Shown: positions 1 to 64,000 of the stretch, one piece after another
How positions within the stretch are numbered: the first letter of the stretch is position 1
How the letters are laid out: each line of letters starts with the position of its first letter
NCBI GenBank assembly: GCA_947458545.1
Contig: CANGYH010000001.1
Location: 1,550,001 to 1,614,000 of the forward strand
DNA: 64,000 nt
DNA from: Cytophagaceae bacterium
Lineage (GTDB): Bacteria; Bacteroidota; Bacteroidia; Cytophagales; Flexibacteraceae
Reading direction: 5' to 3'
Program-made: the position numbers and the translations under genes
The notes under the pieces: model-generated
The model's database searches: none
Seen by the model: only the letters and a program-made list of their open reading frames with translations
Told to the model about the DNA's origin: nothing

Positions 1-373
1 CGCGGACTTTGACGCCAAGCTTGCCCGCCAGCGAGAGCATAAGCTCGTCTAGGCGGAACTCATCCGGAAACTGATACTCCAGCCATTCTGGTGCATACTC
101 CTCTACCAGCAGCCGCAGGTTGCCCTCGATAGACTGGCGGTTGTCAGGGTCGTCTAAGGCGACGTAAGCTACCCGGTGGCCCGCCTGGCGCAGGTGCTCG
201 GCAAAGGCCCGCATGGCACCAAAAAAAGCCATCACCTTCTGGATGTGGTGGTGGGCGTAGTCGGTTTCCTGGCGCACCTCCATCAGCACGTACACCACGC
301 TGGGTTGCGGCGGTGCGTCAAACCAACTGTGGTGGTGGTTGAGCTGGTCTCCCAGCAGCAGGCGTAGCGTCAT
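1..373 (-). CDS. Deoxyribodipyrimidine photolyase-related protein (FeS-type photolyase/cryptochrome), 5' part only
   Basis: Reading the minus strand from the ATG at 373 gives 124 codons without a stop, running off the left edge, so only the N-terminal third or quarter is present. The protein begins MTLRLLLGDQLNHHHSWF and continues with YVLMEVRQETDYAHHHIQKV, MAFFGAMRAFAEHL and YVALDDPDN. This is the N-terminal alpha/beta domain of the bacterial FeS-BCP photolyase family (PhrB type), which repairs UV photoproducts, often (6-4) lesions, using FAD and light. The catalytic FAD/FeS domain lies outside the window. A TAAATTTG -7 box eight bases upstream (382-389) supports this start. The family call is strong; whether the enzyme repairs (6-4) or CPD lesions, or acts as a cryptochrome, cannot be told. 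Confidence 0.85.
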   Translation of the reverse strand, partial: MTLRLLLGDQLNHHHSWFDAPPQPSVVYVLMEVRQETDYAHHHIQKVMAFFGAMRAFAEHLRQAGHRVAYVALDDPDNRQSIEGNLRLLVEEYAPEWLEYQFPDEFRLDELMLSLAGKLGVKVR

Positions 374-381
374 GTCAGGGG

Positions 382-389
382 CAAATTTA
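382..389 (-). promoter_or_regulatory. Bacteroidota -7 promoter element of the photolyase gene
   Basis: The minus strand reads TAAATTTG, an exact match to the Bacteroidota -7 consensus TAnnTTTG, ending 8 nt before the ATG at 373. No clear -33 TTG is seen at the usual distance. Confidence 0.55.
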
Positions 390-440
390 CGGGTCAGCCC
401 GGGGGCAGCGCTTTGTCAGCTATTTACGCTGGCCAAACGA

Positions 441-1370
441 ATGCCCAAGTTGAGACTTTGGCCACTTTCGGCCTTACCTTTTGCGAACTTAAACGCCCCA
501 AAAGCCCAAGGCACCACCACCGTGCTAGGATACCAGCGCCCCAACGCGGCAGCCAGATGCCACACCCCCAAGGCCACGGCCACAAACCTGGACCTATCCT
601 GCTCGGCCTTCGATCCGGGCGATACGCTGCCAGACTACAGTGACAGCGTACCGAGCTTCTCTCGCCGCCTCGCAGGTCAGGCCGTGGGTATCAGGTCAGT
701 GAATGTGGGGGTGGGGCAGATAGGGTTAAGGCCCTTGATTGGGCAAAACTATGGCCCAGGGGCGAATGTGTTTCCGCTGGCTTTGACTGATAGACTAGGT
801 GACACTCTTATAAGAGCAGTTAAACCCAATGGACTTGCGAATGTCAACGATACAGCTTCTGTCTGGCGTTCACCTGCAAATTGGATATCTATCGCTCATA
901 CCCTGGCAAGCTCACCGTCCTACGTCAGGTATCGAAACGAATATTTGGGGCGCACTGCACCTGACACCACTATTGCCTTCCGAAACTCCTCCCAATCAGA
1001 TGCCGGGCTTATAACCGTACCAGATTGCGATTTGGCTCGTGATCCTAACAATTTTCCCCAAAGAGTCGCTCCAGGTGGTAGGATAGCCTCTTCCAAAGTC
1101 GGAAGTCTTTCCGAAGGTATCCTTGTTGCAAGTCCAAACCCATTTAATAAGGAACTAACGGTTGAGTTCGCACTCAACGAACATTCAAGGAATGGCAACC
1201 TTGTAGTTCGCTCGATTAATTCGGTGTTGCCCCTTTACACCAAGTCCATTTACGGCTTGAAGGGAGTTAAACATTTTGAACTGGCTTTCCTACCTCCCGG
1301 CGTATATGTTTTATCGTTAAGTCGAGACGATAAGCCTACTATTCAAATCAAAATCATCAAAGCTCCTTGA
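441..1370 (+). CDS. T9SS C-terminal sorting domain protein, N-terminus uncertain (possibly truncated gene)
   Basis: The frame is open from before 339, but its first part overlaps the divergent photolyase, so the ATG at 441 is the more cautious start (309 aa). The last ~80 residues form a T9SS type A sorting domain: SPNPFNKELTVEF, then a beta-rich stretch ending LPPGVYVLSLSRDDKP and a basic tail. T9SS substrates need a Sec signal peptide. None is visible: the start reads MPKLRLWPLSALPFANLNAP, and the first ~75 residues have low-complexity, unnatural composition. A 5' truncation or a frameshift near 500-600 is therefore likely. The middle (roughly residues 60-220) matches no family I recognise. 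The stop at 1368-1370 lies 5 nt before the next gene's ATG, so the two are probably co-transcribed. Confidence 0.5.
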   Translation: MPKLRLWPLSALPFANLNAPKAQGTTTVLGYQRPNAAARCHTPKATATNLDLSCSAFDPGDTLPDYSDSVPSFSRRLAGQAVGIRSVNVGVGQIGLRPLIGQNYGPGANVFPLALTDRLGDTLIRAVKPNGLANVNDTASVWRSPANWISIAHTLASSPSYVRYRNEYLGRTAPDTTIAFRNSSQSDAGLITVPDCDLARDPNNFPQRVAPGGRIASSKVGSLSEGILVASPNPFNKELTVEFALNEHSRNGNLVVRSINSVLPLYTKSIYGLKGVKHFELAFLPPGVYVLSLSRDDKPTIQIKIIKAP

Positions 1371-1375
1371 GTGTA

Positions 1376-2779
1376 ATGAGACTGATTCTTGTCATCGTCT
1401 ATTGCCTGTCACAGAGCTTGCAGGTGCGAAGCCAACAACTTCTTTGGCAGCAAGGCTTTTCCCATGTAGGTACCGATCAAATGCTAAATGTAGTGGCAAC
1501 ATCGGCTGATTTTGTCCTTTGTGCAGCTACAAAAACAGGCCAGAGTAGAGTCATTCTGATAGGTTTATCCGCTTGGGGCGATACACTATACAGTCAACTT
1601 GCTCCGATTGCAAACCCATATGAGGCTACCGTTCACCTATGTCAAACCAATGATGGGAAGACTTTTCTGACGGCCCAAAGGCGCGGTGGAGTAGATCCTG
1701 CCTATCTATCTCGCATCAACACTATTGATGGTTCGATAACGTGGACAACTACCCTGGCTGGTATAGGACCGTTTGGAATGGGTGTAAGCCCGAGTTGTTT
1801 GGCAGAAGGGCCCAATGGTACGCTTATTTTGGCCGGAAAGGCACCAGACCCTAACGGTGCGTTCGGAAATTTGGGCTACCTGGCCTGCTACGACACGTTA
1901 GGGGTGCTGCAGTGGGATACAATTATTCGGGAGCATCCCACAAACACCTTCTGCCACCATGTGGAGATGACCCGCGACGGCAACATCTTAGTCTCGGGCA
2001 CGGCAGGCTCTCGAATCTTTGCGGCAGAGTATGCCGAGGACGGCTTCGAGATCAGGCGGGCCACCTTCTATCAGAGCACGGGCCGCATCAACTTCGACTA
2101 CAACCCGACCGTCTCGGTCAGGCAGGCACCGGGAGATAGGTATGTGGTTTCGGGCAACACGCTTCAGTTTGCCTCTTACCTGGGCTTGCATCAAGGCTGG
2201 GCTGGCCCAAAGGTATGGGGAGGCGAAACACCACTTTGTCTACGCTTTGCTCCACAGGTAAACATGGACGGTAGCGCAACTTTCTTTGAGCAGACCACAA
2301 CCGCCAATCGCATCCACAGACTTGGTGCAGACAGCAGTATGCGCTGGACAAGAGAACTACCCATGACCGCAGGCCAGCTTGGCATAGCATTAGCAGCATT
2401 TGCTCCTTTGCCAGATTCTTCTGCTATTGTTGTAGGTACGGCTACTTACCAAGATTCTACAGGTAACGACTGGTACGCCGCCCGCATCACGGGCATGGGC
2501 ATAGCTTACCGCCCCTGGCAGCCTGCCACCGCCACCAAGGCAAAGGCTGGCCAGCCTGTTCCCAGGCCCTACCCCAACCCGTGCAGCAGTAGCCTGCACT
2601 TTGCGGGCCTTGCTGCACCGGTTAGGCTAGAGCTATTTGGCACTGATGGCAGGCTGCATCTGAGCCAGGCCGTGGCCCTTGGGCAGGCCGTTGACCTATC
2701 GGCGCTGGTGCCGGGGATGTATGGGTATCGGCTTACGACCCAGGGCAAGGTGTGGCGGGGGCGGGTGGTGAAGCGGTAA
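1376..2779 (+). CDS. Secreted protein with T9SS type A sorting domain
   Basis: 467 aa. The ATG at 1376 is preferred over an in-frame TTG at 1367 because it directly begins a signal peptide, MRLILVIVYCLSQSLQVRSQ. The body (residues ~30-390) has repeated beta-strand blocks with W/G/D-rich turns, resembling the propeller-like repeats of many Bacteroidota surface proteins, and no catalytic motif I can name. The C-terminus has the sorting domain: YPNPCSSSLHFAG, LELFGTDGRLH, ALVPGMYGYRLTTQGKVWRG and the basic end RVVKR. It should cross the outer membrane by T9SS and be anchored or released. It lies 5 nt behind another CTD protein. Base composition changes along the gene: the first half is more AT-rich than the last ~400 bp. 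Confidence 0.75.
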   Translation: MRLILVIVYCLSQSLQVRSQQLLWQQGFSHVGTDQMLNVVATSADFVLCAATKTGQSRVILIGLSAWGDTLYSQLAPIANPYEATVHLCQTNDGKTFLTAQRRGGVDPAYLSRINTIDGSITWTTTLAGIGPFGMGVSPSCLAEGPNGTLILAGKAPDPNGAFGNLGYLACYDTLGVLQWDTIIREHPTNTFCHHVEMTRDGNILVSGTAGSRIFAAEYAEDGFEIRRATFYQSTGRINFDYNPTVSVRQAPGDRYVVSGNTLQFASYLGLHQGWAGPKVWGGETPLCLRFAPQVNMDGSATFFEQTTTANRIHRLGADSSMRWTRELPMTAGQLGIALAAFAPLPDSSAIVVGTATYQDSTGNDWYAARITGMGIAYRPWQPATATKAKAGQPVPRPYPNPCSSSLHFAGLAAPVRLELFGTDGRLHLSQAVALGQAVDLSALVPGMYGYRLTTQGKVWRGRVVKR

Positions 2780-2870
2780 AAGATAAGAGATAAAAGAGAG
2801 GCGGGCTGTCTGCCGATGGGTGGTTGTAGGGGGCCTTATGTACGGCGCTACGCGCTCTGTCATTTATTCC

Positions 2871-2878
2871 GACCTTTG
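2871..2878 (+). promoter_or_regulatory. -7 promoter element of ribD
   Basis: GACCTTTG, one base off TAnnTTTG, ends 7 nt before the ATG at 2886. It argues for that start over in-frame codons further upstream. Confidence 0.5.
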
Positions 2879-2885
2879 CCATCGG

Positions 2886-4031
2886 ATGACGGAGCTTGAT
2901 AAAGACGCACACTACCTGCGCCGGACGCTGACCCTGGCTGCATGCGGCGCGGCAGCAGTGGCCCCCAACCCGGTGGTGGGCTGTGTCATCGTCGGGGCAG
3001 CGGGCAACATACTGGCCGAAGGTTATCACCGCCGCTACGGCGGCCCCCATGCCGAGGTAGAGGCGGTGCAGACGCTGGCCCCTGGCCAAAGCCTGGCCGG
3101 TGCCACCGTTTATGTAAGCCTGGAGCCCTGCGCCCACCAAGGCAAAACGCCCCCCTGTGCCGACCTGCTGGCCCGCCTGCAGCCCGCCCGGGTAGTGGCC
3201 GCCGTGCAAGACCCCAATCCCCTGGTGGCAGGGCAAGGCTTTGCACGCCTGCGCCAGGCGGGCTTAGCCGTGCAGGTAGGCCCCCTCTCGGCGCAGGCGC
3301 TGGTGCAAAACCGCCGCTTTATCGGGCGATTCTGGCAAGGGCGCCCCTTTGTAACCCTCAAATGGGCACAGACGGCCGACGGATACCTGGCCCGGGCAGA
3401 CTATACCAGCCAGTGGATTACAGGCCCGCAGGCGCGGATGCAGGCCCACCGCCTGCGGGCCCGCCATCAAGCCATTGCCGTAGGCTACCGCACCGCCCTC
3501 CACGACGATCCTCGGCTGGATACGCGCCTATGGCCCGGGCCAAGCCCGGTGCGTATCGTGGTAGATCCGCACCGGGCCTTGCCCGGCCACCTGCAGCTAT
3601 TTACAGACGACGGCCCTACCCTGCACCTCTACACAGGGGCAGAAGATGCCCTGCCCTTTAGCACCCCCTGCCAGGGGTACCAGGCCATAAGCGTAAACCC
3701 CGGCGGGCCAGGCGGTTGGCCGGGTGCCGTGCTGCGTACGATGCACCGCGCCAACCTCCATAGCCTGCTGGTAGAGGGCGGCGCCGGGTTGCTAAACGCC
3801 TTTCAGCAGGCCAACCTGTGGGACGAGGCCGCCGTCTTTACCGGGCCGTGCCTCTTTGGGCCCGATGGTGTGGCAGCGCCCAAAGTAGCCTTGGGCGCCC
3901 CACTGACCACCTTGCCCCTGGGCCCAGATACGCTAAGCGTCTTTGGCAACCCCACGCTGGGCTTCTGGCCCAGCCTTACAGCCAACCAAGGGCCAGCGGC
4001 CCTTGGGGCGGTAGAACATCTTCTGGATTAA
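2886..4031 (+). CDS. ribD: Bifunctional riboflavin biosynthesis protein RibD (deaminase/reductase)
   Basis: 381 aa, normal length. It carries out two riboflavin steps: deamination of 2,5-diamino-6-ribosylamino-4-pyrimidinone 5'-phosphate, then NADPH reduction of the ribosyl side chain. The N-terminal cytidine-deaminase-like domain (residues ~1-145) shows APNPVVGCVI, the zinc/catalytic HAE motif (His55, Glu57) and the two cysteine ligands in PCAHQGKTPPCAD (Cys82, Cys91). The C-terminal reductase domain (~150-375) has FVTLKWAQTADGYLA, SQWITG, DDPRLDTRL and LLVEGGAGLLNAF. The start at MTELDKDAHYLRR fits the family and the -7 box just upstream. No other rib genes are adjacent. Confidence 0.95.
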   Translation: MTELDKDAHYLRRTLTLAACGAAAVAPNPVVGCVIVGAAGNILAEGYHRRYGGPHAEVEAVQTLAPGQSLAGATVYVSLEPCAHQGKTPPCADLLARLQPARVVAAVQDPNPLVAGQGFARLRQAGLAVQVGPLSAQALVQNRRFIGRFWQGRPFVTLKWAQTADGYLARADYTSQWITGPQARMQAHRLRARHQAIAVGYRTALHDDPRLDTRLWPGPSPVRIVVDPHRALPGHLQLFTDDGPTLHLYTGAEDALPFSTPCQGYQAISVNPGGPGGWPGAVLRTMHRANLHSLLVEGGAGLLNAFQQANLWDEAAVFTGPCLFGPDGVAAPKVALGAPLTTLPLGPDTLSVFGNPTLGFWPSLTANQGPAALGAVEHLLD

Positions 4032-4218
4032 GGCCCATTTTCAAAAAGATTTAGCCCTTTGCTATGGCAATGCCAGGGCAAATACCCTATTATTGTAGGC
4101 AAAACCTTACACTCCGCACACAAGCAATAATAGACAGACACGCTTGGTGCAGGCGCCTTTTGTTTCCACCAGCCTGTGCCCGGTGTTGCTCCTGTGCCCC
4201 AAGCGATCTCGCTCGACC

Positions 4219-5094
4219 ATGAAAAAACTGACACGTACCCTCCTGGCCCTTGCATCAGTAGCCCTGCTGGCCCAAAGCTGCAACGACACAGCTGACACCA
4301 ACAACATCATCGTCCGCCCGGCGGGCGTGGGTGCCCCCAAAATCACCTACACGCTGCAAGTGGTAGATGCCCCCGGCAACGCAGCCGGCCGTGTACAAGG
4401 CGTGCAAGGCGCCAGCATCGCCTACACCAATGCAGCAGGCCGATTGGTAACCGTCAACACCGACCCTTCTGGCGCGGTGGTCATCACAGACGCTGCCCCG
4501 GGCACCTTTGCCGGCCGCCTAGAGGCCAGCGGCTATGCCTCTATGGACTTCACCACCGACATCAGCCCAGCCTCTGGCAACCTGGCAGACTCTGGCCGTG
4601 CCTACTCGGCCGTTACCAGGCTGTATGCCATCCGCAGCAATGCAGGCATCCGCGGCCACGTGTACGGCAACTTTGCCGGCAGCACCCGCCAGCCCACCGT
4701 GGCAGACACCGCCAACGACGACTACACCCAGCCGGTTACCCTCCGCATCACCTACAACATCCTCAAGACGGGCGCTACGGCCTACCCCATGGGCTCCGGC
4801 CCTGGCCGCCTGGTAGATGTAAACCTGGATCCCAGCACGGTGCTGATCGCCACCGGCAACAACGCCACCACGGGCAGCAACAGCCGCGGCTACTTTAGCC
4901 GCCGGGTACACGCCACAGGCTCTGGCATGGTAGAGGCTTACCTCTCAATGCGTCCCTTCGTGTATGTAGATGCAGGCGGCAACCAAGGCCCGCGCCCCTT
5001 CGTGCTAGAGCGCGACGCCAACAACATCAAGCTCAACCTGCAAAGCGGCGACTTCATGAACCTGGGCCCGCTGCGCGTAGTAGCCCAGCCCTAA
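4219..5094 (+). CDS. Lipoprotein with carboxypeptidase-regulatory-like N-terminal domain
   Basis: 291 aa. The start MKKLTRTLLALASVALLAQSC is a lipoprotein signal peptide with lipobox LAQS-C, so the protein should be anchored in the outer or inner membrane. Residues ~45-130 (VVDAPGNAAGRVQGVQGASI, then DPSGAVVITDAAPGTFAG, GYASMDF) look like a beta-sandwich peptidase-regulatory/Cna-B-like fold common in Bacteroidota surface lipoproteins. The rest is beta-rich and unrecognised. A rho-independent terminator follows at 5122-5157, so transcription ends with this gene. The binding target is unknown. Confidence 0.7.
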   Translation: MKKLTRTLLALASVALLAQSCNDTADTNNIIVRPAGVGAPKITYTLQVVDAPGNAAGRVQGVQGASIAYTNAAGRLVTVNTDPSGAVVITDAAPGTFAGRLEASGYASMDFTTDISPASGNLADSGRAYSAVTRLYAIRSNAGIRGHVYGNFAGSTRQPTVADTANDDYTQPVTLRITYNILKTGATAYPMGSGPGRLVDVNLDPSTVLIATGNNATTGSNSRGYFSRRVHATGSGMVEAYLSMRPFVYVDAGGNQGPRPFVLERDANNIKLNLQSGDFMNLGPLRVVAQP

Positions 5095-5121
5095 TCAGTT
5101 AGCCTTGACCTTAAGATCTGC

Positions 5122-5157
5122 AGCCGCCTCCCTTTGCCGGGGGGCGGCTCTTTTTTT
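5122..5157 (+). terminator. Rho-independent terminator after the 4219-5094 lipoprotein gene
   Basis: An 11-bp stem (AGCCGCCTCCC pairing with GGGGGGCGGCT, one G-T pair) with a 6-nt loop is followed by TCTTTTTTT. Confidence 0.8.
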
Positions 5158-5196
5158 GGGGTATGCGATTATGGCGCACACGCCTTGCCTCCGTAC

Positions 5197-5204
5197 GACC
5201 TTTG
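5197..5204 (+). promoter_or_regulatory. -7 promoter element of the first EamA transporter gene
   Basis: GACCTTTG ends 8 nt before the ATG at 5213. Earlier in-frame ATGs (5105, 5171) would lie at or upstream of the promoter, so 5213 is the better start. Confidence 0.5.
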
Positions 5205-5212
5205 CGCCGCCC

Positions 5213-6211
5213 ATGCACACCCCAACCCCAGACGACGACCTCCCTGCCGAAGCCGAAACCGGCACCGCCGCCCAGGCCTTGCCCGATCCGCTGGTGCCCG
5301 CCACGGCCCATCCGCAGCCGCTCTCGCTCGAGGCAGCCCTGCTGATTGTGCTGCTGGCGCTGGTGTGGGGTAGCTCTTTCATCTTGATGAAGCGGGGCCT
5401 GAGCTACTTCTCTGCCCCAGAGGTAGCCTCCATCCGCATGGTGGCCGCCGGTGCGCTTATGCTGCCGCTGGCCCTCACTCGCCTGCGCCGCGTAGAGCGT
5501 GTGCATTTGCCTGCCATGTTGCTGTCGGGCCTGGTGGGCAGCTTTGTGCCCGCCTACCTGTTTGCCACCGCCGGGCGGTATATAGACAGTGCCATCTCGG
5601 GCGCGCTCAATGGGCTTAGCCCCTTGTTTACGCTTTTGCTAGGCCTGGCCTTCTTTAACCTGAAGACGAGCTGGCAAGGCTATGCAGGCATCCTGGCCGG
5701 GCTGGCCGGCGCCCTGGCGTTGAGCCTTGTCAAGGCCGGGCCTGCCACCAGCCTGAATGCCTGGGCCCTGCTTGTGGTGGTGGCCACGCTGCTTTACGCC
5801 ATCAACATCAACCTTGTCAAATACAGGTTGCAGCAGGCCTCGTCGGTTACCATTACGGCCGTAGCCCTTGTGCCTACGGGTCTGCTGGGGACGGCGGTGC
5901 TCGTATGGGCCACCCCCTTCGTCGATCGTATCGGGCAGCCGGGCTTTTGGGGCGTGCCGTTGGTCTGCTGCCTAACCTTAGGAATCTTTGGCTCTGCCAT
6001 AAGCATCATTTTATACAATCGGCTTCTTAAGCAAGTATCGGCCCTGGTGGCCAGCACGGTTACTTATCTAATGCCCGTCGTATCGCTCGGGTGGGGCATT
6101 TGGGATGGTGAGCGCGTGCAACCCTGGCAGTACGTAGGCCTGCTGCTGATTCTGGCTGGCATGGGCCTGGTGGGCTATGCCAACCGCAGGCCCCAGCACC
6201 GCGCTGTATAG
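5213..6211 (+). CDS. EamA/DMT-superfamily transporter (10 TM)
   Basis: 332 aa from the ATG at 5213. After a ~40-residue polar N-terminus (MHTPTPDDDLPAEAETG), ten hydrophobic helices follow in the two-repeat EamA layout: ALLIVLLALVWGSSFILMK (TM1, with the typical WGSSF), then EVASIRMVAAGALMLPLAL, LLSGLVGSFVPAYLFATA, ALNGLSPLFTLLLGLAFF, and in the second half ALLVVVATLLYAININLVKY and VASTVTYLMPVVSLGWGIWDGE. These are inner-membrane drug/metabolite transporters; the substrate is unknown. A second EamA gene lies just beyond hemC. Confidence 0.85.
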   Translation: MHTPTPDDDLPAEAETGTAAQALPDPLVPATAHPQPLSLEAALLIVLLALVWGSSFILMKRGLSYFSAPEVASIRMVAAGALMLPLALTRLRRVERVHLPAMLLSGLVGSFVPAYLFATAGRYIDSAISGALNGLSPLFTLLLGLAFFNLKTSWQGYAGILAGLAGALALSLVKAGPATSLNAWALLVVVATLLYAININLVKYRLQQASSVTITAVALVPTGLLGTAVLVWATPFVDRIGQPGFWGVPLVCCLTLGIFGSAISIILYNRLLKQVSALVASTVTYLMPVVSLGWGIWDGERVQPWQYVGLLLILAGMGLVGYANRRPQHRAV

Positions 6212-6226
6212 GGCTGGTTAGGCTGG

Positions 6227-6234
6227 CATCTTTG
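6227..6234 (+). promoter_or_regulatory. -7 promoter element of hemC, almost touching the start codon
   Basis: CATCTTTG ends only 4 nt before the ATG at 6239. The hemC start is fixed by family alignment, so this would give a leaderless or nearly leaderless mRNA. Confidence 0.45.
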
Positions 6235-6238
6235 TATC

Positions 6239-7177
6239 ATGACAAGCTCTTTAGACACCCCGCTTCGGATTGCTACCCGATCGTCGCCGCTGGCCCTTTG
6301 GCAGGCCGAATGGGTGTTGGCCCGCCTGCGAGCGGCTGGCCTGGAGGCCATGCTGCTGCCCTTCGAAACGCAAGGCGATAAAATTCTGGACCGTACCTTG
6401 TCTAAAATCGGCTCTAAGGGGGTCTTTACGCAAGAGCTGGAAGACAGCCTGCTCGACGGCCGAGCGCACCTGGCCGTCCACTCGGCAAAAGACATGCCCA
6501 GCCGCCTGCCTGAAGGGTTGCAAATCGTCTGCTTTACAGAGCGCGAGCAGGCCGACGATGTAGTTGTTAGCTACAACCCAGCCTTCAGCCTAGACGCCGG
6601 GCCTTGCACCGTAGGCACCAGCAGCACCCGCCGCAAGGCGTTGCTGGCCCGCTACTACCCCCACGCCCGGCAGGCCGAAGCCCGCGGCAACCTGCAAACC
6701 CGCCTGCGCAAGTTGGCCGAGGGGCAGTTTGATGCGCTGCTGCTTGCCTACGCCGGCATACACCGCATAGGCCAGGCGGCGCTGGTGCGGCAGCATTTGC
6801 CGCTGCACGTGTTTACCCCGCCCGTAGGCCAGGGTGCCCTGGCCATAGAGGTGGCCGATGCCCTGCCCGCCGAGCTGCGGGGCCGCCTCCGCCAGGCACT
6901 GGCCCACCCCCCTACCGAAGCCTGCCTGGCCGCCGAGCGCGCCTACCTGGCTACCATGGACGGCGGCTGCTCGATACCCACCTTTGGCCATGCCATTTGG
7001 GCCCAGGGGCAGATTCGCCTCGAGGCAGGCATCATCAGTCTGGACGGCAGCCAAGAGGTACGCCATCTGCAAGCCTCCCCTCCGGCCGAGGCAGAGGCCC
7101 TGGGCCGCCAAATGGCACTCGCCGTGCTAGAGGCAGGCGGCCGGCAAATTCTGCAAGACATCCGCGCCAACGCCTAG
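6239..7177 (+). CDS. hemC: Hydroxymethylbilane synthase (porphobilinogen deaminase)
   Basis: 312 aa, normal length. It polymerises four porphobilinogens into hydroxymethylbilane in cytosolic heme biosynthesis. Visible signatures are RIATRSSPLALWQAEWV at the N-terminus, KIGSKGVFTQELEDSLLDG, AVHSAKDMPSRLPEGL, VGTSSTRRKALLARYYP, RGNLQTRLRKL and the cofactor-attachment loop MDGGCSIPTFGH, where Cys244 would bind the dipyrromethane primer. The second EamA gene starts 29 nt downstream and may be co-transcribed. No other heme gene is nearby. Confidence 0.96.
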   Translation: MTSSLDTPLRIATRSSPLALWQAEWVLARLRAAGLEAMLLPFETQGDKILDRTLSKIGSKGVFTQELEDSLLDGRAHLAVHSAKDMPSRLPEGLQIVCFTEREQADDVVVSYNPAFSLDAGPCTVGTSSTRRKALLARYYPHARQAEARGNLQTRLRKLAEGQFDALLLAYAGIHRIGQAALVRQHLPLHVFTPPVGQGALAIEVADALPAELRGRLRQALAHPPTEACLAAERAYLATMDGGCSIPTFGHAIWAQGQIRLEAGIISLDGSQEVRHLQASPPAEAEALGRQMALAVLEAGGRQILQDIRANA

Positions 7178-7206
7178 CCGCGCAGCGGCCGCTCCCATTC
7201 ACAGCC

Positions 7207-8055
7207 ATGCGCCTCTCGCCCGGCATCCAGTTCATGCTCATCTCTACGCTGGCGTTCTCCGTCATGAACGTCTGCGTCAAGGCCTTGGGCCGCATCCCGG
7301 CGCTAGAGATCATGTTTTGCCGCGTCGTCATCTCGATGGGCATCACGCTTGTGGGTATCTGGCGTGCTGGCATATCGCCGCTGGGGCAAAACAGGCTTTG
7401 GCTGCTGGTGCGGGGTGCCTCTGGCGCATTGGCGCTGTGGCTCTACTTTGTCACGCTCAAGCACCTGCCACTGGCCACGGCAGTGGCCATACAATACATG
7501 AGCCCGCTCTTTGGGGTGGCGCTGGCCCCCTTCTTCATTGGAGAGCAGATGCGGGCCCGGCAGTGGCTGTACTTTCTGGTCAGCTTTGCGGGGGTATTTA
7601 TGCTACAGCAGTTCGAGGGGAACATGCCTCCGCTATACTTGGCGCTGGGCATTGCCTCGGCCTTGCTCACGGGCCTGGGCACCAATGCCATACGCCGCAG
7701 CCGAGAGACCGAGCATCCGCTGGTGGTAATGCTCTACCTGCCCCTGTTTGCCGTGCCTGCCTCTGCTCCCTGGGCGCTTGGAGGCTGGGTAGCCCCCGTT
7801 GGGTGGGAGTGGGCCCTGCTGGCGGCTACGGGCATATTTACGCAGCTCAACCAGTACTATACCACCCGCGCCCTCCAGGCCGAGCCCCTCGCCCGTGTAA
7901 CCTACCTCAACTACTTGGGCCTTATCTACGCCGTTGGCCTGGGCTACCTCGTCTTCGGCGAGCCCATCTCGCTGGGCGGCTTTGGGTCTATGTGCCTGAT
8001 TGCGGCCGGGGTGCTGCTCAACCTACTAGAAGGGCGGCGGAAGGTGGAGCGTTGA
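7207..8055 (+). CDS. EamA/DMT-superfamily transporter
   Basis: 282 aa starting MRLSPGIQFMLISTLAFSVMN. Ten predicted helices fall in two EamA repeats: ALEIMFCRVVISMGITLVGI, LWLLVRGASGALALWLYFVT, AVAIQYMSPLFGVALAPFFIGE, WLYFLVSFAGVFML, then LYLALGIASALLTGLGTNAI, YLPLFAVPASAPWALGGWVA and VTYLNYLGLIYAVGLGYLVFGE. It resembles RhaT/YdcZ-type metabolite exporters; the substrate is unknown. It follows hemC by 29 nt on the same strand and is distinct from the 5213-6211 transporter. A large repeat element begins 4 nt after its stop codon. Confidence 0.85.
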   Translation: MRLSPGIQFMLISTLAFSVMNVCVKALGRIPALEIMFCRVVISMGITLVGIWRAGISPLGQNRLWLLVRGASGALALWLYFVTLKHLPLATAVAIQYMSPLFGVALAPFFIGEQMRARQWLYFLVSFAGVFMLQQFEGNMPPLYLALGIASALLTGLGTNAIRRSRETEHPLVVMLYLPLFAVPASAPWALGGWVAPVGWEWALLAATGIFTQLNQYYTTRALQAEPLARVTYLNYLGLIYAVGLGYLVFGEPISLGGFGSMCLIAAGVLLNLLEGRRKVER

Positions 8056-8058
8056 GAA

Positions 8059-8766
8059 TTGTAGCGCGGGCTGTAGCCCGCGAAGCCCTCGTGTTCACCC
8101 CAGGCTAAAGCCAGGGGCTACTGCTAAGGCGACGGCTAAAGCCGAACGCTCTGAGCCTTCGGCAGCAAGAAAGTTGCTGTTCGAGGGCTCCAGCCCTCGC
8201 AACCCTCACGGGCAGGGCTCCAGCCCTGCATACCCCCCCTACTGCCAACACGGCGCAACGGCACAAACAAGGCCCAGGCACAGCTCTTGGCATACCTTAC
8301 CCAACGTCAACATCTGTTATCTCTTACCTTTTCACTTTTATCTCCCGCCCGCAACCTGTCGCAAGTCTTTAGTGACCCGATCAGGGGAGCGATGACTTGT
8401 GACGCCCACAGCAGCACAGTCTTCAGACTGAAACATTACACGACAAACCCACCGACAAGGCCCCGACAAAATTCGCTTGTAAATCCTTATGCATCTGGCA
8501 ATTAAAAGCGTTCGGCTTTAGCCGTCGCCTTAGCAGTAGCCCCTGGCTTTAGCCTGGGGTGAACACGGCGAAACCTGCCTAGCGTAACCGCTCTCACCCC
8601 GCACCCCCACACCCTCCGCAGGCTGCCAGGTCTGGCGCTCTGGCCTACACGCGAGGCACAGCCTCGCCAGAGCACGTGACAATGGCAAAGCCATTGCACA
8701 GTAGAAGGGGGGCAAAGCCATTGCACAGTATTAACTGGGCCTCGCGGGCTACAGCCCGCGCTACAA
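8059..8766. repeat. Composite repeat element with nested inverted repeats, no coding sequence
   Basis: This ~708-bp non-coding block begins 4 nt after a stop codon. The outer arms, 8059-8082 and 8743-8766, are 24 nt and identical inverted copies containing the palindrome GCGGGCTGTAGCCCGC. The inner arms, 8091-8150 and 8507-8566, are a 60-nt perfect inverted repeat containing GGCTAAAGCC-type palindromes. Between the inner arms are further palindromes (GAGGGCTCCAGCCCTC near 8179, GCAGGGCTCCAGCCCTGC near 8200) and a CGACAAA-rich stretch (8440-8480). Between the right inner and outer arms lies a GCGAGGCACAGCCTCGC palindrome (8651-8667) followed by two direct copies of GCAAAGCCATTGCACAGTA. No open frame between the arms looks real. 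It may be a non-autonomous mobile element or a REP cluster. Confidence 0.8.
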
Positions 8767-8800
8767 CTTTCAACTCTCAACTTTCAACTCTCAACTTTCT
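8764..8800 (+). repeat. Tandem 14-mer repeat (2.6 copies)
   Basis: The unit CAACTTTCAACTCT is repeated head to tail directly beside the outer arm of the composite element. A diverged reverse-oriented relative lies at 11791-11820 in front of the YceI gene. Confidence 0.75.
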
Positions 8801-8972
8801 CCCAACCTACCGCTCATCCTGGCTGGGCAGCCGTACCTCACAGGCCATATTGGGTAATCCGCTACAGGGGGCTTTATTTGCAAAGGCTGCCCTGATTAGA
8901 CGGCCGCATTCAGACCTCGATTAATCCCCGCACAAAACGAGCCTGCCGCATTGGCTGCGCCTGCCCTGTAAC

Positions 8973-10748
8973 ATGAAACAATTCTTTAAAACCGTACTGG
9001 CCGTGATGACGGCCATGACCCTTTTCTGGACGTTTGCCATCCTGATTGTGGTGGCGGCGGCCGTTGGCGGCTCAGAAGGTGGCAAAAAGCCCCTGGAAGA
9101 GAAGACCATCCTGAAGCTAGACTTCTCTGAAGCCATTGCTGACCGCGGCAAAGAAAATCCGCTGGCCAAGTTTGGCGCTGGCGACGAGCGCGCCGGGCTA
9201 GACGAGGTGCTGCGCGCCCTGCGCCACGCCGCCAAAGACGACAAAGTGGCTGGTATCGTGATGACGCCACGCCTGGTGCAGATGGGCATGGCCAGCAGCC
9301 AGGCCGTACGGCAAGAGCTGGTCAATTTCCGCAAGTCGGGCAAATTCGTCAAGGCCTTCGGAGACGTGATGACAGAAGGTGCCTATTACCTGGCCTCTGC
9401 CGCCGACGAGATTTACCTGGCCCCGGAGGGTATCGTAGAAATCAATGGCCTGGGTGGCAGCCAGGCCTTCTTGAAAGGCATGTTCGCCAAGCTTGAGATT
9501 GAGCCGCAGATCTTCCGCGTAGGTACTTACAAAGCAGCTGTTGAGCCCTTTATCCTCGACAAAATGTCTGACGCCAACCGCGAGCAGACAATGGCCTTGC
9601 TCAACTCCGTTTATGGAGTCATGATTAAAGACATGGCCACCAGCCGCAAACTGGCCGAGGCCGATATGCGCCGCATCTCAGACTCTATGCTGGTGCGCGA
9701 TGCCCAGACGGCCAAACGCCTGGGCGTAGTAGATAAGGTAGGCTATTATGACGAGCTGGAAAGCTGGCTGCGCAAAAAGCTGGACGTGAAGGAAGAAGAC
9801 AAGCTGCACTATATGTCGCTGGGCAGCTACATCGGCCGGATAGACCTCAAGAAAGAGGAGAACAAAGACGGTGACGACGACAAGCGCATCGCCGTGATTT
9901 ATGCCGAAGGTGGTATCACCAGCGGCAAGAGCGATGAAGGCATCGGCTCTGATGATCTGGTGCCCGTCATCCGCAAGGCCCGGCTAGATAAGAAGGTAAA
10001 GGCCATCGTGCTGCGCGTAAACTCGCCCGGCGGCGATGCCCTGGCCTCAGACCTGATCTGGCGCGAGGTGGTGCTGGCCAATAAGGTCAAGCCCGTGGTC
10101 GTCTCTATGGGCGACGTGGCTGCCAGCGGCGGCTACTACATCGCCATGGGTGCCCGCAAGATTTTTGCCCAGCCCAATACCATCACCGGCTCTATCGGTG
10201 TATTCGGGATGTTCTTTAACGTTGGGCCCTTCTTCACCAACAAGATGGGCATCACGTTTGACCGTGTTACGACGGGCACCTTCTCTGACTACCCCGAGGC
10301 CAGCCGCAAACTGACCCCCGCCGAAGGCGCACTGACGCAGCGGTTTATAGACCAGATCTACGGCACCTTTACCACCAAAGCCGCCGAAGGCCGCAAAATG
10401 CCCGTAGAGCAACTCCGCGCCGTGGCCGAAGGCCGCGTGTGGAGCGGTACCGATGCCAAGCGCATTGGCCTGATAGACGAACTGGGCACGCTAGACGATG
10501 CCGTGGCCGAGGCCGCCAAGATGGCCAAGCTGGGCAAAGACGACTACAAACTGCGCCGCATGCCCGAGCAAAAGGACATGTTTGAAGACCTTATCAAAGA
10601 CCTGACCGGCGAGAGCGACGATGCCAAGGCTCAAGCCCTGGTAAAACTGCTGGGCCCCGAGCAAGCCAAGGCCGTACAGCTTTACCTGAACGCCCAAAAG
10701 CTGCAAGGCATCCAGGCCCGCCTGCCCTTTGAGGTGGAGTGGCGCTAG
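8973..10748 (+). CDS. sppA: Signal peptide peptidase SppA, 67K type (S49 family)
   Basis: 591 aa. An N-terminal membrane anchor (residues ~8-32, VLAVMTAMTLFWTFAILIVV) is followed by two ClpP-like domains, the long double-domain form. It degrades signal peptides in the membrane. The general-base Lys lies in the first half (RVGTYKAAVEPF, Lys187) and the nucleophilic Ser in the second (GDVAASGGYYIAMGA, Ser385), the expected split for a Ser/Lys dyad formed across the two domains. Other signatures are AVILRVNSPGG-like (AIVLRVNSPGGDALASD) and TITGSIGVFGMF. A strong bidirectional terminator follows. A possible distant -7 box (TTTATTTG, 8873-8880) lies 92 nt upstream. Confidence 0.93.
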   Translation: MKQFFKTVLAVMTAMTLFWTFAILIVVAAAVGGSEGGKKPLEEKTILKLDFSEAIADRGKENPLAKFGAGDERAGLDEVLRALRHAAKDDKVAGIVMTPRLVQMGMASSQAVRQELVNFRKSGKFVKAFGDVMTEGAYYLASAADEIYLAPEGIVEINGLGGSQAFLKGMFAKLEIEPQIFRVGTYKAAVEPFILDKMSDANREQTMALLNSVYGVMIKDMATSRKLAEADMRRISDSMLVRDAQTAKRLGVVDKVGYYDELESWLRKKLDVKEEDKLHYMSLGSYIGRIDLKKEENKDGDDDKRIAVIYAEGGITSGKSDEGIGSDDLVPVIRKARLDKKVKAIVLRVNSPGGDALASDLIWREVVLANKVKPVVVSMGDVAASGGYYIAMGARKIFAQPNTITGSIGVFGMFFNVGPFFTNKMGITFDRVTTGTFSDYPEASRKLTPAEGALTQRFIDQIYGTFTTKAAEGRKMPVEQLRAVAEGRVWSGTDAKRIGLIDELGTLDDAVAEAAKMAKLGKDDYKLRRMPEQKDMFEDLIKDLTGESDDAKAQALVKLLGPEQAKAVQLYLNAQKLQGIQARLPFEVEWR

Positions 10749-10768
10749 TCCAAATACCACAGTTAAAT

Positions 10769-10806
10769 AAAGAAGCCCACCCTGCCTGCAGGGTGGGCTT
10801 CTTTAT
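10769..10806. terminator. Bidirectional terminator between convergent sppA and the GNAT gene
   Basis: A perfect 15-bp stem (AAAGAAGCCCACCCT with AGGGTGGGCTTCTTT, 10769-10783 and 10790-10804) has a 6-nt loop. It is A/T-flanked on both sides and so can serve both genes. Confidence 0.88.
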
Positions 10807-10820
10807 TACCTAGAGCCAGC

Positions 10821-11099
10821 TTACCGCGGCGCCACTACCCGCTGCCAACCCGGGTGGCGATGGATGTAGGCCACGATGTAGCTGCAAAGCGGCACGGCCT
10901 TCAGCCCCTGAGCCTCTACCCATTGCAGGGTCTGCTCGGTCATCTGGGCGGCCAGGCCCCGGTTGCGCAGGGCAGGCGGCACCACGGCATGGGCCAGAAA
11001 AATACGCTCCCCCTCGATGTCGTAGTCTATCGTGCAGAGGTGGCCTTCTACCTCTAGCTGAAACTGCCGGGCGGCGGTGTTTTGGTGGAAAGCAGACAT
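10821..11099 (-). CDS. GNAT-family N-acetyltransferase, YjdJ type
   Basis: 92 aa. A small single-domain acetyltransferase of the Gcn5-related YjdJ/YidJ type. Residues ~14-90 contain the hallmark FLAHAVVPPALRNRGLAAQM (acetyl-CoA binding loop, R-N-R-G-L-A), then LQWVEAQGLKAVPLCSYIVAY and the end IHRHPGWQRVV. Most relatives are ~90 aa, so it is full length. The substrate is unknown. It shares a terminator with sppA and lies downstream of YceI on the same strand, with a 150-nt gap holding AT-rich simple sequence. Confidence 0.88.
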   Translation of the reverse strand: MSAFHQNTAARQFQLEVEGHLCTIDYDIEGERIFLAHAVVPPALRNRGLAAQMTEQTLQWVEAQGLKAVPLCSYIVAYIHRHPGWQRVVAPR

Positions 11100-11253
11100 G
11101 GGGGGAAATTCTAAATTTTGAATTAAAAATTAAAAATGAAGGGGTTGGGCTAGGGTATATACGGCGGCTGGTTGGGGGGTGTTGGGCTGCAACTTACGGA
11201 AAACGCCCCTACCCCCAATGGGGCAGAGGCGTTTCTATGCGTGCAGACGTTGC

Positions 11254-11787
11254 TTAGGCTTGCTGGGCCAGTTGGATGTTGAGGTTCAGGCGCACCTCGT
11301 CGGAGACGACGATGGCACCGGCCTCGGTGACGCCGTCCCAGGTGAGGCCGAAGGCTTTGCGGCTGATTTTGCCCGTCAGCTCGAAGCCGACTTTCTTGTT
11401 GCCGTAGAAGTCCACGGCGCTGCCGCCCAACTCGGCCTGCAGGGTTACGGGCTGGCTGTTGCCGCGGATGGTGAGGGTACCTTGCAGCTCGTAGGTGTCG
11501 CCACCCGTCTTTTTGAAGCTGCTGCCTTTAAAGCTGAGCTTGGGATGGTTTTCGGCATCGAAGAACTCGGCCGACTTCAGGTGCGCGTCGCGCTGGGCCA
11601 TGTTGGTGTCGATCGAGTCGATGTCGGCCGAGAAGTGGATCTCGGCGCCGTCGAAGTCGTCGTCGTGGGTGGTGGCCCCGCCCTCAAAGCTGCGGAAGTA
11701 GCCTGTTACGGTGCTGATGACCAGGTGCTTTACCTTGAAAGACACCTCGGAGTGCATGGGGTCTAAGACCCAGTTGGTTTGTGACAT
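11254..11787 (-). CDS. YceI family protein (lipocalin-like, isoprenoid-binding fold)
   Basis: 177 aa. The whole protein matches the YceI family: TNWVLDPMHSEVSFKVKHLV, then VTGYFRSFEGG, SIDTNMAQRDAHLKSAEFFD, HPKLSFKGSSF, YELQGTLTIRGNSQPVTL, EGKISRKAFGL-like (TGKISRKAFGLTWD) and EVRLNLNIQL. These are beta-barrels that bind polyprenoid lipids. No signal peptide is present, so it is probably the cytoplasmic form common in Bacteroidota. A tandem TTGA-rich simple repeat fills its leader. It and the pirin gene may form one unit (50-nt gap). Confidence 0.92.
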   Translation of the reverse strand: MSQTNWVLDPMHSEVSFKVKHLVISTVTGYFRSFEGGATTHDDDFDGAEIHFSADIDSIDTNMAQRDAHLKSAEFFDAENHPKLSFKGSSFKKTGGDTYELQGTLTIRGNSQPVTLQAELGGSAVDFYGNKKVGFELTGKISRKAFGLTWDGVTEAGAIVVSDEVRLNLNIQLAQQA

Positions 11788-11790
11788 GTG

Positions 11791-11820
11791 AGTTGAGAGT
11801 TGAGATTTGAAAGTTGAAAG
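11791..11820. repeat. TTGAGAGTTGA-type simple repeat between yceI-like and pirin genes
   Basis: This 30-nt stretch of alternating GTTGAGA/GTTGAAA units is the reverse complement of the type of repeat at 8764-8800. It lies 3 nt upstream of the YceI start codon. Confidence 0.6.
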
Positions 11821-11837
11821 TGTTTGTTCGTTTTAGG

Positions 11838-12707
11838 TTAAAGGGTACCCTGCCAGGTGCCGAACCGCCCATGGCGGAAGTCGTCGTAGGCCTGGTGAAT
11901 TTCTTGCTCGGTATTCATTACGAAAGGGCCGTGCGCCACGATGGGCTCGTCCAAGGGCGGGGCCCAGCCTAGCAGCAGCAGGGCTTCGGCTTCGGCGGCC
12001 AGGTGCAGGGTAGTGCCGCCGGGGTGCAGTTGGGCCAGGCTGTGGGCAGGCAGGGGCGCGCCTGCCACCTGGGCCTGGCCGCGCACGGTGTAGCAGAGCA
12101 CTACGTCGTCGGCGGGTAGGTCTAGCGTTAGGTCTGCCCCGGGCAATAGGCGCAGCAGGTAGAGGTGCAGGCCGTCTTGAGCGGGGTAGGCGGCGGGGGT
12201 ACCGTCGTAGGGGCCTGCCACCAGGGTGAGCTGGGCGCGGCCTTGGTCTAGCAGCAAGGTGGGCAGGTCTGCCGCCTGCAGGCCGTGGTAGCTGGGAGCC
12301 TCCCCCTTGCGGCGGGCGGGCAGGTTTACCCAGAGCTGCATCAGCTCTGCCGTGCCACCGGCTTGCAGCATGCGCTCGGTGAGCTGCTCGGCATGCAGGA
12401 TGCCGCCGCCAGTCACCATCCACTGCACGCCGCCCTGGGCAACCTCGAACCGGTTGCCGAGGTTGTCTTGGTGCACGCCCTCCCCTTGCAGAAAGAACGT
12501 TACGGTCTGAATACCCCTATGCGGGTGCGGCCCAAAGGGCAACCCGCCGCTGCCGGGGGCAAAGCGATGTGGCCCGTGGTGGTGCAGCAGCAGAAAGGGG
12601 TTCAGGTCTGCCAGGCCGGGCATGGGCAGCGGCTGCCGCATGGGCATTTGCCCGATGGGCGTATTGGATGCAGCCCATACCTGGCGCAAGGTGCGTGGAG
12701 TAGCCAT
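11838..12707 (-). CDS. Pirin family protein (bicupin)
   Basis: 289 aa, typical length. The N-terminal cupin carries the metal-site motifs PHPHRGIQTVTFFLQGEGVH and GILHAEQ: His residues near 62 and 64, another near 105 and Glu near 107. The C-terminal cupin (~170-285) is more diverged (TVRGQAQVAGAPLPAHSL, LLLLGWAPPLDEPIVAHGPF), with the usual pirin ending NTEQEIHQAYDDFRHGRFG. Bacterial pirins have quercetinase-like or regulatory roles; which applies here is unknown. A CATCTTTG box lies 17 nt upstream. Confidence 0.93.
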   Translation of the reverse strand: MATPRTLRQVWAASNTPIGQMPMRQPLPMPGLADLNPFLLLHHHGPHRFAPGSGGLPFGPHPHRGIQTVTFFLQGEGVHQDNLGNRFEVAQGGVQWMVTGGGILHAEQLTERMLQAGGTAELMQLWVNLPARRKGEAPSYHGLQAADLPTLLLDQGRAQLTLVAGPYDGTPAAYPAQDGLHLYLLRLLPGADLTLDLPADDVVLCYTVRGQAQVAGAPLPAHSLAQLHPGGTTLHLAAEAEALLLLGWAPPLDEPIVAHGPFVMNTEQEIHQAYDDFRHGRFGTWQGTL

Positions 12708-12724
12708 GTTGTCTACGAGCTCTG

Positions 12725-12732
12725 CAAAGATG
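12725..12732 (-). promoter_or_regulatory. -7 promoter element of the pirin gene
   Basis: The minus strand reads CATCTTTG, ending 17 nt before the ATG at 12707. Confidence 0.4.
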
Positions 12733-12888
12733 GGGCCCTTTCTGAATAATTCATGTACCTACACGAATCGTTCGTCGAAAAGTTGGGATGCGGGTTGAGA
12801 CCTAGGGCCGGTACAGCGGTTTGCCCGGCAATTTGCACCCAACGCGAGGCCTGCTCCAGCGCACCTGTGCTTATATCATAGGCAACAG

Positions 12889-13222
12889 CCGAACGCTTTG
12901 TAGCGCGGGCTGCAGCCCGCTGAGGCGGAGGGGTGTGGGGTGCGGAGAACGGCCTGCGTAACGCCCCATTATGTAGGGGCGGCCCCGCGTGTCCTCCCGC
13001 CTGCGAATGGCTCTTGGCTCGGATTTTGGGGGTTGTGCTAGGCAGACGCTTGCCGTGCTGACCCCGGGCTAAAGCCAGGGGCTACTACTAAATGCGACGG
13101 CTAAAGCCGAACGCTTTTAGTTTGCTGATAGAGAATATCTTGTGTGGGTTTTAACCGGAGGTACGCATGCTGCGATCAGCCTTGCCGGTTAGGGGGTTTG
13201 AGGGCGCAGCCCTCAAACAGCG
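12889..13222. repeat. Cluster of palindromic intergenic repeat modules
   Basis: Within the 604-nt gap between pirin and the J-domain gene: module A (GTAGCGCGGGCTGCAGCCCGC, from 12901), module D (~12927-13011, containing GTAGGGGCGGCCCCGCGTGT), module B (13062-13115, the CCGGGCTAAAGCC...GGCTAAAGCCGAACGCT unit, nearly the same as 8100-8150), and module C (13197-13218, TTTGAGGGCGCAGCCCTCAAA). A truncated module-B end (GCCGAACGCTT) abuts module A at 12889. The remaining 12733-12888 holds nothing recognisable. Confidence 0.75.
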
Positions 13223-13291
13223 CGCCGAATACTCTTCATTTTAATCCCTACATCAGAAACTAGTGCTAGGTAGGAGACAGTATTTACTTTT

Positions 13292-13299
13292 AGCCTTTG
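13292..13299 (+). promoter_or_regulatory. Possible -7 element of the J-domain gene
   Basis: AGCCTTTG, within TAGCCTTTG, ends 12 nt before the ATG at 13312. It is only a partial match. Confidence 0.3.
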
Positions 13300-13311
13300 T
13301 AATATTGCACT

Positions 13312-14850
13312 ATGAAAAAGAACTGCTATGATATCCTTGGTGTTGACAATTCTGCCTCTTTTGAAGAAATTAAGAATGCTTACTATAAGAGAGTCAAAGT
13401 TGTTCATCCAGATAGGTTTAATAAAGATGAGCAGCCAAATGAATGGAAGGCTGCAAATGAAATGCTAGCCGAACTAAATGCGGCATACTTAATGCTTAAT
13501 AATCAGAAATCAAGATCAGCCTATGATGAATTTTTATCTGGAGAACGGCGTAAGAGCAATAAGACAGAAAATCAAGAAAGTCCCAATCAAGTAAAGTCAG
13601 GAAAAGTAGATTTAAGAGTTCTTAGCCTAGAAGATCAAAAAAGGATTTATTCAATCTTAGTAGAAAACCAAAAGGAAGGTTTTGCAGTAAAGCGATCCAG
13701 CAATTTAATTAGATTCGCATTCCTTATTGTTATAATAGTATATTTGTTGGTAAGCCCCTTTATTTTTCAGCATTGGTCATTTTCATTTTGGGGCTGGGTG
13801 TTGTATTCAGGGTCGCTACTTTTGAGCTGGATCAGTATCTTTGGAACTTTCTTAGAGACAGTTTACTTGATTCAGGGATCTAAAGGATCATGGTTTGCCC
13901 TGACACCAGTTTATGCTTTATCATTGGAAGGATTTGAGTTATCATATGAGCCTCTATCAAACATAGAAGTTTTCAATATTACAAACCATAAACGGAACTT
14001 TAGATATGATTACAGTAGTATTAATTACGTCTTTAAAAATGGCAAAAGGTTCGATTTTGATTTGCACAACAAAACTGATGTAGATTCTTTTCAATCACTT
14101 GCTAAAGAGTATCTACAATCATGGACCGTGGCTACAAAATCAAATAATAGTGACTATTTTTTAAAACACAACTTCTTGAGTACGGCTCATCAATTAAATA
14201 ACACAAAACCAATAACTGGTCGGGATTGGAATAGCATAACTATCAACCTATCTGCCATTATTGTTGGGGTCTCATTTGTTAGCCTCTTGTATCTTAAAAG
14301 CACTTCCAAAGTAAATTCTAGTGTAAAAAATAATACTTCTTCGCAGACTACCGCAAGTCCAGGGTCTCCTGGGGAAGAGTCAGTACTAAATGAAAGCAAT
14401 ATTACTCCTAGAGAAGCGGCCATAATGGCATGGGAAGCCTATCACAACAAACTGCCTATTCCAATAAATGGTTCTAAAAAGAAGTTTATAAAATCCCGCA
14501 GTCTTGTTCCATTTAAAGTTAATACAAATGGGAACGGATATTACGTCGTCCTATTGAAAGATGCTAATTCTGGGAAAAAGGTGATTAGATTATTTATTCA
14601 TGGTGGAAATTCTGTTGAAACTAGGGTACCAGTAGGTAATTATTTGATGCAGTACGTAGCCGGTGAAAAGTGGTTCGGATATAGATATCTATTTGGGCCA
14701 TCTAGTGTCTATTCTGAGGCTGAAGATACACTTGCATTTACAGTAGAAGGCAATAGGTTGTTTGGTAACGAAATCTCCCTATTTAACGTAACGAACGGCA
14801 ATTTATCGACCCAACCCATAGATTCTACTAGCTTTGGGTCAGCTGAGTAA
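13312..14850 (+). CDS. J-domain (DnaJ-like) membrane protein, AT-rich
   Basis: 512 aa. Residues 4-71 are a J domain: CYDILGVDNSASFEEIKNAY, then VHPDRF with the HPD motif at 32-34 and AYLMLNNQKSRSAYDEF. It should stimulate an Hsp70 partner. No G/F or zinc-finger region follows. Instead there are two membrane helices (~140-160 and ~165-190) and a soluble stretch (~195-270) that looks PH-like (YSSINYVFKNGKRFDF). A third helix (SITINLSAIIVGVSFVSLLY, ~305) and a C-terminal domain (~370-510: GYYVVLLKDANSGKKVIRLF, VPVGNYLMQYVAGEKWFGYR, then NGNLSTQPI) complete it. I recall similar C-terminal blocks in unrelated mobile-element proteins but cannot name the family. Codon and base use are far more AT-rich than in neighbours, and repeat clusters flank it: signs of transfer. 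Confidence 0.75.
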   Translation: MKKNCYDILGVDNSASFEEIKNAYYKRVKVVHPDRFNKDEQPNEWKAANEMLAELNAAYLMLNNQKSRSAYDEFLSGERRKSNKTENQESPNQVKSGKVDLRVLSLEDQKRIYSILVENQKEGFAVKRSSNLIRFAFLIVIIVYLLVSPFIFQHWSFSFWGWVLYSGSLLLSWISIFGTFLETVYLIQGSKGSWFALTPVYALSLEGFELSYEPLSNIEVFNITNHKRNFRYDYSSINYVFKNGKRFDFDLHNKTDVDSFQSLAKEYLQSWTVATKSNNSDYFLKHNFLSTAHQLNNTKPITGRDWNSITINLSAIIVGVSFVSLLYLKSTSKVNSSVKNNTSSQTTASPGSPGEESVLNESNITPREAAIMAWEAYHNKLPIPINGSKKKFIKSRSLVPFKVNTNGNGYYVVLLKDANSGKKVIRLFIHGGNSVETRVPVGNYLMQYVAGEKWFGYRYLFGPSSVYSEAEDTLAFTVEGNRLFGNEISLFNVTNGNLSTQPIDSTSFGSAE

Positions 14851-15345
14851 ATTTTTATCTATATACATTATCAGGTGTAAAATAAAATTAAATGTAATTA
14901 ATAAGAATGTAAAAGTACTATTCTATGGGCTCCGATTTAAATATATGTTTATCCCCAGCCATTGGGAACTCAGTGCCGAGTTCTCTCTATGTGCAAATCA
15001 AACAACTTTGAGTAAGGGTATTACTTAGTCCATTAGGTTGCATCAGCCAGTTTTCAATTAGGATTTGAACCGCACAAACTCCATTAATACTGTTCAATTA
15101 GCCACACCCCCTCAGCCTCAGCGGGTAGGGTACTGCAGAACAATGGCAGGTCGGTTCCTGGCAATTGACTGGGTCTAGACCCCAGGAAAAGACCCTAAAT
15201 TGCCGTACCTCCACCCCCAACATAAACCCCCACCCCCAGCGTTATAGCCCTGCAGCCGGGCCGGGGGCCGTACCTTTAACCCCTACAAAAGCCTTTAGGG
15301 TCGGGGTGGGGTGTGCCCACGGGCCTTTAAGCCTTCCAACCTTTC
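14851..15345. other. Intergenic region: AT-rich tail, then palindromes and DUF4175 promoter
   Basis: 495 nt without a credible gene. 14851-15060 keeps the AT-rich composition of the J-domain gene, so the foreign segment probably extends this far. At 15160-15204, GGCAATT and AATTGCC form an inverted repeat enclosing the perfect palindrome GGGTCTAGACCC (15171-15182), a possible operator or cruciform. A -7-like TACCTTTA lies at 15271-15278. Confidence 0.5.
15271..15278 (+). promoter_or_regulatory. Possible -7 promoter element of the DUF4175/RsbW-like operon
   Basis: TACCTTTA, one base off TAnnTTTG, lies 67 nt before the ATG at 15346. Confidence 0.35.
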
Positions 15346-18300
15346 ATGATGTCTTCAGCTCCGCAGGCGCGCGTATCGGCATTGGTGCAAAGCTTGCAGG
15401 CCTACAAGCGCCGGTATTACCAAAACCGGCTGCTGCGGGGCGTGTTGCTGGCCGTGGCCTTGCTCGTCGGGGGCTTTTTGCTGGTAGCCGGGCTGGAAGG
15501 CCTGGGGCATTTTGGGCCGGGCGTGCGGACGGCCCTCTTCTACACCGCCGTGGGGCTGGGGGCCGGGGTGCTGGGCTATTATTTCGCATGGCCCGCTTAC
15601 CAACTGCTGCGGGCCCCTGTGCTGATGAGCGACGACGAGGCCGCCCGGCAGATCGGCGCCTACTTTCCGGACGTGGCCGATAGGCTGCTCAACACGCTGC
15701 AACTCTCGCGCGAGGCGGCCGCATCGCAGTCTGCCCTGCTGGCAGCCGCGCTCGACCAAAAGACCGCCCAACTGGCCGTGGTGCATTTTGCCCAGGCCAT
15801 AGACCTGCGCCAAAACCGGCGCTACCTGCCTCTGGCCCTGGTGCCCCTGTTGCTGCTGGTAGGCCTGTTGCTGTTTGTGCCCCAGTTCTTGAGCGAGAGC
15901 ACCACCCGCCTGCTGCGACATCGGCAAGTGTTTGTGCCCCAGGCGCCGTTTGCCTTTGTGCTAGAGAACGACACCCTGGCCGTGGTGCAGGGCCAGCCCT
16001 ACACCGTCCGCCTGCACCTGGAGGGCAAGGCCGTGCCAGACCAAGCCACGCTGCAGCTCAACGGACAAACCCTGGCCATGGAGGCTGTGGGGCCTGGGCG
16101 GTTCCGCGCCAACCTGGGTGTGCCTGCCGGTAGCCAGACGTTTCGGTTTGCGGCGGCAGGATTCTTCTCAGACGCCTACGAGCTGCGAGTATTGCTACCG
16201 CCCGCCTTCGAGCAACTGACCGTGCGGTTGGTGCCCCCCGCCTACACGGGCCGCAAGCCCGAGGTGCTGGAGGGCCAGGGCAGCTTCTCGGTGCCGGAGG
16301 GTACGCGGGTAGAATGGCTCATCCGCGCAGGCCGGGCCCAAGGGGCCCAACTGCAGACCGACAGTGCCCAGCCCGTGGCCCTGGCCGCAGCCGATGCCGG
16401 CTTTGCCCTACGCCAGACGCTGCGCCGCAGCTTTACCTACCGCCTGGCCCTGCAAGCGCCCCAGGTGCCCGCCGTGCTGGCCGGGCCCTTCGCCGCCGAT
16501 GTGCTGCCCGACCTGCACCCTCGCGCCGAGCTGCAGGCCCGGCCGGATAGCCTGGACGCAGACCACATCTTTCTGGCCGGGGTGCTGTCAGACGACTACG
16601 GCCTCTCTCGGCTGGAGCTGGCCTACCGCCATGCCGCCAAAGAGGCCGGGCTGGCCACGGCCCCGCTGCTGCGCCGGGCCCTGCCCCTGCCGGGGCGCAG
16701 CAAGGCAGAGACGTTTTTGACCTCGGTGCGGATTTCGGAGCTGGGCATACCGGCCGGGCAGGCGGCCGAGATGATGGTGCGCGTGTACGACAACGACGGC
16801 GTGCATGGGCCCAAGGCTACGCTCTCTACGCCGGTGCGGCTGGCCGTACCCAGCCAGGCCGAGCAAGCCGCAGACGCCGCCCAGCGCACCGCCGAGACGG
16901 CCCGCGCCATGCAAGCCAGCGAGACGCGCAGCCGCCAGCTAGAGAAAGACATCAAAGCCATGCGAGACCGGCTGGTGGGTAAAAAGCAGATGGGCTTCCA
17001 GGAGCAGCAGGCCTTGCAAAAGCTGGCCGAGCAGCAACAGCAACTGCAAAAGGACCTGGAGCAACTCAAAGACCAGGCCGAGCGCCTGGCCAAGGATCAG
17101 GAAAAGCTCAACCCCGATCAGGCCCAGGAGCTCAAGGAGAAGAACGACCTGCTCCAAAAGCTGCTGAACGACCTGCTGGACGAAGACACCAAAAAGCTCT
17201 TTGAAGAGCTGCAAAAGCTGCTGGAAGAAAAGGCCCAGACCGACGAGGCCCGAGACCTGCTCGAAAAGCTGCAAGGCAAAGAGCGCACCCTCACCAAAGA
17301 GCTGGACCGCGCCCTGGAGCTCTTTAAGCAACTGGCCGTAGAAAAGAAGATGGACGAGGCCGCCAACCGCCTCGAAGAGCTGGCCAAAGAGCAAAAACAA
17401 CTGGCCGAGCAGATGAAGCAGGCCAATAAGGCCTCGGAGGCCGAAAAGCAGAAACTGGCCGAGAAGCAAGGCGAGCTCTCTAAAGAATTTGAGCAACTGA
17501 AAGACGACCTGAAGGCCCTGCAGGACCTCAACAAGCAGTTGGAGCAGCCCGAGCAAATGCCAGACCTGCAACAAAGCCAGCAGTCTGTAGATCAGGCGCA
17601 AGACAAGGCCCAGCAGCAGATGCAAAAAGGCCAGAGCCAGAAGGCCGCCCAAAGCGCCCAACAAGCAGGCAAAGAGATGCAAGACATGGCCGACGCCATG
17701 CGCGAAGCGCAAGAAGATGGCGAGCAAGACCAAGCCGAAGAAAACGCCGAAGACCTGCGCAAGATTTTGGAGAACCTGCTGCGCCTCAGCTTCGACCAAG
17801 AGCAGGTGATGGCAGAGATGCGGGGCGTCAACCAGTTAGACCCGCGGTACCTGGCTTTGGGCCAGCGGCAGCTCAAGCTTAAAGACGATGCGGCTTTGGT
17901 GGAAGACTCGCTCTATGCCCTGGCCAAGCGGGTGTTCGAGATACAGTCCTTCGTCACACGAGAGGTGAGCGAAATGAAGGGCTACATCGACGAAGCCGTG
18001 GATGCCGTGCGCCGCCGCCGGCAAGACATCGCCAGTGGCAAAGGGCAGCTCGCCATGACGAGCATGAACAACCTGGCCCTGATGCTAAGCGATGCGCTGA
18101 AACAGATGCAGCAACAAATGCAGCAACAGCAGCAGAGCAAAGGCGGCAAGGGCAAGCCCAAAAAAGGCAAGCAACAGCAGCCCGGCGCGGGCAAGAAACC
18201 CAGCCTGAGCCAGATGCAAAAGCAACTGGGCGAGCAGCTCAAACAACTCCAGAAGAGCGGCAAAACAGGCCGTGGCTTATCTGAAGAAGTGGCCAAGATG

Positions 18301-18720
18301 GCCGCCCAGCAAGAGGCCATCCGCCGCGCATTGGAGGAGCTGGAGAAGGCCGGTGGCAAAGAAGGCGGCAAAGACCAGAAAGGAGAAGGCGGCTCGAAGA
18401 CAGGGGGCCTGAAGCAGGCCATGGAACAACAAGAGAAAGATCTCGTAAACAAGCGTGTGACGGAGCAGATGGTCCGCCGGCAGCAGGAAATTGAGACCCG
18501 CCTGCTGGAGGCTGAGAAAGCTTTGCGCGAAAGGGAACAAGATTCAAAACGCGAAAGCCGTACCGCCCGTATAATACCCACCAGCCCCCCGGCAGACCTG
18601 CGCGCATACCTGAAGGCGCGCCAGGCCCAGACGGAGCTGCTTAAAACACAGTCGCTTAACCTCACGCCCTTCTTCCGCAAGGAAAATGAACGATACTTCC
18701 GCTACTTACAGGGACGATAA
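15346..18720 (+). CDS. DUF4175 family large membrane/coiled-coil protein
   Basis: 1124 aa. The N-terminus has two helices (~31-53 LLAVALLVGGFLLVAGLEGL and ~65-85) and a third at ~164-186 (LALVPLLLLVGLLLFVPQFL). A beta-rich extracytoplasmic region (~200-500) follows, with Ig-like stretches such as LTVRLVPPAYTGRKPEVLEG. From ~510 to 830 there is a very long Q/E/K/L coiled coil (repeated LEKLQ, LAEQQQQLQKDLEQLK). The C-terminal part (~830-1124) is Q/K/G-rich with a conserved end RTARIIPTSPPADLRAYLK. This matches the Bacteroidota DUF4175 family, of unknown role. It overlaps the next gene by 35 nt, so the two are translationally coupled. Confidence 0.85.
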   Translation: MMSSAPQARVSALVQSLQAYKRRYYQNRLLRGVLLAVALLVGGFLLVAGLEGLGHFGPGVRTALFYTAVGLGAGVLGYYFAWPAYQLLRAPVLMSDDEAARQIGAYFPDVADRLLNTLQLSREAAASQSALLAAALDQKTAQLAVVHFAQAIDLRQNRRYLPLALVPLLLLVGLLLFVPQFLSESTTRLLRHRQVFVPQAPFAFVLENDTLAVVQGQPYTVRLHLEGKAVPDQATLQLNGQTLAMEAVGPGRFRANLGVPAGSQTFRFAAAGFFSDAYELRVLLPPAFEQLTVRLVPPAYTGRKPEVLEGQGSFSVPEGTRVEWLIRAGRAQGAQLQTDSAQPVALAAADAGFALRQTLRRSFTYRLALQAPQVPAVLAGPFAADVLPDLHPRAELQARPDSLDADHIFLAGVLSDDYGLSRLELAYRHAAKEAGLATAPLLRRALPLPGRSKAETFLTSVRISELGIPAGQAAEMMVRVYDNDGVHGPKATLSTPVRLAVPSQAEQAADAAQRTAETARAMQASETRSRQLEKDIKAMRDRLVGKKQMGFQEQQALQKLAEQQQQLQKDLEQLKDQAERLAKDQEKLNPDQAQELKEKNDLLQKLLNDLLDEDTKKLFEELQKLLEEKAQTDEARDLLEKLQGKERTLTKELDRALELFKQLAVEKKMDEAANRLEELAKEQKQLAEQMKQANKASEAEKQKLAEKQGELSKEFEQLKDDLKALQDLNKQLEQPEQMPDLQQSQQSVDQAQDKAQQQMQKGQSQKAAQSAQQAGKEMQDMADAMREAQEDGEQDQAEENAEDLRKILENLLRLSFDQEQVMAEMRGVNQLDPRYLALGQRQLKLKDDAALVEDSLYALAKRVFEIQSFVTREVSEMKGYIDEAVDAVRRRRQDIASGKGQLAMTSMNNLALMLSDALKQMQQQMQQQQQSKGGKGKPKKGKQQQPGAGKKPSLSQMQKQLGEQLKQLQKSGKTGRGLSEEVAKMAAQQEAIRRALEELEKAGGKEGGKDQKGEGGSKTGGLKQAMEQQEKDLVNKRVTEQMVRRQQEIETRLLEAEKALREREQDSKRESRTARIIPTSPPADLRAYLKARQAQTELLKTQSLNLTPFFRKENERYFRYLQGR

Positions 18721-19144
18721 CCACGCCAATGCCCAGGCCCAGAGCGCGGGCCTCCGCATACAGTTCCCCAGCCTGATGGAGAACGTGCGCATCGTCGAAA
18801 GCTTCATCGAGAACGCCCGCGAGCGTTTTGCCATTGATGACGATGTGTACGGCAACATCCTGGTATCGGTGATGGAAGCGGTAAACAACGCCATCCAGCA
18901 TGGCAACAAGCTCGACAAAAACAAAAACGTTACCCTGCAACTGCTCCCCTCGGAGTCTCAACTGACGTTTATTATCTCTGACGAGGGGCCCGGCTACAAC
19001 CTCGACGATCTGCCAGACCCCACCCGCCCCGACAACATCGAAAAGCCCAACGGCCGGGGCATATTCCTTATCCGGCATCTGGCAGATCAGGTACTGTTCC
19101 AAAACAACGGCGCGGCCGTAGAGCTGACTTTCTACGTGCAGTAG
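18686..19144 (+). CDS. RsbW/SpoIIAB-like ATP-binding protein (anti-sigma-type HATPase)
   Basis: 152 aa. A single GHKL ATPase domain of the anti-sigma serine-kinase type. The N box is VSVMEAVNNAIQHGNK (~residues 55-70), the G1 box DEGPGYNLDDLPDP (~93-106) and the G2-like box GRGIFLIRHLADQV (~118-131). RsbW-like proteins bind a sigma factor or STAS antagonist and phosphorylate the latter; neither partner gene is visible nearby. The start lies inside the DUF4175 gene (35-nt overlap, other frame). It is the only ATG that keeps the family's first strand (LRIQFPSLMENVRIVESF). Pairing with DUF4175 suggests a shared envelope-linked regulatory role, which is inference. Confidence 0.9.
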   Translation: MNDTSATYRDDNHANAQAQSAGLRIQFPSLMENVRIVESFIENARERFAIDDDVYGNILVSVMEAVNNAIQHGNKLDKNKNVTLQLLPSESQLTFIISDEGPGYNLDDLPDPTRPDNIEKPNGRGIFLIRHLADQVLFQNNGAAVELTFYVQ

Positions 19145-19193
19145 GCACTAAGTCTGGCCATCTGCAGCCCCAGGCGTTGTAAATCTCTGCGGC

Positions 19194-20471
19194 CTATCCC
19201 TCCACTGGCCCAGGCCGCAGCGTGAACAGGGCCGCCAGCAATACATAGCCGCCCAGCACGTAGGCGGGTATGGGCGGAAAAAGCACCGATACCGTGGCCG
19301 CGTTGGCCGCCAGGCCCGCCAGCAGCCACCAGCGGCGGCGCCAAAATCCGTAGGCGGCTACGGCCAGGCCCAGCAGGGCGGCACCCAGCCACCAGCGGCT
19401 GCCGAGGTAGCCTATCCCCAGGCCCTGCAGGCCGTTGCGCAGGGTGTTGTACACCACCAGGCCAGGGGCCTCGGCGGCGATGCGTTTGTACTCTTGCTCC
19501 AGCACGCCTTTGAAGCGGGCCCGCTCCGTAGAGTCGAAGAGGTTGCCGCCTACGCTGCCGTTGAGCGTGATGCCCGTCTGCCGCTTGTAGAGGGCGTAGC
19601 TGGCGTTGTCGCTCAGGTACACGCCGAAGGGGTTGTCGTAGGCGCCCACGCCCATGTAGGCCGAGTGCCAGACGATCTTCTGCGAGGGGCGCGGAGGCAG
19701 CAGGCTGTACAGAAAGCCGGCCCCCAGAGTCAGGCCCAGGCCTACACCGGCCCAAGGCAGCCTATCCCTATAAGCCTGCCAAAGGGCCAGCGCCCCCACC
19801 ACAGCCAACAGCCCCACCAGCGTGGGCCGGATAAGCCAACAGAGGCCAAGCACCATGCCGCCCAGGGCCAATGCGATGTACACCCCAGCGCCCCGGTGGC
19901 GGCCCCGCAGGGCTAGCAGAAACACCAGCGCAAAGGCAGGCAAGCATTGCCAGAAGTAGTAATGGTTGAAGGTGACAAACCGCAGCACCAGCGGGTTGAG
20001 GCCATACAGCGCCAAAAAGCCCCAGCGCCGCCAACCGCGCATGCCTGCCAGAGACATCACCGCCAGGCAAAGCCCTATATGGACCAGGGCCTGCAGCAGG
20101 CGGATGGCGGCCTGGTCTCCCAAAAACGGAAACAGGTGCTTGGCCAGCCAGACCCAATAGACGTAGCCAATCTCGTTGGCGGGGTACCAGACGGCCCGGC
20201 CCGGCGGGGCGGGGGCAAAGCGGTAGGCATCTTGGCGGGCCAGGTCGTCTCCGGCGTCAAAATCGAGCATCTGGGCATTGTCTACCCAGAAGTCGCCACC
20301 CCAACGCAGGTTGGCCGCCGCCGACAGGAAGGGGGCCTGCCACACGGCCTTCTGCCCATGCGCCTGCACCCAGGGGTAGCTGGCCGCCAAGGCCAGCGCC
20401 AGCAAGGCCCCGGCCAGGGCCAGGGCCTGCCGCTTGGGCAGGGCAGCCAACCAGCGCAGCAGGCGTTGCAT
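19194..20471 (-). CDS. Polytopic membrane protein, possible GT-C type glycosyltransferase
   Basis: 425 aa from ATG 20471; the in-frame TTG at 20480 is not needed. About ten hydrophobic helices are visible: LALAGALLALALAASYPWV (TM1), LLQALVHIGLCLAVMSLAG, LPAFALVFLLALRG, VYIALALGGMVLGLCWLI, LLAVVGALALW, VGLGLTLGAGFLYSLL, WLGAALLGLAVAAYGF and YVLGGYVLLAALF. The first external loop is long and acidic/aromatic (GGDFWVDNAQMLDFDAGDD), as in lipid-linked-sugar GT-C/ArnT-like enzymes, but a definite DD/DE signature is not clear. It lies 15 nt downstream of pgk and is probably co-transcribed. The call as a membrane protein is firm; glycosyltransferase is tentative. Confidence 0.6.
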   Translation of the reverse strand: MQRLLRWLAALPKRQALALAGALLALALAASYPWVQAHGQKAVWQAPFLSAAANLRWGGDFWVDNAQMLDFDAGDDLARQDAYRFAPAPPGRAVWYPANEIGYVYWVWLAKHLFPFLGDQAAIRLLQALVHIGLCLAVMSLAGMRGWRRWGFLALYGLNPLVLRFVTFNHYYFWQCLPAFALVFLLALRGRHRGAGVYIALALGGMVLGLCWLIRPTLVGLLAVVGALALWQAYRDRLPWAGVGLGLTLGAGFLYSLLPPRPSQKIVWHSAYMGVGAYDNPFGVYLSDNASYALYKRQTGITLNGSVGGNLFDSTERARFKGVLEQEYKRIAAEAPGLVVYNTLRNGLQGLGIGYLGSRWWLGAALLGLAVAAYGFWRRRWWLLAGLAANAATVSVLFPPIPAYVLGGYVLLAALFTLRPGPVEG

Positions 20472-20486
20472 AGGCGGCAAGAGGGC

Positions 20487-21677
20487 TTAGCCTTGCAAGG
20501 CGGCTACGCCGGGCAGGGTTTTGCCTTCCATATATTCCAGCAGCGCGCCGCCGCCGGTAGATACGTAGCTGACGCGGTCTCCGAAGCCGAGCTGGTTGAC
20601 GGCCGCGGCCGAGTCTCCGCCGCCGATGAGGCTGTAGCCCCCGGCTTCCGTAGCGGCCACCACGGACTCGGCCACGGCGCGGGTGCCGGCAGCGAAGTTG
20701 GACATCTCGAACACGCCCATGGGGCCGTTCCACAGCAGGGTTTTACTACCAGCGATGGCGGCCTTGTAGGCTTCGATGGCTTGGGGACCAATGTCGAGGC
20801 CCATCTGGTCTGCCGGGATGGCGGTGTTGTCCACCACCTGGGTGGGCGCATCGTTAGAGAACTCTGGGGCGGCCAGGCTATCTACGGGCAGAAGTAGGTT
20901 GACGCCTGCGGCCTTTGCCTTTTGGATAAGTTCTTTGGCAAGGTCTAGCCGGTCTTCTTCTACCAGGCTCTTGCCGGTTTGGCCGCCCTGGGCGCGGAAG
21001 AACGTGTACGCCATGGCCCCACCGATGAGCAGGTTATCTACCTTGCCCAGGAGCTGCTCGATGATGAGGATCTTGTCTGAGATTTTGGCACCGCCCATGA
21101 TGGCCGTGTAGGGCCGGGCCGGGGCCTCCAACACTTTGCGGGCGTTGTCTAGCTCGGCTTGCATCACCAGGCCGCAGACGCGGTCTGCAACGTACTGCCC
21201 CATGACGGCGGTGCTGGCATGGGCCCGGTGGGCCGTGCCAAACGCGTCCATGACCCAGACGTTGCCCAGGGCGGCCAGCTTTTGGGCAAAGGCGGCATCG
21301 CCGGCCTCTTCTTCTTTGTAGAAGCGCAGGTTCTCTAGCAGCAGCACCTGGCCGGGCTGGAGGGCGGCGGCCTTTTGGGCGGCCTCGGCGCCGATGCAGT
21401 CTGGGGCAAACTGCACCTCGGTGCCCAGCAGGGCTTGCAAGGCGGGGATGATGTGGCGCAGGCTGTACTTGTCCTCCGGCCCGGCTTTGGGGCGGCCGAG
21501 GTGGCTCATCAAGATGGCCGAGCCGCCGTCGGCCAGGATCTTCTGGATGGTGGGCACGGCGGCGCGCAGGCGGGTGTCGTCGGTAACGGCCTGGGTGGCC
21601 TTGTCGAGGGGCACATTGAAGTCAACCCGTACCAGGGCCTTCTTGCCGGCGAAGGCGTAGTCTTGGAGCAGTTTCAT
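20487..21677 (-). CDS. pgk: Phosphoglycerate kinase
   Basis: 396 aa, normal length. It converts 1,3-bisphosphoglycerate and ADP to 3-phosphoglycerate and ATP in glycolysis. Motifs: [15 protein letters not shown] (N-terminal substrate loop), [76 protein letters not shown] and the nucleotide loop [14 protein letters not shown] with [14 protein letters not shown]. Start [20 protein letters not shown] is fixed by alignment. A GACCTTTG box ends 4 nt before the ATG, pointing to a leaderless or near-leaderless transcript. The downstream membrane-protein gene follows closely. Confidence 0.97.
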
Positions 21678-21681
21678 GGGG

Positions 21682-21689
21682 CAAAGGTC
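21682..21689 (-). promoter_or_regulatory. -7 promoter element of pgk, 4 nt from its start codon
   Basis: The minus strand reads GACCTTTG. With transcription starting ~5 nt after the element, the mRNA would begin at or next to the AUG. Confidence 0.5.
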
Positions 21690-21756
21690 GGGAATGGGGG
21701 GCGGATGTGGCCGACTATATATTATGTGTATAAATAAAACAATTTATAAGAACATA

Positions 21757-21786
21757 TTGATATTTCTATTGTTATGATTACATTTG
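21757..21786 (+). promoter_or_regulatory. Promoter of the tandem lipoprotein genes (TTG-N19-TACATTTG)
   Basis: TTG at 21757-21759, then 19 nt, then TACATTTG at 21779-21786: an exact Bacteroidota consensus with good spacing in an AT-rich stretch, 7 nt before the ATG at 21794. Confidence 0.65.
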
Positions 21787-21793
21787 TTTACCT

Positions 21794-22906
21794 ATGCGAT
21801 CCTTTGTATGCCTAACCTTGATTCTATGCATAAGCGCGCTTGGATGTAAGCGCCCAGGTGTTGAAGTAGCTCCTGAGCCCAGGCCCACTGCAACCCGCAC
21901 TGCCTGGGCCAACTTTCATACGATTCAGGCCGAGGACGGAACGGTATTCTCTTACCTCAGGGGCTCGAAGTATGGCATACTGCGGCCAGGTACAGATTCT
22001 ATCGAAGTAGTTGACTTTTGGCAGTTCAATAGGGGATATACCGTAACCTCCATGGGAGCAGGGATTATCCAGAGTGTATTTAGCGAATACAACTTTAGCG
22101 ACAGCTCTTACTTCGTATCGCTACGCTTCAATACGACGCGGGACGTTAATGCTGTTACCGATACGCTAGTCCGCATAAAAATGCTGTGGGAACAGGCCAG
22201 AAACTACAGGCCCGAGATAGAGGTACCTGTCATCAACGAGAGGCCGGTGGGCGCTTTTACCCCTTGGCGGCCAACGGCAGGGGGGCAAGTCTGCTACCTG
22301 GGTTTGCCTGTGCAAGTGCGTGGAGACAACAAGCTGCTGACCTGCCGCATTGTGCAGACCGGCAGCAACCTAGCCGTAGTTCGGCGCATGGTAGATCTGC
22401 CCCAAAGCACGGGCCGCGGGGCATCCAACCCGTTTGACCGTTGCTTTGCCGATGGTGCCGGTGGCTTTTTGGTGCCCAGCCAGGGTAAGCTTTACCGGGT
22501 AGATACGAGCGGTAGTGTCCGCACCTTAACCTGGCCCAACCTGGATGACCAGATACTTAATATCCTTAAAATGAACGATGAAGCGTATCTGGCTTCCATC
22601 TACAATCAACCGTACGTAATGGCAGGGAGCATCAACGGTGGGGACGTCAACCCAATAGGCGGAGTAAGCCCTGCACTGAGCGACAATACCCGCCTGTGCC
22701 CCGTAGGCGACTATGTGGTGCTGACGGGAGGGCCGCAATTATATGCCTACCGTCAAGGCTGGCAGCAAGCTAAGCGCGTTTCATTTCCAACAGTGTCCCC
22801 AGATTCTGCCGTTGGGGTTTACCGCCAAAACGACCGCGTCGTTTTCATCAGCCTGCAAACGCTAAGGATGATGCCCTATACCACTTTCGAAAAATATGTA
22901 CAATAA
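21794..22906 (+). CDS. Lipoprotein of unknown function (first of a tandem pair)
   Basis: 370 aa. The signal MRSFVCLTLILCISALGC has lipobox SALG-C at residue 18. The body is beta-strand rich with repeated W/Y-containing blocks that suggest a propeller: FHTIQAEDGTVFSYLRGSKY, GFLVPSQGKLYRVDTSGSV, YVVLTGGPQLYAYRQGW, VGVYRQNDRVVFISLQT. No catalytic motif is evident. It resembles the next gene in length, signal type and repeat layout (FHTIQAEDGTVFSYL with INSFQSADGSLHYLT; GKLYRVDTSG with FNMYRVELDG). It overlaps that gene by 11 nt. A good promoter lies just upstream. Confidence 0.65.
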   Translation: MRSFVCLTLILCISALGCKRPGVEVAPEPRPTATRTAWANFHTIQAEDGTVFSYLRGSKYGILRPGTDSIEVVDFWQFNRGYTVTSMGAGIIQSVFSEYNFSDSSYFVSLRFNTTRDVNAVTDTLVRIKMLWEQARNYRPEIEVPVINERPVGAFTPWRPTAGGQVCYLGLPVQVRGDNKLLTCRIVQTGSNLAVVRRMVDLPQSTGRGASNPFDRCFADGAGGFLVPSQGKLYRVDTSGSVRTLTWPNLDDQILNILKMNDEAYLASIYNQPYVMAGSINGGDVNPIGGVSPALSDNTRLCPVGDYVVLTGGPQLYAYRQGWQQAKRVSFPTVSPDSAVGVYRQNDRVVFISLQTLRMMPYTTFEKYVQ

Positions 22907-24008
22907 AATTACCCTACGAGCCCTGCTGATGCTCCTTTGGGCAACAGCCTTTGCTTGCAGAGAGAAAGAATCTGCCCCCGCGCCCACCCCGGTAGAACCG
23001 TTTGTGCAAACGAGGTTGACTCAAACGGGCGATTTACAAGTAATAAATTCTTTCCAATCTGCAGATGGGAGTTTACACTACCTCACCAAACAATCACATC
23101 ATTCCTATAATCCTATATCTGGCTTCATAGACCAACTTATGTATCGCAGCAATGCGCCAGAAGCGTATCTGCCTGGGATAAATGAGGAATATGCAGTATT
23201 TTATAATGTTTGGGACAATATACCCACTTTAAGGGTGGCAAAAGGCAACACCAATGGCGCGGGGTATATTTTCTTAGATTCCCTTGGGCTTCCTACAAGA
23301 CCCATGCTGTCGCTCGGCAATTACACAAGCTCGACCATCGCTGTTAGTCCATTTTCTGAGTTTGCGCCAGGTACTGTTTCCTACATATGCGCTCCCCTTT
23401 TTGAAGGACGAGACATGAAGATATTGCTATTTAAAGTTCTTAGAGAAACTCGTCGAGGTGAAATAATCGACCTTCGGTCAAAAAAGATAATAACCCTAGA
23501 AGAAAACTTTCCATATACCGGCACGAGTATAAGATTTAACGTGTGGTACGGTAATAAAGGCTTTTATGTATGTACAAGTTTTAATATGTATCGGGTGGAA
23601 TTGGATGGCACATTTAAAAAAATAGATGGTCTGGGGGAATACCCGTTTATTTCAAGAATGACGTTTGTCTCTAATGATACTGTAACTGCCTCAAGTGTAA
23701 TGGATGGCACTCTGTACTTATCAGTAAATGGTGGACGCTCGTTTACTTTAAAATACCAGAGAGGATTCTTAAACAGCGAAAAAATCATGAAAGTAGGATC
23801 CGTCATGATTGCTACTGAATTCGGAAAAATCTATTCCTTCCATCTAAAGGATACTGGGCAATTACAAGAACTCCGCACAGACGGTATGCCATTGGCTGAT
23901 ATTCAGGGTATTTACAAGGTCAGAGACGACGTCTATGTATTGACCGAAGCCGGGGTGTATAAAAAATCCTACGCCCGCTTCTTGGCCGACCATAAGCCTG
24001 TGGAGTAA
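22896..24008 (+). CDS. Lipoprotein of unknown function (second of a tandem pair, AT-richer)
   Basis: 370 aa, the same length as the preceding protein and overlapping it by 11 nt. The signal MYNKITLRALLMLLWATAFAC ends in lipobox AFA-C. It has beta-strand blocks like its neighbour (GFYVCTSFNMYRVELDGTFK, DGTLYLSVNGGRSFTLKY, GIYKVRDDVYVLTEAGVYKK), the last resembling hits in BNR/propeller proteins. Composition is clearly more AT-rich than the first copy, especially 23040-23900. I read the pair as an old duplication whose copies diverged, or one copy replaced from elsewhere. Function is unknown; both are probably surface lipoproteins. Confidence 0.65.
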   Translation: MYNKITLRALLMLLWATAFACREKESAPAPTPVEPFVQTRLTQTGDLQVINSFQSADGSLHYLTKQSHHSYNPISGFIDQLMYRSNAPEAYLPGINEEYAVFYNVWDNIPTLRVAKGNTNGAGYIFLDSLGLPTRPMLSLGNYTSSTIAVSPFSEFAPGTVSYICAPLFEGRDMKILLFKVLRETRRGEIIDLRSKKIITLEENFPYTGTSIRFNVWYGNKGFYVCTSFNMYRVELDGTFKKIDGLGEYPFISRMTFVSNDTVTASSVMDGTLYLSVNGGRSFTLKYQRGFLNSEKIMKVGSVMIATEFGKIYSFHLKDTGQLQELRTDGMPLADIQGIYKVRDDVYVLTEAGVYKKSYARFLADHKPVE

Positions 24009-24246
24009 ACAGCAAGAGCTTTACCTCAGGCTTCAAGCAGGCTCCATCGCCATACACATGCTAGCCCCCACCCCTACCCCCCGCACGTAAGAAAATCGCA
24101 CCGGCTGCAGCCTGCCTCTGGCGCGGTGCCTTTAGGTTTGCTTAGGCAATTTGGACAAGCGGAAACACGTTGTACCACAGTAGCTTGCCGCCTTGGCTTG
24201 CGGCTGCGCTTCCACCTCCTAAACAACCCTGTCAAAACTTTCTTCT

Positions 24247-25194
24247 ATGAAACTTTCGCATCTTGGCCTGGCCCTTTTGGTGGCAGGCACCAGTTGGCTC
24301 TCTGCCTGTAAGAAAAAGGAAGACGCCACCCCGGCCGCACCTACCGAGCAGGTGCAGCAATCGCAAGACAACTCAGATGTGCGCGACGAGGGCGACCAGC
24401 TCAACAGCGATGTGGACGAGGCTCTGAAAAACTATGACGACATCCGCGGGGGGCGCGTGGCGGCCAACCAGGTATGCGGATGCCAGATCAGCCGCAGCGG
24501 CCGGGTGGTAACCCTGACGTTTGACGGCACTACCCCATGCGGCTCTCCGAGCCGGACGCGTGGCGGCGTGGTGACGGTAGAGCTGGTGCGCGGCCAGCGC
24601 TGGAGCGAGCAAAACGCCCAGCTCAAAATCACGATGCAAGACTATACCGTGACGCGGCTCAACACAGATCCGGCCAAGGTGCGCTCCGTAAAACTGAACG
24701 GCACCAAGTATCTGACCAACGTACGTGGCCACAACTGGCTGGCCGTGGTGACGGGGGCAGACTCGGTAGAGCAACTGGAGACGGGCCGCAACCTGCGGGC
24801 AGAGTTTCGCAACGGGGCCACGGCTACCTACAACATGCGCCGCCGGGTAACGTGGCGCATCCGCCCCCGCTCGGGGGCTGCCAATACCATCTACTACCGC
24901 GCCCAGGGCGACACGGCCATCGGGCAAGACCAGGGCGTAGATACCTGGGGCACCAACCGCAACGGCCAGAGCTTTGTGGGCATCTTGAGCCCGGCCTGGT
25001 CGTCTAACACCTTCTGCGGGTTGTGGCGGCCTACGGCAGGCACCAACACCTACAAGGCGGGGGGCAATATGCTCACCTTCCAGGCAGGGGTAAACGAGCA
25101 GGGCAACACAGACAGCCGCGAGTGCGCCTTTGGCTATAAAGTGAGCTGGACACTGCAAGGCGGCCAAAGCGGCACGCTGGTGCAGGGTTACTGA
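24247..25194 (+). CDS. Lipoprotein of unknown function
   Basis: 315 aa. Signal MKLSHLGLALLVAGTSWLSAC with lipobox LSA-C, then a K/D/E-rich linker (KKKEDATPAAPTEQ). The rest (~40-310) is beta-rich with R/T/N/G-rich strands (GRVVTLTFDGTTPCGSPSRT, KLNGTKYLTNVRGHNWLAVV, ATYNMRRRVTWRIRPRSG, FGYKVSWTLQGGQSGTL). Five Cys after the lipidated one may form disulfides. I do not recognise the family. A strong terminator follows at 25227-25255. Confidence 0.65.
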   Translation: MKLSHLGLALLVAGTSWLSACKKKEDATPAAPTEQVQQSQDNSDVRDEGDQLNSDVDEALKNYDDIRGGRVAANQVCGCQISRSGRVVTLTFDGTTPCGSPSRTRGGVVTVELVRGQRWSEQNAQLKITMQDYTVTRLNTDPAKVRSVKLNGTKYLTNVRGHNWLAVVTGADSVEQLETGRNLRAEFRNGATATYNMRRRVTWRIRPRSGAANTIYYRAQGDTAIGQDQGVDTWGTNRNGQSFVGILSPAWSSNTFCGLWRPTAGTNTYKAGGNMLTFQAGVNEQGNTDSRECAFGYKVSWTLQGGQSGTLVQGY

Positions 25195-25226
25195 TAGCCC
25201 CGGCCCGGCCTAAGCGCCACAACCAG

Positions 25227-25255
25227 GCCGCCCCTGCCAGGGGGCGGCTTTTTTA
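25227..25255 (+). terminator. Rho-independent terminator after the 24247-25194 lipoprotein gene
   Basis: GCCGCCCC pairs with GGGGCGGC around a 6-nt loop and is followed by TTTTTTA. Confidence 0.8.
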
Positions 25256-25271
25256 TTGGCCCACACTCCCC

Positions 25272-25279
25272 GACCTTTG
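25272..25279 (+). promoter_or_regulatory. -7 promoter element of wecB
   Basis: GACCTTTG ends 10 nt before the ATG at 25290. Confidence 0.5.
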
Positions 25280-25289
25280 CACCACTGCT

Positions 25290-26420
25290 ATGGAAGCCCG
25301 CCCTAAGATTCTGCTTGTATTTGGTACCCGGCCCGAGGCCATCAAGATGGCCCCTGTGTACAAGGCCCTGGTGGCCGACCCTCGGCTTGAGGTGCGGGTC
25401 TGCATTACGGCCCAGCACCGGCAGATGCTGGACCAGAGCCTGGCGTTTTTTGAGATACGGCCAGACTACGACCTGGATCTGATGCAGCCTGGCCAGACGC
25501 TGGCAGGCCTCTCGGCCGCCATTTTGCAGGCCATGCCCGCCGTGCTGGCAGACTTTGAGCCCGGCCTGGTGCTGGTGCATGGCGACACCACCACCAGCAC
25601 CATGGCGGCCCTGTCGGCCTTTTACAGGCAGATCCCGGTGGGGCACGTAGAGGCAGGCCTGCGCACCTACAACCTGGCGGCCCCCTGGCCCGAAGAAGCC
25701 AACCGCCAGATGACGGGCCGGCTGGCGCGGCTGCACTTTGCGCCCACGGCTACGTCTGCCGCCAACCTGCGGGCAGAGGGTGTGGCCGAGGCAAACATAG
25801 CCGTAACCGGCAATACGGTGATTGATGCCCTCTTCTGGAGCCTAGACAAGGTGCGTGCCCAGCGCCCGGCCCAGGCCGACGAGGCCGCCGCTTTGCTAGA
25901 CCCTAACCGCCCGCTGGTGCTGGTGACGGGCCACCGGAGAGAGAATTTTGGCGATGGGTTTTTGAACATTTGCCGAGCCCTGCGCCGCATTGCAGAAGAG
26001 GGCCAGGCCCAGGTGATTTACCCCGTGCACCTGAACCCGAACGTGCGGGGGCCGGTGTTCGAGCTGCTCTCTGGGGTGGCGGGTATCCATTTGATAGAGC
26101 CCATGCCGTACGAGGCCTTCGTCTGGCTGATGGATAAGGCTACGCTGGTGATTACAGACTCGGGCGGGATACAAGAAGAGGCCCCCAGCCTGGGCAAGCC
26201 CGTGCTGGTGATGCGCGACACCACCGAGCGGCCCGAAGCCGTAGATGCGGGCACGGTGCTGCTCGTCGGCACAGACCCAGAACGGATTGCTACCGAAGCG
26301 CTAGACCTGCTCTCTAACCCTGCCCGGTACCAGCGCATGGCCCAAGCCCACAACCCCTATGGCGACGGCCTGGCCTCTGGGCGGATTCTGGACGCTATAA
26401 CGGCCTTCTTTGGCGTATAG
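25290..26420 (+). CDS. wecB: UDP-N-acetylglucosamine 2-epimerase (non-hydrolysing)
   Basis: 376 aa, typical. It interconverts UDP-GlcNAc and UDP-ManNAc for surface polysaccharide synthesis in the cytosol. Two Rossmann-like lobes (GT-B fold) are visible: ILLVFGTRPEAIKMAPVYKA and ITAQHRQMLDQ in the first, with HGDTTTSTMAALSAFYRQIP, HVEAGLRTYNLAAPWPEEAN and GNTVIDALFW; LVTGHRRENFGDGF, IEPMPYEAFVWLMDKATLVI, TDSGGIQEEAPSLGKPVLVM and RDTTERPE in the second. aroQ follows after 27 nt but has its own -7 box. No other capsule or ECA gene is adjacent. Confidence 0.94.
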   Translation: MEARPKILLVFGTRPEAIKMAPVYKALVADPRLEVRVCITAQHRQMLDQSLAFFEIRPDYDLDLMQPGQTLAGLSAAILQAMPAVLADFEPGLVLVHGDTTTSTMAALSAFYRQIPVGHVEAGLRTYNLAAPWPEEANRQMTGRLARLHFAPTATSAANLRAEGVAEANIAVTGNTVIDALFWSLDKVRAQRPAQADEAAALLDPNRPLVLVTGHRRENFGDGFLNICRALRRIAEEGQAQVIYPVHLNPNVRGPVFELLSGVAGIHLIEPMPYEAFVWLMDKATLVITDSGGIQEEAPSLGKPVLVMRDTTERPEAVDAGTVLLVGTDPERIATEALDLLSNPARYQRMAQAHNPYGDGLASGRILDAITAFFGV

Positions 26421-26433
26421 CCCTTTGGCGCAA

Positions 26434-26441
26434 TACCTTAG
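26434..26441 (+). promoter_or_regulatory. -7 promoter element of aroQ
   Basis: TACCTTAG, one base off TAnnTTTG, ends 6 nt before the ATG at 26448. Confidence 0.45.
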
Positions 26442-26447
26442 CCTGCC

Positions 26448-26876
26448 ATGCGTATCGTCATCATCAACGGCCCCAACCTGAACCTGACCGGCCTGCGCGA
26501 GCCTGAGGTTTATGGTACCGTAACCTTCGAGGCCTTTTTGGGCGGGCTTCGGCAGCAGTTTCCGGAGCACGAGCTGGCCTACTTCCAGAGCAATCATGAG
26601 GGTGCACTAATAGATGCCCTCCACCAAGAGGGTTTCTCGGCCGACGGCATCATTCTTAACGCAGGCGCTTTCAGCCACACCAGCCACGCCCTGGCCGATG
26701 CCATTGCGGCCATCCGCACGCCCGTCGTCGAGGTGCACATGAGCAACACGGCCGCCCGCGAGCCCTTCCGCCACCAAAGCGTGCTGACGCGGGCCTGCCG
26801 GGGCATCATAGCCGGGTTTGGGCTAGAGAGCTACTCGCTGGCGCTGCTGCAGTTTTTGGGCGGGCAGCGGGGCTAG
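26448..26876 (+). CDS. aroQ: 3-Dehydroquinate dehydratase, type II
   Basis: 142 aa, full length for the small dodecameric type II enzyme. It dehydrates 3-dehydroquinate to 3-dehydroshikimate in the shikimate pathway. Motifs: IINGPNLNLTGLREPEVYG (catalytic Tyr in the flexible lid), FQSNHEGALIDALHQ, ILNAGAFSHTSHALADAI, VVEVHMSNTAAREPFRHQSV (His base) and GIIAGFGLESYSLAL. Start MRIVIINGPNL is fixed by alignment. A bidirectional terminator separates it from the convergent SusD gene. Confidence 0.96.
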   Translation: MRIVIINGPNLNLTGLREPEVYGTVTFEAFLGGLRQQFPEHELAYFQSNHEGALIDALHQEGFSADGIILNAGAFSHTSHALADAIAAIRTPVVEVHMSNTAAREPFRHQSVLTRACRGIIAGFGLESYSLALLQFLGGQRG

Positions 26877-26901
26877 CATTGCCGGCAGCGCAAGGGCAAA
26901 C

Positions 26902-26938
26902 AAAAGGCCTCATCTGGTAAGAGATGAGGCCTTTTGTT
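26902..26938. terminator. Bidirectional terminator between aroQ and the convergent susD-like gene
   Basis: A perfect 14-bp stem AAAAGGCCTCATCT / AGATGAGGCCTTTT with a 6-nt loop; runs of T follow on the plus strand (TTTTGTTT) and on the minus strand (TTTTGTTTG). Confidence 0.88.
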
Positions 26939-26963
26939 TATGGCAACGTTGCCGCGGCATGGC

Positions 26964-28394
26964 TTAGGGCACGTCCCACCAGACGCGGCCGGTTTGCGGT
27001 GCGTTGGCAGGCTCGTAGGTGGGCACGTTGGCGGCGTTGAGGGTGCGCTCCTTCTGTGGATAGGGGAACTTGCGCACAAAGCGGCCACCCGTCACGTTGG
27101 CATCTGGCAGCCTGGTGGCAGGGATGCCGGTGCGGCGCCAGTCAGCAAACGTCTCTGGGTTGGCATAGAGGGCCAGCCACTTTTGCACCATAATCTTGTT
27201 GAGGGTGATGGTGCTGCCTGTCTCCACAAGCACACGGCGGAAGTAGTTCCGGCGGTACACTTTGGTGGCGCTGTCTTCAGGCGAGTCGAACTCGGTAAAG
27301 ACGGTGTCTGCCACGCCACGCTCTATAAGGCTGGCGCGCACGGCGGTGTTGTAGTTGCTGGCGGCTATGCCGGTGTTGCCCTGGCGCATGGCCACCTCTG
27401 CCAAGATGAAGTATGGCTCAGACACGTTGACGAAGTACACGCTCTCTGGATTGGAGACGTTGGGGTAGACAAAGTCGTCTTCAGAGGCGTTGAAACCATC
27501 GGCCTGGCCTGGGTTGCTGCCATTGCCGCCGGTGTCTGTTACGTACAACACAAAGCGAGGATCTTGCAGAAAACGCAAGGTGTCTGTCAGCAGGCGGCCG
27601 GCGCCAATGTCTCCGCGCTGGGTGCCATACTGGTAGAGGGGCCCTTGGTTGCCCACGCTGTTGCCTGGGAAAACGACCCGGGCCGTTACGCCTGCCGCCT
27701 GCTGGGCAGCGGCCTGGGCCAGGGCATAGTCGCCGGGGTTCACCTTGGCCGTGTGCATATAGTACCGCGCCTTTAGGGCGTAGGCAAACTTGGTCCACTG
27801 CGTGAGGTCTCCGGCAAAGAGGTTGTCGTTGGGGCCAGGAGCCAGGATAGAGCGCGGTGCCGCCATGTTGGCGATTCCAGAGTCTAGCAGGGCCTGCACA
27901 TCGGCGTAGTTGGTCGGGCCTGAGTCGTAGGTGGGCTGCAGGCCAGTGCCGTCTTCGCTGGCGCGCAAGGCGGTGCGGTAGGGCACCTGGCCAAAGTTGG
28001 AGGCTAATGTGCCAAGCACCAGCGCCTTCATAACCTGGGCCGGCCCGATGTAGTACGGAGACCCTGGCGAGCGCTGGATGAGCGCGTTCAGGTTGAGCAG
28101 GGTGCGGTAAGATGCATCCCAGGCATCGTCTGTCTCGCTGGGCAAGAAGTTGAAGTTATCCAGGCTGATCGGCTGGCGGTCTATACCCGAAAACTGGTTG
28201 GTATAGAGCCCGGCATACCGTGCATAGGCTCCGCCGTAGGCATAGGCAAACCCTACCTGGCTGCTGGTAAGCAGCGTGGCCGGAGACTGCACCACCCTGG
28301 GGTTGTTGGGGTCTGTGTTGATGTCATCTTTGAAGCGGCAGCCGTGGTTGAGCGCCACACCCGCCAGAGCCAAAAGGCAAAAAAGTCGTTTCAT
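26964..28394 (-). CDS. SusD/RagB-family nutrient-binding outer-membrane lipoprotein (SusD-like_2 type)
   Basis: 476 aa from the ATG at 28394, where the lipoprotein signal MKRLFCLLALAGVALNHGC begins; an in-frame upstream ATG at 28427 lies in the gap after SusC and is less likely. Mature protein starts with the hallmark FKDDINTDPNNPRVV and SSQVGFAYAYGG, typical of the SusD-like_2 subfamily. TPR-like helices (AMALVLGTLASNFG-type, KWTKFAYALKARYYM) and a C-terminal region with VYFVNVSEPYFILAEVAMRQ follow. It caps the neighbouring TonB-dependent SusC channel at the cell surface. It lies 33 nt downstream of that susC and is co-transcribed with it. The ligand is unknown. Confidence 0.92.
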   Translation of the reverse strand: MKRLFCLLALAGVALNHGCRFKDDINTDPNNPRVVQSPATLLTSSQVGFAYAYGGAYARYAGLYTNQFSGIDRQPISLDNFNFLPSETDDAWDASYRTLLNLNALIQRSPGSPYYIGPAQVMKALVLGTLASNFGQVPYRTALRASEDGTGLQPTYDSGPTNYADVQALLDSGIANMAAPRSILAPGPNDNLFAGDLTQWTKFAYALKARYYMHTAKVNPGDYALAQAAAQQAAGVTARVVFPGNSVGNQGPLYQYGTQRGDIGAGRLLTDTLRFLQDPRFVLYVTDTGGNGSNPGQADGFNASEDDFVYPNVSNPESVYFVNVSEPYFILAEVAMRQGNTGIAASNYNTAVRASLIERGVADTVFTEFDSPEDSATKVYRRNYFRRVLVETGSTITLNKIMVQKWLALYANPETFADWRRTGIPATRLPDANVTGGRFVRKFPYPQKERTLNAANVPTYEPANAPQTGRVWWDVP

Positions 28395-28427
28395 GGCTGA
28401 TTTGTTGAGTTTGGTGGAGGGTTGCAT

Positions 28428-31400
28428 TTAGAAAGAAACTACCACGTTGCCGCCAAAGGTGCGCGTGTTGGGGTTGTTGAAGTAGTCTATACCGAAGCCG
28501 TTAGAGGTACCCGTGAGGCTGGTTTCAGGATCAACACCTTTGTAGTTGGTGATCAGGAAGAGATTGCGGGCGTAAGCCGATACCTGCAACGATGCCACGC
28601 CCAGGCGTTTGACCAAGCCGGAGTTAAAGGTGTAACCCAGGGTAAGCTCGCGCATACGGACCCAGTTTACCGTCTCCATAGACCAAGCGTTGGAGCCGAT
28701 GAACGAGCTGCCCAGGTTTTGATACCAAGACTGGTCTCTGACGATGCGGGCGGTGACGGTCTCTTGGGTGGGGTTGCCGTTGGCATCTGCCAGTACACCG
28801 GTCATGCTGAGGGTATCGCCTCGTGTTTCAGTTTCTTTGCTGCGGCCGAAGAAATCTAGCGCGCCTCGGGTGCCGTTCCACACCGTGCCTCCAACACGGA
28901 TATCCAGCAACGTGTTCACGAAGAAGCCCTTGAACTCGAATCGGTTGCGCAGGTTGGCTAAGAAGGTGGGGTTCGGATCGCCCAGAATGCGGGGCGTGCC
29001 CGAGAGCTGAGGGGCCAGCTCGCCGGTGGTGGCATCGCGGAAGAGAAGCACACGGCCATCGGGCGTGCGTGCAAAGTCTGTTCCATAGAAGACCGAAAAG
29101 GGCTGGCCAGGGATGGCATATGCGCCCGAGCCGGTAAAGCCGTTCAAGAACAGGTTGTCTATGCCTGGGGCCAGGGCCAGCACTTTAGAGATGTTGCGGG
29201 TGTAGTTGGCGGTAATGTCCCAACGGAAACCACTGGGAGACAGCACCGGGGTGGCATTTAGCGTCAGCTCGATGCCTTTGTTCTGCAGGCGGCCCGAGTT
29301 TACCGTCTGGTACTGAAAGCCAGATGATGAGGCAATGGGTGCCAGTACAATCTGGTTGCGGTTGTCGGCCAGGTAGAAGTTTAGGTCGAAGCTGGCCCGG
29401 TTCTTAAAGAACTGCATCTCTAAGCCTGCCTCGTAGGTGCGGTTGACCTCGGGCTTCAGGTTGGGGTTGCCCAGCACTGGCTGGCTAGAGCCTGCCGTGG
29501 TGCCTTGCGAGTAGCCGTTCTGGCCATTGAAGGGGAAAAGTATGCCTGAAGTGTAGCCATCAACGAAGGAGCCTTGGCCGAAGACGGTGTTTACGCTTTG
29601 CGCAGGTGCATCGCGGCCCACCTGGGCAAAGCTGCCCCGGATTTTGGCGAAGTTGACGACCTCGTTCTGCGGAAAGAAGTCTTCTGAGAAGACGTAGCCG
29701 CCGTTGACGGTGCCGTACAAGAACGAGTTGTTGGCTTTGGGCAGGGTAGAGCTCCAGTCGTTGCGGAGGGTTACGCCGAGGTAGTAACGGTCAGCATATC
29801 CGACGTTGACGTCTCCGTAAAGGCCATAGCGGAGGATGCGGCTGTTTTGCTGATAGCCATAGAAAGACGTACCGTTAGACAGCGACAGGAAGTTGGCAAT
29901 ACCGAGGTTATCAACCTGTTGGTAGATCCTGTCGTTGCGGCTAGAGTAAACGTTGTGCCCGAAGTTGCCGACGATGTCGAACCCGTTGACCTTGCGGCGC
30001 ATGCTCACGATCAGGTCTGAGTTGATGATGCGGTTGGTGATGCGGTCTTCGAACGCGCGGCCTTGGGGATAGGCCGACGAGTTGATGTCGAAGCCACCTT
30101 TGCGGCGATCGCTGTAGGCATCTATACCGAGGCGGTAGGTGGTGCTGATCCAGTCAGCAAACTTGTAGCGGGCCTCGCCGAAGCCGAGGAAGCGGTCTAC
30201 GTTATCCCGCGTCAGGTTGCGGGCTACGGTAAAGTAGGGGTTGTCGTAGGTAACGCTGGCGTCTGAGTTGCGGAAGCGGTACGAGCGCTGACGGCCGTCG
30301 GGCACCAGGTATGCGGTGGGGTTCTCCCAGGCACGGTCAAAACCTCCGGAGTTGTCGAATGTGATGGGGGTACGCAGCAAGCCGAGCATGATGCCCGACG
30401 TATTGGAGCCTTGCTGGGCCCGCGCACCGCCCGAGTTAACGTAGTTGATGCTGCTCATCAGCTCCAGCTTAGGCGTAACCTGGGTTGAGGCTGTGAAACG
30501 CAGGGATGTCTTTTTGAAATCCGTATTGGGGATGATACCTGTCTGCGTGTAGCGGTTGATGGAGCCGTAGAAGGTAGAGCGCTCAGAGCCGCCAGAGAGG
30601 CTGACGTTGTTGTCCCAGGTGTAGCCGGGCACAAAAAAGTCTCGTGGTGGGTCGAAGGTGCGCACCGGTGTATTGCCTGCATTGGCTGCGCTGCGGCCTA
30701 CGATGGGGCCCAACCCGTTGTTGAAGGGGTAACCCTCTGGGAAGGCACCGGTGATGTTGCTGTTGGCATAGCGCAGGGTATCTACAGCGGGGCCCCAAGA
30801 GCCGCTGGCGCCTGTCTCTGGGCCACGGTAGCGGCCGCGGCTGCCTTGGGCAAACTTGTTTTGCAGCTCTGGCAGTTTGTTGACCTGATCTACCGAGAAG
30901 CGGCTAGAGAGCGTAACAGAAAGTTTGCCACCGGGATTGTTGCGACCCTTCTTGGTGGTGATGATGATGGCACCGTTGGCAGCGCGGATGCCATAGATGG
31001 CGGCTGCGGCAGGGCCCTTCAGCACCGTGACGTTGTCAATGTCTTGCGGGTTGATGTCTACGGCACGGTTGGAGTTGCTGACGCCTTGGGTAAAGGGTGT
31101 GTTGGCGTCTCGCTCTTGGGCAGAGGCAAACTCACTGTTGTCTATGGGTACGCCATCTATAACAAAGAGCGGTTGATAGTCGCTGCTGATGGAGTTGGTG
31201 CCGCGGATGCGGATAGAGGCCGATGCACCCGGCGACCCTGAGCTGCTGATGACTTGCACACCCGCTACCTTAGAGTTCAGCGCATTGACGACGTTGCTCT
31301 CTCGGCTGCTGGTGATTTGCTCGCTGCCGACGGTCTGCACGCCGTAGCCCAGAGAGCGCTTGTCTCTAGAGATGGCCACACCTGTGACGACAACTTCGCT

Positions 31401-31703
31401 AAGCTCTTGGCTTGTATTGGCCAGCCGCACGTTGATGACGCTGCGCTCGCCCACGGCCTCCTCTTGCGAGATGCGCCCGATGTAGCTATAGGTGATAATG
31501 GCCTGCGGGCCAGGCACGCTGATGGAGTAGGCACCGTTGACGTCGGTTACCACACCTTGCGTGGTGCCCTTAAGCACAACGTTTACGCCGGGCAGCATGC
31601 TGCCGTCTTCTGCGGCGGCAACGGTGCCGGTGATGGTCCGCTCTTGGGCGGCGGCGGTTGCAGAGAGCAACCCAAACAAGAATAAGGCGTAGAGTCTTCG
31701 CAT
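28428..31703 (-). CDS. SusC/RagA-family TonB-dependent outer-membrane transporter
   Basis: 1091 aa from ATG 31703 (signal MRRLYALFLFGLLSATAAAQ); upstream in-frame codons would precede the signal. Domains: carboxypeptidase-regulatory-like domain (~20-100, ITGTVAAAEDGSMLPGVNVV), plug (~110-230, SEVVVTGVAISRDKRSLGYG, SIRIRGTNSISSDYQPLFVI, NVTVLKGPAAAAIYG, NGAIIITTKKG) and a 22-strand barrel with a final strand NTRTFGGNVVVSF. It imports oligomers across the outer membrane using TonB energy with its SusD partner downstream. The upstream gap has only a weak promoter match (TACCTTTT on the minus strand, 31759-31766). Confidence 0.93.
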   Translation of the reverse strand: MRRLYALFLFGLLSATAAAQERTITGTVAAAEDGSMLPGVNVVLKGTTQGVVTDVNGAYSISVPGPQAIITYSYIGRISQEEAVGERSVINVRLANTSQELSEVVVTGVAISRDKRSLGYGVQTVGSEQITSSRESNVVNALNSKVAGVQVISSSGSPGASASIRIRGTNSISSDYQPLFVIDGVPIDNSEFASAQERDANTPFTQGVSNSNRAVDINPQDIDNVTVLKGPAAAAIYGIRAANGAIIITTKKGRNNPGGKLSVTLSSRFSVDQVNKLPELQNKFAQGSRGRYRGPETGASGSWGPAVDTLRYANSNITGAFPEGYPFNNGLGPIVGRSAANAGNTPVRTFDPPRDFFVPGYTWDNNVSLSGGSERSTFYGSINRYTQTGIIPNTDFKKTSLRFTASTQVTPKLELMSSINYVNSGGARAQQGSNTSGIMLGLLRTPITFDNSGGFDRAWENPTAYLVPDGRQRSYRFRNSDASVTYDNPYFTVARNLTRDNVDRFLGFGEARYKFADWISTTYRLGIDAYSDRRKGGFDINSSAYPQGRAFEDRITNRIINSDLIVSMRRKVNGFDIVGNFGHNVYSSRNDRIYQQVDNLGIANFLSLSNGTSFYGYQQNSRILRYGLYGDVNVGYADRYYLGVTLRNDWSSTLPKANNSFLYGTVNGGYVFSEDFFPQNEVVNFAKIRGSFAQVGRDAPAQSVNTVFGQGSFVDGYTSGILFPFNGQNGYSQGTTAGSSQPVLGNPNLKPEVNRTYEAGLEMQFFKNRASFDLNFYLADNRNQIVLAPIASSSGFQYQTVNSGRLQNKGIELTLNATPVLSPSGFRWDITANYTRNISKVLALAPGIDNLFLNGFTGSGAYAIPGQPFSVFYGTDFARTPDGRVLLFRDATTGELAPQLSGTPRILGDPNPTFLANLRNRFEFKGFFVNTLLDIRVGGTVWNGTRGALDFFGRSKETETRGDTLSMTGVLADANGNPTQETVTARIVRDQSWYQNLGSSFIGSNAWSMETVNWVRMRELTLGYTFNSGLVKRLGVASLQVSAYARNLFLITNYKGVDPETSLTGTSNGFGIDYFNNPNTRTFGGNVVVSF

Positions 31704-31758
31704 AAATGGGCTGTTAGTAAGCAGTGAAAAAGGTTCAGTAGGGCCTAAAACTGCAAAC

Positions 31759-31766
31759 AAAAGGTA
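31759..31766 (-). promoter_or_regulatory. Possible -7 element of the first susC-susD operon
   Basis: The minus strand reads TACCTTTT, 55 nt before the ATG at 31703, within an AT-rich gap of 198 nt. Weak match. Confidence 0.3.
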
Positions 31767-31901
31767 TATACGCCGAATATCCTATGGCAGTTGGCTTTAT
31801 TATTAGCCTAAAATTTTGCCTTTTACCGATATTTCTTAATAAAGTTTAAGCCAAGATAGGTTTATGCAAAAAATGACTTAAAATTTCGATGAATGCATAA
31901 A

Positions 31902-32999
31902 TTACTTCGGCAAAGCCTGCTTGCTCTGGTAAAGTTCTAGCAGTTGTTGGGCGTATTGAGCCGGGCTGGGCCAGGCGGCAGCCCGTGCCTGGGCATGCAA
32001 ACCAAGGGCAGCCCTGTCTGCTTGCCTTAAGAAAAGGGCTATGCCATCGGCCCAGGCGGCTGCATCGGCAGCAGGAAATAGGTACCCTGTGCGGCCGGGC
32101 TCTACAATCTCTGCCGGGCCCTCCAGGTCGCTGGCCAGTACAGGTAGCCCGAAGGCAAATGCCTCTGCCATCACATTGCCCAAGCCCTCGAAGAGGCTCG
32201 GAAGCACCAGCGCGTCCGCAGCCGAGAGGTACAGCCCCGGCTCGGACGTTAGTCCCGTAAAGGTTACCTGGCCTTGCAGGCCCAGCACCTGGGCTTCGGC
32301 CTCCAGCGCGGCGCGCAGGGTGCCCTCCCCTACCAAGAACAGCCGGGGGCGCAGGCCTTGCCCGGCCAGTACCGCCAAGGCCTGCAAAAGATACGTAAGG
32401 CCCTTTTGGGGCTCCAGGCGGCCCAAGGCCAGCAACATATCGGCATCGGGGGCCAGGCCGAGGCGCTGGCGGGCCTCCGCCTTAGGCAGACGCGGCGCCG
32501 GGACAGAGAGCGGGTTGAGCACCGTATGCACGTGGCTAGGCTCCATAGCCCAGGCTGTGCGAGCATGCTGGGCCACGGCCTCGGAGATGGCGATGGCCTG
32601 CACGTCGGGCGCCCAGCGGCTGAGCAGTTGCCGATAGGCAAACTGAAAGGCCACATCGGCCCGGCCCGTACGAAAACGGGCGTTGTGTAGGGTGATGAAC
32701 CGGCGCAAGGGCATCCCTTGCGTTACACCTAGGCCCAAAAAATCGGCATGGGGCAAGTGCGTATGCACCACCGTGGGCTGCAACCGGGATACTAAACGCC
32801 GCAGCGCGCCCGCGGTGCCTATACCCAAGCCCAGCGGATGCAACTGCGCCGAAGGGTGAAAAGCCGCGGCCAGCGTGTGGATCGGCTTCAGGTAGGCCAC
32901 GTGCAGCTCGGGGCCGTTGGCCCAATGGTGGCTCAGCTGGGCCAACATCCGCTCGGCTCCGCCCGTATGGAGAGCCGTAATGACATGGAGCAGGCGCAT
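31902..32999 (-). CDS. Glycosyltransferase family 4 protein
   Basis: 365 aa from ATG 32999 (MRLLHVITALHTGGAERML), the canonical GT4 start with its glycine-rich loop; an upstream in-frame ATG adds 14 unrelated residues. GT-B fold: acceptor lobe with VVHTHLPHADFLGLG, donor lobe with LALGRLEPQKGLTYLLQALA, FTGLTSEPGLYLSAADALVL, and the nucleotide-sugar site PSLFEGLGNVMAEAFAFGLP, then LASDLEGPAEIVEPGRTGYL. It transfers an activated sugar to a lipid or glycan acceptor, likely in surface polysaccharide synthesis. It stands alone between two Sus operons and reads opposite the RRM gene. Confidence 0.9.
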   Translation of the reverse strand: MRLLHVITALHTGGAERMLAQLSHHWANGPELHVAYLKPIHTLAAAFHPSAQLHPLGLGIGTAGALRRLVSRLQPTVVHTHLPHADFLGLGVTQGMPLRRFITLHNARFRTGRADVAFQFAYRQLLSRWAPDVQAIAISEAVAQHARTAWAMEPSHVHTVLNPLSVPAPRLPKAEARQRLGLAPDADMLLALGRLEPQKGLTYLLQALAVLAGQGLRPRLFLVGEGTLRAALEAEAQVLGLQGQVTFTGLTSEPGLYLSAADALVLPSLFEGLGNVMAEAFAFGLPVLASDLEGPAEIVEPGRTGYLFPAADAAAWADGIALFLRQADRAALGLHAQARAAAWPSPAQYAQQLLELYQSKQALPK

Positions 33000-33057
33000 A
33001 AGGCTGGCAAAGTTGGCCCGGCTACCTAAAAAGTCGGGCAATTTTTGCTTGTCTGCT

Positions 33058-33086
33058 TTGAAAAGTGCTGATTCCGTTTATATTTA
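33058..33086 (+). promoter_or_regulatory. Promoter of the RRM protein gene (TTG-N18-TATATTTA)
   Basis: TTG at 33058-33060 and TATATTTA at 33079-33086, 20 nt before the ATG at 33107. Confidence 0.45.
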
Positions 33087-33106
33087 CCACTTAGTCTTTC
33101 AGAACA

Positions 33107-33403
33107 ATGAACATTTTCGTAGGAAACGTGGACTTCAGGTCCTCAGAACAAGACCTCAGGTCGCGTTTCGAAGCCTATGGTGAGGTGATCTCTTGCAAGA
33201 TCATCTCTGACCGGGACACCGGCCGCTCCAAGGGCTTTGCATTTGTAGAAATGGCCGACGACGAGTCGGGCCGTGCCGCCATCGAGGCCCTCAACGGCCA
33301 AAGCGTTGGCAACCGTGCCCTGGCTGTGTCAGAAGCCCGCCCCCGCGATGAGCGCCCCCGCAACGAGTACGGCGGTGGTGGTGGCCGCGGCAACCGTTAC
33401 TAG
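33107..33403 (+). CDS. RRM RNA-binding protein, glycine-rich tail
   Basis: 98 aa. One RNA-recognition motif (residues 2-77): RNP2 is IFVGNV (3-8), RNP1 is KGFAFVEM (42-49), with NVDFRSSEQDLRSRFEAYGE between. A short R/G-rich tail (RPRDERPRNEYGGGGGRGN) follows. Such small RRM proteins are abundant RNA chaperones in Bacteroidota, which lack Hfq in many lineages, and may control mRNA stability; that role is inference. A terminator follows. Confidence 0.95.
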   Translation: MNIFVGNVDFRSSEQDLRSRFEAYGEVISCKIISDRDTGRSKGFAFVEMADDESGRAAIEALNGQSVGNRALAVSEARPRDERPRNEYGGGGGRGNRY

Positions 33404-33493
33404 AACCTAGCCTCTCTTTGAGCGCTGCCCTGGCCCTTTGTAGCCGCGGCAGCCTTGCCCGATAGACCCGCGTTCCAGTCCACAGACTTTGCT

Positions 33494-33538
33494 GCCCTCG
33501 TCTTCTTCGGAAGGCGAGGGCTTTTTATTGCGGCCCTG
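33494..33538 (+). terminator. Rho-independent terminator after the RRM gene
   Basis: GCCCTCGTCTTC pairs with GAAGGCGAGGGC (one G-T pair) around TTCG, then TTTTTATT. Confidence 0.85.
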
Positions 33539-33552
33539 GCGCACAGAGGGCA

Positions 33553-33584
33553 AAAGAAAACCCCGCCCTGGGCAGGGCGGGGTT
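33553..33584 (-). terminator. Terminator of the second susC-susD operon
   Basis: On the minus strand, AACCCCGCCCTG/CAGGGCGGGGTT form a near-perfect hairpin followed by TTCTTTTG. Confidence 0.75.
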
Positions 33585-33607
33585 GCAGAGGTATCCGTTG
33601 GCAACGG

Positions 33608-35059
33608 CTAGTTGTTGCCGTTCTTCTGGATGTTGGGGTTGCCGTTGATCTCGCTGTTGGGGATGGGGAACAGCACGTCAGTGTTGTAGCTGAAGGGCTG
33701 GTTGGGGTTGGGGCCCGTCTGCAACTGCAGGCGACGCAGCTGGTGCCAGCGGTCGTTCTCCAGGAAAAGCTCGCGGCGGCGCTCCAGGCGGATGGAGTCC
33801 AGCAGGGCTGGGCCTGCCACAGAGCCATCTACGGTCAGAGACCCGGCATAGGCGCGGATGGCATTGAGATCGTCCCGCGCGCCAGCCTCGTTGCCGGTCT
33901 GGAAGCGAGACTCGGCCCGAGAGAGGTACATCTCGGCGATGCGCAACACGGGCACGTTGGTAGGTGCACCGCCTGCAATGGCGGCACCGCGCCATTTAGA
34001 GGTGATCTTCTTGGCAGGGTTAGAGCCGGTGAGCAGGGAGTCTCTACGGAAGGCACCGCCGGTGCGCAGGGCGTAAACCAGTGAGGTGGTGTGATTGCCC
34101 TGGAAACCGATAGAGTCTAGCGGAAACTGCACGGCCACAGGGTTAAAGGCATTGAAAAAGCTAGTACGCAGCTCGCCAGCACCGTCGTCTCCGGTGGTGT
34201 TGCGGAGGCCGAAGATGACCCCACCCGCAGAGTTGGCGTTCACGTTGCGGAAGGGGGCTACGGGCGTACCCAGGGCAAAGCGGCTACCGTCGCCGATGAC
34301 CTGATCTGCCAGGGGCAGTACGTCGGCGTGCTGGTTCATGTCAAACAATACGCGGGCCTTCAGGGCCTGGGCGGCCTCTTTGGTAGCGCGGAAGTCTGAC
34401 CCCGGGCCTGCAAAAGCGGGCAGCAGGGCAATCGCCTGATCCAGGTCTCGGAGCACTTGCTGGTACGTGTCTTCTACTGAGTTGCGCTGACGCTTGTTGT
34501 TGGCAATCGAGGTAGAACTCTCTGCCACCAGGCGCAGCACCGCACCGGGGTTTTGCCCGCGGGCAGGGTCTGAGTAGGGCTTGCTGAAGAAGCGGCAAAT
34601 CTCGAAGTGACAAAGCGCCCGCAAGAAGTAGCCCTCGCCTGCCAACTTATCATACTCGGCCTGGGTGGCTGGGTAGGTCTTGGCTGTCGAATATTGGATG
34701 ACCAGGTTGGCCCGGTAAATGGCCGCATAGCCATCTACCCAGATGCTCTCGCCGGGGTTGTTGGTCAGCACCGAGAAGAGACGGTTGCTCCAAACGTTGT
34801 TGGAGGGGCTTACGAAGGTGAAGTCAATCTCGTCTCCAAACAGCGCAGCCGAGCGTTGGATACGCCCGCCGAACATGCCACCGCCTTGTACGCGGTTGTA
34901 GGCATCTAGCAAGACGGCCTCAACCTTGGCCTTATCATCGGGCACAAGGTCGTCGTTTACAGTGCCAGGTTGTGGCGTAAACAAAAAGTCATTACACGCG
35001 CTTAGACTCAGGCCTATACAGGCTATCAGAGCCAGGCTTATCATTTTGAAATTCTTCAT
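33608..35059 (-). CDS. SusD/RagB-family outer-membrane lipoprotein
   Basis: 483 aa. Signal MKNFKMISLALIACIGLSLSAC with lipobox SLSA-C. SusD features: CNDFLFTPQPGTVNDDLV at the mature N-terminus, ALLDAYNRVQGG-type helix, LAGEGYFLRALCHFEICRFF, YQQVLRDLDQAIALLP, TKEAAQALKARVLFDMNQ and, near the end, VPVLRIAEMYLSRAESRF and RLERRRELFLENDRWHQLRR, closing with FPIPNSEINGNPNIQKNGNN. This is the more usual RagB/SusD type, unlike the SusD-like_2 protein of the first pair. It lies 37 nt after its susC. Ligand unknown; the GH31 gene across the divergent promoter suggests alpha-glucosides. Confidence 0.94.
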   Translation of the reverse strand: MKNFKMISLALIACIGLSLSACNDFLFTPQPGTVNDDLVPDDKAKVEAVLLDAYNRVQGGGMFGGRIQRSAALFGDEIDFTFVSPSNNVWSNRLFSVLTNNPGESIWVDGYAAIYRANLVIQYSTAKTYPATQAEYDKLAGEGYFLRALCHFEICRFFSKPYSDPARGQNPGAVLRLVAESSTSIANNKRQRNSVEDTYQQVLRDLDQAIALLPAFAGPGSDFRATKEAAQALKARVLFDMNQHADVLPLADQVIGDGSRFALGTPVAPFRNVNANSAGGVIFGLRNTTGDDGAGELRTSFFNAFNPVAVQFPLDSIGFQGNHTTSLVYALRTGGAFRRDSLLTGSNPAKKITSKWRGAAIAGGAPTNVPVLRIAEMYLSRAESRFQTGNEAGARDDLNAIRAYAGSLTVDGSVAGPALLDSIRLERRRELFLENDRWHQLRRLQLQTGPNPNQPFSYNTDVLFPIPNSEINGNPNIQKNGNN

Positions 35060-35096
35060 ATGCTATATGTGCTGAAGAAAAGAATGTCTTGAGAAG

Positions 35097-38000
35097 TTAG
35101 ATGCGTACCCGGAATCCGAAGATGAAAGTCCGCGCCTGCGGAGTAGGCAGGTATGGCGTAGAGAAGTTGAGGTTAGACTGGTTGGCGCGTGCGTTACCGT
35201 CGCCGGCATCGGCATAACGCACAACCTCCGGATCCCAACCGGGGAAGTCGGTGAAGGTGAGCAGGTTTTGCCCGATGGCGTATACGCTCAAGCCATCCAT
35301 CCGCAGCTTGCGGCAGATTTCGGCGGGGAAGTCGTAGTTAAGCGTAACGGTACGGATGCGCAGATAGTCTCCACGGTAGAGCCACTGGGTGCTGTTGTTG
35401 GAGTTGGCATCGAAGGGGTTGAGCGTGGCGCGGGTAAACTGGGCGTCGGTCCGGCCCGGCGTCCAACGGCCGTCGCGGTAGCGGGCGGTGGTGTTCCAGT
35501 AGCCTTGGTTCACGTTGTTGAAGCCGCCGTTAAGGTACTTGCCGCCGTCGTCATAAATGGTGTTGCCAACCGAAAACACGGCCAGCACAGAAAGCGACAA
35601 CCCTTTGTAGGTAAAGGTGTTGGTTACACCACCTGCCAACGTGGGGAACGGGCTGCCGAAGGGGCGGCGGTTGCGGGCAAACACAGAGGTAGAGGTATTG
35701 GCATCCAGGCGGATGAGCGAGTCTTGGCCTACGAAGCCCTCTTGGCGGCGCTGGGTGGTAGCCTTAATCAAGGGTACGCCTGTAGAGTCTATACCCATGT
35801 ACTCCATCAGGTAGCTTACGCCCAGGGGCTGGCCCTCTATGGCGCGGCCGTCGCCGATACCGGCAGAGAAGCCGTCAGGCGGGATGCCTGCTGCACTAAC
35901 GAGCTTGTTACGCACCGTCCAGAGGTTGAGGTTGGTCGTCCAGTTGAAGCCTTCTGGGTTGACGATGTTCTTGGTCTCCAGGTCAAACTCGAAGCCGCGG
36001 TTGCGTACCCGCGCACTAGAGTTCACAATCATGTTACCTATACCTGAGCCAGAGATCTGTACAGGCACTGTCAGGATGGTGGTCGGGTTGTTGGTGGGAG
36101 TGTACTTGCTGTAGTAGCCTACACCCAATGTAAGACGGCCTTCAAACCAGGTTTGCTCCAGGCCAAGGTCTACTTGGTTTACCTTCTCCCAGCTCAGGTC
36201 TGGGTTGGGCAGCAGGGTGGGGAACAGTCCTTGCTGACCGTTGTAGGCTGGGTTGGCATAAGAAAAAGTGCCGGCCCAGGCATAGGAATTGCCAAAAGTG
36301 GCATTGCCCACCTTTCCGAAGCTGGCGCGCAGCTTACCAGCAGACAGCCAGGGCAGTTTTTCTTTCACCCACTCCTCTTCAGAGAATATCCAGTTACCAC
36401 CTATAGACCAGAAGTTACCATAGCGGCGGTTGGCACCAAAGTTGCTGCTGCCGTCTGTCCTCATGGCCAGTTGCAGTACGTAGCGGTCTTTATAAGTAAA
36501 GTTGGGGCGCAAGAAGAAGCTGTTCCAACGAGACTGGTCAAGGCTGTTGTAACCTGAAATAGGCACACCTGCTGCACGGATATTAGCATCTGTTACCCAG
36601 GGAGCTACGGCAATGACGCTGGTTACTTGATTTATGCCTGCGTTCATAAATGCAGGATCTGTGAAGCCCGCATAGCTGCTGGTAAAAAAGCCAAGGTCTT
36701 TCTGCAAAAAGTTCTGGACGTTGTTACCACCCACAATGTTCATGCGCAGGTCACCGTTGAGGACAGTTTTGTCGAACGTCAGGAACAGGTTGTTGTTGAG
36801 GTTCATGAAGCTGACGCGGCGGTTGTCAATACCACCAAGCGGGCGGTTGAGGTAGTAGCGGTTAACCGGGCTGAAGAGGAAGGTCTCCAATTGGTTGAAG
36901 GCATCAACGCCAAGCTCGTTGCGTAGCGAGAGGTAGGGCGTGAAGTTGACCTGGGCATACACGTTGCCCAGCACACGGAAGGCGCTGGTGTTGAACCTGT
37001 CTTCGCGCTGGGCAACGGGGTTTTGGCCCGTCGTCGGGATGGTGAATTGCGTGCCGAAGAAGGTACCGTTGGCATTGCGAACGGGGAAGAATGGCAGTGC
37101 AGAGCTTTGGGCAGCACCCAGGCCTCCGTTGTAGCTGGTGCGGACCTGGTCGTTGCTGGTGTTAGAGATGCCGATGGCGGTACCTACTTTGAGCCAGTTG
37201 TTCATCTGCCCGTCTATGTTGGTGCGGACAGACAGACGCTGGAAGCGGTTGCCGTGCAAGAAGCCGTTGTTATCGTTGTAGTCTCCGGCTATGAAGTACT
37301 GTGTTTTCTCGTTACCGCCGCGGAAAGAGACGTTGAGGGTCTGCTGCGTACCGGTGCGGAAGACTTCATCCAGCCAGTTGGTGTTGGCGCGGAAGTTGCC
37401 GGTGTCAGACAAGAAGTAGGCGATACGGTCTTGGCTTGTACCCAGAGGGCGGCTGCCAGGGCCAACGGGCACCCCGTTGATGAACTGCGGAAACTCGAAG
37501 CGCGGCTGGCCGTTGGGGCGGCGGTAGTAAATAGAGTCGTTGCGGTAGCCCTCAACCATGAGGTTTTTGAGGTCGTTAGACTCCAGCAGCTTGAGGCGGC
37601 GGGCCGGGTTGCTAATGCCGAAGTTGTAGTCTACATTAATGGTACCCTTGCCGGACTTGCCCTTTTTGGTGGTTACGATAATTACGCCGTTGGCGGCGCG
37701 GGCACCGTAAATGGCAGCGGCAGAGGCATCTTTCAACACCTCGACAGACTCGATGTCGTTGGGGTTGATGCTGGCCAGCGGGTTGAGCGCAATGGCCGAG
37801 GTGGCACCGTAGTTTTTAGAAGAGAAGTCGTCGTTGGTGATGATGACACCGTCAACCACGTAGAGCGGGTCAGACTGGCCGGAGATGGACTGCTGGCCAC
37901 GGATACGTACCCGGGTGGCGGCACCCGGCGTACCGGCGCTTTGCAGGGCTTGCACGCCCGATGCGCGGCCTTGAAGCAACTGGTCGAAGCTGGGGGCCGG

Positions 38001-38408
38001 TACGTTGGTGAAAGCCTCTGACTTTACAGAAGCCACCGAGCCGGTGATCTGCTTGCGGGTTTGGATACCGTATCCTACTACCACAGCCTCTTGCAGTGTT
38101 TTGACGTTGACGGGCAGCACAACGTCAATCTTGGTGCTGCCGCCGATGGCACGCTCTACGGATTGGAAGCCGATAGAGCTGAAGCGCAGCTTTACGGAGG
38201 GGTCGTCTGGCACGGAAATTGTGTAGTCACCATCAACATTGGTGGTGGTGCCGAAGGTGGTGCCCGACATTACGACGTTGACGCCCGGCAGGCCGGAGCC
38301 GTCTTCGCCGCTGGTGACGCGGCCCGATACGGAGCGCTGTGCCCAGGCAGCCAGGCTCACCAGCCAAAAAGCCAGCAGCATGGCAGAGGAAAGTAGAGAC
38401 TTTCTCAT
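35097..38408 (-). CDS. SusC/RagA-family TonB-dependent outer-membrane transporter
   Basis: 1103 aa. Signal MRKSLLSSAMLLAFWLVSLAAWA-Q. A carboxypeptidase-regulatory-like domain (SVSGRVTSGEDGSGLPGVNV) and a DUF4480-style box (AVVVGYGIQTRKQITGSVAS) precede the plug (RVRIRGQQSISGQSDPLYVV, SVEVLKDASAAAIYGARAAN, GVIIVTTKKGKSGKG). The barrel ends with TPQARTFIFGFRVRI. It heads the operon with the SusD lipoprotein downstream. It diverges from the GH31 gene across a 463-nt regulatory gap, the usual PUL arrangement. Only weak -7 candidates were found. Confidence 0.94.
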   Translation of the reverse strand: MRKSLLSSAMLLAFWLVSLAAWAQRSVSGRVTSGEDGSGLPGVNVVMSGTTFGTTTNVDGDYTISVPDDPSVKLRFSSIGFQSVERAIGGSTKIDVVLPVNVKTLQEAVVVGYGIQTRKQITGSVASVKSEAFTNVPAPSFDQLLQGRASGVQALQSAGTPGAATRVRIRGQQSISGQSDPLYVVDGVIITNDDFSSKNYGATSAIALNPLASINPNDIESVEVLKDASAAAIYGARAANGVIIVTTKKGKSGKGTINVDYNFGISNPARRLKLLESNDLKNLMVEGYRNDSIYYRRPNGQPRFEFPQFINGVPVGPGSRPLGTSQDRIAYFLSDTGNFRANTNWLDEVFRTGTQQTLNVSFRGGNEKTQYFIAGDYNDNNGFLHGNRFQRLSVRTNIDGQMNNWLKVGTAIGISNTSNDQVRTSYNGGLGAAQSSALPFFPVRNANGTFFGTQFTIPTTGQNPVAQREDRFNTSAFRVLGNVYAQVNFTPYLSLRNELGVDAFNQLETFLFSPVNRYYLNRPLGGIDNRRVSFMNLNNNLFLTFDKTVLNGDLRMNIVGGNNVQNFLQKDLGFFTSSYAGFTDPAFMNAGINQVTSVIAVAPWVTDANIRAAGVPISGYNSLDQSRWNSFFLRPNFTYKDRYVLQLAMRTDGSSNFGANRRYGNFWSIGGNWIFSEEEWVKEKLPWLSAGKLRASFGKVGNATFGNSYAWAGTFSYANPAYNGQQGLFPTLLPNPDLSWEKVNQVDLGLEQTWFEGRLTLGVGYYSKYTPTNNPTTILTVPVQISGSGIGNMIVNSSARVRNRGFEFDLETKNIVNPEGFNWTTNLNLWTVRNKLVSAAGIPPDGFSAGIGDGRAIEGQPLGVSYLMEYMGIDSTGVPLIKATTQRRQEGFVGQDSLIRLDANTSTSVFARNRRPFGSPFPTLAGGVTNTFTYKGLSLSVLAVFSVGNTIYDDGGKYLNGGFNNVNQGYWNTTARYRDGRWTPGRTDAQFTRATLNPFDANSNNSTQWLYRGDYLRIRTVTLNYDFPAEICRKLRMDGLSVYAIGQNLLTFTDFPGWDPEVVRYADAGDGNARANQSNLNFSTPYLPTPQARTFIFGFRVRI

Positions 38409-38871
38409 GCAGGAGGGTGTAGAGGAGAGAGAAAAAGGTTAAGATGGAATGGCGCACAACTGCCCGGGCAAATACCTAAGCCAAGGCCAAGGCATGCCTT
38501 TGCAGAATGCAGTATGCTTGTTGGCAGACGCAGGCACAGGGATGCCGTGTATATGCCTGGCCGTGCCGCAAGGGGCACCGGCTGGGCAAGCAACGTCTGT
38601 TAAAATAGTGTGTTAGGCCTCGCTATGGCTGGGGCGCCGGGCTTGCCAGCGCTTGGCAGCGGCTGGGGCGCAACGCGGGCACAATAGGATTCCGCTTCAA
38701 ATATTGGAAACATGGCGGCAACTTTCCATACGCCAGTGGTAAAAATTTGCCGGTGACTGGTAAGTGCCTCTTGGCAGCCACGTACGGTTGCCTGCAAGCG
38801 GCTGGCGGTAGGTAACTTGCCACGGCAAACCATCTCTCCTCAACGTTTACACCCCAGCCATTCTCTTGACT
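38409..38871. other. Divergent regulatory region between susC and the GH31 gene
   Basis: 463 nt, no credible gene. An inverted repeat TGGAAA-N12-TTTCCA lies at 38705-38728 and could be an operator. Several GCAA/TTGC-rich stretches occur (38730-38830), and AAAATTTG at 38744-38751 resembles a -7 element. No regulator gene is adjacent, so the controller of this locus is not visible. Confidence 0.35.
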
Positions 38872-41358
38872 ATGACTTTCTCTATACGCCGCAGGCATGC
38901 CCTGGCGGCGGTCTTGGGGCTTGCACTGGCCACCCCGGCCCTGGCCCAAACTCCAGAATCTGTAGGCGCGCTGCGCTCAGTAAGCAGCATCGGCCCGGGC
39001 GAGTATAAGCTGGAGGCCCAGAATGCCTACGGCCGCATCCAGTTTTACAGCCCCAGCATGGTGCGCGTCCGCTTTGCCCGCACCGACGCATGGGAGCCCC
39101 TGAGCTTTGCCGTGGTGGGCAAACCCATGCCGACCCGCGTGGCCCAGACGGAGGATGCCGAGTCGCTTACGCTGACGACGGACTCGATGAAGGTGGTCAT
39201 CAGCAAGGGCGCGGTGCGCGTGCGGTTGCTGACGCTTGACAACAAGCCCGTGGTAGAAGACGAGCCTGCCTTCGGCACGACGTGGATCGGCGAGCAGGTG
39301 ACGACCTACAAGAAGCTGCAGCCCGAGGAGCGCTTCATTGGCTTGGGCGAGAAAACCGGCCCCCTGAACCGCCGCGGCGAGGGCTACACCAACTGGAACA
39401 CAGACGCATTTGGCTACGGCGCCGGGCAAGACCCCATCTACCAGAGCATTCCCTTCTACATGGGGCTGCACAGCGGCTTGCAGTATGGCGTGTTTATGGA
39501 CAATAGCCACAAGAGCCACTTCATCTTCGGGGCCAGCAACGAGCGCTTCAGCAGCTATACGGCCGAGGCGGGCGAGATGGACTACTACTTGATCTACCAC
39601 AAGTCTGTGGCCAAGATCATCGAGAGTTACACCTACCTGACGGGCCGTATGCCCCTGCCGCCCCTGTGGGGCCTGGGCCTGCAGCAGGCTCGCTACAGCT
39701 ATTACCCCGAGTCTGAGGTGCGTACGCTGGCCAAGACCTTCCGCGACAAGCAGATACCGGCCGATGCCATCGTGCTGGACATCCACTACATGGATGCCTA
39801 CAAGATCTTTACCTGGGACAAGAGCCGTTTCTCGGAACCCAAGCGCCTGACCAGCGACCTGAAAGACCTGGGCTTCCATACGGTTACCATCCATGACCCA
39901 GGCATCAAGGTAGAGCCTGGCTACCGCGGCTACGACGACGGCGTAAAGGCCGACATCTTCGCCAAGTACCCCGATGGCAAGTACCACATCAGCAACGTGT
40001 GGCCGGGCCGGTGCCACTTCCCCGAGTTTGGGCGCAGCAAGACCTACGACTATTGGAAGACCTCGCTCAAGTACAGCTACACCGACCTGGGCGTAGAGGG
40101 CTTCTGGAACGACATGAACGAGCCGGCCACCTGGGGCAACCGCTTCCCGGACCTGGTGAACTTCCGCGTAAACGACTCGGCAGGTAAGGAGTACACCCTG
40201 AGCCACCGGCGTATGCACAACCTCTATGGCTTGCTGATGAGCCAGACCAGCTACCAGGCCGGCCGCGAGCTGCTGGGCAAGCGCCCCTTCATCCTGACGC
40301 GGGCGGGGTATGCGGGCATCCAGCGCTACTCGGCCGTGTGGACGGGCGACAACCGCTCTGAAGACGACCACATGATGGCTGGCGTACGCCTGCTCAACAG
40401 CATGGGCCTGTCGGGCGTGGCCTATACGGGTATGGACGTGGGCGGCTTTACGGGCAACCCGAGCACGGCACTGTTTGGCCGCTGGGTGAGCATCGGGGCG
40501 TTCTCGCCGTTTTTCCGCATCCACTCGGCCATCAACACCAAAGAGGCCGACGCCTGGAGCTTTGGCGAGGAGATCGAGGCCGTCAACAAGAACTACATCC
40601 GCCTGCGCTACCGCCTGCTGCCCTACCTCTACAGCACCTTCTACGAGGCTACCCAGACGGGCATGCCCGTAAACCGCTCGCTGGCCATCGGCTACAGCCA
40701 CGACGCCCGCACCTACGAGGGCAAGTACCACAACCAGTTTTACCACGGCCCCAACCTGCTGGTGTGCCCGTCGGAGTCTAACAAAGACTTTACCCGCGTC
40801 TTCTTGCCAGAGGTGGCCCACTACGACCTCTACACGGATAAGCTCTACCAGCCCGGCGAGCATGTGGTAGAGAGCCCTGTGAAGCAGCTGCCCGTCTTTG
40901 TGCGCGCCGGGGCCATTGTGCCGATGCAGTCTCTGGTGCAAAACACGATGGAGGCCCCCAAGGACACCCTGTACCTACACGTGTACACCGGCGGCAAGGG
41001 CAGCACCTATACCTACTACGAAGACGACGGCGAAACCTTTGAGCATGAGAAGGGTGTGTACTACCGCCGCACCATCACCTACGACGCCGCCCGCAACACG
41101 GTCACCTTCGGCGATGTGCAGGGCGCGGCCCGCACCAAGTTTAAGCACGTGAAAATGCTGGTGCACGGCGAGCAGCCCAAGCTGAAGGGCCAGGCCCAGA
41201 CGTTTGCCTTCGTAGAGCCGATGCCTTTCTTTGACCCCATCGGCGCAGGCTCTGCCGGGCCCGTGACAAAAGTGCGCGCCCAAGTGTTTGCCATGCCTGC
41301 CAGCAAGGCTGAGATTTTGATGTTGGAAGGGCAAAAGCCCACCCCAGCCAAGAAGTAA
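38872..41358 (+). CDS. Secreted alpha-glucosidase/alpha-xylosidase, glycoside hydrolase family 31
   Basis: 828 aa from the ATG at 38872; an in-frame TTG two codons earlier is less likely. Signal peptide MTFSIRRRHALAAVLGLALATPALA-Q. N-terminal beta-sandwich (~25-230), then a TIM barrel with the GH31 signatures WNDMNEPATW (nucleophile Asp414) and AVWTGDNRSEDDHM (acid/base Asp493). Other landmarks: PPLWGLGLQQARYSYYPESE, LDIHYMDAYKIFTWDKSRF, GVAYTGMDVGGFTGNPS and the C-terminal beta domain with TYYEDDGETFEHEKGVYY. GH31 enzymes release alpha-linked glucose or xylose from chain ends, retaining mechanism, here in the periplasm or at the surface. The adjacent SusC/SusD suggests import of alpha-glucan fragments. 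Terminator at 41374-41414. Confidence 0.95.
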   Translation: MTFSIRRRHALAAVLGLALATPALAQTPESVGALRSVSSIGPGEYKLEAQNAYGRIQFYSPSMVRVRFARTDAWEPLSFAVVGKPMPTRVAQTEDAESLTLTTDSMKVVISKGAVRVRLLTLDNKPVVEDEPAFGTTWIGEQVTTYKKLQPEERFIGLGEKTGPLNRRGEGYTNWNTDAFGYGAGQDPIYQSIPFYMGLHSGLQYGVFMDNSHKSHFIFGASNERFSSYTAEAGEMDYYLIYHKSVAKIIESYTYLTGRMPLPPLWGLGLQQARYSYYPESEVRTLAKTFRDKQIPADAIVLDIHYMDAYKIFTWDKSRFSEPKRLTSDLKDLGFHTVTIHDPGIKVEPGYRGYDDGVKADIFAKYPDGKYHISNVWPGRCHFPEFGRSKTYDYWKTSLKYSYTDLGVEGFWNDMNEPATWGNRFPDLVNFRVNDSAGKEYTLSHRRMHNLYGLLMSQTSYQAGRELLGKRPFILTRAGYAGIQRYSAVWTGDNRSEDDHMMAGVRLLNSMGLSGVAYTGMDVGGFTGNPSTALFGRWVSIGAFSPFFRIHSAINTKEADAWSFGEEIEAVNKNYIRLRYRLLPYLYSTFYEATQTGMPVNRSLAIGYSHDARTYEGKYHNQFYHGPNLLVCPSESNKDFTRVFLPEVAHYDLYTDKLYQPGEHVVESPVKQLPVFVRAGAIVPMQSLVQNTMEAPKDTLYLHVYTGGKGSTYTYYEDDGETFEHEKGVYYRRTITYDAARNTVTFGDVQGAARTKFKHVKMLVHGEQPKLKGQAQTFAFVEPMPFFDPIGAGSAGPVTKVRAQVFAMPASKAEILMLEGQKPTPAKK

Positions 41359-41373
41359 GCCCGAATTCACGTT

Positions 41374-41414
41374 GAACGCGAAAGCCTCGGCAGGTGCCGG
41401 GGCTTTCGCGTTTG
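41374..41414 (+). terminator. Rho-independent terminator after the GH31 gene
   Basis: AACGCGAAAGCC(T)CGGC pairs with GCCG(G)GGCTTTCGCGTT over a 4-nt loop and is followed by TTTG. Confidence 0.85.
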
Positions 41415-41442
41415 TGGCTGGGGGCGGTCTTCCACCCACGCG

Positions 41443-41500
41443 CTGGTCCCGGTCTCCAGACCGGGACCTAGACAGCCGATACCCTGCGGTCTCCAGACCA
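41443..41500. repeat. Stand-alone REP doublet related to the RAYT flanks
   Basis: CTGGTCCCGGTCTCCAGACCGGGACC (palindrome 1, 41443-41468), 16 nt, then GCGGTCTCCAGACCA (palindrome 2, partial, ~41486-41500). The order and spacing resemble the inverted flanks of the transposase at 43449-43529, but no transposase is inside. Confidence 0.75.
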
Positions 41501-41507
41501 TTGATAC

Positions 41508-42230
41508 GGAGGGCGTGGGGTGCGGATATGGGCTGCGTAACGCCCCACCCTGTAGGGGCAGACCCGCGTGTCCGCCCGCCTGCGGATGGCTTATGGATGG
41601 GAGGGTTATTAGGTCGTCTGGGCTAGGCTGGCCGCCCCAGGCTGAAGCCGTGGGGCTACTAGTATAGCGACGGCTGAAGCCGCCCGCTTCTTGTTTGCTG
41701 TTTGTGAGGATGTTACAAGCGTTTTTTGTCGGAAGATGTCGGTGGATTTGTCGGCGGGCTTGCAGTTGTAGTGCGGGCTGCTAGCCCGCCTTGCGGAAGA
41801 TGCCCGTAGGCGGGAGGCTTGGCTTGGTTGTCGGATTTTTGGTTTGGGGGTGTTTGCGTTGATTATCAAAGGCTTGCGAGCGGTTTTTGTCGGGGAATGC
41901 CGGCGGATTTGTCGGGTGATTGTCGAGGGGACGAAGGCCAGGCGCAGCCTGGCGGTTAGGGGTTTGAGGGCGTTGCCCTCAAACAGCGGGCTGGTGGGCT
42001 TGCTGCAATGGGGGAAGGTAAGGATAGGGTTTGCGGCCTTGCCCTTTTTGTGCCATGGGCCGGTGGTTCGCCTTCGGCGCGGAAGCGGGACGCTTCCGGC
42101 CCTGCCACTCACCAGCCAGGAGGCTGGCGAGAGCGTGGTGCCGAAGGCTCAAAGCGTTCGGCTTTAGCCGTCGCCAAAAGAGCAGACACTTAGCAGTAGC
42201 CCCAGACTTTTAGTCTGGGGTAAACACAGC
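41508..42230. repeat. Dense cluster of palindromic repeat modules
   Basis: In order: D (41508-41591, GTAGGGGCAGACCCGCGTGT inside, ~85% like 12927-13011); B (41634-41688, GGCTGAAGCC palindromes); F (41712-41757, TTACAAGCGTTTTTTGTCGG then TGTCGGTGGATTTGTCGG), a second F at 41874-41925; A (41766-41800, GTAGTGCGGGCTGCTAGCCC); C (41968-41989, TTTGAGGGCGTTGCCCTCAAA); and a reverse B copy with an internal insertion (42149-42225). F is the reverse complement of 8440-8492. Open frames here follow the repeats and are not credible genes. Confidence 0.75.
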
Positions 42231-42257
42231 GGCGCGCCCCAGCGATAGCGAAGCCCG

Positions 42258-42265
42258 TACCTTAG
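42258..42265 (+). promoter_or_regulatory. -7 promoter element of the pentapeptide-repeat gene
   Basis: TACCTTAG, 24 nt before the ATG at 42290, just downstream of the repeat cluster. Confidence 0.45.
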
Positions 42266-42289
42266 CTGCACCCACTACCCTACCCTACT

Positions 42290-42859
42290 ATGTACTTTGC
42301 CGACCAAACCTTTACGACCATGGCAGACCTGCCCACGCCCTGGGCCGAGGCTGAGTTTGAGGGCTGCACCTTTGCCGGGCTGGACCTGGGCCAGGCCGCC
42401 TGCCAGCGGGCCCGGTTTACTGACTGCACCTTTGTGGACTGCAACCTAAGCAACGCCCGGCTGGATGAAGCGCGGCTGAATAACGTGGCCTTTGTGGGTT
42501 GTAAGCTGACAGGTATCGCCTTCGGGCGGGTGGGGCGGCTGGCCTTTTCCGTCCGGTTTGAACGGTGCAACCTGGCCCTGGCCTCGTTTGCCAACCAAAG
42601 TCTGAAAAAGACGCGCTTCGACGCCTGCCAGCTACACGAAGCCGCTTTTCTGAACTGTGACCTGACCGAGGCCGTCTTTGCCGACTGCAACCTGGACCTG
42701 GCCCATTTTTCGGAATGCAACCTGACCCGGACGGACTTTACCACCTCCGACAACCTGCGGCTGGAGCCTACCGAAAACACCCTGAAAAAAACGCGGCTAT
42801 CTTTGCGCAACCTGCCTGGTTTGCTCACCCGGTTTGACCTGGATGTGGTAGCAGCATAA
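42290..42859 (+). CDS. Pentapeptide-repeat protein
   Basis: 189 aa. Nearly the whole protein is pentapeptide repeats with the A(D/N)LXX / FXXCX pattern: FEGCTFAGLDLGQAACQRAR, FTDCTFVDCNLSNARLDEAR, LNNVAFVGCKLTGIAF, then after a break VRFERCNLALASFANQSLKK, RFDACQLHEAAFLNCDLTEA and FADCNLDLAHFSECNLTRTD. It should form a right-handed quadrilateral beta-helix. The two blocks separated by GRVGRL recall Qnr/MfpA-type two-domain helices, which mimic DNA and protect gyrase, but no resistance role can be claimed. It is unlinked to any obvious partner and follows the repeat cluster. Confidence 0.88.
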   Translation: MYFADQTFTTMADLPTPWAEAEFEGCTFAGLDLGQAACQRARFTDCTFVDCNLSNARLDEARLNNVAFVGCKLTGIAFGRVGRLAFSVRFERCNLALASFANQSLKKTRFDACQLHEAAFLNCDLTEAVFADCNLDLAHFSECNLTRTDFTTSDNLRLEPTENTLKKTRLSLRNLPGLLTRFDLDVVAA

Positions 42860-42923
42860 AGCCCACATCTGATTTACTACGGCCTCACATGGCGGGCTAC
42901 GGCCCGCACGACAATACCCGATT

Positions 42924-43430
42924 TTGATAAAGCTATTTCTCTCTGACGTGGACGGCGTGATGACCGACGCCGGCATGTATTACTCCGAAAAGGGCGACGA
43001 GCTCAAGCGCTATTGCACCTACGACGGCATGGGCTTTCGGATGCTGCAAGAGGCCGGTATCCTGACGGGCATCATCACCACCGAGAAAGTGGAGATGAAC
43101 ATCCGCCGGGCCCGCAAGCTGAAGCTGGAAATCGTCTCCATCGGCGTGGAAGACAAGGTGGCCGAAGCCCGGCGCATCTGGGCCGAGACGGGCATCTTGC
43201 CCGAAGAGACGGCCTACATCGGCGACGACATCAACTGCCTGCCGCTGCTGCGTATCGTCGGCTGGGCCGCCTGCCCGCCCAACAGCCGCAAGCCCATCAA
43301 AGAGGTGCCCGGTATCACGCTGCTGCAAACCCCCGGCGGCCACGGCGCCGTCCGCGAGTTTGCCGAGTTGGTGCTGGACACCATCCCGGGCTACGAACCG
43401 AAGATGCCTTGGAAGAATTTTGGGAATTAG
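42924..43430 (+). CDS. KdsC-like HAD phosphatase (3-deoxy-D-manno-octulosonate 8-phosphate phosphatase family)
   Basis: 168 aa, typical small C0-type HAD. Motif I is LFLSDVDGVMTDAG (Asp8 nucleophile, Asp10), the cap is absent, and later motifs are ITTEKVEMNIRRARKL (motif II region; a Thr follows in the family), IGVEDKVAEARRIW and YIGDDINCLPLLRIVGWAAC (motif IV acids). KdsC releases phosphate from KDO-8-P for LPS; relatives act on other sugar-acid phosphates, so the name is tentative. No ATG fits: the frame begins TTG ATA AAG, and translation probably starts at that TTG (42924). The 5' side carries a remnant of repeat module A (42894-42911). The RAYT element lies 19 nt downstream. Confidence 0.8.
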   Translation: MIKLFLSDVDGVMTDAGMYYSEKGDELKRYCTYDGMGFRMLQEAGILTGIITTEKVEMNIRRARKLKLEIVSIGVEDKVAEARRIWAETGILPEETAYIGDDINCLPLLRIVGWAACPPNSRKPIKEVPGITLLQTPGGHGAVREFAELVLDTIPGYEPKMPWKNFGN

Positions 43431-43448
43431 GGGGACCTGGCCGCGCAC

Positions 43449-43529
43449 CTGGTCCCGGTAGCTCACCCCTGGTCCCGGTCTCTGACCGGGACCCACCCAG
43501 CTGAAACGCGCAGGTCTCCAGACCTGCTT
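43449..43529. repeat. Left inverted repeat (REP doublet) of the RAYT element
   Basis: Palindromes GGTCCCGGTCTCTGACCGGGACC (in two pieces, 43471-43493) and GCAGGTCTCCAGACCTGC (43510-43527), 16 nt apart. Positions 43469-43529 match the reverse complement of 44110-44170 at 59 of 61 bases; similarity extends out to 43449 with one indel. The last base lies in the transposase stop codon. Confidence 0.9.
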
Positions 43530-44080
43530 TACAGAATAACGATGGGTAATAATCCTGGCCTATCAACCATATAATCAATTGCAGAGGAATACCGATAATC
43601 CCACGCCTGTCTGACAAATCCAGCCCTTACAGGATTGTCGTGCAAGTAGTTAAGGCGCTGCTCGGCTATATCTCTATTTTTCAGTTCGACCGGATGAAAA
43701 CCTGGTTGCCAAATCTGAAAGGCACTGTTTTCCGCATTGCCCATTCCGCGCGCCTGAAAAGTCCTTAACATCCAGTCTCGTCGGCTTTCCGAATATTTAT
43801 TATTTAATAACTCTTCATATATATTTTTTGCTGTAAACTTCTTAAGGTCTCTTAAAATATCGTTTAAGGGAGTTTTATCAGAAGACACAATCAGGTGGAT
43901 ATGATTGGTCATCAATACCCAGGCATATATCTGAAGCCCTTTGTTTGATTGACAATACCGTAAACTATCAAGTACGATATCTGCAAATACAGGCCTTGTG
44001 AATATGTCAATCCAGTCAGTGATGGTACACGTCTCGAAGTGGACTGCCCATGGATTAGAAATACGATAGGCCTGAGGCAT
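43529..44080 (-). CDS. REP-associated tyrosine transposase (RAYT, IS200-like Y1 family)
   Basis: 183 aa from ATG 44080 (MPQAYRISNPWAVHFETCTI). Family features: HUH motif in VLMTNHIHLIVS (His60, His62), LNDILRDLKKFTAKNIYEEL, FQARGMGNAENSAFQIWQPG, HPVELKNRDIAEQRLNYLHD and NPVRAGFVRQAWDYRYSSAIDY, the conserved Bacteroidota RAYT C-terminus. The nucleophilic Tyr cannot be assigned with certainty (Tyr88 is a candidate). These transposases nick and mobilise REP palindromes. AT-rich relative to its neighbours. It is bounded by about 80-nt inverted repeats (43449-43529, 44110-44189), making a complete REPtron. Confidence 0.93.
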   Translation of the reverse strand: MPQAYRISNPWAVHFETCTITDWIDIFTRPVFADIVLDSLRYCQSNKGLQIYAWVLMTNHIHLIVSSDKTPLNDILRDLKKFTAKNIYEELLNNKYSESRRDWMLRTFQARGMGNAENSAFQIWQPGFHPVELKNRDIAEQRLNYLHDNPVRAGFVRQAWDYRYSSAIDYMVDRPGLLPIVIL

Positions 44081-44109
44081 AGCTATATATAAATTGGGAT
44101 GTTGGCAAA

Positions 44110-44189
44110 AAGCAGGTCTGGAGACCTGCAAGTTTCAGCTGGGTGGGTCCCGGTCAGAGACCGGGACCAGAGGGTGCGACCGGGACCAG
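44110..44189. repeat. Right inverted repeat (REP doublet) of the RAYT element
   Basis: Inverse of 43449-43529: GCAGGTCTGGAGACCTGC (44112-44129), 16-nt spacer, then GGTCCCGGTCAGAGACCGGGACC (44146-44168), and an outer GACCGGGACCAG end at 44189. Confidence 0.9.
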
Positions 44190-44212
44190 CATCCTTATCC
44201 CGTAGGGTGAAA

Positions 44213-46225
44213 TCAATCCACCTGCTCCAGCACGAGGGCGGTGCGGTTGGCGTTGTAGATGCGGATGCGGCGCTCGCCGTCGGTGAAGTGCTCGGTGCTG
44301 GGGAGGGCGCGGCCTAGGCCGTCGAACTCGGGCGCGTCTGAGCTTAGGATGCAGCGGTATTTGCCGGGCTCGGGTACGCAGAGCTCGTAGTCTGCCAGGC
44401 TTTGCGTGGGCGAAAAGTTGAAGCAAAACACCAGCCCGGCCCGCTCAAAGGCTATGGACTGCGCCCGGGCATCTACGTGCAGCAGGCGGGGGGCATCGGC
44501 GCCCAGTACGCCGTGGCGGTGCATCAGGCCCATCATGGCCTTGTCGAAGGCGAGCAGGCCTTGGTAGCGCAAAAAGGGCGAGTCGGCCAGGCTCCACTGC
44601 CGGCGGGCGTAGCGGTAGCTCCAGTCGTTGCCCGCGCGGGGGAAATCGATCCACTCCGGATGGCCAAACTCGTTACCCATAAATGTGAGCCACCCCTCGC
44701 CCCCGACGCTGATGGTGATGAGGCGGATGAGCTTGTGCAGCGCCACGGCGCGGTCTGCCACCAGGCTGGGCACGCCCCGGCCCATATCCGTGTAGATGTT
44801 GGGGCCCATGAGGCGGAAGAGCACCGTCTGGTCTCCGACCAAGGCTTGGTCGTGGCTTTCCACATAGGCCACGGTGGCCTCGCCCTTGCGGCGGTTGAGC
44901 AGTTGCCAATAGAGGGCCTCGATGTCCCAGCCTTCGTCTTGGCGCTCTTTGATGAGCTTGATCCAATAGTCCGGTATGCCCATGCCGAGGCGGAAGTCGA
45001 ACCCGATGCCGCCCTCGGCCACGGGTTGTGCCAGGCCGGGCATGCCGCTCATATCCTCGGCCACGCAGATGGCGTGGGGGGCCGCATCGTGGGCTACCTC
45101 GGTGGCCAGCGTCAGGTAGAGGACGGCATCCGGGTCGGTGGCATCGGTGAAGTAGTCGGCGTAGCCCAGGAAATCTTTGCCCAGCCCGTGGTGGTGGTAG
45201 AGCATAGACGTGACCCCATCGAAGCGGAAGCCGTCGAAGCGGAACTCCTCCAGCCAATAGCGCACGTTGCTGAGCAAAAACTGCAGCACCTCGGCCCGGC
45301 CGTAGTTGTAGAGCTTACTGTCCCAGAGCTCGTGCTCGCCACGGGGGCCGGTGTGGAAGTACAGGTCTGAGCCGTCAAAGCCATCCAGGCCCTCCAGCCG
45401 GTTTTTAACGGCATGGCTGTGGACGATGTCCATGATGACGGCGATGCCGCGCCCGTGGGCTTCGTCTATCAGATACCTCAGATCATCGGGCGTGCCGAAG
45501 CGGCTGCTGGGTGCAAACAGCGAGCTGACGTGGTAGCCGTAGCTGCCGTAGTACGGATGCTCTTGCACGGCCATCAGTTGGATGGTGTCGTAGCCTAGCT
45601 CGGCGATGCGGGGCAGGATGTGGTCGGCAAATTCGCGCCAGGTGCCCACGCGCTCCTCTTCCGTAGCCATGCCTACATGGGCCTCGTAGATGCAGGGGTT
45701 GGGCCTGCGCTCGGCAAAGGCATGGCGCCAGCGGTAGGGCCGGGCCGGGTGCCAAATCTGGGGGGTAAAGTGTTTGGTGTCCGGGTTTTGCACCACGTAG
45801 CCTGCATAGGCGGGGATGCGGTCTTCGGTGCCGTGGGCGTGGGTTACGGTCACCTTGTAGCCCTGGCCGTGTTGCAGACCGTTGGGGCCGTCGGGCACAA
45901 AAATCTCCCAGACGCGGTCGGGCCGCTGGGTAAGCGGGTGGCTGCTGCGGCTCCAGTTATTGAAGTCGCCCGTCAGGTGCAAGGCGGCGGCGTTGGGAGC
46001 CCATTCGCGGTACCACCAGCCGCCTTGGGCATCGTCTCGCACCAGGCCCAGCACCTGGTGCATGCTGCTGAAGGCCCGCAGGCTACCGGCCTCCTCTTCG
46101 ATGAGGGCCCGCATACCCCGGTAGCGGTAGGTCCGCTCGGCTAGGGCCTCGGCAAAGGGGGCTAGCCAGGGGTCTTGCTGCACCATGGGCAGTTGGCGGA
46201 AGGAGTAGAGCGAAGCAGCAGCCAT
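44213..46225 (-). CDS. glgB: 1,4-alpha-glucan branching enzyme, eukaryotic-like GH13_8 type
   Basis: 670 aa from ATG 46225 (MAAASLYSFRQL); 23 further in-frame residues upstream look unnatural. CBM48-type N-terminal domain (~55-150, WWYREWAPNAAALHLTGDFN) followed by a TIM barrel. Catalytic residues sit in FRFDGVTSMLYHHHG (nucleophile Asp336), ICVAEDMSGMPG (acid/base Glu390) and YVESHDQALVGDQT (Asp459). A C-terminal beta domain ends YNANRTALVLEQVD. The motifs (VTSMLYHHHG, NEFGHPEWIDFPRAGNDWS) are those of GBE1-like enzymes, found in some Bacteroidota instead of the common bacterial GlgB. It makes alpha-1,6 branches in glycogen in the cytosol. Confidence 0.95.
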   Translation of the reverse strand: MAAASLYSFRQLPMVQQDPWLAPFAEALAERTYRYRGMRALIEEEAGSLRAFSSMHQVLGLVRDDAQGGWWYREWAPNAAALHLTGDFNNWSRSSHPLTQRPDRVWEIFVPDGPNGLQHGQGYKVTVTHAHGTEDRIPAYAGYVVQNPDTKHFTPQIWHPARPYRWRHAFAERRPNPCIYEAHVGMATEEERVGTWREFADHILPRIAELGYDTIQLMAVQEHPYYGSYGYHVSSLFAPSSRFGTPDDLRYLIDEAHGRGIAVIMDIVHSHAVKNRLEGLDGFDGSDLYFHTGPRGEHELWDSKLYNYGRAEVLQFLLSNVRYWLEEFRFDGFRFDGVTSMLYHHHGLGKDFLGYADYFTDATDPDAVLYLTLATEVAHDAAPHAICVAEDMSGMPGLAQPVAEGGIGFDFRLGMGIPDYWIKLIKERQDEGWDIEALYWQLLNRRKGEATVAYVESHDQALVGDQTVLFRLMGPNIYTDMGRGVPSLVADRAVALHKLIRLITISVGGEGWLTFMGNEFGHPEWIDFPRAGNDWSYRYARRQWSLADSPFLRYQGLLAFDKAMMGLMHRHGVLGADAPRLLHVDARAQSIAFERAGLVFCFNFSPTQSLADYELCVPEPGKYRCILSSDAPEFDGLGRALPSTEHFTDGERRIRIYNANRTALVLEQVD

Positions 46226-46329
46226 GACAGGGACGGAGGAGGAAAAAATGAAGGCCGACCAAGCGGCCTGGCTAAAGGGTCGGAGCCTCGGCAAGTTAGG
46301 CCCGAGCTTGTACTTTTCGGGCGATTTCT

Positions 46330-47721
46330 ATGCAGCCCCTATCCACGCTTACCCGCCGGCAACTGTTGCAGCGGCTGGCTGTCGCCTCGCCCGTTGTGCT
46401 GGCCCCCAGCCTGCTCTCAGCCTGCCAGCACGATGAAGACCCCAAGCCTACTTTCTCAGGCTCGGTCATTATAATCGGGGCCGGGGCAGCTGGCCTGTAT
46501 GCCGGGCAATTGCTGGCCGAGCGTGGCCTGACCGTCACCATCCTGGAGGCGAGCGATGCCATCGGCGGGCGCATCAAGCCGCTGGAGGGTTGGGGTACGC
46601 CCTTTCCGCTAGAGCTTGGGGCTGAGGAGGTGCATGGCAACAACTCGCACTGGTACCGGGCCGCCCAGCAATTTGGCGGGGCTTTCAAGGCCGATAACAC
46701 CACCGACTACCAGCGGATTCGGCTAGACGTAGTGCCCGAGGCCCAGGCCAACCAAGACCCAGACGTGGCCGAGGTACGCAGCTTTGTGGCCTGGCTAGAC
46801 GAGGCCAACCCAGCCACAGTGCCCGACGTCTCGGTAAATCAACTCGCGGCCCAGCGCGGCGTGCTAGATACCAGCAACCTGCTCGATGCCCTGCTAGGCA
46901 ACGAGTATGGCACCGACAACCAGAGCCTGGGCGCCCGCGGCGTGGCCGAAGGCAGCCAGGCCTGGACGGCCGGCGAGGGCAACTACAGCCTGGCCTCAAC
47001 ACCCCTGCTGCAGGTGCTGCGCAGCCTATGCCCCCAAGCCGTGGACAAAGTGCAGCTCTCTACGCCCGTAGTTGCCATCAACTACCGCGACGGCGGCGTA
47101 CGCGTGGCCGATGCCCGCGGGCAGATCTACCAGGCCGACCGTTGCCTCATCACGACATCGGTGGGCGTGCTGCGGAGCGGCAATATCGAGTTTACTCCCG
47201 CCCTGCCCCAGGTCAAGCAAGATGCGTTGCGTTTGATCGGCTTCGGCCCGGGCATGAAAATTCTGCTGCGGTTCAGTAGCCGGTTCTGGCCCGCAGATTT
47301 GGGGTCGCTTTACATACCCGGCGCGGTGCCCGAGTTTTGGAGCCCCAGCACAGGCCAAGACGGCGGCCCTTACGTGCTGACGGCCTTTGTGCATGGCACG
47401 GAAGCGGCCAGTTTGTCAGCCATGGGGGCCGATGCGGTCGATTATGTGGTCGGCCAGTTGTTTGGAAGCTTCCCGGGCGCCAACCCCCGCGGGTTACTGG
47501 TCAGCAGCCACATCGAAGACTGGGGCAAGAACCCCTACATACGCGGCACCTACTCCTACCCTTTGCCTGGGGGCACGGGGGCCCGCAATGGCCTGGCGGC
47601 ACCGGTGGCGGGCAAACTCTTTTTTGCAGGTGAGGCTACCCATACCGGCGGGCATTTTGGCACCGTCCACGGTGCCGTAGAGACGGCCGAGCGCGCCGTG
47701 GCAGAGATTTTGCGGAGCTAA
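46330..47721 (+). CDS. Tat-exported lipoprotein FAD-dependent amine oxidase
   Basis: 463 aa. Signal MQPLSTLTRRQLLQRLAVAS then PSLLSAC: twin Arg (9-10) followed by a lipobox at Cys32, so export as a folded protein by Tat and lipidation are expected. FAD-binding Rossmann motif at ~46-82: SVIIIGAGAAGLYAGQLLAE, RGLTVTILEASDAIGGR. Substrate-domain features LELGAEEVHGNNSHWY and the C-terminal FAD motif LFFAGEATHTGGHFGTVHGA with VETAERAVAEIL. It belongs to the monoamine/polyamine oxidase (NAD_binding_8/amino_oxidase) family; substrate unknown. tatC lies 1 kb downstream on the same strand. Confidence 0.88.
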   Translation: MQPLSTLTRRQLLQRLAVASPVVLAPSLLSACQHDEDPKPTFSGSVIIIGAGAAGLYAGQLLAERGLTVTILEASDAIGGRIKPLEGWGTPFPLELGAEEVHGNNSHWYRAAQQFGGAFKADNTTDYQRIRLDVVPEAQANQDPDVAEVRSFVAWLDEANPATVPDVSVNQLAAQRGVLDTSNLLDALLGNEYGTDNQSLGARGVAEGSQAWTAGEGNYSLASTPLLQVLRSLCPQAVDKVQLSTPVVAINYRDGGVRVADARGQIYQADRCLITTSVGVLRSGNIEFTPALPQVKQDALRLIGFGPGMKILLRFSSRFWPADLGSLYIPGAVPEFWSPSTGQDGGPYVLTAFVHGTEAASLSAMGADAVDYVVGQLFGSFPGANPRGLLVSSHIEDWGKNPYIRGTYSYPLPGGTGARNGLAAPVAGKLFFAGEATHTGGHFGTVHGAVETAERAVAEILRS

Positions 47722-47756
47722 AACAGCAGCAGCGCCGCCGCTGCTACCCCATTGCC

Positions 47757-48278
47757 GTGTCAGCCGAAGAGACCATCGTAAACCGCGTACAGAACTCGGG
47801 CATCATAACGCTAGACCTGGAGGAGTACTACTTTGCCGGCCCCCGCTACGGGCTGGACATCGCGCCCTGGCTGTGGCAAGGGCTGGTGCTCAAAGAGCAA
47901 GACTTTAGAGACCAGGTAGCCGCCCACAACTGGGAGCAATACCGCGGCGGGGCCGTGGCCGTCTATTGCTCAGAGCCGGAGGCCCTGATCCAGACCTGGG
48001 CCTGGATGCTGGTGGGCAACCGGCTGGCCCAGGCCGGAGCGCAGGTCGTGGTCGGCACCGAGGCCGAGCTAGAGGCAGAGCTCTTCCGCCGGGCGATGGC
48101 AGGCATAGATGTGCAAAGCCTGGCCGGGGCACGTGTAGTGCTCAAAGGATGTAGCAAGCATCCGGTGCCGCCCTCGGCCTACGGGGAGCTGGCCGCCCGG
48201 CTGACGCCGGTAGTGCAAAGCCTTATGTTTGGGGAGGCATGCTCGGCCGTGCCGGTATATAAACGCAAAAAAGGGTGA
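47757..48278 (+). CDS. DUF2480 family protein
   Basis: 173 aa from GTG 47757 (the family alignment around IVNRVQNSGIITLDLEEYY starts here). Conserved stretches: LDIAPWLWQGLVLKEQDFR, YRGGAVAVYCSEPEALIQTW, AWMLVGNRLAQAGAQVV, ARVVLKGCSKHPVPPSAYGE and SLMFGEACSAVPVYKRKKG. Bacteroidota-specific, function unknown. It lies in a same-strand run with the amine oxidase, DUF4286 and tatC genes (gaps of 35 and 35 nt). Confidence 0.9.
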   Translation: MSAEETIVNRVQNSGIITLDLEEYYFAGPRYGLDIAPWLWQGLVLKEQDFRDQVAAHNWEQYRGGAVAVYCSEPEALIQTWAWMLVGNRLAQAGAQVVVGTEAELEAELFRRAMAGIDVQSLAGARVVLKGCSKHPVPPSAYGELAARLTPVVQSLMFGEACSAVPVYKRKKG

Positions 48279-48313
48279 TAGGGCCTGTACCCTAGCCCAC
48301 CCGCGCCTTCTGC

Positions 48314-48649
48314 ATGATTGTTTATTCGGTAACTGTTTCTATTGACCTGGCCCGCGAGGCCGACTGGGTGGCCTGGATGCGCCAGACCCACCTGCCCGAG
48401 GTGATGGCCACAGGCTGCTTTGCCCACTACCGCTTCTGCCGCCTTCTCAACGAGGAGCCTGGCTCGGGCGGGGCCACGTACAATGTCCATTACCTAGCCC
48501 CCAGCCTGGCGCATTACGATGCCTACCGGCTAGAGCACGCCCCCGCCCTCCAAGCCAAGACGGCAGGGCTGTTTGCCGGGCAGTTCCATGCCTTCCGCAC
48601 CCTGCTAGAGGTGGTTGAGCAAAACAGCTACACCGACCTGGCCGACTGA
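48314..48649 (+). CDS. DUF4286 family protein
   Basis: 111 aa, full length. MIVYSVTVSIDLAREADWVA, then WMRQTHLPEVMATGCFAHYR, YNVHYLAPSLAHYDAYRLEH and FAGQFHAFRTLLEVV match the small ferredoxin-like DUF4286 family of Bacteroidota. No known function. In the run leading to tatC. Confidence 0.9.
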   Translation: MIVYSVTVSIDLAREADWVAWMRQTHLPEVMATGCFAHYRFCRLLNEEPGSGGATYNVHYLAPSLAHYDAYRLEHAPALQAKTAGLFAGQFHAFRTLLEVVEQNSYTDLAD

Positions 48650-48667
48650 TGGGGCCCGACCTGCCTC

Positions 48668-48675
48668 CATCTTTG
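48668..48675 (+). promoter_or_regulatory. Possible -7 element of tatC
   Basis: CATCTTTG, 50 nt before the ATG at 48726. Confidence 0.35.
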
Positions 48676-48725
48676 CAGGCCCGGTTTGCGTATCAGTTGG
48701 CTACGCCCAGCCACCTATCCCCCGT

Positions 48726-49586
48726 ATGGTAGAAGAAGAAGAAAAGGAAATGTCTTTTCTAGACCACCTGGAAGAGCTCCGTTGGCACTTGCTGCGGGGC
48801 CTGGCAGCGGTGGTAGCCCTCACGGTATGGGCCTTTATCCGCAAAGACATTGTGGTAGATCAGGTACTGTTGGGGCCTACGAGCACCGACTTCTGGACCT
48901 ACCGAATGCTCTGCCGCCTGGGCGAGGCCCTGGAAACCAGTGGCCTCTGCGTAGATAAGCTCGATTTCATCTTGCAAAACCGCACCATCGGCGGGCAGTT
49001 TACGAGCCACATCACCATCAGCCTGGTGACGGGGCTCGTGCTGGGCTTTCCGTACCTGTTTTGGGAGGTGTGGCGCTTTATCCGCCCAGGCCTGCTGCAG
49101 GCAGAGCGAAAGCTGACGCGCGGAGCCGTTTTGTTTGTAACCGCACTTTTTGCAGCCGGCGTGGCCTTTGGCTACTATGTGCTGGCGCCGATGTCTATCA
49201 ACTTTCTGATCAGCTACGACGTCTCAGAGCAAAACCGTATTGCAGACACCATAGACCTGGGCAACTACCTGAGCATGCTGGTGAGCATCGTGCTGGCCTG
49301 CGGGGTCATGTTCGAGCTGCCTGCGCTGATGCTGGTGCTGGCGCGTGGGGGTATCGTATCGGCGCGGCTGTTGCGGCAGTTCCGCAAGCATGCCTTTGTG
49401 GTGATACTGATTGTGGCGGCAGTACTAACGCCTAGCCCGGATGTGATCAGCCAGTTGATTCTGGCCTTTCCGCTCTATATGCTCTACGAGCTTTCCATCT
49501 TGCTGGCCGCCGGGGCAGACCGTGCCCGCCGCAGGCAGGTGCTGGCCCAAGCCTATGCCGAGGCCGAAGCAGAGCCGGGTAGCTAA
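48726..49586 (+). CDS. tatC: Sec-independent protein translocase TatC
   Basis: 286 aa from ATG 48726 (MVEEEEKEMSFLDHLEELRW); an upstream in-frame ATG (48615) lies inside the previous gene. Six membrane helices; conserved TatC marks are MSFLDHLEELRWHLL, SLVTGLVLGFPYLFWEVWRF, IRPGLLQAERKLTRG, FAAGVAFGYYVLAPMSINFL, YLSMLVSIVLACGVMFELPA and VLTPSPDVISQLILAFPLYM. It forms the receptor of the twin-arginine pathway that exports folded proteins; TatA/B must be encoded elsewhere. The 3' end overlaps the convergent fRMsr gene by 4 nt. Confidence 0.95.
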   Translation: MVEEEEKEMSFLDHLEELRWHLLRGLAAVVALTVWAFIRKDIVVDQVLLGPTSTDFWTYRMLCRLGEALETSGLCVDKLDFILQNRTIGGQFTSHITISLVTGLVLGFPYLFWEVWRFIRPGLLQAERKLTRGAVLFVTALFAAGVAFGYYVLAPMSINFLISYDVSEQNRIADTIDLGNYLSMLVSIVLACGVMFELPALMLVLARGGIVSARLLRQFRKHAFVVILIVAAVLTPSPDVISQLILAFPLYMLYELSILLAAGADRARRRQVLAQAYAEAEAEPGS

Positions 49587-50077
49587 GCCGCAGCACCAAA
49601 CAGCGTCGCCACCCGGGCACAGAGCTCCTCCAGATAGCGGGCATCTACCTCACTAAAATCGTCTAGCTGGTCAGAGTCTACATCCAGCACGGCCAGCACC
49701 TGCCCTTTTGTGTCTTTGACGGGCACCACAATCTCTGACCGGCTGGCCGATGCGCAGGCTATGTGGCCCGGAAACTGCTCCACATCGGGTACTACAATCG
49801 TGGCTGCCTCTCGCCAGGCGGCACCACATACCCCCCGGCCATACGGAATGCGTGTGCAGGCCACCGGGCCCTGAAAAGGCCCCAGCACCAGCTCTTGGCC
49901 GCGCACGAGGTAAAATCCTACCCAAAAAAAGCCGTGGGCCTCTCGCAATGCGGCGGCTGTGTTGGCCAGGTTGGCTATAAGGTCTGGCTCGCCTTGCCAG
50001 AGGGCGTAGAGCTGGGGCAGCACCTCGGCGTAGCGGCCGGCGCGGGTTTGGGCAGATAGTTGGAGGTCTTCGGCCAT
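49583..50077 (-). CDS. GAF-domain free methionine-(R)-sulfoxide reductase (fRMsr)
   Basis: 164 aa. GAF fold: LYALWQGEPDLIANLANTAA, FFWVGFYLVRGQELVLGPFQ, PVACTRIPYGRGVCGAAWRE, HIACASASRSEIVVPVKDTK, VLAVLDVDSDQLDDFSEVDA. The three catalytic Cys (74, 84, 108) have spacings of 10 and 24, the same as E. coli fRMsr (84, 94, 118), so this is an enzyme rather than a sensor GAF. It reduces free Met-R-sulfoxide in the cytosol. The 3' end overlaps tatC by 4 nt with no terminator between. Confidence 0.92.
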   Translation of the reverse strand: MAEDLQLSAQTRAGRYAEVLPQLYALWQGEPDLIANLANTAAALREAHGFFWVGFYLVRGQELVLGPFQGPVACTRIPYGRGVCGAAWREAATIVVPDVEQFPGHIACASASRSEIVVPVKDTKGQVLAVLDVDSDQLDDFSEVDARYLEELCARVATLFGAAA

Positions 50078-50131
50078 GGGAGCAAGTTACGGCCCGGCGC
50101 GGGCTGTGTTGGCGCTAAATTGCCACCGATT

Positions 50132-52294
50132 ATGCGCCGTATTCTGGTTTTAGCGTGGGCCCTCTCGGTGGGCCTGGCCGCCCATGCCGACGAAGGCATG
50201 TGGCTGCCCCTGTTGCTCAAGCAGCTCAACGAAGCCGACATGCAGGCCCGAGGGCTGAAGCTCTCGGCAGAAGACATCTACGCCATCAACAAAAGTAGCC
50301 TGAAGGATGCCGTGGTGCTCTTCAACGGGGGCTGCACCGGCGAGATCATCGGCCGAGAGGGCCTGCTGCTCACCAACCACCACTGCGGGTATGGGCAAAT
50401 CCAGAGCCACAGCAAGGTAGGCCGCAATCTGTTAGACGACGGCTTCTGGGCCATGTCTAAACAAGAGGAGCTAATAAACCCCGGTACCACGGCCGCCATC
50501 CTGGTGCGGATGGAAGATGTGACGGAGGCCGTCAACCAGGCCATCGGCAACGCCACCACAGAGGCCGCCCGGCAGCAGGCCGTGCAGGCAGCCTACGCCA
50601 GCCTCAACAAAAAGGCCACGGAGGGCACAGGTTACACCTCGCTCATCCGGCCCATGTTCTATGGCTCGCAGCACTACCTGTTTGTGTACGAGGTGTTTAA
50701 GGACGTGCGCCTGGTAGGGGCGCCGCCCTCGGGCATCGGCAAGTTTGGCGGCGATACCGACAACTGGGTCTGGCCCCGCCACACGGGCGACTTCAGCCTC
50801 TTCCGCATCTACACCAGCCCCGACGGCAAACCGGCTGAGCCTGCCGCCGCCAACGTGCCCTACCAGCCCAAGCGGTTCTTTAAGCTCAACCTGCAAGGCA
50901 TCCAGCCGGGCGACTTCACGATGGTGATGGGCTTCCCCGGCCGCACGCAAGAGTACCTCACCAGCCATGGCATCCGCAACGTGGCCACCTACAACAACCC
51001 CTACAAGATTGCCCTGCGCCGCAAGCGGCTAGACATCATAGACAAATACAGCCGCGAGAGTGAGGCCGTGCGCATCCAATATGCCGCGAAGCAGGCCAGC
51101 CTGGCCAACTACTGGAAGAAGTGGATGGGCGAAAGCCGCGGCCTGCGCCGCCTGAACACCTACGAGGCCAAACGCGCCGAAGAAGCCCGCTTGACGGCCT
51201 GGATGAACGCCGACCCTGCCCGGGCCAAGTACCGCGCCGTGCTGCCGATGCTAGACACGCTCTATGCCAACAAGCTAGACCGCTACATCCTGCCCATTGA
51301 ATACTACCGGGAGGCCGCCCAGGGCACGGAGGTCATCGGCCTGGCCACCGGGCTGGAGCCCGTGTACGAGGCCCTGCTGGCCCGCGATGCTGCCCCCAAA
51401 GACCAGCAAGCCGCCGCCAAGCAAAAGGCGGACGAGGCCCTGAAAGGCTTTGAAGACGGCCTGGCCGGCTTCTACAAGAACTTCTACGCCCCGCTCGACC
51501 GGGAGTGGGCCCAGGTATGCCTGGAAGCCTATAAGAAAGACCTGCCTGCAGACCTGCAACCCGAGCGCGTGCGCAACACCCCGACCGAGGCCCTGGTGCA
51601 GACGCTCTTTACCAAAACCCGGCTGACTTCGGAGGCCGGCGCCCGGGCCCTGGTGGCCGACATCCGCAAAAAGGGCCGCAAGGCCCTGGAGGCCGACGCC
51701 GCCTTTGACCTGAGCCATGCCCTCCGGACTACCTATCTGCAAAAGCATGTGCCACCCTACCAGGCCGCCATGCTGGCGCTTGAGCCTGCCCTGCGTCTGT
51801 TTACCGAAGCCCGCCGCCAGGCCGAGCCTGCCCGCAAGTTTTACCCAGACGCCAACCTGACCCTACGCGTAACCTACGGGCCCGTAGCCGGCTACAAGCC
51901 CATGGACGGTGTTCGCTACGAGCCCTTCACGTACCTGGACGGCGTCATCGAGAAGCGCGATACGACCGTGGAGGAGTTTAATGCACCGCGCCGAATGGTG
52001 GACCTGTTCAACAAGAGAGACTACGGCCGCTATGCCGACCGCACCGGCCGCCTGCCGCTGGCCTTTGCGGCTGCCAACCACACCACGGGGGGCAACTCGG
52101 GCTCGCCGGTGATTGATGGGCAGGGCCGCCTCATCGGCACCAACTTCGACCGCTGCTGGGAGGGCACCATGTCTGACCTAGACTACGACCCCGACCAATG
52201 CCGCAACATTGCCGTGGACATCCGCTACACGCTCTGGGTGGTAGATAAGTTTGCCGGGGCCGGCTACCTGCTCAAAGAGATGGAGCTGGAGTAA
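50132..52294 (+). CDS. S46 family dipeptidyl-peptidase (DPP7/DPP11 type)
   Basis: 720 aa, usual length. Signal MRRILVLAWALSVGLAAHA, then the mature start DEGMWLPLLLKQLNEADMQA typical of S46. Chymotrypsin-like fold split by a helical domain; His in LLLTNHHCGYGQIQ (His84), acid in FGGDTDNWVWPRHTGDF, nucleophilic Ser656 in TGGNSGSPVIDGQGRLIG, with C-terminal TNFDRCWEGTMSDLDYDPDQ. Start chosen at the signal; an upstream in-frame ATG would overlap the divergent fRMsr. These periplasmic peptidases remove N-terminal dipeptides in asaccharolytic Bacteroidota. DPP7 and DPP11 specificity cannot be separated by eye. Terminator follows. Confidence 0.94.
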   Translation: MRRILVLAWALSVGLAAHADEGMWLPLLLKQLNEADMQARGLKLSAEDIYAINKSSLKDAVVLFNGGCTGEIIGREGLLLTNHHCGYGQIQSHSKVGRNLLDDGFWAMSKQEELINPGTTAAILVRMEDVTEAVNQAIGNATTEAARQQAVQAAYASLNKKATEGTGYTSLIRPMFYGSQHYLFVYEVFKDVRLVGAPPSGIGKFGGDTDNWVWPRHTGDFSLFRIYTSPDGKPAEPAAANVPYQPKRFFKLNLQGIQPGDFTMVMGFPGRTQEYLTSHGIRNVATYNNPYKIALRRKRLDIIDKYSRESEAVRIQYAAKQASLANYWKKWMGESRGLRRLNTYEAKRAEEARLTAWMNADPARAKYRAVLPMLDTLYANKLDRYILPIEYYREAAQGTEVIGLATGLEPVYEALLARDAAPKDQQAAAKQKADEALKGFEDGLAGFYKNFYAPLDREWAQVCLEAYKKDLPADLQPERVRNTPTEALVQTLFTKTRLTSEAGARALVADIRKKGRKALEADAAFDLSHALRTTYLQKHVPPYQAAMLALEPALRLFTEARRQAEPARKFYPDANLTLRVTYGPVAGYKPMDGVRYEPFTYLDGVIEKRDTTVEEFNAPRRMVDLFNKRDYGRYADRTGRLPLAFAAANHTTGGNSGSPVIDGQGRLIGTNFDRCWEGTMSDLDYDPDQCRNIAVDIRYTLWVVDKFAGAGYLLKEMELE

Positions 52295-52312
52295 TCGTCC
52301 GATAACAAAGGA

Positions 52313-52339
52313 AGAGGAGGCCGATGGCCTCCTTTTTTT
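52313..52339 (+). terminator. Rho-independent terminator after the S46 peptidase
   Basis: GGAGGCC-gat-GGCCTCC followed by TTTTTTTA. Confidence 0.85.
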
Positions 52340-52363
52340 ACAACAGACGTATTCACAAAGCAG

Positions 52364-52371
52364 TATCTTAG
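52364..52371 (+). promoter_or_regulatory. -7 promoter element of the toxin-antitoxin pair
   Basis: TATCTTAG, one base off TAnnTTTG, ends 4 nt before the antitoxin ATG (52376): likely leaderless. Confidence 0.4.
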
Positions 52372-52375
52372 AGAC

Positions 52376-52651
52376 ATGACTCCAGCCACGCAAACACAGC
52401 AGCTAGTAGCCCTTCAGCGCGTGATGGCACTAAGAAATGCAGACAACCTGCAAAAGCTTAACCTGTTGCTTGAGAATATGCTGCAAGCTGAGGCAGGTGA
52501 ACTTCCGCCGCTCGGCGCGGTAGAAGCCAGAGCTGCAAGGCTTGGCTACGAAGAGCTAAACGCGGGCAAAGGAGTCGAATACAATACGGTAGATGATGCC
52601 CTAGAGGACATTTTTGGACCAGATATAATGCCAAAAAAGCAGCTAGGATAA
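52376..52651 (+). CDS. Putative antitoxin of a ParE-type toxin-antitoxin pair
   Basis: 91 aa. No family recognised with certainty. N-terminal helices (~5-38, LVALQRVMALRNADNLQKLN, LLLENMLQAEAG) are followed by a linker and an acidic C-terminus (NTVDDALEDIFGPDIMPKKQ), as expected of an antitoxin whose tail wraps around its toxin. Position supports it: the toxin gene starts 3 nt after the stop. No clear ribbon-helix-helix DNA-binding N-terminus is seen. Confidence 0.6.
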   Translation: MTPATQTQQLVALQRVMALRNADNLQKLNLLLENMLQAEAGELPPLGAVEARAARLGYEELNAGKGVEYNTVDDALEDIFGPDIMPKKQLG

Positions 52652-52654
52652 ACC

Positions 52655-52960
52655 ATGCGCCTAAGGATAGCTGCAAGCGCCAGGGAAGGATTAGGGGCTA
52701 TCCATGCCTACATACGCAAAAAACATGGTGCACAGGCGGCTAATAAATACAAGCAAAACTTCAAACAGGCACTGCTCCGAATCATAGACAACCCAACGAT
52801 CCGACAACAGTATAAGGAGCCGGCTTCAGGTCAGAACGTTTATAAATATGTACTCAACCGGCATACCATCATTCTATACCAGGTGGATACCGAAACCATC
52901 ACCATTTTTGCCGTCGTAGATGCCCGCACCGACTGGCAGGCCCAGAATACGACAACATAG
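52655..52960 (+). CDS. RelE/ParE-superfamily toxin
   Basis: 101 aa. LRIAASAREGLGAIHAYIRK, AQAANKYKQNFKQALLRIID, NPTIRQQY, then YKYVLNRHTIILYQVDTETI and TIFAVVDARTDWQ match the RelE/ParE fold; the lack of the usual RelE basic catalytic residues and the DARTDW end favour the ParE branch (gyrase inhibitor). Paired 3 nt behind the antitoxin gene, translationally coupled. Cargo-like position between two terminators and unrelated housekeeping genes. Confidence 0.85.
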   Translation: MRLRIAASAREGLGAIHAYIRKKHGAQAANKYKQNFKQALLRIIDNPTIRQQYKEPASGQNVYKYVLNRHTIILYQVDTETITIFAVVDARTDWQAQNTTT

Positions 52961-52984
52961 CCAACCATTCTTGCCTGGGGTCTG

Positions 52985-52992
52985 TTACTTTG
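52985..52992 (+). promoter_or_regulatory. Possible -7 element of sufS
   Basis: TTACTTTG, 19 nt before the ATG at 53012. Confidence 0.4.
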
Positions 52993-53011
52993 TATAGGCA
53001 AACCCCCAACC

Positions 53012-54247
53012 ATGACAACCGCCACTGCGTTCGACGTCGCCGCCATCCGGGCAGACTTTCCTATACTGGCCCAGCAGCTTAACGGCAATCCGCTGGTGTA
53101 TTTCGACAATGCCGCCACCACGCAGAAGCCAGCGTCTGTCATAGAGACCATAGACGAGTACTACCGCAGCTACAACGCCAACATCCACAGGGGCCTGCAC
53201 GCCCTGGCCGAGCGCGCCACCCACGAGTTTGAGCTGACGCGCACGGCCGCGCAGCGCTTTCTGAACGCCGAAACGCGGGAGCAGATCATCTTCACGGGCG
53301 GCACCACGGAGGGCATCAACCTGGTGGCCGCCACCTACGGCCGCATGGCCGTGGGCGAGGGCGACGAGATTGTGGTCTCGGCCATGGAGCACCACAGCAA
53401 CATCGTGCCCTGGCAGATGCTCTGCCAAGAGAAGAAGGCCCGGCTCAAGGTCATCCCCATGTCTGACCATGGCGTGCTAGACCTGGACGCCGCCGCGCAG
53501 ACCATCGGCCCGCGCACCAAGGTGGTGGCCGTGGTATATGCCAGCAACAGCCTCGGCACCGTCAACCCCGTCAAGGCGCTTATAGAGCTGGCCCATGCCC
53601 AAGGGGCCGTGGTGCTGGTAGATGCTGCCCAGGCCGCCGGGCATTTTCCGCTGGATGTGCAGGCGCTGGGGGCCGACTTTCTGGTGTTGAGCAGCCACAA
53701 GCTTTTTGGCCCCACCGGCATAGGCCTGCTCTACGGCCGCCGGGCCCTGCTAGAGGCCATGCCCCCCTACCAAGGTGGCGGAGAGATGATCCGCGACGTG
53801 TCTTTTGAGCACACTACCTACAACGAGCTGCCCTACAAGTTTGAGGCCGGCACGCCCAACATTGCCGACGTGGTGGCCTTCCGCAAGGCCATCGAATACG
53901 TAGAGGCGTTGGACCGCCCCGCCGCCCACGCCCACGAGCAAGCCCTGCTGGCCCACGCCACCGAGGCCTTGCAAGCGGCCGTGCCTCAGGCACGCGTCAT
54001 TGGCCAGGCCGCCGACAAAATATCCGTATTGAGCTTTGTGGTACCCGGCGCCCACCACCAAGACATGGGCATCTTGCTCGACAACTACGGCATTGCCGTC
54101 CGCACCGGCCACCACTGCACCCAACCCATCATGGACAGACTTGGCATACCCGGCACGGTGCGGGCTAGCTTCTCTATCTACAACACGGTAGAAGAGATCG
54201 ACTACTTTGCCCAAAAACTACAGCGCGTCGTCAAGATGGTGCAGTAG
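53012..54247 (+). CDS. sufS: Cysteine desulfurase SufS
   Basis: 411 aa, group II type. It takes sulfur from cysteine for Fe-S cluster assembly. Signatures: FPILAQQLNGNPLVYFDNAA, TTQKPASVIETIDEYY, IIFTGGTTEGINLVAATYGR, VVSAMEHHSNIVPWQMLCQE, VDAAQAAGHFPLDVQ, the PLP lysine in LSSHKLFGPTGIGLLYG (Lys230) and the active-site Cys in RTGHHCTQPIMDRLG (Cys369). No other suf gene adjoins it. A strong terminator follows. Confidence 0.95.
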   Translation: MTTATAFDVAAIRADFPILAQQLNGNPLVYFDNAATTQKPASVIETIDEYYRSYNANIHRGLHALAERATHEFELTRTAAQRFLNAETREQIIFTGGTTEGINLVAATYGRMAVGEGDEIVVSAMEHHSNIVPWQMLCQEKKARLKVIPMSDHGVLDLDAAAQTIGPRTKVVAVVYASNSLGTVNPVKALIELAHAQGAVVLVDAAQAAGHFPLDVQALGADFLVLSSHKLFGPTGIGLLYGRRALLEAMPPYQGGGEMIRDVSFEHTTYNELPYKFEAGTPNIADVVAFRKAIEYVEALDRPAAHAHEQALLAHATEALQAAVPQARVIGQAADKISVLSFVVPGAHHQDMGILLDNYGIAVRTGHHCTQPIMDRLGIPGTVRASFSIYNTVEEIDYFAQKLQRVVKMVQ

Positions 54248-54266
54248 TGCATAAGCAGTACCAACC

Positions 54267-54314
54267 AAAAAGCAGAGGCCTGTCTGAGATGCAGACAGGC
54301 CTCTGCTTTTTGTA
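54267..54314. terminator. Strong bidirectional terminator after sufS
   Basis: AAAAAGCAGAGGCCTGTCTG pairs with its reverse complement across a 7-nt centre, 19-bp stem, ending in CTTTTTGT; A-run on the other side. Confidence 0.88.
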
Positions 54315-54629
54315 TTGAGGGCCATAAAAAGAAAAGCCGGATCTGTTGACCCGGTCTTTCCAAAACCTAAACCACAAAAACCACTATTTATCCTTTGCAT
54401 CTGGGTAACACCAAGCGCATTGCGTTTGGTTCTCGCCTTGCGAGCGTTGTTGGGCGCCAGTACCTGGCCATCCAACAGCATTACCTGTGCTATGTCTCAA
54501 AGATGGGGCGGGGCCGCGGTAGTGCCCAATAGTGCAAGGGTTGGAGTGGGCCAATGGTATTGTTTTTTCGGCCAAAAAATGCGTTTCTAAAACGTGAACG
54601 CACTTTTTCCAACTTTCGGAACAAATGGT
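54315..54629. other. Intergenic region between sufS and carA, no gene recognised
   Basis: 315 nt. A weak hairpin GCCGGATC-tgtt-GACCCGGT lies at 54335-54354. An 87-codon open frame on the minus strand (54218-54481) overlaps the sufS 3' end and matches nothing I know. A Lys/Arg-rich stretch is all that can be said. Confidence 0.35.
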
Positions 54630-55721
54630 TTAACGTATCATCGCCGCAAATTGCTCAAACAGGTAGCGGCTGTCGTGCGGGCCGGGGCTGGCTTCTGGGT
54701 GGTACTGCACAGAGAAGGCACGGCCGTTGCGATGGCGCAGGCCTTCTACGGTGTTGTCGTTCAGGTTGAGGTGTGTCAGCTCTAGGTCAGGCTGCTGGGC
54801 CAGGCTGTCGGCAGACACGGCAAACCCGTGATTTTGGCTGGTGATCTCGCAGCGGCCGGTAATCAGGTTTTTGACGGGATGGTTTAGCCCTCGATGCCCA
54901 TGGTGCATCTTGTAGGTATCAGCTCCGTTGGCGCGGGCCAGTATCTGGTGGCCCAGGCAAATGCCGAAGAGGGGCTTTCCACTGGCCTGCATGTGCCGGG
55001 CCGCCTCTACGGCGTAAAGCATGGCGGCAGGGTCTCCGGGCCCGTTAGAGAGGAAGTAGCCGTCGGCTTCTGCTTTGGCTAGCTCTGCAAAGGGCGTCTG
55101 TGCCGGGAAGACTAGGGCACCCAGCCCGGCTGCAGCCAAATTGTCTAGAATGGAGCGCTTAATGCCCAGATCCAGCACGGCCACCGTGTAGGGTGCATCG
55201 GCAGGGCCGTAGCGATAGGCGTTTTGGGTGCTTACGCGGCTGCTAAGCTCCAGATCTGCCATAGAGGGGGTGGCGGCCAGTTGGGCGTGTAGCTCCTCAA
55301 GCCTATCAACCTCCGTGCTTATGAGGGCGTTCTGTGCCCCCGCCTGGCGGATCTGGCGCACAAGGGCCCGGGTATCTACGTCTGCAATGCCGGGTATGCC
55401 GTTTTGCTCTAGCCAGGCTTGCAGGCTTCCTTCGGCCTGTTGGCGGCTATAGGTATCAGAGAAACGGTCGCACACGAGGCCGGCAAACATGGCCCTGCCT
55501 GCCTCATTCTCCAAGGCATGGACGCCATAGTTGCCAATGTGGGCTGTGGTGTTGACAATGATCTGCCCGTAGTAGCTCGGGTCGGTATAGATCTCTTGGT
55601 AGCCGGTCATGCCGGTGTTGAAGCAGATCTCGCCGGTGGTGGTGCCGCGAGCACCGATAGACCGACCGTGAAGCGTGGTGCCGTCTGCCAGTAGCAAAAC
55701 GGCGGGTAAGTAGGGCTGCAT
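54630..55721 (-). CDS. carA: Carbamoyl-phosphate synthase small (glutaminase) subunit
   Basis: 363 aa from ATG 55721 (MQPYLPAVLLLADGTTLHGR). A competing ATG at 55733 lies inside the promoter element, so it is excluded. Motifs: N-terminal domain FEGQSFGA-like (LHGRSIGARGTTTGEICFNT), GYQEIYTDPSYYGQIIVNT, and the class I glutaminase domain with GICLGHQILARANGADTYKM (nucleophilic Cys), MHHGHRGLNHPVKN and the QYHPEASPGPHDSRYLF catalytic His/Glu. It supplies ammonia to CarB for pyrimidine and arginine synthesis. carB is not in the window. Confidence 0.96.
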   Translation of the reverse strand: MQPYLPAVLLLADGTTLHGRSIGARGTTTGEICFNTGMTGYQEIYTDPSYYGQIIVNTTAHIGNYGVHALENEAGRAMFAGLVCDRFSDTYSRQQAEGSLQAWLEQNGIPGIADVDTRALVRQIRQAGAQNALISTEVDRLEELHAQLAATPSMADLELSSRVSTQNAYRYGPADAPYTVAVLDLGIKRSILDNLAAAGLGALVFPAQTPFAELAKAEADGYFLSNGPGDPAAMLYAVEAARHMQASGKPLFGICLGHQILARANGADTYKMHHGHRGLNHPVKNLITGRCEITSQNHGFAVSADSLAQQPDLELTHLNLNDNTVEGLRHRNGRAFSVQYHPEASPGPHDSRYLFEQFAAMIR

Positions 55722-55730
55722 GTCGGAGCA

Positions 55731-55738
55731 CAAAGTTA
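55731..55738 (-). promoter_or_regulatory. -7 promoter element of carA (decides the start)
   Basis: The minus strand reads TAACTTTG, exact TAnnTTTG consensus, ending 9 nt before ATG 55721. Confidence 0.65.
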
Positions 55739-55777
55739 GGCGCAGACGGGGCCAGGTAATCTTTGCTTTACAACAAC

Positions 55778-56497
55778 TTAACCCACGCGGCTCTCCATCC
55801 AGGCACGGATGCGGGCCACGATGGTGGCGGCGTCTTGCCCGGCATAGTCTTTTGCCGTGATGGCTGGGGCGATCTCTAACCGTACGCGCCCGGGCCGGAT
55901 CAGAAATTGCCGGGCCGGCAGCAGGCGCCCGGTGCCAGCCAGGGCGATGGGTTGTAGGGTAACGCCCTGGCGCATGGCAAGCCGGATGCCTGCCTCGGCA
56001 AATGGTTGCAGGGCAGGTGGGTTGGGGTTCATCCGACCTTCTGGGTAGAGCAGTAGGCTGCCGCCTTGGGCAAAATGGCGGCCTATGGCTACCAGGCTGG
56101 CAGCCCGGCTGCCGGCCCGGTCTCTATCTACCATGATGCAACCTATGGTAAACAGCAAGCCAACGACGGGCAGCCGCCCCAGCTGCACCTTGCCCAATGC
56201 CTTGAAGGGCCGCCTCACGGCCCAAAAGATGGACACCGTATCTAAAAAGCTTTGGTGGTTGGCCACATAAAGCACCGTGCCCTGGGTAGCCAGAAGCTTT
56301 TGGCCTACAACACCCAGGCGCAGGCCCGTGAGCAGTAGCGAGCCGCCCCAGAGCCTAAAGCCCAAGTGGCTTATGGCCCGGCCATGCCGACCACCCAAAG
56401 CATATCCGCCAACGATGAGCGGATACATGAGCAACATGGCTGCTACGAAAACAGCCACGCAACCCCAGTGGTATAGGTAATGCAGGGCGCGTCTCAT
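55778..56497 (-). CDS. 1-Acyl-sn-glycerol-3-phosphate acyltransferase (PlsC/LPLAT family)
   Basis: 239 aa. An N-terminal membrane helix (VAVFVAAMLLMYPLIVGGYA, ~15-35) is followed by the acyltransferase domain: catalytic HX4D in VANHQSFLDTVSIFW, KALGKVQLGRLPVVGLL, block III FAQGGSLLLYPEGRMN and block IV LQPIALAGTGRLLPARQFL. It acylates lysophosphatidate or a related lipid at the inner membrane. carA lies 56 nt downstream with its own promoter. Confidence 0.9.
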   Translation of the reverse strand: MRRALHYLYHWGCVAVFVAAMLLMYPLIVGGYALGGRHGRAISHLGFRLWGGSLLLTGLRLGVVGQKLLATQGTVLYVANHQSFLDTVSIFWAVRRPFKALGKVQLGRLPVVGLLFTIGCIMVDRDRAGSRAASLVAIGRHFAQGGSLLLYPEGRMNPNPPALQPFAEAGIRLAMRQGVTLQPIALAGTGRLLPARQFLIRPGRVRLEIAPAITAKDYAGQDAATIVARIRAWMESRVG

Positions 56498-56603
56498 GCA
56501 GGGGTCGGTAGTATTGGTAAGGGTAAAAAAAGCCCGCCCACTTGCGCTGGCGCAAAGGGGCGGGGCTGGCCCGGCCGGGCCATAATCGCAGCGGGGTAAG
56601 TAC

Positions 56604-56918
56604 CTAAGAGCTGGTGCCCTTCTCTTTAATTTGGTCCATCAGGGCCTCAACATGGCCCAGTAGGCGCTCGGCCTCGAGGCGGGTGTCAGAGATAACGCGC
56701 TCAGACTCGGTGCGGGCCTCGGAGGATGCCATATCGTCTTGCACCTCTTTCATTTGCCCGATGAGCTCTGCCAGGCGCTCGCGGTAGCGGCTGAGGCGGA
56801 AAGAGAGGCGGTCTCGGGTGTTGCGGCCATCGTCTGGAGCAAACAGGATGCCCACGGCAGCGCCTGCTAGCAGGCCTGCGGCCAGAAATGCGAATTTGGT
56901 GCCTAGATTCTTGCTCAT
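56604..56918 (-). CDS. YtxH domain-containing protein
   Basis: 104 aa from ATG 56918 (MSKNLGTKFAFLAAGLLAGA); an upstream in-frame ATG adds unlikely residues. A glycine-rich membrane helix (~10-28, FLAAGLLAGAAVGILFAPDD) then G-R-N-T-R-D and a heptad-like helical tail (RLSFRLSRYRERLAELIGQM, KEVQDDMA, VEALMDQIKEKGTSS). YtxH proteins are small stress-linked membrane proteins of unknown function. Confidence 0.85.
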   Translation of the reverse strand: MSKNLGTKFAFLAAGLLAGAAVGILFAPDDGRNTRDRLSFRLSRYRERLAELIGQMKEVQDDMASSEARTESERVISDTRLEAERLLGHVEALMDQIKEKGTSS

Positions 56919-57102
56919 AGGTGCGGCGGTTACAGGCATAGAACGTAGCGCCCGTGCCCTTTCTTACTGCTACAACAAAAGTGTGCCATAACCCGTGCTT
57001 TTTTGCATAGGGGGTAAGAAAAAATCGTTATGTGGATACTGGCAGTGGCCAGAGCCGGCTTCTCTTGTACCTCCACTGGCTCGATTGCCGTAGCAAGGGG
57101 CT

Positions 57103-58419
57103 ATGGAACGTTGGGTAAACCTGGCCGAGAAGCTGCGCATCAGTTACTGGTTTGTACCGCTGACGCTGGCCCTGGTAGGCATGGCCCTTGCCTGGCTGGC
57201 GCTGCGGGCAGACGTGGCCTTGCAGCCTCCCACCACACCAGGGGGCTGGGCTGCCTACCTCTACCACGGCAAGCCCGTAGAGGCGCGCGATACACTCACC
57301 ATGCTCTTTGGTACCATGACGGGGATGACCAGCCTCGTCTTTACCATTACACTGATTGTGCTCACGCTGGTGTCTGGGCAGTTTGGGCCCCGGATGATCC
57401 GCAGCTTTATCGGCAGCCCGCTCTCGCAGGTGGTGCTGGGTACGTTTATCCTGACCTCGGTGTACACCTTGCTAACGCGGGCGGTGGTTGGGGCGGGGCC
57501 AGACGAGGCCCTGCCCTACCCTTCCGTCTCGTTGGGGATTGGCCTGGCGCTGGTTTGCCTGGTGCTACTTATTTTCTACCTGCATGCGCTGGCTACGTCT
57601 ATCGTGGCCGAGACGGTGATTGAGCAGATAGGCCAGGAGCTGGATGGCCTTGTTGCCAAGCTGCCCATGCTACCTAAGCCGCAGCCCGAGCCTGTAAAAA
57701 CAGCCTTGCCACCTGATGACGACCTGCCCGAGCGCAGGCTAGGCCTGGGCCGAGGGGGGTATGTGCAAACGCTTGGATACGAGCGCCTGGCCGCAGAGGC
57801 CATGCGGGCAGGTGCCACTATCAGGCTCACCTTCCAACCCGGTGATTTTGTGGTGGCAGACGATAAGGTACTGTCTATCACCCCGGCAGAAGCCGTTACA
57901 CCCAGGCTAGAGCAGGCCTTGCGAGACACCATCCGCCTCGGGGCACACCGCACCCCAAAGCAAGATCTTACCTTTTGCATACGCCAATTGGCAGACATGG
58001 CCGTGCGGGCCTTATCGCCTGGGGTGAACGATGCCTACACGGCCTCGGCGGTTGTTAACCGCTTGTCGCAGTCGCTATGCAGGCTTTTGGAGCGGCAGCT
58101 GCCCGGTGGACGGTATGGCCAGGCCGAGGGTAGGTGGCACTTACAAGGGCCTGCCCCTACGTTTGGGCAGGCGCTTTCGGTGGCTTTTGACCAGATCAGG
58201 CAGCTGGGGTGCGATAAACCGCTGCTGGTAAAACACCTGCTCTCGGCACTGAAGCGGCTGGCCCAGCATGCCCAGTTGCCAGACCAGAAAGAAGCCATTG
58301 CCACCCACCTGCAAGCTGTAGAGGATGCTGCCCGCCATGCAGCATGGCTACCTTACGACCAGGCCCAACTGGAGGCGCAATTAGCCGATGCGAAAGAAGA
58401 GATTAAAGTTGAGAATTGA
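57103..58419 (+). CDS. DUF2254 family membrane protein
   Basis: 438 aa. N-terminal membrane half: WFVPLTLALVGMALAWLALR (~15-34), a long loop, then LFGTMTGMTSLVFTITLIVL and TLVSGQFGPRMIRSFIG, VVLGTFILTSVYTLLTRAVV and ISLGIGLALVCLVLLIFYLH-type helices. A soluble C-terminal half (~190-438) includes GRGGYVQTLGYERLAAEAMR, FCIRQLADMAVRALSPGVND, and AYTASAVVNRLSQSLCRLLE. This is the DUF2254 pattern (predicted membrane protein); function unknown. Its last codons and stop lie in a repeat (AAAGTTGAGAATTGA), so a repeat insertion may have set the C-terminus. Confidence 0.88.
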   Translation: MERWVNLAEKLRISYWFVPLTLALVGMALAWLALRADVALQPPTTPGGWAAYLYHGKPVEARDTLTMLFGTMTGMTSLVFTITLIVLTLVSGQFGPRMIRSFIGSPLSQVVLGTFILTSVYTLLTRAVVGAGPDEALPYPSVSLGIGLALVCLVLLIFYLHALATSIVAETVIEQIGQELDGLVAKLPMLPKPQPEPVKTALPPDDDLPERRLGLGRGGYVQTLGYERLAAEAMRAGATIRLTFQPGDFVVADDKVLSITPAEAVTPRLEQALRDTIRLGAHRTPKQDLTFCIRQLADMAVRALSPGVNDAYTASAVVNRLSQSLCRLLERQLPGGRYGQAEGRWHLQGPAPTFGQALSVAFDQIRQLGCDKPLLVKHLLSALKRLAQHAQLPDQKEAIATHLQAVEDAARHAAWLPYDQAQLEAQLADAKEEIKVEN

Positions 58420-58439
58420 GCGTTGAAAAATAGATGGGC

Positions 58440-58651
58440 TATAGGGCCCCCAGGCTAAAGCCGTGGGGTGAACAGGCGGGCGTCGCGGGCCATAGACCGC
58501 GCTACAATCGGCACCCCATGCCATCCGCAAACAGCCAAGTCTGCCGCCCTGGCCTACACGCGAGGCGCAGCCTCGCCATAGCACGTGACAATGTGCAAAG
58601 CTATTGCACAGTAGATAGGACAGTATACGATGCAGAGCCCTTGCACAGTCT
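58440..58651. repeat. Cluster of palindromic repeat modules (B, A and E)
   Basis: B fragment (58448-58473, CCCCAGGCTAAAGCCGTGGGGTG), A (58481-58508, GCGGGCCATAGACCGC), E (58549-58628: TGGCCTACACGCGAGGCGCA then CACGTGACAATGTGCAAAGC, matching 8640-8730). In the first composite element (8059-8766) the same modules B, E and A occur. Confidence 0.7.
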
Positions 58652-58686
58652 ATCTGGTGAGCTGGTTACAAACCAGCTCACCAGAT
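58652..58686. terminator. Perfect 15-bp hairpin, probable terminator of the PH-like gene
   Basis: ATCTGGTGAGCTGGT / ACCAGCTCACCAGAT with loop TACAA, 8 nt beyond the stop of the minus-strand gene. T-run on the relevant side is weak, so a regulatory or repeat-derived hairpin is possible. Confidence 0.5.
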
Positions 58687-58694
58687 TTGTGGTC

Positions 58695-59024
58695 TTAGCC
58701 ATTCATGTCTTTGCCACGGCCCCAGGTGGCTTTGGCCATGCCGGCCTGGATGAGGCCACGCATCTCCGTAGCATCTGCCTCGGTGTAGCCGTGGCAGCGG
58801 ACGGTTACATCATCGTCGCCATAGGTAATCAGCAGGGTGCTGTACCCTATCAAGGGGGTCTCTACAGATACAGCCGAGATTTGACTGAAGTTAATGTCCT
58901 CGGCCCTGTCTTTGAACAGGCCGTTATCTACGATGGAGATGCCGAAATCTGACACGACAATCTTGTCGGGCGTCACACGGTTGCCTACAGACAGGCGGGA
59001 GGATACAAACTCTTTGGTTGGCAT
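58695..59024 (-). CDS. Small PH-like domain protein of unknown function
   Basis: 109 aa from ATG 59024, supported by an exact -7 box upstream; longer in-frame starts lie at or before that promoter. Beta-rich: MPTKEFVSSRLSVGNRVTPD, KIVVSDFGISIVDNGLFKDR, INFSQISAVSVETPLIGYST, LLITYGDDDVTVRCHGYTEA, then a helix DATEMRGLIQAGMAK. This is the bacterial PH-like pattern (YcxB/YdbT-like seven strands and a helix); no signal peptide or TM. Function unknown. Confidence 0.65.
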   Translation of the reverse strand: MPTKEFVSSRLSVGNRVTPDKIVVSDFGISIVDNGLFKDRAEDINFSQISAVSVETPLIGYSTLLITYGDDDVTVRCHGYTEADATEMRGLIQAGMAKATWGRGKDMNG

Positions 59025-59047
59025 AGCTAGATTACTGTTTAACCAAC

Positions 59048-59055
59048 CAAATGTA
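59048..59055 (-). promoter_or_regulatory. -7 promoter element of the PH-like gene
   Basis: The minus strand reads TACATTTG, exact consensus, 23 nt before ATG 59024. Confidence 0.6.
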
Positions 59056-59126
59056 GGGCCTGCCCTTTGATTGCTTGCCATCACTTTGTTGGCCGCCGCG
59101 GTGGCCAATGCCCGGCACCAAAGCCG

Positions 59127-59134
59127 TACCTTTG
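59127..59134 (+). promoter_or_regulatory. -7 promoter element of prfA
   Basis: TACCTTTG, exact consensus, ends 13 nt before the ATG at 59148. Confidence 0.65.
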
Positions 59135-59147
59135 CAGTTAAGTAGTT

Positions 59148-60224
59148 ATGTTAGATAAGCTAGAAGCCATTAAAGACCGCTTTGACCAGGTTGCCGAGGA
59201 GCTGACCCGCCCCGAAGCCATGGCCGACATGAAGCGGTTCTCTAAACTGAATAAGGAATACAAAGACCTTGACAAGATCGTCCAGCGGTATTTGGTGTAT
59301 AAGAACCTGCTGGGCAACCAAGACGAGGCCCGTCAGGTGCTGGAGAGCGAAAAGGACCCCGACTTCCGCGAGATGGCCAAGGTGGAGCTAGACGAACTGG
59401 CCGGCAAGATTGAAGCCCTGGAGGCGGAGATTACCGAGCTGCTCATCCCCAAAGACCCGAACGATAGCAAGAACGCCATCTTGGAGATACGCGCCGGTGC
59501 GGGCGGAGACGAGGCCAGCATCTTTGCCGGAGACCTGTTCCGCATGTACAGCCGCTTTGCCGAGACGCAAGGCTGGCGTTTCCAGGTGATGGATGCCATG
59601 GACGGCACCTCGGGCGGCTATAAGGAGATTACCATCGAGGTATCTGGCGAAGACGTCTATGGCAAGATGAAGTACGAGAGCGGCGTCCACCGGGTGCAGC
59701 GCGTACCCGCTACAGAGACGCAAGGCCGCATCCATACCTCGGCCGCCACGGTAGCCGTACTGCCCGAGATGGACGAGGTAGAGGTGGAGATCAATATGAA
59801 CGATGTGCGCAAAGACCTCTTCTGCTCGTCTGGGCCGGGGGGGCAGTCGGTGAACACGACGTACTCGGCCGTGCGGCTGACGCACATTCCGTCAGGCATC
59901 GTCGTCTCCATGCAAGACGAGAAGAGCCAGCACAAGAACTTCGACAAGGCCCTGAAGGTACTCCGCTCTCGCCTCTACGAGCGCGAGCTGGAGCGCCACA
60001 ACGCCGAGGTGGGCGCCGCCCGCAAGGCCATGGTCGGCTCGGGAGACCGCTCAGAGAAGATACGCACCTACAACTACCCCCAAAGCCGCGTGACGGACCA
60101 CCGCATCGGCCTGACGGTGTACAACCTGCCCACGGTGATGGACGGCGACATCGGCCAGTTCATCGAGCAGCTCCGAGTGACGGAGAACGCCGAGCGGTTG
60201 AAGGAGGGCGTGGGGGCAGAGTAG
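59148..60224 (+). CDS. prfA: Peptide chain release factor 1
   Basis: 358 aa. It releases the peptide at UAA/UAG. Domain 1 (~1-100) is helical; GAGGDEASIFAGDLFRMY marks domain 2/4. The catalytic GGQ is at residues 231-233 (SGPGGQSVNTTYSAVRLTHI). RF1 signatures: the recognition region RVQRVPATETQGRIHTSAAT with PAT at its centre (PxT/PAT class specific to RF1), and ERSEKIRTYNYPQSRVTDHR-type C-terminus (RSEKIRTYNYPQSRVTDHRI). An AT-rich HNH-type gene follows. Confidence 0.96.
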   Translation: MLDKLEAIKDRFDQVAEELTRPEAMADMKRFSKLNKEYKDLDKIVQRYLVYKNLLGNQDEARQVLESEKDPDFREMAKVELDELAGKIEALEAEITELLIPKDPNDSKNAILEIRAGAGGDEASIFAGDLFRMYSRFAETQGWRFQVMDAMDGTSGGYKEITIEVSGEDVYGKMKYESGVHRVQRVPATETQGRIHTSAATVAVLPEMDEVEVEINMNDVRKDLFCSSGPGGQSVNTTYSAVRLTHIPSGIVVSMQDEKSQHKNFDKALKVLRSRLYERELERHNAEVGAARKAMVGSGDRSEKIRTYNYPQSRVTDHRIGLTVYNLPTVMDGDIGQFIEQLRVTENAERLKEGVGAE

Positions 60225-60250
60225 GTTAATCACCTTCTTCTACTGCTAAC

Positions 60251-61201
60251 ATGGAAATACCTAATGAGGAGCGTCGGTTTTTCTTCGATTTGTATGATGA
60301 GGTGAACAGCTCTTCTAATGCAAGAACCACAATTGAAACCAGATATTGCAGGTATTGCTCACTTCCAAATCCAACCTTTCTGCAACATGCCCATTTAGTA
60401 CCTGAATTACTTGGCATCAACAAAACGATTAATTATTATGAGTGCGACAAATGCAACTCATTAGGTTCTATTATTGAAAAAGATTTCGCTTCTTTTTTAG
60501 ATCTAAGACGAGTTATTTTAAGAACTAGGGCGAAGAATGGGTGGCCGAAGATTGATTTTAGCAGGGAGCAAGGTAGGGGAAGTATGCAATTCATAAACAA
60601 TCAAGTACTTCTGAATACAACATACAGATCTAAGGATTCAATAGTCGCACTAACTAATGATTCGATAAGGATAAGGTACCTTACTAGAAAGCTTAAGCCA
60701 TTTAATATATTCAAAATTTTTCTTAAACTTTTTATAGGACTATTGCCCGAAGACTCTTTTGCTGCGAATCAACACTTAAAGGCGCTTTGGCAATCTGATT
60801 GCCCTAACTTCTACACAAGCTATTTTAAACTATTCAGAATGGAACTGGGTAATAAGGGATTTGCAGAGCCAGTATGCTACCTATTTAAAGTAAAAAATGA
60901 CGGATTATTGTGTGATAATTATTCAGAGTATAGCTTAATCCTAGGGTATGGGAATTTAGTCTTTCAGTTTGTACCACCTATAACCTCCAACTTCTTGAAT
61001 CTTGCCGATCTTTGCAAGCCTACCAACATTGAGCTTTATCCTTATTTTGTAATGTCAGATAGCATGCCAGTACCACTGAAAGACGATTTAGTTTCGTTCA
61101 ATATTAATATTGAAGAGATTGATACTTCTATTACTTCTAAGGTGAAATTCATTGATATTGTCTCACTAAGAATGCAAAACAAAGAGCTTTTGCTGGTATA
61201 G
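60251..61201 (+). CDS. HNH-type (HNH_5-like) protein, AT-rich
   Basis: 316 aa. Residues 33-68 show a zinc-finger-like HNH layout: CRYC (33-36), then PTFLQHAHLVPELLG (His48 in the expected place), ECDKCN (65-69) and EKDFASFL. I recall this CxxC...H.P..LG...CDxCN arrangement from the HNH_5 family of putative nucleases. The remaining ~240 residues are unrecognised, aromatic and charged, with no TM. Base use is strongly AT-rich against prfA and rpsB on either side, so recent acquisition is likely. A defence or mobile-element nuclease role is possible but unproven. Confidence 0.7.
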   Translation: MEIPNEERRFFFDLYDEVNSSSNARTTIETRYCRYCSLPNPTFLQHAHLVPELLGINKTINYYECDKCNSLGSIIEKDFASFLDLRRVILRTRAKNGWPKIDFSREQGRGSMQFINNQVLLNTTYRSKDSIVALTNDSIRIRYLTRKLKPFNIFKIFLKLFIGLLPEDSFAANQHLKALWQSDCPNFYTSYFKLFRMELGNKGFAEPVCYLFKVKNDGLLCDNYSEYSLILGYGNLVFQFVPPITSNFLNLADLCKPTNIELYPYFVMSDSMPVPLKDDLVSFNINIEEIDTSITSKVKFIDIVSLRMQNKELLLV

Positions 61202-61265
61202 CAAGTATATTTTCTTTAATTATTGATATACCGCTCAAGGTATGGACATAATCTATTCACTGCCT

Positions 61266-61313
61266 GATAATCAAAAGCCCCGCACTGTTACCAGCGCGGG
61301 GCTTTTGATTATC
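61266..61313. terminator. Bidirectional terminator between the HNH gene and rpsB
   Basis: A perfect 18-bp stem GATAATCAAAAGCCCCGC / its complement with a 12-nt loop (61284-61295). Serves rpsB on the minus strand and the HNH gene on the plus strand. Confidence 0.9.
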
Positions 61314-61327
61314 GGGTCGGCTAACCC

Positions 61328-62176
61328 TTAGGCTTCGGCACCGGCCTCGGGGGCGGCGGCTTCGGCGCTGGGAGTTGGCTCGGTTTCGGCAACGGCCACG
61401 GGGGCTGCCTCGGTGCCTTCGGCCAGGTATTGCTCCTGGGCCTTGTACTCTTCGGCGGCGTTGGCCTCGTCGTCTTTCATCTGGCGGCGCTCGGCCATGC
61501 CTTCTTCAATGGCCTGGGCAATAGCCCGGGTGATGAGGGCGATGGATTTGAAGGCGTCGTCGTTGGCAGGGATGGGGAAGTCGCACTCGTAAGGGTTCGA
61601 GTTCGTGTCCACCATACCGATGACGGGGATGCCAAGCTTGTGGGCTTCGGCTACGGCGATGTGCTCTTTTTTGATGTCGATGATGAAGAGGGCTGCAGGC
61701 AGGCCTTTCATGTCGACGATACCACCGAGTACACGCTCGAGCTTCTCGCGGTCGCGGCTCATCATCAGCTTCTCTTTTTTGTTGAGAGAGCCTGACGTAG
61801 CCTCGTCTTTGAGCATCTTGTCGATGGTTTGCATCTTCTTGAGGCTCTTGCGGACGGTGGCGAAGTTGGTGAGCATACCACCCAGCCAGCGCTCGGTGAC
61901 GAAGGGCATCTTGAGGCGGGCGGCCTCTTGGGCTACCAGCTCTTTGGCTTGCTTCTTGGTGGCCACAAACATGATGCGCTTGTTTTGGCGCACCACGTCG
62001 CGGACGGCCTCCAGGGCTTCGTCTAGGCAGGCGAGGGTTTTGTTGAGGTCAATGATGTGGATGCCGTTGCGCTCCATAAAGATGTATGGAGCCATGCGGG
62101 GATCCCACTTGCGGGTGAGGTGGCCGAAGTGTACCCCTGCATCCAGCAGATCCTGATATCCGATGTTTTGTGCCAT
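61328..62176 (-). CDS. rpsB: 30S ribosomal protein S2
   Basis: 282 aa, longer than the common ~245 because of an acidic A/E/P-rich tail (EGTEAAPVAVAETEPTPSAE) after the conserved body, as in other Bacteroidota. Motifs: MAQNIGYQDLLDAGVHFGHL, TRKWDPRMAPYIFMERNGIH, IIDLNKTLACLDEALEAV, ERWLGGMLTNFATVRKSL, VDTNSNPYECDFPIPANDDA and ALITRAIAQAIEEG. Last gene of the rplM-rpsI-rpsB run. tsf does not follow: a terminator and the HNH gene do. Confidence 0.97.
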   Translation of the reverse strand: MAQNIGYQDLLDAGVHFGHLTRKWDPRMAPYIFMERNGIHIIDLNKTLACLDEALEAVRDVVRQNKRIMFVATKKQAKELVAQEAARLKMPFVTERWLGGMLTNFATVRKSLKKMQTIDKMLKDEATSGSLNKKEKLMMSRDREKLERVLGGIVDMKGLPAALFIIDIKKEHIAVAEAHKLGIPVIGMVDTNSNPYECDFPIPANDDAFKSIALITRAIAQAIEEGMAERRQMKDDEANAAEEYKAQEQYLAEGTEAAPVAVAETEPTPSAEAAAPEAGAEA

Positions 62177-62215
62177 GGGATGGGTTGAGTAGGGTGATAA
62201 GGTGAGGGGTGAATA

Positions 62216-62611
62216 CTAGCGCTTGGAGAACTGGAAGCGACGACGTGCTTTGCGGCGGCCGTATTTTTTACGCTCTACCATGCGGGCGTCGCGGGTCATC
62301 CAGCCTTCTTTGCGGAGGGCGGGTTTCACTTCGATGCCATTTTGCTCGACGAGGGCACGGCTGATGGCCAGGCGGATAGCCTCGGCTTGGCCGGTGTACC
62401 CACCGCCTTTCACGTTCACCTTAAAATCGTACTTACCAAGCTCTTCCAGCAGCGTAAGCGGCTGGTGGACGATGGTACGCAGGATCTCTGAGGGGAAGTA
62501 ATCTTCGATAGACCGGTTGTTGATCGTGATGACGCCCGTGCCCGCTTGCATGTAGATGCGGGCCACTGCGGTCTTGCGCCGTCCGATGGTGTTGATGGTT
62601 GCTACTGCCAT
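62216..62611 (-). CDS. rpsI: 30S ribosomal protein S9
   Basis: 131 aa. MAVATINTIGRRKTAVARIY, INNRSIEDYFPSEILRTIV, VNVKGGGYTGQAEAIRLAIS, RALVEQN and the typical basic end KKYGRRKARRRFQFSKR. It lies in the second position of the operon, 31 nt after rplM and 39 nt before rpsB. Confidence 0.97.
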   Translation of the reverse strand: MAVATINTIGRRKTAVARIYMQAGTGVITINNRSIEDYFPSEILRTIVHQPLTLLEELGKYDFKVNVKGGGYTGQAEAIRLAISRALVEQNGIEVKPALRKEGWMTRDARMVERKKYGRRKARRRFQFSKR

Positions 62612-62642
62612 GTAGGGTGGATGTTGCTAACGCGGGATGGGG

Positions 62643-63089
62643 TTAGGAGATTTTCACCTCTTTGGGCTGCTGGGCGGCGTGCGGATGCTCGCTGCCTGCA
62701 TACACATACAGGTTTTTGAAAAGCTGACGGCCCAGCCGGTTTTTGGGCAACATGCCCCGTACGGCGTGCTCGACAACGCGGGTCGGAAATTTGTCTAGCC
62801 AGATACGCGGAGTGGCAAAACGCTGACCCCCAGGGTAGCCCGTATAACGGACGTACACCTTGTCGGTACGCTTTTTACCGGTAAGCTTGATTTTGTCTGC
62901 GTTGATGATGATGACGTTGTCACCACAATCCACGTGAGGGGTGAAGCCAGGCTTGTGCTTGCCCCGGATCATCTTGGCAACTTCCGATGCCAGACGTCCC
63001 AAAACAGCGGATTCCGCGTCAACCACTACCCACTGCTTATCAACAGTGGCGGCGTTGGCCGACTTTGTTTTGTAACTGAGAAAGTCCAC
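62643..63089 (-). CDS. rplM: 50S ribosomal protein L13
   Basis: 148 aa. The start is GTG at 63089 (MDFLSYKTKSANAATVDKQW); the Bacteroidota L13 N-terminus fits, and no ATG fits. VVVDAESAVLGRLASEVAKM, GKHKPGFTPHVDCGDNVIII, RTDKVYVRYTGYPGGQRFAT and RGMLPKNRLGRQLFKNLYVY are diagnostic. It heads the operon. Confidence 0.97.
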   Translation of the reverse strand: MDFLSYKTKSANAATVDKQWVVVDAESAVLGRLASEVAKMIRGKHKPGFTPHVDCGDNVIIINADKIKLTGKKRTDKVYVRYTGYPGGQRFATPRIWLDKFPTRVVEHAVRGMLPKNRLGRQLFKNLYVYAGSEHPHAAQQPKEVKIS

Positions 63090-63124
63090 TTTGTTACGCG
63101 GTTAGATTTACGAAAAAAGGACTG

Positions 63125-63155
63125 CAAAGGTACGGGGCAGGCCTGGCAAATGCAA
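63125..63155 (-). promoter_or_regulatory. Promoter of the rplM-rpsI-rpsB operon
   Basis: On the minus strand: TTG (63153-63155), 20 nt, then TACCTTTG (63125-63132), an exact consensus. The 35-nt leader before GTG 63089 may hold ribosomal-protein autoregulation, not visible. Confidence 0.65.
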
Positions 63156-63505
63156 GGGGCTGACAATCTTTTGTTTTGGGGGTGATGAAGATGACGCTAA
63201 AGGCATTGTAGCACCGGCAGCCATGCACCAACCCCTTGCCCCATCCCAGGCTTAAGCCGTGGGGGTATTGAACGAATCGGCTCTTGTAACGACGGCTGTT
63301 TGCGGGGGTGCCGGCGCCCTCTGCGCGGCTTGCGCTGGGTAACGTTGTGGGTGCTCACTCAGAGGGGCTTATGATCAGCGCATGAAGGTGCCTTTGGTAG
63401 GATGATTGTAAGTGATCTTTTTTGGATGGGGCGAATCCATGTACTCAATTTTTGGCTGGGTCTACTTCAGGCCTGAGATGGGTAACTTGCCTGTGATTGA
63501 GGGCT
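63156..63505. other. Intergenic region with a decayed repeat module
   Basis: 350 nt. CCCAGGCTTAAGCCGTGGGGG (63245-63265), then TTGAACGAATCGGCTCTTGT and ACGACGGCTGTT, a worn copy of module B. A possible -7-like TAACTTGC at 63483-63490 lies 15 nt before the next ATG. Nothing else recognised. Confidence 0.45.
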
Positions 63506-64000
63506 ATGATTCTTAGAATTGCATTTTTGCTTGCGTTAGTGATTGGATGCACACAGCGTCTGAGTGCTGTACAGCTGACCCTGCGGGTTGATATGCGGGG
63601 GCAGGCCATATCTGCCAATGGCGTGCGCGTAGCAGGCACCTTTCAACGATTGGCTGGCTATGCCGCCGACTGGGACCCTAGCGCCACGCAGATGACTGAT
63701 CCTAACCGTGATAGCATCTACGAGGCTACGGTTGATGTGCCTCCGGGGCAATACCTCTTCAAATTCGTAAACGGGACGACCTGGCCAACATCTGAGATAG
63801 TGCCTGGCACGTGCGGGCGAGATGATGGCCGGGGCAACATAAACAGGACTGTAAGCCTTGGCACCACTGCGCTGCGGATGCCGGCTGTGCCGTTTGCAGG
63901 GTGCCTGCCCATTGTTCGCTTTGCAGTAAACATGCAAGGCCAGGCCGTGCCACCTGCGGGTGTACATGTGATGGGCACCTTCCAGCAGGTTGCAGGATAC
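63506..64000 (+). CDS. Secreted protein with repeated starch-binding/CBM-like domains, 5' part only
   Basis: The frame from ATG 63506 stays open to the right edge (165 codons, no stop), so the 3' part is missing. Signal MILRIAFLLALVIGCTQRLSA. Then a domain with the pattern VQLTLRVDMRGQAISANGVR, VAGTFQRLAGYAADWDPSAT, YEATVDVPPGQYLFKFVNGT and VPGTCG; the next unit begins at IVRFAVNMQGQAVPPAGVHV, MGTFQQVAGY. The repeats have the layout of CBM20/CBM48-like beta-sandwiches in Bacteroidota T9SS proteins; the C-terminal sorting domain, if any, is beyond the edge. Cys residues (GTCG, AGCLP) recur at domain boundaries. Confidence 0.7.
   Translation, partial: MILRIAFLLALVIGCTQRLSAVQLTLRVDMRGQAISANGVRVAGTFQRLAGYAADWDPSATQMTDPNRDSIYEATVDVPPGQYLFKFVNGTTWPTSEIVPGTCGRDDGRGNINRTVSLGTTALRMPAVPFAGCLPIVRFAVNMQGQAVPPAGVHVMGTFQQVAGY

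Follow-up and report, generated by a model that had tools for sequence, protein, structure and literature searches.

A gene for a RAYT-like transposase lies in the window (the whole 64,000-nt stretch of Cytophagaceae bacterium DNA that was analysed) between inverted copies of a sequence with two different palindromes, which raises the question of what such a transposase recognises. The gene encodes an HUH-Y1 protein of the TnpA-REP type (Table 1), and its longest open reading frame extends to 44131. The protein matched NCBIfam NF047646 (REP_Tyr_transpos) at 102.3 bits, against a cut-off of 80, and Pfam Y1_Tnp at 31.1 bits, against a cut-off of 23, and thus belongs to the RAYT family by a curated model; at E 0.001, Y1_Tnp was the sole Pfam match on its 183 residues. 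In an alignment of the RAYTs of this clade from the same genome, the HxH and Tyr columns were invariant across the six paralogues. The clade profile matched PDB 4er8, the solved E. coli RAYT (E 1.8e-8), and a fold match was obtained to the IS200/IS605 structure 2xo6 (E 1e-5). A structure model with a mean pLDDT of 69, and below 50 for the last 33 residues, served solely to confirm the HUH fold; in it, a helix is predicted at residues 73-94, followed by one at 99-113. The motifs of the window protein are NHIH, WQ and YLHDNP, and the exact YIHQNP was present in two of the six paralogues, L034 and L036, whose HUH motifs are SHIH and SHLH, respectively. Judged by published motifs and phylum rather than by a subclass profile, the window RAYT resembles TnpAY1 subclass 2.6, or RAYT group 5. 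The group numbering is reportedly that of Bertels 2017. The neighbouring genes are KdsC-like (HAD phosphatase) and GlgB-like, both scoring under the curated cut-offs.

Table 1. Features of the RAYT locus and a dispersed unit of its family, in window positions
Feature	Position	Strand	Remark
Dispersed unit of the window family (U33), ~2 kb from the RAYT	41443..41499	+	81% identity to the RAYT flank unit
Half copy of P1 immediately outside the left unit	43449..43462	+	Repeat search
CT dinucleotide at the foot of left P1, putative cleavage site	43469..43470	+	CT here in 24/41 canonical units
Left outer palindrome P1, 10 bp stem, 3-nt loop	43471..43493	+	Repeat, pattern, folding
Left P1-P2 spacer, 16 nt	43494..43509	+	
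Left inner palindrome P2, 7 bp stem, 4-nt loop	43510..43527	+	Pattern, folding
RAYT (TnpA-REP-like HUH-Y1 transposase) gene	43529..44080	-	183 aa from ATG at 44080
Right inner palindrome P2, inverted copy, 31 nt ahead of the ATG	44112..44129	-	
Right outer palindrome P1, inverted copy	44146..44168	-	
CT at the foot of right P1 (AG on the + strand)	44169..44170	-	
Half copy of P1 immediately outside the right unit	44176..44189	-	Repeat search

The sequence-only reading of this locus had described the two flanks as inverted copies agreeing at 59 of their inner 61 nt; our recount of 43469-43529 against the reverse complement of 44110-44170 gave the same 59 of 61, and a repeat search delimited inverted arms of 65 nt (43466-43530 and 44109-44173) that are 95% complementary. 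The two different palindromes that it had placed in fixed order in each flank were recovered by pattern and by folding, and are denoted as P1 (outer) and P2 (inner). The left flank reaches the transposase stop as had been stated, with P2 ending at 43527, one base off the stop codon (43529-43531), and the outer ends of the flanks as they had been drawn are extra half copies of P1. With up to three mismatches, the P1 pattern had two matches in the window and none in 100 shuffles. For the P2 pattern, three matches were listed, of which the two mismatch-free ones are the flank P2s; the chance mean was 0.5, and three of 100 shuffles reached three matches. Folded as a single strand, the left flank formed exactly two separate hairpins, P1 and P2, with z scores of -5.9 and -4.8 for the two strands. 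Three features go beyond the earlier description: P1 and P2 have a common stem tip (the inner four base pairs, GGTC/GACC, in the left flank), they have the same orientation, and the window holds further copies of the unit.

The host genome (3.23 Mb in nine contigs) carries seven RAYTs above the cut-off. Six of them belong to the clade of the window RAYT, and each has a palindrome pair of its own on both sides in the same layout: CT precedes P1, which is mostly of 9-10 bp; a spacer, across loci usually of 8-9 nt, separates P1 from P2, which is mostly of 6-8 bp; the gene and the inverted unit come next. The P1/P2 tips are GGTC/GGTC at the window locus, GGGC/GGGC at L031, TGGC/AGGC at L032 and AGCT/AGCT at L034; between the sister RAYTs L036 and L037 they change from AGTC/AGTC to AGAC/CGAC. 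Each unit type in the genome has one intact RAYT. In the region of G000:C1:1642657 (L044), 142 nt match the 3' end of the RAYT gene of L032, together with its unit, at 93% identity, and this truncated second copy indicates that a RAYT gene can be copied along. The seventh RAYT (L035, G000:C9:18257-18661) is of another type and lies beside GTAG-footed palindromes like GTAGGACAGGGCGACAGACCTGT; its branch in the tree is very long and its placement unsure.

The unit thus has a fixed anatomy with a shared tip, a single orientation and a CT foot, it is dispersed pairwise, and its families match the RAYTs. We consider it probable that the locus consists of a RAYT of a Bacteroidota clade together with its cognate two-hairpin repeat unit; binding, cleavage, strand transfer and present-day mobility are read from sequence here. 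Once the unit is single-stranded, the RAYT would read the tip common to both hairpins, usually with T as the first loop base, and its HUH/Tyr centre would cleave at CT, at the foot of P1. The RAYT would carry units to other intergenic sites, either singly or in facing pairs made up of a unit, a centre and an inverted unit; its own gene sits within one such facing pair. An enzyme of this kind, reading both tips and cutting at CT, would be consistent with the CT at the P1 foot, the one-strand polarity and the shared tip, and the two-hairpin unit suggests what this little-studied RAYT group recognises. A more tentative version, which we regard as possible though somewhat doubtful, is that the unit is a complete miniature IS200-like element with P1 as its left end and P2 as its right end, a single RAYT dimer reading the five-bp tip in both. 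The tips of both hairpins would in that case change together as RAYTs diverge and serve as a specificity code, which would allow several RAYT-repeat systems to coexist in one genome without crossing.

The pair is not limited to the window locus, in agreement with the sequence-only reading. The strict P1 pattern of the window family was found at 26 places in the genome, and P2 follows on the same strand at all 26. At 23 of them the P2 pattern (at most one mismatch) lies 3', at 17-18 nt in 22 cases and at 49 nt in one, where a second P1 intervenes; the other three are the two RAYT flanks, with their own P2 variant, and a site at 1591445 whose P2 has two mismatches. The reverse order, P2 before P1, was seen at none of the 26 strict P1 sites. 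Among 32 P2 places, nine are without a strict P1, of which seven have a P1 that is degenerate or cut by a contig end and two have none. Considering that about 10 P1-only pieces of at least 24 nt occur in the genome, P1 can stand alone and P2 hardly ever does. The dispersed copies of the window family reach at best 91% identity to the RAYT flanks over the unit, and most differ in the P2 stem, so the window RAYT may not have spread them; against the dispersed-type unit sequence, U33 has 91% identity over 57 nt. To judge by its differences from the flanks, the dispersed family closest to the window RAYT may stem from a sister RAYT that has been lost.

A pair of this kind could instead be an ordinary heterodimer in which two REP subfamilies are joined, or one REP that was duplicated in tandem and has since drifted, with no role of its own for P2. 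REP subfamilies are known from E. coli as well (Y, Z1 and Z2, as given in the main text of PMC6006769), and the P1-only pieces speak for the same explanation. We nevertheless regard it as unlikely, since P1 and P2 keep a fixed order and orientation, only two of the 32 P2 sites are without any P1, and the likeness between the hairpins is confined in a way that became apparent across the clade. Named genomes were scanned, and of 499 loci the 80 best were kept, all with Bacteroidota names except two of Balneolaceae (L112 and L144); together with the six own loci and less L108, whose flanks are short, 85 of 86 loci were tested. Of 170 clade flanks, 81 had an adjacent pair of hairpins, 3-20 nt apart, against 13 of 850 dinucleotide-shuffled flanks. 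By locus, 52 of 85 had a pair on at least one side and 29 on both, and in 33 the strict detector found no pair on either side. At L118, L132, L125, L143, L145, L154, L167 and L173, the outer hairpin is a variant whose loop is long, about 10-25 nt as judged by eye, and some of these variants (L118, L132 and L145, for example) are missed by the detector; in L145, the stem still has AAGTTTA in common with the inner hairpin.

The tip, taken as at least three of the inner four nucleotides, was shared in 50 of the 81 clade pairs. Counted by locus, this makes 34 of 52, with a mean of 9.5 and a maximum of 21 in 5000 permutations, and 18 of 52 loci with pairs do not share it. All four tip bases were alike in 18 of 52 loci (permutation mean 3.1, maximum 11). 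Chance-looking hairpin pairs stayed in these permutation tests, and paralogues and related loci are not independent, so the permutation and binomial values are descriptive. Counting stem positions from the loop, identity between P1 and P2 was 0.69, 0.67, 0.77, 0.65 and 0.63 at positions 1 to 5, with none of 2000 permutations reaching it at any of them, and fell to the null level at positions 6 and 7 (0.29 and 0.20). The permutation means for positions 1 to 8 were 0.42, 0.44, 0.44, 0.32, 0.29, 0.30, 0.26 and 0.28. This fall after position 5 argues against plain duplication, with the exception of position 8, which is alike again (0.48 versus 0.28, n=21; 49 of 2000 permutations) and for which we have no explanation. 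Orientation was judged at 30 loci whose stems are alike and whose loops are equally long: the loops were more alike directly in 23 and inverted in 4, with 3 tied.

The foot of the pair is likewise unequal between the two hairpins. For this comparison, 41 canonical rows from 31 loci were selected out of the 81 pairs, namely those in which the tip is shared and the outer stem is no shorter than the inner one. CT stands directly before P1 in 24 of these 41 rows, against a background of 5.9%, whereas it stands before P2 in 8 and after P2 in 1, which also disfavours two equivalent REPs. By locus, CT was at the P1 foot in 19 of 31 canonical loci, in 15 of 25 when the window genome was left aside, and over all 81 pairs in 32. 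T was the first loop base in 36 of 41 P1 and 37 of 41 P2 hairpins of the canonical rows, the gap between P1 and P2 was 8 or 9 nt in 25, and the third or fourth P1 pair from the base was mismatched in 17. The sequence-only reading had called the locus a complete REPtron. A RAYT between inverted two-palindrome units is borne out by the NF047646 score and by many dispersed copies, and the RAYT is indeed flanked by palindromes dispersed in the genome, but the canonical GT[AG]G foot is absent, with GTAG or GTGG within eight bases before P1 in 0 of 41 canonical units.

In a flank alignment test, 50 of 85 loci exceeded the 99th percentile of 503 swapped-flank scores; related loci inflate this null, whose maximum of 76 was exceeded by 21 of 85. 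As controls we used 20 more distant RAYTs of the same order, the longer ones picked from 39 rows with E >1e-32. An adjacent pair was present in 5 of their 40 flanks, with a shared tip in 2 of the 5 (L240 and L247), and the other controls had single hairpins or none. A tree was built from 84 of the 86 clade loci (two with more than one stop were dropped), the 20 controls and L035, with 50 rows unlabelled. The 20 controls formed one supported group (100/97) without any labelled shared-tip row, and the 34 clade rows with shared-tip pairs were spread over the rest of the tree, L144 lying on the branch next to the controls.

Copy numbers in the host genome are lower bounds, because 40 of 45 candidate places were scored for the window family and 40 of 78 for the other five families, which occupy at least 68 places at E <1e-8. 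Four of these five are dispersed as whole units, and the family of L034 occurs at its RAYT and otherwise in just three degenerate matches, so that five unit types are multicopy. Conservation among copies begins at most two bases from CT in all five families (n = 12 to 37, RAYT flanks included), with weaker conservation extending further out in U31 and U32, and it drops at the end of P2 in two families (U36 and U37). Among same-family neighbours less than 1 kb apart (96 places, five families), 17 of 23 face each other with P1 outermost, 4 are in tandem and 2 are back-to-back; 4 of the 17 facing pairs are RAYT loci.

Inverted flanks with P1 outermost are alike around RAYTs and around short non-coding centres, which would also be expected of a conventional IS or TIR transposon (a TIRtron in the sense of Di Nocera 2013) whose RAYT and units move as one, the gene-less facing pairs being internally deleted relatives. 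The truncated second copy of the L032 RAYT 3' end with its unit fits this, as do the many matches to the clade profile in some genomes, for example 19 in G045 and 11 in G029, with fragments among them; in G045, some are fragmentary or contain stops, suggesting expansion or decay. We consider the transposon explanation quite improbable, given that each unit type here has one intact RAYT, yet five unit types are multicopy. Moreover, a tblastn search of the six RAYT proteins at E 1e-3 gave no match in the retrieved own-genome loci outside the RAYT loci, although it also missed the short L044 fragment.

With respect to movement of the units by a cognate RAYT, similar facing pairs with a centre of ~28 nt were present in three of four regions of G075, and the three look like copies of one composite. 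A search for empty sites compared four relatives with G071, the Paludibacter jiangxiensis MAG to which L149 belongs, at two of its dispersed regions, with part of the candidates in G076 and G069 scored, and found no precise empty site. One of the regions, L256, turned out to contain the L124 RAYT's own homologue, its best match lying at that RAYT. For the other, L257, a gene aligned on one side, and no unit match was found around the orthologous gene in the four relatives; this is a presence/absence difference with one matched flank and is not counted as proof of mobility.

Several further arrangements of units were observed. Copies of an orphan family whose two hairpins have a common tip (GCCCCAGGCTGAAGCCGTGGGGC ... 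GCGACGGCTGAAGCCG) lie in the window at 41634-41682, 8098-8144 and 8513-8559; the family has the same anatomy and 24 places in the genome (one partial), and a RAYT was found beside none of them. The window also holds one unit of the L031 family and two of the L032 family (8177-8229, 8651-8701 and 58560-58611), and those at 8177-8229 and 8651-8701 form a mosaic with orphan units at 8.1-8.7 kb. In L178-L197, units of different RAYT families recur together at near-fixed spacings, as if a composite had multiplied, and in three places L037-type and L032-type units are 44-48 nt apart. Many dispersed L032-type units (L055, L057, L179 and others) have GTAGGCCAGGGCG...CCTGGC on their 3' side, and some have TTGTAGCGCGGGCTGTAGCCCGCG; by their sequence, these look like GTAG-footed REPs of another RAYT type. 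Truncated P1 halves of ~22-28 nt are stacked just 5' of full units at L008, L014, L015, L016 and L188, in some cases one after another, two together, which gives the impression of repeated copying of the left end.

The recurring clusters of different-family units at near-fixed spacings and the multicopy orphan family without a RAYT could mean that recombination or another enzyme spread the dispersed units, as mosaic repeats of old date, and that the RAYT is incidental or merely maintains them. To our judgement this is very improbable, because five RAYTs in one genome each have a dispersed family and because the RAYT locus and the dispersed unit match across genomes. When 15 units were joined into one query against 17 genomes, 127 of the 150 matches listed were to the genome's own unit. 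Another 16 were to the unit of another genome (9 in G070 to the L138 unit, 4 in G075 to the L136 unit, 2 in G066 to the L176 unit and 1 in G073 to the L148 unit), and 7 were in G065, whose own unit was absent from the query, and matched the L121 unit. G069, whose own unit was also absent, had one match outside the 150 listed. In 8 of 15 genomes the own-unit query gave one to four matches in all, and 31 of 46, 35, 34 and 47 candidates were scored in G066, G073, G074 and G075, respectively, where counts are thus at least those given.

A Bacteroidota-clade RAYT with its cognate unit remains the reading that we prefer, and the paired form was found together with a RAYT in other genomes, as the sequence-only reading had proposed: units of other sequence were paired in all 15 of the other RAYT-carrying genomes that had their own unit in the query. 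Of 59 genomes, the own one included, 28 had a match to the clade profile at E 1e-20 or better, the best match being weaker than 1e-30 in 4 of the 28. Units of the window genome were found in none of 58 related genomes at the threshold used, with or without RAYTs, in a search that scored 11 of 93 candidate places in the own genome and in a set of relatives that includes none of the same genus. The unit families are therefore private, and dependence on the RAYT is not thereby shown. The supposition that the pair accompanies this RAYT clade holds in part: units of the window genome were seen in none of the 58 relatives, and so not without a RAYT either, which cannot prove dependence, but the orphan family in the own genome has no RAYT. 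That the hairpins act as RNA, as a terminator or attenuator of the transposase gene, has a nearly negligible probability: P2 lies 1 nt past the stop codon and 31 nt ahead of the start codon, but the symmetry around the gene is inverted, units are dispersed far from RAYT genes, and no Rfam family reached its gathering score in 43300-44300 (SorX was sub-threshold, at 26.4 of 46.6 bits).

RAYTs flanked by dispersed structures were already known in Bacteroidota, and the part for which we found no earlier description is the layout, a tip-sharing hairpin pair in one orientation with a CT foot. The main text of PMC6006769 left the targets of Bacteroidota RAYTs as "atypical secondary structures", for which the two-hairpin unit is a concrete candidate substrate. 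The unit is short enough for oligonucleotide synthesis and can be used in an existing cleavage assay. Variation of the five-pair tip, with six RAYTs in one genome and dozens across the phylum, would directly expose the specificity of a domesticated transposase.

Among known systems, subclass 2.6 (RAYT group 5) comes close to the window RAYT. According to the main text of Quentin 2018 (PMC6006769), it is found mainly in Bacteroidota, is flanked by "atypical secondary structures" and carries the motifs NH[LIV]H, WQ and YIH[QN]NP (its Table 1), and its conservation does not extend to the region responsible for reading GTAG in E. coli. The window RAYT is alike in its phylum, in NH[LIV]H and WQ, in structures without GT[AG]G and in copies elsewhere in the genome, and the clade, by the names of the best 80 of 499 loci, is likewise mostly from Bacteroidetes. 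The sequence-only reading had taken the Bacteroidota host as a surprise; since RAYTs with flanking structures were described there (PMC6006769) and subclass 2.6 is known mainly from that phylum, the host is instead the expected one. Main-text passages of that paper mention no two-hairpin unit, shared tip, same-strand orientation or CT foot, and its supplementary Table S1 may already list hairpins; with the same reservation, we found no description in the literature of a tip-sharing, same-strand two-hairpin unit as the repeat of this RAYT clade.

The E. coli REPtron shares with the window system an HUH-Y1 enzyme, palindromes around the gene, dispersed copies and inverted pairs, as described in the main text of Corneloup 2021 (PMC8266576), where the enzymes studied are of groups 2 and 3. 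There, single-stranded REP is the substrate of TnpA-REP, which cuts at CT on the 5' or the 3' side of the hairpin, and E. coli REPs have a stem irregularity comparable to the mismatch near the P1 base. In contrast with the single GTAG hairpins that are paired inverted in E. coli, the unit here has two unlike hairpins in the same orientation, with a CT foot and no GTAG; it also differs in this respect from a REPIN or BIME, in which inverted REPs are the basic unit. TIRtrons, as presented in the text of Di Nocera 2013 (PMC3733652), resemble the window locus in having a RAYT-like gene between long inverted repeats, sometimes with two palindromes, and the 65-nt inverted flanks here, with a P1 foot without GT[AG]G, are long TIRs unlike GTAG REPs. 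Some TIRtron TIRs have GGGGWSAS in common (PMC3733652), and 20 of 26 TIRYTs are placed in subclass 2.1, with HTH domains (PMC6006769). In P. putida and P. fluorescens, the double repeats consist of a degenerate GTAG REP and a hairpin unrelated to it rather than of a tip-sharing pair (PMC3733652). Finally, IS200/IS605 elements (IS608 and ISDra2) are like the window system in the fold of the enzyme and in hairpins that, according to PMC8266576, are read on one strand with contact to a loop T, whereas both hairpins lie within ~60 nt here and are repeated inverted on both sides of the gene.
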